Part shown: positions 1 through 28,617 of the stretch, one piece after another | How positions within the stretch are numbered: the stretch's first letter is position 1 | Layout: every line of letters starts with the position of its first letter | The notes under the pieces: model-generated | Told to the model about the DNA's origin: nothing | Databases searched by the model: none | What the model saw: the letters and a program-made list of their open reading frames with translations, nothing else | Program-made: the position numbers and the translations under genes | Virus record (IMG/VR): IMGVR_UViG_3300042890_000826 | Location: 1 to 28,617 of that record | Reading direction: 5' to 3' (one strand) | DNA: 28,617 nt | From: a virus

Positions 1-3
1 AGG

Positions 4-318
4 ATGGCTCTTAGTTTAGTAACCTCTGAGAAGATTATTGATCAAGTTATACAACATCAGTTTGATTCTGCCAATGATGCTCTCAACTTAAACAACACTG
101 TTGAGATATCAGGGTTTGGTAAGTTCTTCTTTAATACAAAGAAAGCAGAGACACATTACAATAAGCTTCTAGCAATGAAGCAAGCATATGAGAATACATT
201 AGCTGACGAATCTATTACAGATAAGAAGAGACATGCTACAGAACAAAGAATGATTACAGTGTTAAAGGATATCAAAACATTAAAACCAAAGATGCATGAG
301 CCTAGGACAGATATATGA
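4..318 (+). CDS. HU/IHF-like small protein, possibly 5'-truncated by the window edge
   Basis: Encodes 104 residues. A helical N-terminal part (about 1-27) is followed by VEISGFGKFFF (about 32-42), which resembles the GFGxF start of the beta-arm in HU/IHF DNA-binding proteins. The rest is a charged, probably coiled helical tail (about 45-100). HU places its GFGTF near residue 46-50, while here it is near 37-41, and the frame stays open to base 1, so the true start may lie upstream of the window. crAss-like phages are known to carry IHF-like genes next to structural genes, which fits this position. The next gene starts inside its 3' end (23-nt overlap). A DNA-architectural role in packaging or replication is inference; the tail is longer than expected for a plain HU fold. 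Confidence 0.6.
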   Translation: MALSLVTSEKIIDQVIQHQFDSANDALNLNNTVEISGFGKFFFNTKKAETHYNKLLAMKQAYENTLADESITDKKRHATEQRMITVLKDIKTLKPKMHEPRTDI

Positions 319-553
319 GGGATGGAAGAATCATCTTCTCCCTGAAGAAAGAAATAAAGCTTTTATAGAATATACAAGCCATTCTAGAACTGCTATATGT
401 GAGGAATGTGACAAGCATTCTTCTAAGCACAAATCAGTGAGACCAGATGCACATTGCACAGAATGTGGATGTACGCTCTCAGCAAAAACAAAATGTTTAA
501 CATGTGAATGTCCATTAAAGAAATGGCTAGCCACAGAACTACCTACAATATGA
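296..553 (+). CDS. Small zinc-knuckle protein (Cys-rich)
   Basis: Encodes 85 residues. The N-terminus MSLGQIYEGWKNHLLP looks like a short helical adaptor. Cys pairs then follow: CEEC (about 35-38), a CTECGC cluster (about 54-59) and CLTCEC (about 68-73), interspersed with His. This is the layout of two small zinc knuckles or one zinc ribbon. The start at 296 gives a 23-nt overlap with the preceding gene, and its TGA overlaps the next ATG (ATGA at 550-553), so it sits in a translationally coupled run leading to the terminase. I recall similar short proteins near terminase genes in Bacteroidota phages, but no function is known to me. A nucleic-acid or protein-docking role in packaging is a guess. 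Confidence 0.8.
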   Translation: MSLGQIYEGWKNHLLPEERNKAFIEYTSHSRTAICEECDKHSSKHKSVRPDAHCTECGCTLSAKTKCLTCECPLKKWLATELPTI

Positions 554-861
554 ACATACGTAAAATCCCTTTAGAACCTCTTATACAAATCCTTCAAGAT
601 CTATTTGAGAATGGAACTGATTTCATTGATATATCAGGAGAACAAAATGCAGAAGGTGATGAGCCAAGAGACATGATAAAAATTTCAATTAAACCTGAAT
701 ATATGATGGATCATGGTGAACCTAGTGATGAGAATATGATTGAGTTCATGGAAGAGGAAATAGAGATGGATTACACAGGTTCATTTGAAGAGAACATTAA
801 ACGTAGCATCAAGGATGATAAGACGTCTTTCTCTGATGAAGATATAGATAATTTAATATAA
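550..861 (+). CDS. Acidic hypothetical protein
   Basis: Encodes 103 residues from the ATG at 550. The frame is open further 5' (to an ATG at 508), but the 550 start is preferred because it forms the ATGA stop/start overlap with the upstream gene and begins MNIRKIPLEPLIQ, a plausible folded N-terminus. The protein is strongly acidic, with runs such as EFMEEEIEMD and a C-terminus ending SDEDIDNLI. It has no Cys cluster, membrane segment or recognisable catalytic motif. Its place in a packed run just before the terminase suggests a small packaging or head-assembly accessory. I do not recognise a family. Confidence 0.75.
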   Translation: MNIRKIPLEPLIQILQDLFENGTDFIDISGEQNAEGDEPRDMIKISIKPEYMMDHGEPSDENMIEFMEEEIEMDYTGSFEENIKRSIKDDKTSFSDEDIDNLI

Positions 862-867
862 GAAGCT

Positions 868-1143
868 ATGGCAAAACCAAACTATCATAGAAAAATTATA
901 CAGCTGTTAGAACGTCTACACAAAGCACATCCTACATATAATATAGGAAGACATTTTGCAACAGCTCTTGATGGTTATCAAGATGTATGGGGAGTGTCTG
1001 ATAAAGAACTTCTCACATCATTACAAAAGTATGAATCAAGCTTGAATATGGATAGAGATCATATAGATGAAGAAGAGATAGATGAGATAATAAAGGATGG
1101 CATGAATTTAAATGTAATATTCCTTGATGAAGAGGAGGACTAA
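868..1143 (+). CDS. Hypothetical protein upstream of terminase
   Basis: Encodes 91 residues. The N-terminal half (KPNYHRKIIQLLERLHKAHP, then IGRHFATALDGYQDVWG) looks like a basic helical bundle; the C-terminal half is acidic (DEEEIDEIIKDG, ending LDEEED). It begins 6 nt after the preceding TAA, and the next gene begins 11 nt after its own stop, so all are probably co-transcribed. The short helical form with a basic N-terminus would be compatible with a DNA- or protein-binding adaptor, but no helix-turn-helix can be called with confidence. No family recognised. Confidence 0.75.
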   Translation: MAKPNYHRKIIQLLERLHKAHPTYNIGRHFATALDGYQDVWGVSDKELLTSLQKYESSLNMDRDHIDEEEIDEIIKDGMNLNVIFLDEEED

Positions 1144-1154
1144 ACAAATACAAA

Positions 1155-1487
1155 ATGGCAATAAAGAAAACTACATACATAAACACAGAGCTTGATTGGG
1201 CTGAGGAACAATTATCAAGCTGGAAACAATACGTTGATGCTAATCCTTTACATACATTGGAGGATAGAATCAAGTGGAAAGAGACCAAAGCTGGTGGAGC
1301 TATGCCTATGGTGATTGCATCTATTGAAGCTCAAGGTAAGTTTGTACAAGAGACAATGAAGAACTACTTAGCTCTCTTAGAACAAGTAGAAAAACTACGT
1401 GAAAAAGAAGAAGCTAAGGTGGTGCCTGTTAGAGGTGGTGTTGAGCTTGGGTCTATGGCAGAGGATTTCTTAAAGGGTAGGAAGTAA
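1155..1487 (+). CDS. Small protein immediately before TerL (candidate small-terminase analogue)
   Basis: Encodes 110 residues, largely helical: a Trp-containing N-terminal part (LDWAEEQLSSWKQYVD), a central segment, and a charged coiled coil (about 60-92, EQVEKLREKEEAKV) ending in a basic tail (FLKGRK). Its TAA shares one base with the TerL ATG (TAATG at 1485-1489), so the two are tightly coupled. In many tailed phages the gene directly before TerL encodes the small terminase subunit, and a helical, oligomerising protein of this size would fit. I see no clear DNA-binding motif, and crAss-like phages lack a well-established TerS, so the role is inferred from position only. Confidence 0.65.
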   Translation: MAIKKTTYINTELDWAEEQLSSWKQYVDANPLHTLEDRIKWKETKAGGAMPMVIASIEAQGKFVQETMKNYLALLEQVEKLREKEEAKVVPVRGGVELGSMAEDFLKGRK

Positions 1488-3511
1488 TGGATGGCCTACA
1501 AAGTATTGATTACAAAGACTGGTTCATCAACCAGAAGAGAGTTCCACAAAAAGACTCAGAAGAGTATAAGGAATTCTATGCTTTCCATAAACAACTGTGT
1601 ATGGATGGTTGTACAATGGGAGGAGTATATATCAATCCTTTTTTATATTGGCATTTAAACTTCTGGAACACAGAGGTGGACATTATAGATGAGAGAGGAC
1701 GTATATCACAGAAATATGCCAACCCATATCTACGTGATAACGAGTGGGTTATTACAACAGAAATAGATAGAGCACAAATAGAAAAGAAAGGCCTAGTTAT
1801 ACTGGGCATTCGTCGTTTGGCTAAGTCAGTAATTGAGAGCAGTTATATAGGTTGGGGAGCTACATTTGATGAGAACTCCCAAAACATTATAGCAGGATTG
1901 AATGCTCCCGATATAAAGCTTATCACAGATAAGATTGACAAAGGATTAAACTTCTTACCAGAAGCATGGAGGTGGCAGAGGGTTGAGGATAATTGGAAAA
2001 ACCAAGTTACTTTAGGGATCAAGACAAAAGCAGGAGAGCGAATCCCCTTTTCTCAGATCCTTATTCGTAACTTAGATGGTGGTAATAACGAGGAAGCAAT
2101 TGCAGGTACTAAACCTAGAAAATTAATTATTGATGAGATTGGTAAAGGAAGTTTCCTCAGAGGACTACAAGCTGCAACTCCAGGTTTTACAACACCATAT
2201 GGTTGGGGATGTAGCCCTATCCTTACAGGTACTGGAGGAGATATGCAGAATTTTATGGATGCTAAATCTCTAATGTTTGATGTAGAGAATTTCAACTTCC
2301 TTACATATAATAACGCTAAAGATGATCAGAGAGTACATGGGCTATTCATATCCCATAAGTACAGAATGGAAGCTAAAGAAGAATCCACATTAGGAGCCTA
2401 TCTTGAACAACCAGCAGATTCTGAATTACACAATGTAAAGATGCTAGTCTCTAATGAAGAGAAAGCAGACAAGATTACAAATGATAACCTTGACAGATTA
2501 AAGAAAGCTGGTGATAGACTAGCTTATTTAAAAGAGAAGATGTATTACCCACAAGAAGTGGATGATATATTCTTGAACGAGGATACAAACATATTTGATA
2601 TAGAAGCTACCAAACGTCAGAAGGCTAGACTATTAGCACAAGAAAGAACAGGAACCCCTGTTATTCTTTATGATGATGGACAAGGAGTGAAACACGAGTT
2701 TACAGACAAGCTACCTATATCAAACTTCCCACTAAAGAATACTGATAACAAAGAAGCTCCTGTAGTGATATATGAGTTTCCAATAGAGAGTCCTCCTTAT
2801 GGATTATATGTAGCAGGGATTGACCCTTATAGACAGGGGAAGTCTGCATATAGCTCATCCTTAGGATCTGTGTATATATACAAACGTATGCATGCTATAT
2901 CAGGAGAGAAGTATCAAGATATGTTTGTTGCTAGCTATTGTGCTAGACCAGAGAAGAAAGAAACATGGGAAGAACAAGCACGTTACCTGATTAAATATTA
3001 CAATGCAAGAGCTCTATGTGAGAATGACGAAATATCCTTTATAGATTACATGATAGCTAAAGGAGATGCTCATTACCTAGAAAGACAACCTGATTGGTTA
3101 AAGGAAATAGTTCCAAATACTACCGTAAGACGAGACTATGGAATACATAGATCTTCTGAGAAAATTAGAGACTTTTTACATGGCTGCCTTAAAAAATATT
3201 CAGAAGAAGTTATACATACAGAGAAAGATGAAGATGGAAACATTAAATCTGAAACAAAAGGTATGTCTAAAATATTTGATCCTGTTCTCCTCGAGGAGAT
3301 GATACAATATAATGAGACAGGCAACTTTGATAGAATCATTGCAGCAGAACTAGCAATAGCTCTAGCAATGAAACTAGATCCAATAATGGGTAAAATAGGG
3401 GGAGAACAAGATGTAAGAATGCAATCAATGTTCACAAAGAACAAAAATAATACTCTGTTCACACCAAGCAGATCAATGTTTAACACACCAAAAAATAAAT
3501 TGTTTAGATAA
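1487..3511 (+). CDS. terL: Terminase large subunit
   Basis: Encodes 674 residues: the ATP-driven DNA-packaging motor and headful nuclease that docks on the portal. ATPase domain: a Walker A-like GIRRLAKS at 107-114, Walker B LIIDEIG at 213-219 (Asp216-Glu217), and a coupling-motif candidate TGTGG at 247-251. C-terminal RNase H-like nuclease: acidic residues in GIDPY (Asp446), CEND (Glu512) and FDRIIAAE (Asp615). The Walker A differs from the textbook GxxxxGKS form in the way usual for TerL. Length and layout match crAss-like TerL proteins. It starts one base inside the stop of the preceding small gene, and the portal follows 1 nt after its own stop. Confidence 0.93.
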   Translation: MDGLQSIDYKDWFINQKRVPQKDSEEYKEFYAFHKQLCMDGCTMGGVYINPFLYWHLNFWNTEVDIIDERGRISQKYANPYLRDNEWVITTEIDRAQIEKKGLVILGIRRLAKSVIESSYIGWGATFDENSQNIIAGLNAPDIKLITDKIDKGLNFLPEAWRWQRVEDNWKNQVTLGIKTKAGERIPFSQILIRNLDGGNNEEAIAGTKPRKLIIDEIGKGSFLRGLQAATPGFTTPYGWGCSPILTGTGGDMQNFMDAKSLMFDVENFNFLTYNNAKDDQRVHGLFISHKYRMEAKEESTLGAYLEQPADSELHNVKMLVSNEEKADKITNDNLDRLKKAGDRLAYLKEKMYYPQEVDDIFLNEDTNIFDIEATKRQKARLLAQERTGTPVILYDDGQGVKHEFTDKLPISNFPLKNTDNKEAPVVIYEFPIESPPYGLYVAGIDPYRQGKSAYSSSLGSVYIYKRMHAISGEKYQDMFVASYCARPEKKETWEEQARYLIKYYNARALCENDEISFIDYMIAKGDAHYLERQPDWLKEIVPNTTVRRDYGIHRSSEKIRDFLHGCLKKYSEEVIHTEKDEDGNIKSETKGMSKIFDPVLLEEMIQYNETGNFDRIIAAELAIALAMKLDPIMGKIGGEQDVRMQSMFTKNKNNTLFTPSRSMFNTPKNKLFR

Positions 3512-3512
3512 C

Positions 3513-6098
3513 ATGGCAATAATTAGATATACAAAAGATGCTACCATACGGTATGCCTACTTAAACATCTTTCCTGATCAGTTCAAGACAGAGAAAGAAA
3601 AGCAAGATGAGAGTTGGATTAAGAACACAATGGATTATTTTTCCAACAAGGCTTATGCTGAGTATATGAAGAACAGAGATACGTTTGTAAAGAACTATGA
3701 TCTTATGAAGGGTATTCTACGTATGGAAGATTTCTATCAAGAACCAGAGGTGAGAAGCTTTACAGATGTTCTTACAGCAGATCTAGAACTCCCTGCTTAT
3801 GTGAAACATTATTCCATTGTCACAACACCTATTAATGAATTAGTAGGAGAGATATCAAAAAGACCTGATACATTCAGAGTGAAAGCTTTTGATGATGATA
3901 GTAAATCAGAAGAGCTTCAGTTCAAGACTGATACATTACAAGAATATGTAATTAGTCAAGTGAAGCAACAATTAACTGCAAAAGCTGCAATGCAAGGAGA
4001 AGAAATAGAACCTGAGCAATTAGAGCAAATGACTATGGAACAAGTTAAGGATCAACTTGACAGCTATACATCTATAGCTGAGAAGTGGGCTAACCATGTT
4101 CTTACATGTCAGAAAGCTGAATTCAATCTTAAAGAAAAGAGTGAAGATGCATTTAGAGATATGTTAATATCTGCTAGAGAGTTCTATCATATATATGAAG
4201 ACAACTCTAAGTTAGGATTTAACATTGAAGTGGCTAATCCAAAGAACACTTGGTTCTTAAGCACACCAGATAGAAAGTATATATCAGATCCAACAGGTAG
4301 AGCACAAGGTGCATATGCTGCTGGTACTGTGACAGTTATGGAACTATCTGAGATTATTGAATCTATTCCTGATCTTACTAAAGAAGAAATAGATCACCTT
4401 AGATCATCATTACAAGATTATGGATTGATCAATGTACGTGAATCTAATCTTGGTAATCCTAATGCTCCAGAAGGACAAGACTCTGTGCAGTATGATACAT
4501 TTGACCCTCTTGTTCTACAAACAAGAATGATGATAGAGAGTGAAATGAAAGAGAACAATGATGGACTTAAAGATTTCTTAGGGCTAACAAACAATGTTAG
4601 TTCATTTGGATATAAATATGTTGTTGTAAGAAGCTATTGGATATCTAAAAAGAAAATAGGTAAACTTATATATACAGATGAAATGGGTAACGAGCAATCA
4701 ATGCTTGTTGATGAATCGTATAAATCAGGAACTATTCCTACACAAGAATCATTAGAATGGGGATGGATTAACCAATGGTATCAAGGAACTAAAATTGGTC
4801 CAGATATATATCATATCAAACCATTTAAACTATTGAACTATTGTCCTATTATAGGTACTGTGCATGAGGTGAAGAACACAGAGGCTAAATCTCTTGTTGA
4901 TCTTATGAAACCTTTCCAAGTGATATATAATGTATGTATGAATCAGCTTTACAAACTACTTGAGAAAGAGGTTGGTAAGGTGCAACTTATGTCATTGAGA
5001 CACATTCCTATTCCTAAAGATGGAGATGCACAAGATGCTCTTGATATATGGGAAATGGAAGCACGTAATAGAGGAGTGGTGTTTATTGATGATAGTCCAG
5101 AGAACATGAAGAGCCCTAGCTCATTCAATCAATTTACAGCTCTTGATCTTACACGTACACAAGAGATACAATCTAGATATAATCTTGCTATGCAGATTAA
5201 ACAAGAGTGTTGGGAACTTGTAGGTATGTCTAAACAACGTATGGGGTCTGTTTCTGCCTCTGAAAGTGCTACAGGTACTAACACTGCGATGCAACAGAGT
5301 TATTCTCAAACAGAGCCTCTATTCGTGGCACATGAGTATGTGATGGGACAGTTGTATCAAAGTATTATAGATGCTGCTCTTTATGTAGAATCATCTAAAC
5401 CACAATCTACATTATCATATATTACATCTGAAGGAGAGTCTGCATTTGTACAAGTGAATGGAACAGATCTTAGATTTAGAGATTTGAAAGTGTTCCTTAC
5501 TAACAGACCAGAAGATACACAAATGTTTAATGAGCTTAGACAATTGTCTCAAGCTATTATACAAAATGGTGGCACACTTTATGATGTTGTTGAACTATAC
5601 AGCTCTAAATCACAAAGAGATCTTAAGAAAACATTCAAAGATCTTAGAGATAGACAGGTTGCACAACAAGAACAAGCTAACCAATTGCAACAACAACAAT
5701 TGCAACAACAACAAGAACAGGCTCAAGCTCAATTACAACAGCAAGCTCAACTTGCTCAAGAGCAACAAGCTAATAATGATTACCAAAAAGAACTTGATAG
5801 ACTATCTAAAGAAAAGATTGCCATTATACAAGCTACAGGATTTGGTAATGTTGAGAGTGAAGATGTTAATGCTAATGCTATTCCTGATGTATTAGAAATG
5901 AGTAAACTTACACAAGCTGAAAATAAAGCTAACAAAGACTATGGATTAAAGATGGCTGATATTCAATCTAAGAATAAACAAGCTAGCGATAAAATGTCTA
6001 TAGAAAAAGAGAAATTAGCAGTGCAAAGAGAGAATATGGCAAATGACTTAGCAGTTGCAAAGGAGAATGCTAAGGGTAGAAATAACAAAAAAGGTTAA
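3513..6098 (+). CDS. Portal protein with Gln-rich C-terminal tail
   Basis: Encodes 861 residues. It is called portal from its position directly after TerL and before scaffold and capsid genes, its size (typical for crAss-like and P22-type portals) and its helical, acidic character. The dodecameric portal forms the DNA-entry vertex and binds TerL and later the neck rings. The C-terminal part (about 710-861) is coiled-coil-like and holds a Gln-rich tract near residues 716-760 encoded by dense CAA codons. By analogy with P22 it could extend the barrel into the capsid; that is inference. No frameshift is seen, and the alternative open frame over the CAA tract is a composition artefact. An RNA hairpin lies 7 nt after its stop. 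Confidence 0.88.
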   Translation: MAIIRYTKDATIRYAYLNIFPDQFKTEKEKQDESWIKNTMDYFSNKAYAEYMKNRDTFVKNYDLMKGILRMEDFYQEPEVRSFTDVLTADLELPAYVKHYSIVTTPINELVGEISKRPDTFRVKAFDDDSKSEELQFKTDTLQEYVISQVKQQLTAKAAMQGEEIEPEQLEQMTMEQVKDQLDSYTSIAEKWANHVLTCQKAEFNLKEKSEDAFRDMLISAREFYHIYEDNSKLGFNIEVANPKNTWFLSTPDRKYISDPTGRAQGAYAAGTVTVMELSEIIESIPDLTKEEIDHLRSSLQDYGLINVRESNLGNPNAPEGQDSVQYDTFDPLVLQTRMMIESEMKENNDGLKDFLGLTNNVSSFGYKYVVVRSYWISKKKIGKLIYTDEMGNEQSMLVDESYKSGTIPTQESLEWGWINQWYQGTKIGPDIYHIKPFKLLNYCPIIGTVHEVKNTEAKSLVDLMKPFQVIYNVCMNQLYKLLEKEVGKVQLMSLRHIPIPKDGDAQDALDIWEMEARNRGVVFIDDSPENMKSPSSFNQFTALDLTRTQEIQSRYNLAMQIKQECWELVGMSKQRMGSVSASESATGTNTAMQQSYSQTEPLFVAHEYVMGQLYQSIIDAALYVESSKPQSTLSYITSEGESAFVQVNGTDLRFRDLKVFLTNRPEDTQMFNELRQLSQAIIQNGGTLYDVVELYSSKSQRDLKKTFKDLRDRQVAQQEQANQLQQQQLQQQQEQAQAQLQQQAQLAQEQQANNDYQKELDRLSKEKIAIIQATGFGNVESEDVNANAIPDVLEMSKLTQAENKANKDYGLKMADIQSKNKQASDKMSIEKEKLAVQRENMANDLAVAKENAKGRNNKKG

Positions 6099-6105
6099 AA
6101 AAGTT

Positions 6106-6121
6106 CTCCTCTTCGGAGGAG
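6106..6121 (+). other. UUCG-capped hairpin after portal gene
   Basis: CTCCTC-TTCG-GAGGAG forms a perfect 6-bp stem with the extra-stable cUUCGg tetraloop. On the + strand it is followed by an A-run, not a U-run, so it is not a classical terminator there. Read on the - strand, the stem is followed by AACTTTTTT, which would suit a terminator, but no - strand gene is present. It may protect the 3' end of the packaging transcript or set an RNA-processing boundary between portal and capsid transcripts. Confidence 0.6.
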
Positions 6122-6177
6122 TAAAAAATATTAATGCTATATTATCAACAAAATTGAACCACATTGACTGATAATGC

Positions 6178-6208
6178 TTTGATATTCAAAACTCTTATTC
6201 TACATTTA
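6178..6208 (+). promoter_or_regulatory. Candidate Bacteroidota-type promoter for scaffold/capsid genes
   Basis: TTTG (6178-6181), a 19-nt spacer, then TACATTTA (6201-6208) matches the Bacteroidota -33 TTTG / -7 TAnnTTTG pattern except for the last base. It lies 34 nt before the start of the scaffold-like gene, in the only sizeable gap between portal and capsid genes and just after the UUCG hairpin. The candidate upstream of the phosphoesterase gene has the same TAnnTTTA form. Function is inferred from sequence only. Confidence 0.45.
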
Positions 6209-6241
6209 CACTAAATAAACCAAACACAAATACAACTACAT

Positions 6242-7504
6242 ATGGCTGACAATTTAGAAACTATGGGAAACTTTAGTATCCAAGATACTATGGAAATGGG
6301 AATGGGTAACCAAGAACTATTAAATGACTTGTTTTCCCCTGAGACAGCATCCTCTAATCCAGAAGATGTAACTCCTATTATCAATGAAGCTGCTGCACCT
6401 GCTGCACCTGCTAAACCAGAAGTTACAAAAGGTAAGGACATTGTTCCTCCTAAGAGCGTTGATGGTAAAACAGATGAAGAGAAACTAGAAGGACAATCAA
6501 TGATCTCTGATTTCCTAAGTGATAATCCTGATGAAGATGAGGATGAGGAAGAAGCTCCAGTATCAAAAGTTGCAAAATCTGCAACTGTTGATAATGATGA
6601 TGCTGAGGATGAACCAGAAACAACACAATTCACAGCTCTTGCTAATGACCTATATAAACTAGGAGTGTTTACATCTGATGATGATACGCAAGAACCAGTT
6701 TCTACAGCAGAAGAATTCTTAGAAAGATTTAATGAAGAAAAGAAAAAAGGTGCTAGTGAAATAGTACAAAACTTCATAGGACAATTTGGAGAAGATTATC
6801 AAGAAGCTTTTGATGCCATATTTGTAAAAGGAGTTGATCCAAAAGATTACTTCACTACATATAATAATGTTGTTGGATTTGCTGAGATGGATCTTTCTGA
6901 TGAGAGTAATCAAGTTAGAATAATGAAACAAGCTCTAACTAATCAAGGGTTTGATCCAGAAGATATAGAAACAGAAGTTGAAAGACTTAAAAACTATGGT
7001 GACTTAGAAAGCGTTGCAACTAAAAACCACAAGGTGTTAGTTAAAAAAGAAGCAGCTAAGTTACAAGAACTAGAAGATAAATCTGCAGCTGAGCTACAAC
7101 AAAAAGCTCAAGTCAGAAATCAATATATAAGCAATGTGCAATCCATCTTAAATGATAAGGTGAAAGCAAAAGAGTTTGATGGTATTCCTATCAATCCAAA
7201 ATTAGCTAGCGAACTACAAGACTTCTTATTAGTAGATAAGTGGAAAACTCCATCAGGAGAAACTCTTACAGACTTTGATCGTGCTATTCTTGATATGAAA
7301 AGACCTGAGAACCACGCAATGAAAGTTAAGGTGGGTCTTATCTTGAAGATGTTAGAAAAAGATCCTACATTATCAGCTATACAAAGAACAGGTGTTACGA
7401 AGAAATCTAACGAACTGTTTGGAGAAGTTGCAAGACAAGTTACCAAAGCTAAGAGCACTGGTACAGGAGCAAGTAGTGTTAATACAAAATCGTGGTTTCA
7501 ATAA
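6242..7504 (+). CDS. Scaffold-like / capsid-assembly protein
   Basis: Encodes 420 residues. The N-terminal third is disordered and very acidic, with Ala/Pro-rich stretches (AAAPAAPAKP) and DEDEDEEE near residue 100. A helical, coiled-coil-rich middle (about 150-310) follows, then a basic Lys-rich C-terminus ending in a Ser/Thr/Gly tail (TGTGASSVNTKSWFQ). This architecture, between portal and major capsid protein, is that expected of an internal scaffold or capsid-assembly chaperone. No protease motif is visible. The leader is A-rich with no Shine-Dalgarno sequence, as usual in Bacteroidota. It could instead be an ejected cargo protein. The capsid gene follows 29 nt later. Confidence 0.7.
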   Translation: MADNLETMGNFSIQDTMEMGMGNQELLNDLFSPETASSNPEDVTPIINEAAAPAAPAKPEVTKGKDIVPPKSVDGKTDEEKLEGQSMISDFLSDNPDEDEDEEEAPVSKVAKSATVDNDDAEDEPETTQFTALANDLYKLGVFTSDDDTQEPVSTAEEFLERFNEEKKKGASEIVQNFIGQFGEDYQEAFDAIFVKGVDPKDYFTTYNNVVGFAEMDLSDESNQVRIMKQALTNQGFDPEDIETEVERLKNYGDLESVATKNHKVLVKKEAAKLQELEDKSAAELQQKAQVRNQYISNVQSILNDKVKAKEFDGIPINPKLASELQDFLLVDKWKTPSGETLTDFDRAILDMKRPENHAMKVKVGLILKMLEKDPTLSAIQRTGVTKKSNELFGEVARQVTKAKSTGTGASSVNTKSWFQ

Positions 7505-7533
7505 CAAATTAATAATTAATAAATTCAAATAAA

Positions 7534-9096
7534 ATGGCAGTTCAAACAATCCCTGGGTTAACTGGTTTTCAATATGCTCGTGTAGCGTCTATGGACAAAC
7601 GTGCAGTAGGTAAACTTACAGACTCGAATCACTTGGAAAGTTTTCACTCTACTGAGCCTGCGGACTATGACAAAAAAATCATCAGTCTTTATACCCAGAG
7701 CTCATTGTACAGTAATGACTTTCTTGACATGATCAACAAAAGCACACCTTATTACATAGATAATAATAGTGATGCATGGAAATGGCAAGTAGCAGTTCCT
7801 TACAAATTCCCAAAAATTATTGACATTCCTGTTTCTACACAAGATTTGATCGATACTGGTAAAACTGGTATTGATGGTCAAGAATTCCAATTAGTATTAG
7901 ATACTAATGAGTTCTCTAAAAACGCTATCGTTTCTGTAGGTACTCGTCAGTATGGTCCACGTTTCTACGTGATCAAAGATCCTATGCCTTGGAATGCAGG
8001 ATATTTGTACTCATTCACTCTTGTGACTGACAACCCTACTGTTGATTTCGTTAATCCTTTGTTCTTACAATATGGTATCGAACTTGAATTAGTTGATGCA
8101 GCTATTGGAGAATTTGATCAAGACTTATTAGGTCTTCCAAGATTAGGTGAGCAAATCACAATGTTTGAATCTTTAGGTTCTGCATATGGATATGAGCACA
8201 AAATCACAGAATGGGCTGATGATAAAATGATGAAAGATGCTTCAGGTAAAGCTCTTGACATTTTGGTATATGCTCCACAAAGACGTAACCAATTACCTTT
8301 AACTCGTAATGATGTTAAATGGGAACCGTTCATTGAGTTCTGGATGCGTAAATCTATGTTGGAATTGAAAGTTAAACGTATGATCTGGGCTAAACCAGGT
8401 ACAGTTAAAACTAACGGTTCTAAACAAGAAGTTAAACGTACATCTGCAGGTGTTTACCACAGAATGCGTAATAATGGTAACTTAGTACAATACAACAGAG
8501 GTGAATTCTCTGCTAACTTGATTCGTTCAGTATTTGGTGATCTTTTCTACAGAAGAGTGGATGTTAAAGACAGACGAGTTAAAATGTACACTAACGAAGC
8601 TGGATTCGATGTATTCCAACAAGCTTTGAAAACTGATGCATTAAATTCAGGTCTTACATTTATGGCAGATTCTGGAAACAGATATATGCAAGGTGAAGGA
8701 CAGCACATCACTTACAACTTTGCATTTGATGCAATGGTTACACGTGAGACTGGTCGTGTTGAACTTATTCACTTGAAAGAATTAGATTTACCACAAACTA
8801 ACCTAGAGTTTGGACAAAACAAAAAATCTACTCCAGTATTTATGGTGTTTGATGTTTCTCCAATGGGTGATGGTTCTATGGTAAATAACATTAGAGAAGT
8901 ACGTATGAAAGGTGCTCCTTCTATGACTTGGGGTTATATTGATGGTACTCGTCACCACTTAGGTTTTGCTAAGTCTCAAGGTATGAGTTCAGCTAACAAA
9001 TTTCCAGGATATGAAATTTGGATGAAAGACAGATGTGATGTATTCATCGAAGATTTGTCAAGAACTGTGTTGATCGAGGAAATCCCACAATTCTAA
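7534..9096 (+). CDS. Major capsid protein
   Basis: Encodes 520 residues, the expected size for a crAss-like major capsid protein of HK97-type fold. It lies after the scaffold-like gene in the standard head-gene order. Its codon choice differs from its neighbours: many Arg codons are CGT and many Asn codons AAC, whereas surrounding genes favour AGA and AAT. This pattern suggests selection for high expression and supports its being the most abundant virion protein. Features such as GTRQYGPRFYVIKDPMPW (about 136-153) and a beta-rich C-terminal half fit a capsid shell protein. I recognise the overall pattern but cannot verify the fold here. A 13-bp hairpin lies about 55 nt beyond its stop. Confidence 0.85.
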   Translation: MAVQTIPGLTGFQYARVASMDKRAVGKLTDSNHLESFHSTEPADYDKKIISLYTQSSLYSNDFLDMINKSTPYYIDNNSDAWKWQVAVPYKFPKIIDIPVSTQDLIDTGKTGIDGQEFQLVLDTNEFSKNAIVSVGTRQYGPRFYVIKDPMPWNAGYLYSFTLVTDNPTVDFVNPLFLQYGIELELVDAAIGEFDQDLLGLPRLGEQITMFESLGSAYGYEHKITEWADDKMMKDASGKALDILVYAPQRRNQLPLTRNDVKWEPFIEFWMRKSMLELKVKRMIWAKPGTVKTNGSKQEVKRTSAGVYHRMRNNGNLVQYNRGEFSANLIRSVFGDLFYRRVDVKDRRVKMYTNEAGFDVFQQALKTDALNSGLTFMADSGNRYMQGEGQHITYNFAFDAMVTRETGRVELIHLKELDLPQTNLEFGQNKKSTPVFMVFDVSPMGDGSMVNNIREVRMKGAPSMTWGYIDGTRHHLGFAKSQGMSSANKFPGYEIWMKDRCDVFIEDLSRTVLIEEIPQF

Positions 9097-9152
9097 TAAT
9101 AATAGTAGACGTACAGCTTCCCATTATAGAACAGCTTATGTCTCTTTTTTCC

Positions 9153-9199
9153 GAGAAGAATCCCCTCACCTCCTCTCCCTCCTAGAGGGGAAGCTTCTC
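9153..9199 (+). other. 13-bp imperfect hairpin downstream of capsid gene
   Basis: Outer stem GAGAAG (9153-9158) pairs with CTTCTC (9194-9199); after a 2x2 internal loop, TCCCCTC (9161-9167) pairs with GAGGGGA (9185-9191) around a 17-nt pyrimidine-rich loop. The U-run (TTTTTT, 9145-9150) precedes the stem, so it is not a normal intrinsic terminator on the + strand. Position suggests a structure protecting the 3' end of the capsid mRNA or a processing site. No open frame of note occupies 9097-9367. Confidence 0.6.
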
Positions 9200-9202
9200 A
9201 AA

Positions 9203-9259
9203 TAGAGTGTTTGAAATAGATAGTATCTAGGTTCAGGTTTCTTCGATGGAACCACTCTA
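9203..9259 (+). ncRNA. Possible compact three-way-junction RNA element
   Basis: A closing stem TAGAGTG (9203-9209) pairs perfectly with CACTCTA (9253-9259). Inside are two hairpins: TAGAT (9217-9221) with ATCTA (9225-9229), and GTTC (9231-9234) with GAAC (9249-9252). The 57-nt element sits 4 nt from the flanking hairpin and 4 nt from the tRNA. It lacks hammerhead core sequences. It could be a decayed tRNA, a tRNA-processing spacer or an unrelated structured RNA. The call rests on base pairing read by eye. Confidence 0.4.
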
Positions 9260-9263
9260 CAAG

Positions 9264-9332
9264 GCGGTTTAGTGTAATAGGTAGCATATCGGGCTCATAA
9301 CCCAATGGCCAGGTTCGAGTCCTGAATCCGCA
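9264..9332 (+). tRNA. tRNA with CAT anticodon (Met or lysidine-type Ile), imperfect stems
   Basis: Acceptor GCGGTTT (9264-9270) pairs with AATCCGC (9325-9331) with one U-U mismatch. The D-arm has the GG pair (9280-9281). The anticodon loop CTCATAA (9294-9300) has anticodon CAT at 9296-9298. The T-arm is CAGG-TTCGAGT-CCTG. CCA is not encoded. The anticodon stem has a C-A mismatch and the T-stem only four clear pairs, so the gene may be partly decayed or need editing or modification. Phage tRNAs within late gene blocks are common in large Bacteroidota phages. Met versus Ile identity cannot be settled from sequence alone. Confidence 0.72.
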
Positions 9333-9367
9333 ACTAAAATAAACCAAATAAATTAAATTAACTACAT

Positions 9368-10336
9368 ATGGGTAAGACAGGCAAAATCTCTACGATCAAA
9401 CGTGAGTATAACAGTTCGCAATTGCAGACAATGGACAGTGGGCTAGCACAAAAAGGAATGACAAGAATCCCTGGAACAGGTGTATTCAAATATCCTTATA
9501 AAGAATTAGATGGTAAGTACAGAACAGGATTAGATCCTACTGCTTCATACATCAGAAGAATTTCAGATCCTCTAGAAAAAGAGTTAGAAATCGAGAGAGT
9601 TACTAAGCTTAAAGAAAAACTTGAGTATGAGTTAGGAGATATTGATTTAGGACCTCGTTCACAATTTTGGAACTATGGACTATCAACTTCTACAGATGAT
9701 CAGACTCACGTACAATCTGTTAAATTAATGGATGGTGATAATTTCTTTGATCTATCAGTTCCTTTTCAAGAGATAGCCTTTTCATGGTTGAGAGTACATC
9801 CAACAATTGCATCAAGTCACCAAGCTTGGGAAAGAGGTGAGTATCCAGCAGAGACACAGTTCTATGTTGTAGATGATGAAATTGAGAATGCAGTTATATA
9901 CAAGAAAAAACAATTGATCAACAAAGCAATTGTTATGTTTGATTCAATGACTCCTGAAAAGAAAAAGAAAGTTGCAAGACTTTTAGGACTTCCAGTAACA
10001 GAAGAAACCAAAGAAGAAGTTGTTTACAATCAAGTAGATAACGTATTGAAACAAACAGAATTTAAGAATGGTAAATATTCAGGATTAAATCCAGTTGAAG
10101 TGTTTAATAGATTTGCTACAATGAAAGATGACTTACTCCATATTAAAGATTTAGTTAAACAAGCAACAGCACATTCAGTATATAGAATAAAACCTAATGG
10201 TAAGATATATGAAGGTGAATATGAAGTGGCAAAAGATGAAGATGACTTAGTTAGATTCTTAGCTGATGATGATAACCAAGATGAGTTGTTGATATTAGAA
10301 GGTAAATTAAAAACTAAAAAACTAGCTTCTGTTTAA
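9368..10336 (+). CDS. Virion-associated protein (head/neck region), unassigned
   Basis: Encodes 322 residues, mostly helical with many charged residues. The N-terminus is basic (MGKTGKISTIKREYN); a central segment has aromatic-rich FSWLRVHP and EIENAVIYKKKQ; a Lys-rich stretch TPEKKKKVARLLGLP lies near 197-211; the C-terminus has a beta-like part (IKPNGKIYEGEYEV). It is the first gene after the capsid-tRNA gap and ends in a terminator overlapping its stop codon. The position matches a conserved head or neck protein of crAss-like phages (portal adaptor, cargo or capsid-associated). I do not recognise a specific function. Confidence 0.75.
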   Translation: MGKTGKISTIKREYNSSQLQTMDSGLAQKGMTRIPGTGVFKYPYKELDGKYRTGLDPTASYIRRISDPLEKELEIERVTKLKEKLEYELGDIDLGPRSQFWNYGLSTSTDDQTHVQSVKLMDGDNFFDLSVPFQEIAFSWLRVHPTIASSHQAWERGEYPAETQFYVVDDEIENAVIYKKKQLINKAIVMFDSMTPEKKKKVARLLGLPVTEETKEEVVYNQVDNVLKQTEFKNGKYSGLNPVEVFNRFATMKDDLLHIKDLVKQATAHSVYRIKPNGKIYEGEYEVAKDEDDLVRFLADDDNQDELLILEGKLKTKKLASV

Positions 10337-10348
10337 GAGGCTAGTTTT
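10318..10348 (+). terminator. Intrinsic terminator overlapping the preceding stop codon
   Basis: AAAACTAGCTTC (10318-10329) pairs with GAGGCTAGTTTT (10337-10348), 12 bp including one G-U, around a 7-nt loop that contains the TAA stop (10334-10336). The 3' arm ends in TTTT and is followed by A-rich DNA. Translation up to the stop would invade the 5' arm, so termination could depend on ribosome position. The U-tract is short, so partial read-through into the next gene is likely. Confidence 0.6.
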
Positions 10349-10364
10349 AAAAATATAAAAGCAT

Positions 10365-11096
10365 ATGATCCCAGTAGATAGTTTATTATATAAAGTAGAT
10401 CAAAGACTAAATAAACTATCAACTAATGAGCACCAACAGATTCAATTAGAAGACAAGATCTTAGCTTTGAATGAGGCTCAGATTAAGTTGATAAAACAAA
10501 AGGTTGATGGTATAAGTGTTATTAGTGGATTAGGGCAAGATTCATTTAAAAAACGTTACGAAGATTTACAAAGTCTTGTAATGGATTACAGTCATCAACC
10601 CTTAACATTAACATTAAAAGATTCAAATATAAATCAATGGGTTGCTAATGTTCATGAGCTTTCACCAAAATATATGTTTTATGTAGATAGTTATCTACTA
10701 GCAGATAAAGGAAGGTGTGAGAATAGAAAAATCTGGATAAATAGAGATCTTGCTAAACATGGTGATCTTCAATTTATATTAAATAATGATCATTACAAAC
10801 CTTCATTTGAATATCAAGAAACATTTAACATTCTTGCGTCTGATGAAATAAGTGTATTTACAGATGGAACATTTACACCAGTCACTGTAAACATAATGTA
10901 CATGCGTTATCCTAATTACATAAATAAAACAGGATACATAATGTTAGATGGTAATCCATCTATTAATACAGATTGTGAACTAGAAACATATTTAGAAGAT
11001 GAACTTCTAGATCTTACAGTTCAGAATTTAGCAATGTATACTGAAAACTCTGCTGCAGTACAAAGTGCACAGTTCAGAATACAAACAAACGAATAA
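10365..11096 (+). CDS. Putative structural protein, unassigned
   Basis: Encodes 243 residues starting 29 nt after the preceding stop and just beyond the terminator. The N-terminal 60 residues are helical (MIPVDSLLYKVDQRLNKLST, then EDKILALNEAQIKLIKQK). The rest is mixed alpha/beta with a conserved-looking segment YMFYVDSYLLADKGRCENRK (about 104-123) and an acidic C-terminus. The architecture recalls neck or connector proteins (helical N-terminus plus beta domain) and broadly resembles the later ring-type protein at 19727-20455: both have a helical start and a late acidic stretch with a C-terminal helix. That resemblance is weak and read by eye. Position fits a head-completion or ring protein. 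Confidence 0.7.
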   Translation: MIPVDSLLYKVDQRLNKLSTNEHQQIQLEDKILALNEAQIKLIKQKVDGISVISGLGQDSFKKRYEDLQSLVMDYSHQPLTLTLKDSNINQWVANVHELSPKYMFYVDSYLLADKGRCENRKIWINRDLAKHGDLQFILNNDHYKPSFEYQETFNILASDEISVFTDGTFTPVTVNIMYMRYPNYINKTGYIMLDGNPSINTDCELETYLEDELLDLTVQNLAMYTENSAAVQSAQFRIQTNE

Positions 11097-11120
11097 ACTA
11101 TTAATTTAAATAAATAAACA

Positions 11121-12233
11121 ATGGCTGATTTTTCATTAACCACATTATTTGTGGTTCCAGTAGGGCAAACTGCTGTCCCTAGCTCTGGCTCAACTCAAGA
11201 CCTTGACCCAGGTATTGTAGGTATTTTTAAAAGCAATTATGCCGCAGCTACTGCAGCTAATATTGCTACTGCAAATCCTTACTTCTACGTTGCACAAGGT
11301 AGAGAAAACACTTATCTTCAAGCATCTAAAAGATCTGATAAGATTTCTTCTACAGGAGCAAACGTAACTGAATGGTACAAAGTAACAGGATGTCCAACTG
11401 CGGCAAACCAAGTTACTGATGTAACTAACTTCTCTGCACAATGTGGTGATGTAATCACACTTACACTTCGTGCTGACAGTTCTTATCTTAGAACTCTTTA
11501 TTTCAATGGATTTACACGTTCAGTAACTATTCAAGCACCTTGTTGTGATTGTGGTGATGATCCATGTACTAATATTGATCCTAACGAATTGATCAACCAG
11601 TTGATTGCAAAATTAAATGCAACTGCTCCTGGTACTAATCCTGATAACATTAGTTTAAGTAAATTCTACACATTTACAAATGTAGGTGGAAATACTTTAC
11701 GTATCACAGGAAAACCTTTAACTGCATATGGACAACCATGTGATATTGCTGCGTTCCCTTTTGAGTATGACAGAATGTCTTTCAGAACTTTTGTATATGC
11801 TGGTCCAGCTACTACTGCTGACTTTATTGTTGCAGATTCTTGTAACATTGTTGCTGATGCTACCATCACTCAACGTTCTTCTTATGCTACAGGACAAGCT
11901 GCAGAATTTATCCAATTGGAGAAAAACTTCTATAGCTACCAAGCTGGTTACTTGAAACACCTTTACAGAATGAACGGTTACAATGAGAACTTTGAGTCTT
12001 ATGTTTCTGCTGGTAAAACTTATAACTCATTCTATATCAAATTCAATGAGTATGATAAATCTGCTTACCAATGGGGTGATTATATCCAAGAAGATTCTAC
12101 AGTGATTATTGCTATTCCTCAAGGTGGTTCTGATCTTACTGCTGGATTTCAAGCAATCTTAGAAGCTGCTTTAGGAACTGTTGCAAATGATAATAGTTGT
12201 ACAATCATACCACCTTCAGGTAACGTTCCTTAA
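11121..12233 (+). CDS. Abundant-looking virion structural protein (370 aa)
   Basis: Encodes 370 residues rich in Thr, Ala, Ser and aromatic residues, with beta-strand-like alternation throughout, as in shell, tube or decoration proteins. The N-terminus is MADFSLTTLFVVPVGQTAVP. A striking Cys cluster CCDCGDDPC (about 140-148) divides two beta-rich halves and could bind metal or form cross-links. Codon choice (CGT Arg, more AAC) resembles the capsid gene, suggesting high expression, and the gene is closed by the strongest terminator in the window. I recall similar proteins in Bacteroidota phages from metagenomes but no proven role. Major auxiliary capsid protein or tail component are the main options. 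Confidence 0.78.
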   Translation: MADFSLTTLFVVPVGQTAVPSSGSTQDLDPGIVGIFKSNYAAATAANIATANPYFYVAQGRENTYLQASKRSDKISSTGANVTEWYKVTGCPTAANQVTDVTNFSAQCGDVITLTLRADSSYLRTLYFNGFTRSVTIQAPCCDCGDDPCTNIDPNELINQLIAKLNATAPGTNPDNISLSKFYTFTNVGGNTLRITGKPLTAYGQPCDIAAFPFEYDRMSFRTFVYAGPATTADFIVADSCNIVADATITQRSSYATGQAAEFIQLEKNFYSYQAGYLKHLYRMNGYNENFESYVSAGKTYNSFYIKFNEYDKSAYQWGDYIQEDSTVIIAIPQGGSDLTAGFQAILEAALGTVANDNSCTIIPPSGNVP

Positions 12234-12263
12234 GGATAATTAGAATAATAAATTCCTAGTATC

Positions 12264-12302
12264 AAGGGGAGATGAGTAAAAACACTCTCTCCCCTTTTTA
12301 TT
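12264..12302 (+). terminator. Strong Rho-independent terminator
   Basis: AAGGGGAGA (12264-12272) pairs perfectly with TCTCCCCTT (12288-12296); after a one-base bulge the inner GAGT/ACTC extends the stem to 13 bp around a 6-nt loop. The U-tract TTTTT (12295-12299) follows directly. It closes the 370-aa gene. The next gene starts only 20 nt later with no clear promoter in between, so some read-through is expected. Confidence 0.85.
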
Positions 12303-12321
12303 AACCTTCAAAAACAAACTC

Positions 12322-12885
12322 ATGGCAGATTTAAAATTAGATATACTTGTAATACCTACATATAGTACATTTTCACTTGGAGTGATGGACGCTTCAACCT
12401 ATCCAACAGATCCACCAAATGTTTCTAGTCCATCTATAAAGATAACTGTTCCTGGATTTGGTAATACAATATTACCATTTGATGTGAATGCATTTAATTT
12501 ATACACCACTGCAAATCTTGGGATTACTGAAGTGGGTAGCGAACAACCTCTACCTGATGGAATATATAGATTACGTTACTCTGTATCACCTGCAAATGTA
12601 AATTATGTAGAAAAAACAATAATGCGTACAGAGAAAATACAAGAAAAGTTTAACAGAGCTTTTCTTCAATTAGATTTAATGGAATGCGATGGTGCAATTA
12701 AAACACAATCTAGTGTTACATTAAACTCAATCAACTTTTTTATACAAGGATCAATTGCTGCAGGTAACAACTGTGCAGAATATGAAGCAAATAAATTGTA
12801 TACTCAAGCAGATAATATGCTAAACAACTTTTTAAAATCTAACTGTGGTTGTTCAGGTAACAACTACCAAATAAACTTTAATTAA
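12322..12885 (+). CDS. Conserved structural protein with Cys-rich C-terminus
   Basis: Encodes 187 residues. The N-terminal half is beta-rich (LKLDILVIPTYSTFSLGV, then DGIYRLRYSVSPANVNYVEK). A helical segment (EKIQEKFNRAFLQLDLMECD, about 111-130) follows, and the C-terminus ends with NNFLKSNCGCSGNNYQINFN containing a CGC motif. The layout, with a beta domain followed by helices and a short Cys tail, recalls a protein I associate with crAss-like and metagenomic Bacteroidota phages just after head/neck genes. The exact role is unknown to me. It is followed 2 nt later by a 30-aa Cys-rich peptide gene and forms a compact run with it and the 98-aa gene. Confidence 0.75.
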   Translation: MADLKLDILVIPTYSTFSLGVMDASTYPTDPPNVSSPSIKITVPGFGNTILPFDVNAFNLYTTANLGITEVGSEQPLPDGIYRLRYSVSPANVNYVEKTIMRTEKIQEKFNRAFLQLDLMECDGAIKTQSSVTLNSINFFIQGSIAAGNNCAEYEANKLYTQADNMLNNFLKSNCGCSGNNYQINFN

Positions 12886-12887
12886 TT

Positions 12888-12980
12888 ATGGCACAATGTT
12901 CAAATTGTCAAGCAAATGTGGGGTGTGGATGTCAGTTGAAGAATGGATTATGCGCTACGTGCGCAGCTAAAAAACAATAA
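12888..12980 (+). CDS. 30-aa Cys-rich peptide (zinc-knuckle-like)
   Basis: A 31-codon frame missed by usual length cut-offs. It starts 2 nt after the preceding stop and ends 2 nt before the next ATG, so it fits exactly into the operon. The product begins MAQCSNCQANVGCGC and carries six cysteines in the order CxxC, CxC, CxxC, with a basic tail (AAKKQ). This pattern suggests a tiny zinc-binding module. I recall similar peptides at this position in other Bacteroidota phages, which, with the exact spacing, argues that it is real. Function unknown; it may help fold or cap the neighbouring structural proteins. Confidence 0.72.
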   Translation: MAQCSNCQANVGCGCQLKNGLCATCAAKKQ

Positions 12981-12982
12981 AT

Positions 12983-13279
12983 ATGTTAACACCTAGATTA
13001 ACTAATTGTCCTGAATGTGCAGACATTCCTGATTTATTAAAAAAGATAGATTGTAAATTAGCAGAATATGCTAATGGTCTATATAACAATGTTGTATTTA
13101 TGTTGAATCAAGTTGTTCCTGCTGGAGCAATGATTCAACTTTTGGCGTATAAAACAATTCTTACATACAAAGAATGTAATCCTGATTATTTAGATGATTG
13201 TTGTATGGATAAGATTGTTAGTAAGGTGATAAGATTAACAGTAGGTTGTGACATCACAACTGCATGCAACCCTGATTAA
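12983..13279 (+). CDS. Conserved 98-aa protein with paired cysteines
   Basis: Encodes 98 residues. The N-terminus MLTPRLTNCPECADIPDLLK has a CPEC pair; a helical middle follows (DCKLAEYANGLYNNVVFMLN) with a hydrophobic segment too short and mixed for a membrane span; the C-terminus has several more Cys (KECNPDYLDDCCMDK, VGCDITTACN). It follows the 30-aa Cys peptide by 2 nt and precedes the first fibre gene by 65 nt. Shared Cys richness across three successive small genes hints at a metal- or disulphide-stabilised sub-complex at the base of the fibres, which is inference. Family not named. Confidence 0.75.
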   Translation: MLTPRLTNCPECADIPDLLKKIDCKLAEYANGLYNNVVFMLNQVVPAGAMIQLLAYKTILTYKECNPDYLDDCCMDKIVSKVIRLTVGCDITTACNPD

Positions 13280-13344
13280 GAGGCAAGAGAGTGTAACATG
13301 AGGTAAGATTAATAGAAGACTAACAAAATAAAAATAAATATAAT

Positions 13345-14157
13345 ATGGCTTGTACCGAAACTTTTTTAGATGAATGTGTTAAATATACAGGAGCTAATGC
13401 CCCTTCGTTAGGAATTAATACTAATGATTCTTTATTAGTAGTTGAAGAATCTTTAATTACATCTCTCACCTCTGTATTAGATAATTTATCATTATATGTA
13501 CAAAAATCTGAGTTTTGTTGTTTACTTGAAACATGTACTAGTTCAATTCCAGTAGTAACATTAGCTAGTGATAAAATGCTTCCTTATGCTGTTGTTCCTT
13601 ATTATGGTCCTACTACTGGTTATCCCACTGTAAATGATACATTTGATAGTGAAGGAGTAGGTACAGGATATTGGGCTAGAGTGTTTATGTGTAATGGAGA
13701 TAATGGTACACCAGATTTAAGAGGAAGAGTTCCTGTAGGAGCAACAAACACACCAAGTACTATTGAGTTTCCACCACAAACAAATCCTGGAGTTAATGGT
13801 AATCCTGTATACACTTATGGACTTACACCAGGAAAGAATACAATAACATTAGAATTACCACAAATTCCTGCACATACACATGAAACTACAGTTACAATTA
13901 ATGATCCAGGACATTTTCACAATATAGATGCTCAAAGTTTTAATATTAAGACTTACGATCGACCTAATGGAAGTGGACAGCAAGCAGGAACATCACCTCC
14001 TACTAGTACCGATATGACAGGATTAAAAGGAACACAACCACCAGGAGTACCAGGACAAAATGTTTTTGTTACTAATGATCCTGCTGGACAAGATCAATCC
14101 CATAACAATTATCAACCAGGACTTGCACTTTATTATATTCAATATAGACCAGTATAA
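13345..14157 (+). CDS. Short tail fibre / tail-collar-type protein
   Basis: Encodes 270 residues. The N-terminal module (about 1-60) contains YTGANAPSLGINTND and a helical LTSVLDNLSLYVQKSE segment, likely for attachment and trimerisation. The C-terminal part has phage tail-collar signatures: GDNGTPDLRGRVPVGA (about 118-133), PQIPAHTHE (about 172-180) with a HxH pair, GHFHN (about 190-194) giving a second, and the terminal NNYQPGLALYYIQYRPV. In T4 gp12-like short fibres, His residues of this kind bind metal within a knitted trimer. This is probably a receptor-binding short fibre. The next gene is a free-standing copy of its N-terminal module. Confidence 0.82.
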   Translation: MACTETFLDECVKYTGANAPSLGINTNDSLLVVEESLITSLTSVLDNLSLYVQKSEFCCLLETCTSSIPVVTLASDKMLPYAVVPYYGPTTGYPTVNDTFDSEGVGTGYWARVFMCNGDNGTPDLRGRVPVGATNTPSTIEFPPQTNPGVNGNPVYTYGLTPGKNTITLELPQIPAHTHETTVTINDPGHFHNIDAQSFNIKTYDRPNGSGQQAGTSPPTSTDMTGLKGTQPPGVPGQNVFVTNDPAGQDQSHNNYQPGLALYYIQYRPV

Positions 14158-14159
14158 AT

Positions 14160-14366
14160 ATGTCGCATTACCCACCTATCCCACAAAGAAAATCTTGTAA
14201 CTGTGAAGATCCTTGTATCTCTACAGATGATATTTACTATGCTGGTCCTAATCTTCCTGGTTCAGGAATACAAACAAATACAATATTAACTGAAGCTTTA
14301 GAAATTATGGATAATGAGATTCTTATATTAAAAGAAGCATTGTATAATTTAACTAATACAATTTAA
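14160..14366 (+). CDS. Free-standing fibre-anchor module, 68 aa
   Basis: Encodes 68 residues, 2 nt after the collar-type fibre gene. It begins MSHYPPIPQRKSCNCEDPC, followed by IYYAGPNLPGSGIQTNTILT and a helix EALEIMDNEILILKEALYN. The segment YAGPNLPGSGIQTN parallels YTGANAPSLGINTND in the preceding fibre, and both are followed by a helix with regularly spaced hydrophobic residues. It therefore looks like the fibre's N-terminal anchor/coiled-coil module without a distal domain. It could be a functional adaptor or cap, or a truncated fibre. No function is proven. Confidence 0.7.
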   Translation: MSHYPPIPQRKSCNCEDPCISTDDIYYAGPNLPGSGIQTNTILTEALEIMDNEILILKEALYNLTNTI

Positions 14367-14428
14367 TATTAAAATAGTTAACTTTGTATATAATAAGAAT
14401 ATATATTTTATTACTTAAAATTTAAAAA

Positions 14429-14566
14429 ATGAGAGCAAATTCACAACAAATAGGTCAAAGTCAGAAAGTTAAATTGCTTTCTAATATTTCTAAACAGATA
14501 GAACAATTAATAAAAGTTACAGGTAGAAATATCACAACAACCACTACAACCACCACTGTAGTTTAA
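14429..14566 (+). CDS. 45-aa fibre-anchor peptide ending in poly-Thr
   Basis: A short frame encoding 45 residues. The core QQIGQSQKVKLLSNISKQIE parallels the N-terminus of the next gene product (REIGWGAEENLLSFISKQLG): the IG, LL, S-ISKQ and following hydrophobic spacing are shared. It ends ITTTTTTTTVV, encoded by ACAACAACCACTACAAC, a 17-bp string found again in the Thr linker of the giant tail protein (26586-26602). It thus looks like an anchor module plus the beginning of a linker, then a stop. It has its own A-rich leader. It could be a functional cap or a fibre that lost its distal domains. Confidence 0.6.
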   Translation: MRANSQQIGQSQKVKLLSNISKQIEQLIKVTGRNITTTTTTTTVV

Positions 14567-14585
14567 TTATATAAAATATAAAAAA

Positions 14586-16310
14586 ATGGCAACACCAAAT
14601 AGAGAAATAGGCTGGGGAGCAGAAGAAAATCTTTTATCATTTATTTCTAAACAATTAGGAAATTTAACTAATGTAACATATAACTCAGGTAGTAATAGTA
14701 GTACAGGACCTCAAGGTCCTCAAGGAGTACAAGGTATTCAAGGACCCCAAGGGACTCAAGGTCTAATTGGTATTCAGGGAGAAACAGGTGCAACAGGACC
14801 AACAGGAGCTCAAGGTGTTCAAGGAGATCAAGGATTATTAGGACCTGTTGGACCTGCAGGTTTAAACTGGAAAGGAATATGGACATCAGGAACATCTTAT
14901 GTAGAAGATGATGCAGTAGGTTATAATGGAGCGTCTTGGTTTTGTATATTACCCACATCTGGAACTACAACTCCAGATTTAGATACAACAAACTGGGCAC
15001 TATTAGCTTCACAAGGAGCACAAGGACAAGCAGGATCAAATGGAGCAGTAGGAGCTACAGGTCCAACTGGTGCACAAGGAACTATAGGACTAACAGGACC
15101 TGAAGGACCTCAAGGTGAGCAAGGGGTTCAGGGAGAACAAGGGATTCAAGGCATTAAAGGTGTTAAAGGTGATAAAGGGGATCAAGGAATTCAAGGAATT
15201 CAAGGTGTTCAAGGACCTTCTGGAGTAGATGGTGCTGTAGGTCCTGCTGGATTAGAGTGGCAAGGTGCATGGGCCTCTGGAACATCCTATGTTGCAGATG
15301 ATGCTGTTGGATATGATGGAGCTTCTTGGTTCTGTATACTTCCTACTTCAGAAACAACTCCTCCAGATTTAGATACAACACATTGGGCATTACTAGCTTC
15401 TCAGGGAGCTCAAGGTCAACAAGGAGAACAAGGTGTACCAGGGGAACAAGGGCCTCCAGGTAGTCTTACACCTATAACTGCAAGTGCTCCACTTACAGGT
15501 GGAACTATAACAACAACTGGAACCATAGGTATATCAGCAGCAACAAATCTTGTTGATGGTTACATAACTAAAGAAGCCTTTGTTACATTTACTAATAAAG
15601 AAAACTCTGTAAACAAACAAAACTCATTAGCGGTAGATGGTACAGGAACTAAGTTCCCTACAGTTGACGCGGTAAATTTAGGTATAACTAATTCCAATTA
15701 TTGGACTAAGACAGGGAATGATATACAAAACAACACAACTGGTGGAGTTGTTAAAGTACAAGGTGGAACTGGTGCGTATTATGATGATGCACTTCGAACT
15801 GTTCAAAGTAATGGGACTATTGGTTTCAGAGCGCAAAATGGAGGTAATTTTTATTACCAGTATGGATATGGTTCTTATTCATCAGCTAATACGTTTGGAA
15901 ATGCTAGTGGAGGTGTTCAAATGAGTACAACATCAGGAAACGCTTTTATTTCTAATGTAAGAATTAAATATCTAACAGATCTATCATTAAGTTATGATGA
16001 TAGAACATTAGTAGATAAAGGATATGTAAACAACAGATTAGTAGTTGAAACAGCAGGACCATATCTACTAGGAAATACAGATAGTGGAGGTATTGTTATA
16101 TTCACAGCGTCTACAACACTAACAATACCAACAGGACTTGCAAATGGATTTGAATGTACATTTGTTACCTTGATTGGTGTAACATTAACAGTTGTTTCTA
16201 CAGGTAATACATTAAACAATGCGGCAGGTACAACAATGGCAGGCGGTCTAAGTTTTACATTAAAAAGAATGATAGCAGCAAACACATTCATATCAACAGG
16301 AAACCTATAA
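14586..16310 (+). CDS. Collagen-like tail fibre with two carbohydrate-binding-like modules
   Basis: Encodes 574 residues. Order: an N-terminal anchor (1-35, EENLLSFISKQLGNL); a Gly-X-Y collagen tract (about 42-93); a module from Trp95 to about 146 (WKGIWTSGTSYVEDDAVGY, then ASWFCILPTS and a late Trp); a second collagen tract with GPQGEQGVQGEQG-type repeats; a second module from Trp225 to about 276; a short third collagen tract; then a beta-rich fibre shaft with TDLSLSYDDRTLVDKGYV (about 464-481) and a C-terminal domain. The two Trp/Tyr modules resemble CBM5/12-type sugar-binding domains and match at 46 of 54 residues while their codons have diverged. Collagen repeats are common stalks in phage fibres. 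It probably binds surface polysaccharide. The tip-like gene follows after 2 nt. Confidence 0.85.
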   Translation: MATPNREIGWGAEENLLSFISKQLGNLTNVTYNSGSNSSTGPQGPQGVQGIQGPQGTQGLIGIQGETGATGPTGAQGVQGDQGLLGPVGPAGLNWKGIWTSGTSYVEDDAVGYNGASWFCILPTSGTTTPDLDTTNWALLASQGAQGQAGSNGAVGATGPTGAQGTIGLTGPEGPQGEQGVQGEQGIQGIKGVKGDKGDQGIQGIQGVQGPSGVDGAVGPAGLEWQGAWASGTSYVADDAVGYDGASWFCILPTSETTPPDLDTTHWALLASQGAQGQQGEQGVPGEQGPPGSLTPITASAPLTGGTITTTGTIGISAATNLVDGYITKEAFVTFTNKENSVNKQNSLAVDGTGTKFPTVDAVNLGITNSNYWTKTGNDIQNNTTGGVVKVQGGTGAYYDDALRTVQSNGTIGFRAQNGGNFYYQYGYGSYSSANTFGNASGGVQMSTTSGNAFISNVRIKYLTDLSLSYDDRTLVDKGYVNNRLVVETAGPYLLGNTDSGGIVIFTASTTLTIPTGLANGFECTFVTLIGVTLTVVSTGNTLNNAAGTTMAGGLSFTLKRMIAANTFISTGNL

Positions 16311-16312
16311 TT

Positions 16313-16963
16313 ATGAACAGAACAGCATTTCAAATATACGGGTTGAAAAAAAATGTAATACCTCCAATACCTGAAGGAACAATACAGATTTGCGATCAAG
16401 TATGGACTACAAAGAACCTCGATGTTACTACTTACAGAGATGGTACAGAAATTCCACAAGCAACTACTGATGCAGATTGGATAGCTAAAGGTAATGCAGG
16501 AATAGGTGCCTGGTGTTATTATGCAAACAATTCAGCCAATGGACCTATTTATGGTAAACTTTACAATTGGTATGCAGTAAATGATGCTAGAGGATTAGCA
16601 CCTACTGGCTACCACGTTCCTACTGACGCTGAATGGAGCACTTTAACTAATACTTGTTTAGGAGGAGAGAGTGTTGCTGGTGGAAAAATGAAAACAACTG
16701 GAACAATAGAAGCAGGAACTGGTTTATGGCAAGACCCTAACTCAGGCGCTACCAACTCAAGTGGTTTTTCAGGTTTACCAGGAGGGGTTCGCAGCTCCAG
16801 TGGACCATTCATCAACGTTGGCAGCGTCGGGTTCTGGTGGAGTTCGTCAGAGTCCAATACAACAAACGTATGGGCCCGCTTCATGGCTTACAGCAGCGGC
16901 AATGCTTTCAGACTCAGCGTTAGTAAGATACTCGGTTACTCAGTTCGATTAATAAAAGACTAA
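16313..16963 (+). CDS. FISUMP / C-type-lectin-like adhesin tip protein, likely DGR target
   Basis: Encodes 216 residues. After a short N-terminus (1-22) the protein matches the Fib_succ_major (FISUMP) pattern: QVWTTKNLDVTTYRDG (about 29-44), GKLYNWYAVNDARGLAPTGY (81-100), HVPTDAEW (101-108), then GFSGLPGG and a WWSSSE motif (175-180), ending SVRLIKD. FISUMP domains have a C-type-lectin-like fold and are known in adhesins and DGR targets. Residues 160-209 contain 24 C-ending codons in 50, against 20 in the first 150, and GC rises locally. It starts 2 nt after the collagen fibre stop, so it probably forms or decorates the fibre tip. It lacks an anchor of its own. Confidence 0.85.
   Translation: MNRTAFQIYGLKKNVIPPIPEGTIQICDQVWTTKNLDVTTYRDGTEIPQATTDADWIAKGNAGIGAWCYYANNSANGPIYGKLYNWYAVNDARGLAPTGYHVPTDAEWSTLTNTCLGGESVAGGKMKTTGTIEAGTGLWQDPNSGATNSSGFSGLPGGVRSSSGPFINVGSVGFWWSSSESNTTNVWARFMAYSSGNAFRLSVSKILGYSVRLIKD
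16787..16963 (+). other. Putative DGR variable region (VR) at the 3' end of the lectin-like gene
   Basis: This segment has 86 G/C in 177 bases by hand count (73 of 134 in 16787-16920), against about one third in the first part of the gene. Codons at expected ligand-binding positions are NNC: CGC160, AGC161, TCC162, GTC172, TTC174, TCC181, GCC188, CGC189, TTC190, TAC193, AGC194-195, TTC199, CTC201, AGC202, CTC207 and TAC209. Template AAC codons mutagenised at adenines give exactly NNC. Framework residues (WW, SSSE, SVR) keep other codons. No template repeat or reverse transcriptase lies in the window, so they must be elsewhere if the call is right. Confidence 0.6.
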
Positions 16964-16971
16964 ACAAGTAA

Positions 16972-17052
16972 ATTATATCAATTACTGATAGAATAACATT
17001 AGAAGCAACTCTAGATAATTGGACTATAGTAGATAAAGGAATAACAGCATAA
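16972..17052 (+). pseudogene. Remnant of a tail-fibre C-terminal segment
   Basis: This stop-to-stop stretch lacks a start codon and reads IISITDRITLEATLDNWTIV followed by DKGITA. The ITDRITL...TIVDKG pattern resembles LTDLSLSYDDRTLVDKGYV in the collagen-like fibre upstream (about 463-481). It probably is a leftover of a fibre gene displaced or split when the lectin-like gene was acquired. The match is short, so a chance or separate peptide cannot be excluded. Confidence 0.4.
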
Positions 17053-17077
17053 TAATATAAAAAAAAATCTGAGTTTG

Positions 17078-17109
17078 TTGGTTTTCTTAGATTAAATTCA
17101 GTAATTTTG
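17078..17109 (+). promoter_or_regulatory. Candidate promoter ahead of stacked hairpins
   Basis: TTG (17078-17080), 21 nt, then TAATTTTG (17102-17109), which fits the Bacteroidota -7 TAnnTTTG exactly. Transcription would begin only 10-20 nt before the intrinsic terminator at 17133-17163. The -7 box lies inside the 5' arm and loop of a hairpin. It may drive a very short RNA, feed the HNH gene by read-through, or be a chance match in T-rich DNA. Confidence 0.3.
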
Positions 17110-17132
17110 TTGGTTTAATTACTGAAACTAAG
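17086..17132 (+). other. 15-bp inverted repeat upstream of terminator
   Basis: TTCAGTAATT (17097-17106) and AATTACTGAA (17117-17126) are perfect inverted repeats around a 10-nt loop; CTTAG (17086-17090) and CTAAG (17128-17132) add an outer stem across a 6/1 internal loop. The 11-mer TTTGTTGGTTT occurs at 17074-17084 and again at 17106-17116, the second copy forming the loop. It lies directly before a terminator, so it may be an RNA-stabilising or operator element. Confidence 0.5.
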
Positions 17133-17163
17133 TCCCCAGTATTAAATATGCTGGGGATTTTTT
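17133..17163 (+). terminator. Rho-independent terminator after the adhesin cluster
   Basis: TCCCCAG (17133-17139) pairs with CTGGGGA (17151-17157) around an 11-nt A/T loop, followed directly by TTTTTT (17158-17163). It ends the fibre/lectin transcription unit and lies 16 nt before the HNH endonuclease start. Confidence 0.88.
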
Positions 17164-17178
17164 AATATAATTATAACT

Positions 17179-17799
17179 ATGAAAGAATGTACAAATTGTA
17201 AAATTAAAAAAGAGCTAAATGATTTTGGTAAAAAAGCATCGTCTAAAGATGGTTTAGATGGATATTGTCGTGACTGTAGAAAGGTATATTATAAAAATAA
17301 AAATTATAATAGAAAAGAATACCATACTTTATATAAAAGAGTTATAACAGAGGAACGTAAACTTTATTTAAAAGAATACGGTTTAAAAAATAAACATAAA
17401 TATATTGATAAATATAAAAGTATAAAAATAGATAAAGGAGTAAACGATACAGTTACAATTAGAAGAATAAATAAATTAGTTCACAGAACTTTAAAATATA
17501 AAGATGAAGAGAAACTTAAAAAATCTAAAGATTACTTAGGTTGGACAAAACATTGTTTTATTAAAAAGTTTGGCATTATACCTAAAGACTATCAAATTGA
17601 TCATAAGATACCAGTATCTTGGTTTTTAAAAGATACTCCTGTTAATATAATAAATAATTTAGATAACTTGCAACTATTACATAAAACTGAAAATTTAAAA
17701 AAAAGTAATAAGTTCTGTCATTCTATATCTATTGATTTTTTTAAAGTAGTAAAAAGTTACATTAGTAATTTTTATATAGATCGTGTTACATATTGCTAA
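17179..17799 (+). CDS. HNH homing-type endonuclease
   Basis: Encodes 206 residues. An N-terminal zinc-finger-like part has C4xxC7 and C30xxC33. A Lys/Tyr-rich linker (about 35-95) follows. The C-terminal HNH nuclease has QIDHKIPVSWF (Asp141-His142), NNLDNLQLLHK (about 159-169) and ENLKKSNK (171-178), the usual phage HNH pattern. Such free-standing nucleases nick or cut sites in related phages and spread by repair. The gene is more AT-rich than its neighbours and lies just after a strong terminator, as expected for an inserted selfish gene. Its target may be the neighbouring locus in relatives lacking it. A host-takeover or recombination role is less likely. Confidence 0.85.
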   Translation: MKECTNCKIKKELNDFGKKASSKDGLDGYCRDCRKVYYKNKNYNRKEYHTLYKRVITEERKLYLKEYGLKNKHKYIDKYKSIKIDKGVNDTVTIRRINKLVHRTLKYKDEEKLKKSKDYLGWTKHCFIKKFGIIPKDYQIDHKIPVSWFLKDTPVNIINNLDNLQLLHKTENLKKSNKFCHSISIDFFKVVKSYISNFYIDRVTYC

Positions 17800-17823
17800 A
17801 GATATTCTTGGGGAGTTTTTGTT

Positions 17824-17844
17824 TTATAACTATTTTAGTTATAA
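17824..17844 (+). other. Perfect 9-bp AT-rich hairpin after HNH gene
   Basis: TTATAACTA (17824-17832) pairs with TAGTTATAA (17836-17844) around TTT. The T-rich stretch (GTTTTTGTTTT) lies upstream and no U-tract follows, so it is at best a weak terminator for the HNH gene. The 130-nt gap 17800-17929 also holds the promoter candidate listed separately. Confidence 0.4.
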
Positions 17845-17869
17845 AGAATAACCTGTTTGATTAAATTTA

Positions 17870-17901
17870 TTTGCATAGTAAGAAAACTATTTTTATCTTT
17901 A
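17870..17901 (+). promoter_or_regulatory. Candidate Bacteroidota-type promoter for phosphoesterase operon
   Basis: TTTG (17870-17873), a 20-nt spacer, then TATCTTTA (17894-17901) fits -33/-7 TTTG / TAnnTTTG with the last base A, the same deviation as at 6201-6208. It lies 29 nt before the phosphoesterase ATG in one of the few non-coding gaps. Confidence 0.45.
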
Positions 17902-17929
17902 CCCTAATTTTAAGTAAACTAAACTAAAT

Positions 17930-19189
17930 ATGACTGAGAATCAAGATTTATTATTCAAGTTAGAAGAGTTGTTGAAGCAAAAGAAAAGTAAAAAGTTCTA
18001 TGCAGAGAGATTAGGAATAAGTGAAAATGAAGTGAACGAACTTCTAAAAGAACTTAGAGAGAAAGATGATAGTGAAGCAACTGTGCTTCTATCTAAAACT
18101 AATAATATAGAAGAATGCAGAAAGGTAAATGTTGAGAAGGGTACAATAGAAAGCACTATCACTAGTGACTTTGATCCAAAGGATGATATTGAACTAGCAG
18201 CATTACACAAAATAAATTTAGACAAATACATTATTACCAACTACTGGTCTAAGATGTTACCAAGTGGGAAGTTTACTTCTTCCATCTTTAGTAAGTTAAT
18301 ATCAGATGATGATATTATACGAAAAGACTTAACTGAAGATATAAGAGAAATTTTCTCAACAACAGAAAAGTTTTCTGGAAAAGTGAAATATCGTGACTCT
18401 GATAAAGCATTATTTGTATATATAGCAGATGATCATACTGGGATTGATTTTAAAGACTCTTTATTTGGAAACCCATATACAGGAGATATATATCATAATC
18501 GTTTAAAAGAACTAGCTAAACAGATTATATCATTGGATTATGTAATAGATACATTATTTATAGTTAATCTTGGAGATGAACTAGATGGTTTTAATAAACA
18601 AACTACAAGAGGTGGACATGCATTAGAATCTTTATCAAACAAAGAACAGTTTAATATTTATACTTCTGCTAGAAAAATATTTTATGATACAGTAATGACT
18701 TCTGGTCTTTTTCAAGAGGTTAATATAATAAACATAAATAATTCAAATCACTCAGGTAATGATTACTCATACATAGTGAATAAGGCATTGGAGTTTTATT
18801 TAGATGCTAGATACGATAATATAACAATTGTCAACCAAGATAAGTTTATAGATTCATATGTATGGGGAGAGCATAGTATTTTACTTACACATGGTAAAGA
18901 TGAGAAATATATGAAGTTTGGATTTCCATTGAATCTAAATGAAAAAGTTGATCTATGGTTATTAGATTATTCTAAAAATCTAACAACTAAATACATATCA
19001 ACAGTTAAAGGTGACTTACATGCTTACTCAGTTAATATGGGTAAATCAGGTAGATATATTAATGTACCATCTATATGTGGTGGTTCTAACTGGATAGAAC
19101 ATAATTATGGTTCTTCTAATGCAGGTGCGTTACTAGAAGTAGTTGATAAAACAGATAAAAATATAGTATCGATACCTATCTGGTTTTAA
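17930..19189 (+). CDS. Metallophosphoesterase (calcineurin-like) with N-terminal HTH-like segment
   Basis: Encodes 419 residues. The N-terminus (about 1-45, KKFYAERLGISENEVNELLK) resembles a helix-turn-helix. The catalytic part shows calcineurin-like motifs in order: ADDHTG (Asp167, His169), GDELDG (215-220), NSNHSG (Asn273-His274), LTHGKD (His321) and GDLHAY (Asp362, His364). These residues normally hold two metal ions for phosphodiester or phosphomonoester hydrolysis. The substrate is unknown; DNA ends, nucleotides or a signalling nucleotide are possible. It is odd between fibre and ring genes and is bracketed by two HNH-family nucleases. Its stop overlaps the endonuclease VII-like start (TAATG). 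All motifs look intact, so an active enzyme is expected. Confidence 0.82.
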   Translation: MTENQDLLFKLEELLKQKKSKKFYAERLGISENEVNELLKELREKDDSEATVLLSKTNNIEECRKVNVEKGTIESTITSDFDPKDDIELAALHKINLDKYIITNYWSKMLPSGKFTSSIFSKLISDDDIIRKDLTEDIREIFSTTEKFSGKVKYRDSDKALFVYIADDHTGIDFKDSLFGNPYTGDIYHNRLKELAKQIISLDYVIDTLFIVNLGDELDGFNKQTTRGGHALESLSNKEQFNIYTSARKIFYDTVMTSGLFQEVNIININNSNHSGNDYSYIVNKALEFYLDARYDNITIVNQDKFIDSYVWGEHSILLTHGKDEKYMKFGFPLNLNEKVDLWLLDYSKNLTTKYISTVKGDLHAYSVNMGKSGRYINVPSICGGSNWIEHNYGSSNAGALLEVVDKTDKNIVSIPIWF

Positions 19190-19752
19190 TGGAAAATAAT
19201 AATTTAAAAACTTGTAAAACTTGTAAAACTTGTAAACAGTTGTTACCTATTACTGATTATCACAAAGACCCAAAATCAAAAGATAAATTTTTCTATAGTT
19301 GTAAAAAATGTCACAGTATTTATAGAAAAGAAGTCAGAAGAAAAAATCCTAAAACAGAAGAGCAATTAAAAATACACAGAGAAAAAAATAATCTTTATTA
19401 TCAAAATAATAAAGAAAAAAAAGCAATTTATTCTAAAACAAGAAGAGAAAAGAATACAAAAAGTTATAGAAATACAGCTTATAAATATAAATATGGAATA
19501 TCCATAGATGAGTATGAAGAACTATTATTAAAACAAAATAATAGTTGTGATATATGTAAAATATCTCAGGATGATTTAAATTATAATTTAGTAGTGGATC
19601 ATTGTCATACTACTAAACTAGTAAGAGGATTATTATGTAGAAATTGTAATTTAGCATTAGGATATCTTAAAGATAATATAGAAACTGTAAGTAGCACATT
19701 AAGTTATTTAAATAAATATAAAGAAAATGTCAACACTCAGAAAATTAATTAG
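19189..19752 (+). CDS. Endonuclease VII-like (HNH/His-Me finger) nuclease
   Basis: Encodes 187 residues. The N-terminus has a zinc-finger-like CKTCKTCK run (Cys9, 12, 15) and a second pair CKKC (38-41). The C-terminal core fits recombination endonuclease VII: YGISIDEYEELL (102-113), CDIC (120-123), VVDHCH (135-140) and GLLCRNCN (147-154). In T4 this family resolves branched DNA during packaging; in many phages it is a free-standing mobile nuclease. It is Lys-rich and AT-rich, overlaps the preceding stop by one base and the next gene by 26 nt, and is the only complete gene here ending in TAG (followed at once by TGA). This suggests recent insertion. A 9-bp repeat expands the first Cys motif. 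Confidence 0.85.
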   Translation: MENNNLKTCKTCKTCKQLLPITDYHKDPKSKDKFFYSCKKCHSIYRKEVRRKNPKTEEQLKIHREKNNLYYQNNKEKKAIYSKTRREKNTKSYRNTAYKYKYGISIDEYEELLLKQNNSCDICKISQDDLNYNLVVDHCHTTKLVRGLLCRNCNLALGYLKDNIETVSSTLSYLNKYKENVNTQKIN

Positions 19753-20455
19753 TGACACTCGTGGAATGCATAAGATATTGTCAACTGATTCTTTAATAAC
19801 AGATCGCACAATAGCTAGTGAAATTAGAAATAATTCTCTATTACTTATGAAAAGAGAATTAAATCTACGTAAATTGTGGCAAACCGATACTATTTTCACA
19901 ACAATTCCTTGTTTGGAAATGATTGAAGTTCCTATTTCTGAATGTTGTGACTATGTGGATCCTTGTTCTGTTGCAAGAACTAGATTTAAACTTCCACGCA
20001 TATCTGAAGGAAACTATCAGTATGTTATACAGGGAGTTTATTCTATTAATGCAATGAGTGGAAAGGGAAGAAAACTAAAAGAAATTACAGTTAATAGATA
20101 TATTAATCTTTTGAAACTTCCTGTAATTAAAAAAGAAGAATACTTCTGGATATCTAATGGATATTTATATGTAAGTAATCCACTTCTTAAAGCAGTTAGA
20201 TTTGTAGCATTTTTTGAAGAAGATGTAGATAACAACATCATGTATCCAGAATTTGGATGTGGACCTTCTGAATATACAAATGAGCAATTATGCATGAACC
20301 CTTTAGATAAAGAGTTTCCCCTTCCTGGATACTTAGAACAACAAGTCCTTGAGTTAACATCTAAGAAACTATTATCTACTTACTTCCAAATTAAGACAGA
20401 TATAACTCAAGAAGGAATAGATGGACAAGCTCCAAATTCAAAATCAACTAATTAA
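19727..20455 (+). CDS. Ring/neck structural protein (crAss-like type)
   Basis: Encodes 242 residues. An N-terminal helical part (MSTLRKLISDTRGMHKILST, then EIRNNSLLLMKRELNLRKLW) is followed by a beta-rich domain with Cys (CLEMIEVPISECCDYVDPC, about 62-80) and a C-terminal acidic segment and helix. The start lies within the end of the endonuclease VII-like gene (26-nt overlap). This start is favoured because the helical N-terminus looks complete. Its stop shares its last base with the next ATG (TAATG). The order, helical start plus beta domain then two further connector genes, fits the ring proteins between portal and tail in crAss-like phages. The exact ring is not assigned. Confidence 0.75.
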   Translation: MSTLRKLISDTRGMHKILSTDSLITDRTIASEIRNNSLLLMKRELNLRKLWQTDTIFTTIPCLEMIEVPISECCDYVDPCSVARTRFKLPRISEGNYQYVIQGVYSINAMSGKGRKLKEITVNRYINLLKLPVIKKEEYFWISNGYLYVSNPLLKAVRFVAFFEEDVDNNIMYPEFGCGPSEYTNEQLCMNPLDKEFPLPGYLEQQVLELTSKKLLSTYFQIKTDITQEGIDGQAPNSKSTN

Positions 20456-20934
20456 TGAGTAGAGTTAAAGTGGACTGGAGATCTTCTAGTAAAGATAATT
20501 ACAATTTATTTTGTAAAAATCATCCATCTATTAAACTTACATACGATGAATGGAGAAACATTATATATACATATAATGAATTCTTCAAAGAATACATATT
20601 AGAGACTGGTGAAAAAGCAAGACTACCTTATGGTTTTGGAGAGTTCTCTATCAACAAGAAGAAAAGAAGGAAGATGAAAGGTATAGATGGGAAAGAGTTT
20701 ATCAACTTACCTATTGACTGGCAAAAGACTAAAGAGAAAGGAAAGGTTATATATAATTTTAACTATCATACAGAAGGATATTTCTTTGGATGGATGTGGT
20801 TTAAACAAGCAGCACGCTTTAAGAATTCTGACCTTTGGTATTTCAAACCTTCAAGACTCACATCAAGACTATTATCACATTACTTAAAGACCAACGATAA
20901 GTACCAACATTTATATCACGAGTGGAAAAAATAA
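20455..20934 (+). CDS. Conserved neck/tail protein of crAss-like phages
   Basis: Encodes 159 residues. Recognisable stretches are CKNHPSIKLTYDEWRNIIYT (about 20-39), LETGEKARLPYGFGEFSI (about 48-65), KEFINLPIDWQKTK (about 78-91), YHTEGYFFGWMWF (about 102-114) and SRLLSHYLKTNDKYQHLY (about 137-154). I associate this pattern with a highly conserved virion-gene product of crAss-like phages. It is basic and rich in Trp and Tyr. It lies between two ring-type genes and probably belongs to the same neck assembly. The function is not proven to my knowledge. Confidence 0.78.
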   Translation: MSRVKVDWRSSSKDNYNLFCKNHPSIKLTYDEWRNIIYTYNEFFKEYILETGEKARLPYGFGEFSINKKKRRKMKGIDGKEFINLPIDWQKTKEKGKVIYNFNYHTEGYFFGWMWFKQAARFKNSDLWYFKPSRLTSRLLSHYLKTNDKYQHLYHEWKK

Positions 20935-20940
20935 TAAATT

Positions 20941-21873
20941 ATGAGCTACTACTATAAATATGCTTTCGTAAGTCCAGAACCTGTTTACTCAACTGTTAAA
21001 GAAGAGCTGAAAAGCTATTTTGATACTGGTGCAGTAGATGATCTTTTATTTCCTACCTATTTAGATAAATCTCTAAAGAAGTTAGGAAGAACAACTTATG
21101 TAATTACTGATGAGGTTCTTTTTGTAGAAGACTTTGAAGCTAGACTTCCTGATAACTTTTATGCTGTTAGAGAAGCTTGGATGACTACAGAAGTGGCTAA
21201 CTATCCATATCAATCAGCTAGTTCATTTTATTCACAAGCAGTTTCTGAATCAACTATACAAGTGTCTCCATTAACTATTGGTGGAACACAATGTAATAAT
21301 GGAGGATGTCAAGATCCAGGATGTGAGGGAAACTGTATGCCTGTATTGATACAAGCTGTATATAAAACAACTAATAGTGTAGCTAGAGGATTTACTCATA
21401 ACTACTTACTTAAGCCTGGAAGCATTTCTGCAAGAAAGAATTGTGATGTATCTTATACAAATAACTTTACTCCTGGTTCTGCTAGTATTGATTCATTTGA
21501 TATTAGAGATAATAAGTTTGTTACTAATTTTAGAAATGGTGTTGTACATTTAATATTCTATGCTACAGAGTATGATGAAATAGGAAATCAATTGATTCCT
21601 GATAACTATCGTATAAGAGAATATGTAGAAGCATTCCTTAAGTTTAAAGTGTTTGAAACTCTTACGAACCAAACTGTTGATGAAACATTTAATCAGTTAC
21701 AACAGAAACTGATGTATCATAAGCAAGCCTATGAAGAAGCTTTCATTATGGCAATGATAGAAGTTAAGAAGGAAACTGCTTGGGAGAAACAAAGAAAAAT
21801 CAAAAATGATTTAAATAGATTTAATATGTACGAACTTCCTACTAGTAGATATGGTAGAAGACGTAACAATTAA
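20941..21873 (+). CDS. Ring/tail adaptor protein (crAss-like type)
   Basis: Encodes 310 residues. The N-terminus YKYAFVSPEPVYSTVKEELK (about 5-24) and LPDNFYAVREAWMTTEV (about 74-90) are followed by a Cys-rich loop CNNGGCQDPGCEGNCMP (about 119-135), a beta region (NKFVTNFRNGVVHLIFYATE, about 197-216) and a long C-terminal helix with basic end (RYGRRRNN). I recall close relatives in metagenomic Bacteroidota phages beside the large tail-tube gene. It is probably a neck ring or tail-tubular adaptor connecting portal rings and tail. The Cys loop may bind metal. It precedes the giant tail protein by 8 nt. Confidence 0.78.
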   Translation: MSYYYKYAFVSPEPVYSTVKEELKSYFDTGAVDDLLFPTYLDKSLKKLGRTTYVITDEVLFVEDFEARLPDNFYAVREAWMTTEVANYPYQSASSFYSQAVSESTIQVSPLTIGGTQCNNGGCQDPGCEGNCMPVLIQAVYKTTNSVARGFTHNYLLKPGSISARKNCDVSYTNNFTPGSASIDSFDIRDNKFVTNFRNGVVHLIFYATEYDEIGNQLIPDNYRIREYVEAFLKFKVFETLTNQTVDETFNQLQQKLMYHKQAYEEAFIMAMIEVKKETAWEKQRKIKNDLNRFNMYELPTSRYGRRRNN

Positions 21874-21881
21874 TATATATT

Positions 21882-24800
21882 ATGGCTGAAGAACAATCAC
21901 AAGGAAATATTAAACAAGAACTTAATAGTGCTAATATAGGGTTAAACCTAGATAACACATTGAATCAAATTAAACAGGGCACTCTCACGTATGCCCTGAA
22001 TGCTGCTTTAGAAAACTTTGATTCTTCCTCTGTCAACTATCAGAATGAACAAGGGAATGAACTATGTTTACAATTTCCTGAAGAATATGTATTGATAGGA
22101 ACACATTTTATTAATGAGCAAAGTAAACATATATTCTTTCTTACCAATCCTAATACAGGAGATAGTGAAATAGGATATATGGATAACAATGATTGTGTTT
22201 ATAATACACTAGTTAGTGCATTGTGTCTTAACTTTAATGTAGATCATCCTATTCATAAAACTGTACATAGGATTACTAATTGTACAACAGAGATATATTG
22301 GACAGATGGATTCAATCCTAGAAGATATCTAGACATTAATGATGTTCCTTATTTACTAGCTCCTAATTCAGATCTTTGTAATCCTACATATACAACTGAA
22401 TTAGATTGTAATCAATTAAAGCTACAACCTAATTTTAATATTCCAAATCTTTCTATTGTAGATATTACCACAGGAGGTTCTCTTCTTGCTGGTACATATC
22501 AGTTTGCAGCACAATATACGGATGCATCTGGTAATCCTTACACTTCATATTATTCTGTAACAAATCCCACTCCTATTGCTAACCCTCAATTGACCACTCC
22601 TAATTTTAATTATCAAGTGGGTAAGTCTATTGTGGTTAATGTTAGCAATCTTGATGCTACAGGACAGTTTCAATATTTCAATCTAGCTGTAATTAAAACA
22701 GTTAATACGGTTACATCTGTAGAATTAATTGGAACATATTTTATAGACGAAACATCTTTAAATATAACTTACACAGGACAGATGAATGACAACATTCGTT
22801 TATCAATAAATGATATATTTGAGAAGTTCCCATATTATGATGTAGCAGAAGATCTAACAGCTGTACAAGATGTTCTTGTATGGGATGGACTTACATCTAT
22901 AGATAGAATTAATTATCAATCAATAGCAAATCAAATTAATTTGTTATGGGAAACTTATAGAATCCCTGCTACAGAAAACTATGCAGATGAGTTGAATGCT
23001 ACAAATCTACGTGGGTATCTACGTGATGAAGTGTATGCATTTGAAATTGTATTCTTATTAAATAATGGAAAACAAACGGATGGATTTCATATTCCAGGAA
23101 GAAAAGCTATTTCTACTGATTTAGTTCCTGTATCACCAACTAATGCAGATTTTATTGGAGAACCAGATCCTGAAACAAACACTAGTCCTTACTGGAAGAT
23201 ATATAACACAGCAGATGCAATAGGAGAATCTCCTTCAAAATCCTTAGCAATAGATTATAAAGGCCCATGGGAATATGGAAGATTTGCATATTGGGAATCA
23301 ACAGAACTCTATCCTTGCAATGAAGCTGTTTGGGGAGAGTTATCTGGAAAACCAATAAGACATTATAAGTTTCCAGATATTGCTGTAAGTCCAGCATTTG
23401 AATCTAAACTTTTTACATCATCAGGAAGTATGGTGATGGGTAATGATGCTGTATTCCCAATTGGTGTTAGGATAGGTTCAACTCAAATAGCAACGTTAAT
23501 AGAAACATCAAATCTTACACAAGAACAAAAAGATGATATTGTTGCATATAAGATTGTAAGAGGGGATAGAGGAACAAACAAATCTATTGTTGCTAAAGGG
23601 ATCTTAAGAAATGTAGGAAAGTATAACAGAGAAGGAACAGACTACTACTATCCAAACTATCCATATAACGATCTTAGAGAAGATCCTTTTATATTAGATA
23701 AGTCAAATGCTTTTACAGCAAATGCTGCAATTGCATCTACTGCAAATGATACGTGTAGAAGTTTTACAATAACAGCAATTGAAGACAGTACATATGAATA
23801 TTCAGATTGTTCTTCTGAAATTCTTATAGTGGAAACAATAACAGCTGGAGAAACTGTAACATTCTGTGCTATTAACCTTCCTATAATTACATTCGGTAAA
23901 GCCTGTATGTATGCAAATACATATGATAGATATTCAGTTTCACTTACTGGGTTTCTTACTATAAAGGTTATATCATTTATACAACCTTTTGGACTAACTC
24001 CTGACGAAAGTTCTCCTAATTGTGATTTTTGTAATGATAATCCTACACTTTGTCCAAATGCACCTATAACTACTGGTACGTTTGATGCACAAATTACAGT
24101 TATTACGGATGTTTCGGGTACAATATATATTAGATCTATAACTCCTCCATATGTAGCTGGAGGAAACGATGCACCAGGAGAAATAACAATTGAAAAAATT
24201 TCATCTGTAGGATATGGTGTGTGTACTCCATTACCATTAAAAGGATTTGAAGAAGATGGTTCTAAATATAGACATGTGTTTAATTCACCTGAAACATCTT
24301 TCGGACAACCATTCTTAGGAGATTATTTAAAACTTGAGAATGTTATATTTGGAGCAGGACGTGCTCATTATACACAAGTGAAAAATAATGCAATGTATAG
24401 ACTTCTTACAAAAGAAGCTCAACAAGATGCATTAGAAAGTTCTTCAAATATAGCATCTAATCCATTTAATGCAACCGCTTTATTTACTGCATACCAATCC
24501 TATCTTACAATATATGTAAATGGAATAACAAGAAGAAATTATGCTTATTCATACAACTCTATAGCGGATTATAATTATAACGATATAATAGAAAACAATC
24601 TTGGCATTAAACAAAGACCATTAGATATTGCACGATATATAATTCCTGGTGTACAATCAGTAGGAGACAACCATGTTGTGAATAATTGGAATAGAGAATC
24701 TTCTGTTTATTTAAAAACAAAAGAATCAATAACTCCACTACCTTTTCCAGATAAAACACCAAGTATTGCTCCAGGAGGACTAAGTGATGAATCAAGATTT

Positions 24801-27098
24801 TCACTATCGGATTATGGATGCAATAAAGTTCTTCCAGAAGAACAAAAACCAATATCTGTAGTTTCTTATTATGCATCTATAAAGAATATAGCAGTTGGTC
24901 AATGGGGACAAATGTATTCTTATGAAACATTAGATACAGGATTCCAAAGAAGCTTAATTAATATACCAAACAGTGAATCAGAAATCTTTTTTGGTGGTGA
25001 TACATTCATCAGCAGATTTGCATTTAAAACAAAGCTCCCTTTCTTTATAGACAATAGAGTGAATGCTCCTGATGATTCAGATATATTCTTTGATGAGATT
25101 GGTAATGTTGCCTATCCTAAATACTGGCACTCTGCAAGATCTATTTTGATTACTCAAACTGTACAAGCTGTTAGTCTTACAAACTTTATATCTATAAAAG
25201 CACATAACCTTGAGTGTCCAAACAGTCAAGAAAAAACTTTAGGAGGACTTTCAAACTCTGGAAGAACTTTCTACGATGGTAAAATGTATCTATTTGCATA
25301 TGGTATTCCAAACTTTTATTGTGAAACATCTTATAATACAGATCTTAGACAAGCATTTAATAATAAAGAAGGTGATTTCTGGCCTCATGTGAGTACAGAT
25401 ATTCCTGATGATTGGTTACAAGAAAGTAATGTTACAATTCTTCAAGACAATACATATTATTACAATGTAACATTCTCTAAACAGAATAAGGAAAACTTTT
25501 TCTCACACCTTCCTCCAGATTGGGAAGATAAATTATGTTATACAAACTATCCCTTCAGAGCAATATATTCTGAAGCACAAAGTGTTAACGCTGATAATAG
25601 AGTGAACAGTTGGTTAATATATCGTCCTATTGCAGCTTTTGATTTTCCTCAAAATTATGGTAAGCTTGTATCATTAGATGGTATTCAAAACAAAGCTGTA
25701 TTAGCTAGGTTTGAGAATAAAACATTAATGTATAACAACCTCCTTACAATTGATACAAGTAATCCACAAGCTGCGTATGTAGGTAATCCTAATATGTTTA
25801 AAGGAGCCCCTCCTATTGATTTTGCAGAAACAGATCTTGGATATGTAGGAAGTCAAAATAAAATGTTATTGAAGATTCCTCAAGGACAACTAACAGTTGA
25901 TGCTAAGAGAGGACAAGTATTTCTTATACAAGGAACACAGGTGGAAGATTTATCTGCATTTGGTTCTGGAATGAATAGATTCTTTACAGACCATTTAGCT
26001 TTTGAAATACTTAGATATTTTCCAGATCATACAGAACTAATAGATGGTAAAAAAGTATTAATAAAAGGTGTAGATACAGATAACAATTTCAATGGTATAG
26101 GATTACATGGTGTATATGATAGTAAGTTTGATAGAGTGATACTAACTAAGTTAGATTATATTCCATTAAGTTCAGATATCAAATATGATCCTGTAACAAA
26201 AGATTTCTACACAGAAACACCAATAGGCGATGGTGTTTATTCTAGAACAGTTGTAAGTTTAAAAGATTCAGAATATTTCTGTAATAAGTCTTGGACTCTT
26301 TCATTTAATGTAAATACTAAAAGCTGGATCTCTTTTCATAGTTATATTCCTAATTGGTACATAGCAGAAAACAATTTCTTCTATTCTGGTATTAATGGAT
26401 GTTGTGATGATTTTGATTTTATTGCAGGGCCTCTTATTGCTGCATCTTGCACAACATCTACATCAACATCAACAAGCACAACTACTAGCACAACTACTAT
26501 ATTAAATTGTTCATTTATTTTAAATGCTGAAGAAATAACTAGCACAACAACCACCACTTCTACTAGTACAACTTCAACATCATCAACAACAACCACTACA
26601 ACTACTGCAGATCCTTGTGCTGCTTACACAATAGGTCAATCAGCTTTAGGCGGTATCATTGCTTATATTTTAAAACCAGGTGATCCTGGATATGTACCAG
26701 GAGAGTGTCATGGGCTTGTAGCTTCTCCTTCTGAATTTAATCAAGCTGTTTGGGGATGCGAGGGATTAGATATTTTTCAAGCAGAAGGTTCTGCACTAGG
26801 AACAGGATTATCAAACAGTATAGCTATAGAAAATGGTTGTCCAAATTCAGGCGCAGCAGCAGTTTCTTGTTTAGCAAAAGTATACGGAATTTATAACGAT
26901 TGGTATTTACCAAGTCAAGGTGAATTATATAAATTATATTTAAATAGAGTTGCAATTGGAGGGTTTTCTTCTGTAGATTATTGGAGTTCTACTCAACAAG
27001 ATAGCACACGTGCATATATGATTCCTTTTAGCAACGGAATTGCTGTTACACAAGTGAAGAGTCAGGCAGCTCAATTTCGTCCTATAAGATCTTTTTAA
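21882..27098 (+). CDS. Giant tail-tube / stabilization protein with C-terminal lectin-like cassette
   Basis: Encodes 1738 residues. Residues 1 to about 1520 look like the conserved tail 'stabilization' or tail-hub protein of crAss-like phages: IKQELNSANIGLNLDNTLNQ near the start, TYALNAALENFD, EIYWTDGFNPRRYLD, and later WISFHSYIPNWYIAENNFFY (about 1484-1503). A Thr/Ser linker (about 1523-1545), a short bridge, a second linker (about 1553-1577) and a domain with DWYLPSQGELYKLY, WSSTQ and AQFRPIRSF follow; this last part resembles DUF1566/Lcl-type C-type-lectin-like domains. In relatives, as I recall, the WISFHSY region runs on into sequence that here lies in the frame at 27911. The gene therefore seems interrupted by adhesin cassettes. 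Confidence 0.82.
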   Translation: MAEEQSQGNIKQELNSANIGLNLDNTLNQIKQGTLTYALNAALENFDSSSVNYQNEQGNELCLQFPEEYVLIGTHFINEQSKHIFFLTNPNTGDSEIGYMDNNDCVYNTLVSALCLNFNVDHPIHKTVHRITNCTTEIYWTDGFNPRRYLDINDVPYLLAPNSDLCNPTYTTELDCNQLKLQPNFNIPNLSIVDITTGGSLLAGTYQFAAQYTDASGNPYTSYYSVTNPTPIANPQLTTPNFNYQVGKSIVVNVSNLDATGQFQYFNLAVIKTVNTVTSVELIGTYFIDETSLNITYTGQMNDNIRLSINDIFEKFPYYDVAEDLTAVQDVLVWDGLTSIDRINYQSIANQINLLWETYRIPATENYADELNATNLRGYLRDEVYAFEIVFLLNNGKQTDGFHIPGRKAISTDLVPVSPTNADFIGEPDPETNTSPYWKIYNTADAIGESPSKSLAIDYKGPWEYGRFAYWESTELYPCNEAVWGELSGKPIRHYKFPDIAVSPAFESKLFTSSGSMVMGNDAVFPIGVRIGSTQIATLIETSNLTQEQKDDIVAYKIVRGDRGTNKSIVAKGILRNVGKYNREGTDYYYPNYPYNDLREDPFILDKSNAFTANAAIASTANDTCRSFTITAIEDSTYEYSDCSSEILIVETITAGETVTFCAINLPIITFGKACMYANTYDRYSVSLTGFLTIKVISFIQPFGLTPDESSPNCDFCNDNPTLCPNAPITTGTFDAQITVITDVSGTIYIRSITPPYVAGGNDAPGEITIEKISSVGYGVCTPLPLKGFEEDGSKYRHVFNSPETSFGQPFLGDYLKLENVIFGAGRAHYTQVKNNAMYRLLTKEAQQDALESSSNIASNPFNATALFTAYQSYLTIYVNGITRRNYAYSYNSIADYNYNDIIENNLGIKQRPLDIARYIIPGVQSVGDNHVVNNWNRESSVYLKTKESITPLPFPDKTPSIAPGGLSDESRFSLSDYGCNKVLPEEQKPISVVSYYASIKNIAVGQWGQMYSYETLDTGFQRSLINIPNSESEIFFGGDTFISRFAFKTKLPFFIDNRVNAPDDSDIFFDEIGNVAYPKYWHSARSILITQTVQAVSLTNFISIKAHNLECPNSQEKTLGGLSNSGRTFYDGKMYLFAYGIPNFYCETSYNTDLRQAFNNKEGDFWPHVSTDIPDDWLQESNVTILQDNTYYYNVTFSKQNKENFFSHLPPDWEDKLCYTNYPFRAIYSEAQSVNADNRVNSWLIYRPIAAFDFPQNYGKLVSLDGIQNKAVLARFENKTLMYNNLLTIDTSNPQAAYVGNPNMFKGAPPIDFAETDLGYVGSQNKMLLKIPQGQLTVDAKRGQVFLIQGTQVEDLSAFGSGMNRFFTDHLAFEILRYFPDHTELIDGKKVLIKGVDTDNNFNGIGLHGVYDSKFDRVILTKLDYIPLSSDIKYDPVTKDFYTETPIGDGVYSRTVVSLKDSEYFCNKSWTLSFNVNTKSWISFHSYIPNWYIAENNFFYSGINGCCDDFDFIAGPLIAASCTTSTSTSTSTTTSTTTILNCSFILNAEEITSTTTTTSTSTTSTSSTTTTTTTADPCAAYTIGQSALGGIIAYILKPGDPGYVPGECHGLVASPSEFNQAVWGCEGLDIFQAEGSALGTGLSNSIAIENGCPNSGAAAVSCLAKVYGIYNDWYLPSQGELYKLYLNRVAIGGFSSVDYWSSTQQDSTRAYMIPFSNGIAVTQVKSQAAQFRPIRSF

Positions 27099-27112
27099 TA
27101 AAAAAAAAAATA

Positions 27113-27156
27113 AAAAATATATAATAATGACAGTATTAATGACATTATCAGGAGTA
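27113..27156 (+). repeat. 44-bp direct repeat, left copy
   Basis: Bases 27113-27156 match 27868-27911 at 43 of 44 positions (one G/A difference at 27141). The repeat covers the A/T-rich leader, start codon and first ten codons of the 244-aa gene. The copies are 755 bp apart and flank that gene, so recombination between them would remove it cleanly. Confidence 0.9.
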
Positions 27157-27861
27157 GGAAGTGATGCAGGTCCATTGTTTGATTTATACGCAAGTCCTGA
27201 TGGCATAACTTTTACAACAATTGTATTAGGTATAAATAAAACAGTACTAGAAGCAGGATATACATCAACTGTTCCAGATGGCACAACAAAAATTAAAGTA
27301 ACTTCTGCAGGTTCATCATCATGTATTAATTCCTATGTTGCAACAATTGGTGTAACACCATCAACTAGTACATCAACATCAACATCTACATCAACATCAA
27401 CATCAACATCAACATCTACATCAACATCCACAAGCACTAGTTCTACATCAACTAGTACAACATCAACATCATCATCAACTACTACAACTACTACTACTGC
27501 AGCTCCTGTTAATTCTGTAGAATGGTCTGAGGAACCATATGGAGTAGGAGGAGACCCTTCAGGAGGATTTTACTATATAAACGGAACTGTTGAAATAATA
27601 GGTGACCCTGTTACTTTTAGAGCTTTTGTAAGTATACCAGATAATGCTGGACCTGGGTCTTTTTCAGTTAATATGTGGGTAGGAGCTGCAACTCCAGCAA
27701 CAGAGAGATATGTAGAGATTGAAAGACCTCGTGATATTAATCATGAAGCATATTCAACAAGTTTTACGCTTCCTGCAGGTACTTATAATTTTGAAGTACT
27801 AAATAGTTGGAATGGAACAGGAAGTGGAGGATCAGGTGGTATAGTATGGACACAACCATAA
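27127..27861 (+). CDS. Adhesin cassette: beta-domain, Thr/Ser linker, beta-domain
   Basis: Encodes 244 residues. Residues 1-78 form a small beta domain (GPLFDLYASPDG, NKTVLEAGYTSTVPDGTTKI). Residues 79-125 are almost only Ser and Thr, encoded by ACATCA-type hexamers and ACT/ACA runs. Residues 126-244 are a second beta-rich domain (VEWSEEPYGVGGDPSGG, TFRAFVSIPDN, PAGTYNFEVLNSWNG) with aromatic residues, plausibly ligand-binding. The N-terminal domain resembles that of the following frame. There is no signal peptide or enzyme motif. The gene lies between the 44-bp repeats and interrupts the conserved tail-protein sequence. It probably encodes an exchangeable tail-tip adhesin. The linker length may vary by slippage. 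Confidence 0.75.
   Translation: MTVLMTLSGVGSDAGPLFDLYASPDGITFTTIVLGINKTVLEAGYTSTVPDGTTKIKVTSAGSSSCINSYVATIGVTPSTSTSTSTSTSTSTSTSTSTSTSTSTSSTSTSTTSTSSSTTTTTTTAAPVNSVEWSEEPYGVGGDPSGGFYYINGTVEIIGDPVTFRAFVSIPDNAGPGSFSVNMWVGAATPATERYVEIERPRDINHEAYSTSFTLPAGTYNFEVLNSWNGTGSGGSGGIVWTQP
27370..27429 (+). repeat. Hexanucleotide repeat tract in Ser/Thr linker
   Basis: Ten consecutive ACATCN units encode alternating Thr-Ser. The pattern is two 30-bp super-repeats (27370-27399 and 27400-27429) differing only at the last base, pointing to a recent duplication. Units of six keep the frame, so length changes alter only linker length. Confidence 0.88.
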
Positions 27862-27867
27862 TAAACT

Positions 27868-27911
27868 AAAAATATATAATAATGACAGTATTAATAACAT
27901 TATCAGGAGTA
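27868..27911 (+). repeat. 44-bp direct repeat, right copy
   Basis: Partner of the repeat at 27113-27156 (43 of 44 identical). Its start codon now opens only a 13-codon frame, and its last base is the A of the ATG that opens the next long frame. Confidence 0.9.
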
Positions 27912-27923
27912 TGTCAAAAATAA
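27882..27923 (+). pseudogene. Aborted 13-codon copy of the cassette start
   Basis: MTVLITLSGVCQK then TAA. The first ten residues match the cassette gene start except Met to Ile at position 5. The frame overlaps the downstream ATG at 27911 by 13 nt. It may be a scar of cassette gain or loss, or a leader peptide coupling translation to the next frame. Confidence 0.6.
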
Positions 27924-28617
27924 TAACAATAAAGCTAACACAAGTGTCACCATCTTCTGGACCATTCTCAATCTTTGATCAGCTTGGAAATGTAATAGCA
28001 GAAGGTGTATCTAAGAAAACACTTATTAGTGGGATAAATTATTCTGTAAATGATAATGTAACATCAGTTAAATTAAAATCTACAGGTAGTTGTAAAATTG
28101 AAAAAACAATTGAATTAAGTGATATAAATGAACAAGAATATATTAGTATTGGATTAAAAGAAATTATAACAGGATGTATATGGAGACACTTAACTAATAT
28201 ACAATTATACAATTCTTATTATGGTGTTACAGAACCATACATAATTGAATATCCATTTGCTTATAAGTTCCAAGATGAAATCTTGCAGAATGTAAAAGAC
28301 TATACAAAAGCATATGAGTATGTATCTATACCAGATGGTGTCTTTAATGATAACACAAGAATAGAAACAAACAACAAGTGGTTTAACAAAGCTATTCTAT
28401 ATAATGGACAACAAAGTTCAGGAGTGCTAAATCTTGTTGCTAAACCTCTTAATGATATGCGTGCGTACATGCAATATCCAATATTAAATGCAAATAGCAA
28501 AACAATCTTATACACTAAGAGTGATAACTTCTATCAGTATAATACATTCTGGGCTCTACAGAAAAATTCTCAAGTTCCATTGTTTAATACAGGATGTGAA
28601 AGTCTTTCTATTGATAA
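27911..28617 (+). CDS. Detached C-terminal part of tail-tube/stabilization protein, runs off the window
   Basis: A frame of at least 235 residues, open to the window end. Residues 1-80 (SKIITIKLTQVSPSSGPFSI, LISGINYSVNDNVTSVKLKS) form a beta domain similar to the start of the 244-aa cassette protein. From about residue 86 the sequence changes to WRHLTNIQLYNSYYGVTEPY, IIEYPFAYKFQDEIL, NKWFNKAILYNGQQSSGVLN and SDNFYQYNTFWALQ. I associate these with the C-terminal region of crAss-like tail stabilization proteins, normally continuous with the giant upstream protein. It is thus probably the second half of a split tail protein. The 3' end and full length are unknown. Confidence 0.75.
   Translation, partial: MSKIITIKLTQVSPSSGPFSIFDQLGNVIAEGVSKKTLISGINYSVNDNVTSVKLKSTGSCKIEKTIELSDINEQEYISIGLKEIITGCIWRHLTNIQLYNSYYGVTEPYIIEYPFAYKFQDEILQNVKDYTKAYEYVSIPDGVFNDNTRIETNNKWFNKAILYNGQQSSGVLNLVAKPLNDMRAYMQYPILNANSKTILYTKSDNFYQYNTFWALQKNSQVPLFNTGCESLSID

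Follow-up and report, generated by a model that had tools for sequence, protein, structure and literature searches.

The 3′ end of a fibre-tip gene in a crAss-like phage raises the question of whether a diversity-generating retroelement (DGR) has written it and, if so, where the template repeat (TR) and reverse transcriptase (RT) reside. The window analysed here comprises an entire IMG/VR record, 28,617 bp long. Its genes for a terminase, a P22-like portal protein, a major capsid protein and a crAss muzzle protein lie in that order, and these crAss-type proteins in syntenic arrangement place the phage in Crassvirales. The muzzle protein is recognized by Pfam crAss_MUZ (E=2e-34) and the terminase and major head protein by PHROG, and terL matches crAss-like phages.

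A GC-rich 3′ end in a FISUMP tip gene

The gene in question (16313-16963, plus strand) is an open reading frame for a 216-aa FISUMP (Fib_succ_major) tip protein (Pfam PF09603, E=2.6e-40, residues 24-215). It begins 2 nt past the end of a collagen-like tail fibre gene (14586-16310, plus strand; Pfam Collagen, E=1.6e-23; PHROG 5073 tail fiber, E=1e-74), whose product is probably the stalk carrying the FISUMP tip. The tip would then be expected to take part in host binding. The initial annotation, made from the letters of the sequence, had placed its variable codons on the ligand-binding surface of a lectin fold, which we could not confirm: the AlphaFold model of the tip protein is of moderate quality (pLDDT 69.5), a Foldseek search of that model against the PDB returned nothing at E<=0.001, and a sequence search of the PDB was uninformative.

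The same annotation had described the 3′ end of the gene as GC-rich in an AT-rich genome, and this holds on measurement: GC content is 48.6% over 16787-16963 and 54.5% over 16787-16920, compared with 40.3% in the rest of the gene and 33.4% in the window. Codons 160-209 contain 24 C-ending codons out of 50, as first counted, and the upstream part contains 20 in 159 (codons 1-159) rather than 20 in 150. C-ending codons make up 9.3% of the 8,835 gene codons in the window, no other 50-codon stretch holds more than 16, and none of 20,000 within-gene shuffles attained 24/50. When only C/T-ending codons are considered, a restriction that controls most amino-acid effects, C accounts for 24/34 in the variable stretch versus 20/82 upstream (p=4e-6).

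The C-terminus of the window's muzzle protein (26600-27098) bears an Lcl_C (DUF1566-like) domain with a YWSST motif related to FISUMP. This domain was considered as a second variable region and rejected, its C-ending codons numbering only 3/60, without excess.

Substitutions concentrated at template adenines

We collected 78 related loci from viral contigs and aligned the last part of their FISUMP genes. In the aligned variable regions (VRs), the variable codons have a fixed third base, mostly C, and vary at the other two. In the part of the gene upstream of the VR, most differences between pairs fall on third positions, the pattern of ordinary drift, and within the VR this order reverses; for the window and the relative L014, differences at the three codon positions are 0.23/0.19/0.40 upstream and 0.38/0.46/0.12 in the VR. 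An upstream comparison of L006 with L014 was misaligned by an indel and set aside in favour of aligned values.

The template inferred from the alignment reads AAC AAC AAT GGA ACA TTC AAC AAC ATT GGC AAC AAC GGT AAC TGG TGG AGT TCG TCA GAG and onward. The window VR (codons 160-209; 16790-16939, plus strand) differs from it at 33/65 template adenines and 6/85 other positions (p=1e-9), a comparison in which the inferred TR derives partly from the tested data. The TR of a Flavobacterium chromosome (L090) provides an independent test: the window VR differs from it at 35/65 adenines and 9/85 other positions (p=7e-9), and third positions differ at 4/41 sites in the VR versus 61/104 upstream (p=3e-8). 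With these 9/85 non-A differences (8 over the 144-nt comparison), L090 carries the nearest TR recovered for the window. The window VR therefore departs from its template almost only at template adenines, and the proposed adenine mutagenesis of AAC codons to NNC is borne out by A-specific change from AAC-rich codons both in the aligned relatives and against the bacterial TR. The conserved third bases and A-confined change argue that 16790-16939 is a genuine, DGR-written VR in the C-terminal part of the phage's receptor-binding tip protein.

Two segments frame the variable codons. The invariant framework TGGTGGAGTTCGTCAGAG (WWSSSE; 16835-16852, plus strand) reads the same in several phage VRs and in the chromosomal TR of Flavobacterium. 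The gene closes with a phage-type 3′ tail (SVRLIKD-stop; 16940-16963, plus strand), which carries GTAAGATTAATAAAAGAC; the host-type tail GTGCGTTGCCTCAGGGATT, common to bacterial VR and TR, is missing here, and the tail expected in the window's cognate TR is GTAAGATTAATAAAAGA.

Turnover of the variable region

L012 and L021 are syntenic phage orthologues whose differences by codon position are 15/9/48 of 127 codons upstream and 17/19/6 of 50 in the VR (p=1e-8 and 4e-4), a reversal indicating that their VRs were, by this measure, rewritten after the phage lineages split. More generally, divergence at upstream synonymous sites far exceeds that at VR framework sites, which argues that the VRs are younger than the genes that carry them.

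The relative L001, 99.6% identical to the window, differs from it over ~12580-17815 (~5.2 kb) only at codons 171-172 (16823-16828, plus strand), which read AGC GTC in the window and AAC TAC in L001. The three clustered changes all fall at template-A positions; both versions fit an AAC AAC template, and neither is derivable from the other by A-change alone. A full retrohoming event would have left a longer tract, and the difference within this single pair could be an assembly of mixed variants. Four samples (L006-L009) have identical VRs despite flanking SNPs, which speaks against frequent activity; L002 is likewise without VR change.

Among relatives, FISUMP genes form a gradient from fresh signatures (non-A 3/85 in L006 and L014) through a decayed one (26/85 in L015) to none. 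The same VR family ends unrelated carrier proteins, one of 877 aa in L014, which has a different terminase type, and one of 329 aa in L003; no RT was found in the available sequence of either.

Templates in Bacteroidota chromosomes

The target domain of the tip gene, Pfam FISUMP, is also that of the bacterial DGRs identified here, which belong to the type of bacteria that crAss-like phages infect. Flavobacterium L090 and L105 have a complete cassette consisting of a FISUMP target, Avd (Pfam bAvd), TR and RT (GNLTSQ, YVDD), adjoining pyruvate dehydrogenase genes (names read from translations), and the VR of this Flavobacterium cassette departs from its TR at 28/65 adenines and 1/85 other positions. 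A second TR (L104), in a metagenome-assembled genome labelled Chryseobacterium gleum, is chromosomal as well, lying among lptD, arginase and spermidine synthase genes, and the L104 target, too, combines a collagen stalk with a FISUMP tip. In L254, grouped with L104 under this genome label, the chromosomal DGR target (17006-18754) shows this architecture, which is also that of the phage fibre and tip genes.

One phage VR is near such a bacterial TR: the L012 VR differs from the L104 chromosomal TR at 28/68 adenines and 3/82 other positions, nearly as small a distance as that of the L104 bacterium's own VR (29/68 and 1/82). Upstream, by contrast, the two genes have diverged widely, the L012 and L104 parts differing at 65/127 third positions. 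The match between the L012 VR and the L104 TR ends at GGGTTCTCTGTTAG, short of the bacterial tail. The bacterial 3′ sequence common to VR and TR, in which the initiation site would be expected, is missing from the phage, and the searches recovered no TR exactly cognate to the window; in samples of ~400 genomes each from the Flavobacterium family and class, and in samples from two further groups, all matches end before the phage-type tail. Because TR sequences are conserved across bacteria, a phage TR, if there is any, could resemble bacterial ones.

Search for DGR machinery in the phage and its relatives

An RVT_1 search found no RT in the window or in 50 whole relative phage records; as a positive control, it detected RTs in 10/15 TR- or VR-bearing bacterial genomes. 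The BPP-1 Brt protein found no relative in 37 phage records, and host DGR RT proteins used as queries detected the controls and no phage record above noise. The repeats of the window include no TR, so that the 28.6-kb fragment contains neither a TR nor a DGR RT (RVT_1, GxxxSQ, YxDD).

A TR search of 35 whole relative records returned FISUMP genes and short tail matches only, and a small-word search of six phage records gave no TR. The TR-specific pattern AACTGGTGGAGNTCNNCNGARNAC is matched by none of 2.9 million viral contigs; its 27 matches among bacterial genomes include many Bacteroidota TRs or VRs. Five TR patterns, drawn from several parts of the VR, gave no TR over IMG/VR viral contigs; those demanding AAC before WW may miss a TR with another codon there, and patterns from elsewhere in the VR were also negative. 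Matches to a degenerate TR pattern were the phage's own VR contigs and L087, the latter rejected because it matches by chance within A-rich, low-complexity DNA. Viral RT loci checked for a TR of the window family held none close, and named phages gave only distant FISUMP matches by tblastn and none by DNA search.

Three phages of the same genus by structural proteins (L015, L039 and L054; up to 97% identical; 113-115 kb) have overlapping contig ends, as does the more distant L057, the set spanning about 113-122 kb; the overlap suggests that all four genomes are probably complete. L015, L039 and L054 have neither RT nor TR. Since the VR signature in the end-overlapping same-genus genomes is decayed or absent, the absence of a DGR from them may be a secondary state. 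The phage records with fresh VRs, up to 84 kb, and L002 (19 kb) also have neither RT nor TR. Among these are the syntenic L012 (84 kb) and L021 (40 kb), which both have fresh VRs and no RT; L012 continues for 66 kb downstream of the target, and L021 covers 33 kb upstream of it. The initial annotation had supposed a near-identical template copy of 16787-16963 beside a DGR-type RT encoded elsewhere in the phage genome. No such copy turned up in the 28.6-kb record or the relatives searched, and the phage-encoded RT finds no support in the 50 records screened for RT, the 35 screened for TR or the end-overlapping relatives.

Source of the variable region

We consider it probable, though far from certain, that the source of the tip VR is a chromosomal DGR of host type, acting in trans or contributing sequence by recombination, and that the phage lineage itself lacks the machinery. 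Template adenines were randomized during copying, turning AAC codons into NNC in the phage VR, and the template belongs to a family that is found with Avd and RT in chromosomes of Bacteroidota, where FISUMP surface proteins are encoded alongside; the crAss-like lineage seems to have no DGR machinery of its own. During infection the host DGR might target the phage gene in trans; alternatively, host VR, TR or cDNA sequence might enter that gene by recombination, with conserved framework blocks as the boundaries. Since the expected initiation site is missing from the phage, recombination would be favoured over classical retrohoming by known host TRs. Applied to the window, this model would have the phage itself without an RT and its own VR derived from a host, with transfer presumably by one of these routes; the record is a 28.6-kb fragment, and an accessory RT in this individual phage would be compatible with the data. 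A broader proposal, that several unrelated Bacteroidota phages without their own DGR are diversified by a host DGR in trans, for example when mutagenized host cDNA recombines into the phage VR by way of framework blocks common to both, is tentative and rather doubtful. Such recombination would not depend on an initiation site in the phage, and short tracts like that at codons 171-172 could result from it.

Two alternatives would keep the DGR within the phage lineage. The TR and RT might lie in the part of the genome outside the 28.6-kb record and act in cis, as C-type-lectin tail targets with a DGR do occur in other crAss-like groups (PMC7290462, PMC11054128, PMC12386605); the near absence of non-A change from the window VR agrees with this, and the tail change GTA AGA to GTT CGA would fit a TR with a phage-type tail. 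We nevertheless regard it as unlikely: cassettes usually adjoin their target, yet there is no RT or TR in the 28.6 kb around this one, in L002, in fresh-VR records <=84 kb or in the end-overlapping same-genus genomes, nor did the five patterns yield a TR in IMG/VR. If instead an ancestral phage DGR had been lost, the VR would be an inherited, slowly decaying relic, a reading in line with the gradient from fresh to decayed to none among relatives, with the VRs of L006-L009 being identical across four samples and with the description of crass genomes that contain DGR fragments only (PMC11054128). This we judge more improbable still, for the VRs of L012 and L021 were rewritten after the split although neither record has an RT, and VR framework sites have diverged much less than upstream synonymous sites, so that the VRs are younger than their genes.

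An origin of the stretch without a DGR would invoke positive selection, import of DNA from a GC-rich source or biased codon use; a few selected changes could separate L001 from the window, and tail-gene recombination is common in phages. Selection or drift, however, gives neither conserved third bases with randomized first and second bases nor confinement to template adenines, which makes an origin other than a DGR very improbable.

Relation to known DGRs

Like the Bordetella phage BPP-1 DGR (mtd/TR/brt), the window has an A-specific VR at the C-terminus of a receptor-binding tail protein; unlike in BPP-1, where TR and RT lie beside the target, none was found here, and the target is FISUMP rather than Mtd. 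The chromosomal FISUMP DGRs of Bacteroidota (L090/L105; L104/L254) share the target domain and the template family with the phage, the L104 target being collagen-stalked too, but they differ in having cellular targets, an SVRCLRD tail and a cassette (FISUMP, Avd, TR and RT in L090), whereas the phage has SVRLIKD and no cassette. DGRs of crAss-like phages (crAssphage LMMB, PMC7290462; crAssE-Sib, PMC11054128; the Zeta group, PMC12386605) resemble the present case in belonging to Crassvirales and in having a hypervariable C-terminal tip on a tail protein, but there, at least where the cassette is complete, RT and TR are encoded next to the target. Viral contigs in which a DGR RT lies close to a FISUMP target (L155-L158, L171, L173-L178, L181, L182, L189) are distant from the window group; those from L171 onward are cassettes in IMG/VR that likewise combine a FISUMP target with TR and RT in viral contigs, and differ from the window group in showing 30-39% amino-acid identity in FISUMP and 60-75% nucleotide identity in the TR.

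DGRs are normally found and counted through their RT, as in a survey that looked for imperfect repeats with an RT gene no more than 1 kb away (PMC8144416), and VRs without an RT would escape such searches. RT-less crass genomes with conserved targets have been mentioned as lacking or having lost a DGR, not as carriers of host-templated VRs, and a small literature survey found no report of host-templated VRs in RT-less phages. If a host-side source is correct, a bacterial surface-diversification system would also feed diversity to the bacterium's own predators, coupling host and phage receptor evolution.

Neighbouring genes of the tail module

An intergenic segment at 13302-13345 (plus strand), directly upstream of the tail-collar gene, resembles the 3′ end of a FISUMP gene with its downstream spacer and is likely a remnant of a second such gene. 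In L005, L006 and L022 a FISUMP gene sits at the matching site; in the window the tip gene seems to have disappeared from there and to occupy the position after the fibre gene.

Shortly beyond the tip gene on its downstream side, endonuclease VII/HNH-type genes at 17179-17799 and 19189-19752 flank a gene at 17930-19189 and are possibly a pair of homing endonucleases within a variable tail module. Further along, a 52-nt direct repeat (27105-27156 and 27860-27911; 92% identical) has one copy at the start of a Ser/Thr-repeat gene (27127-27861) and the other just past its end, which suggests a tandem duplication.
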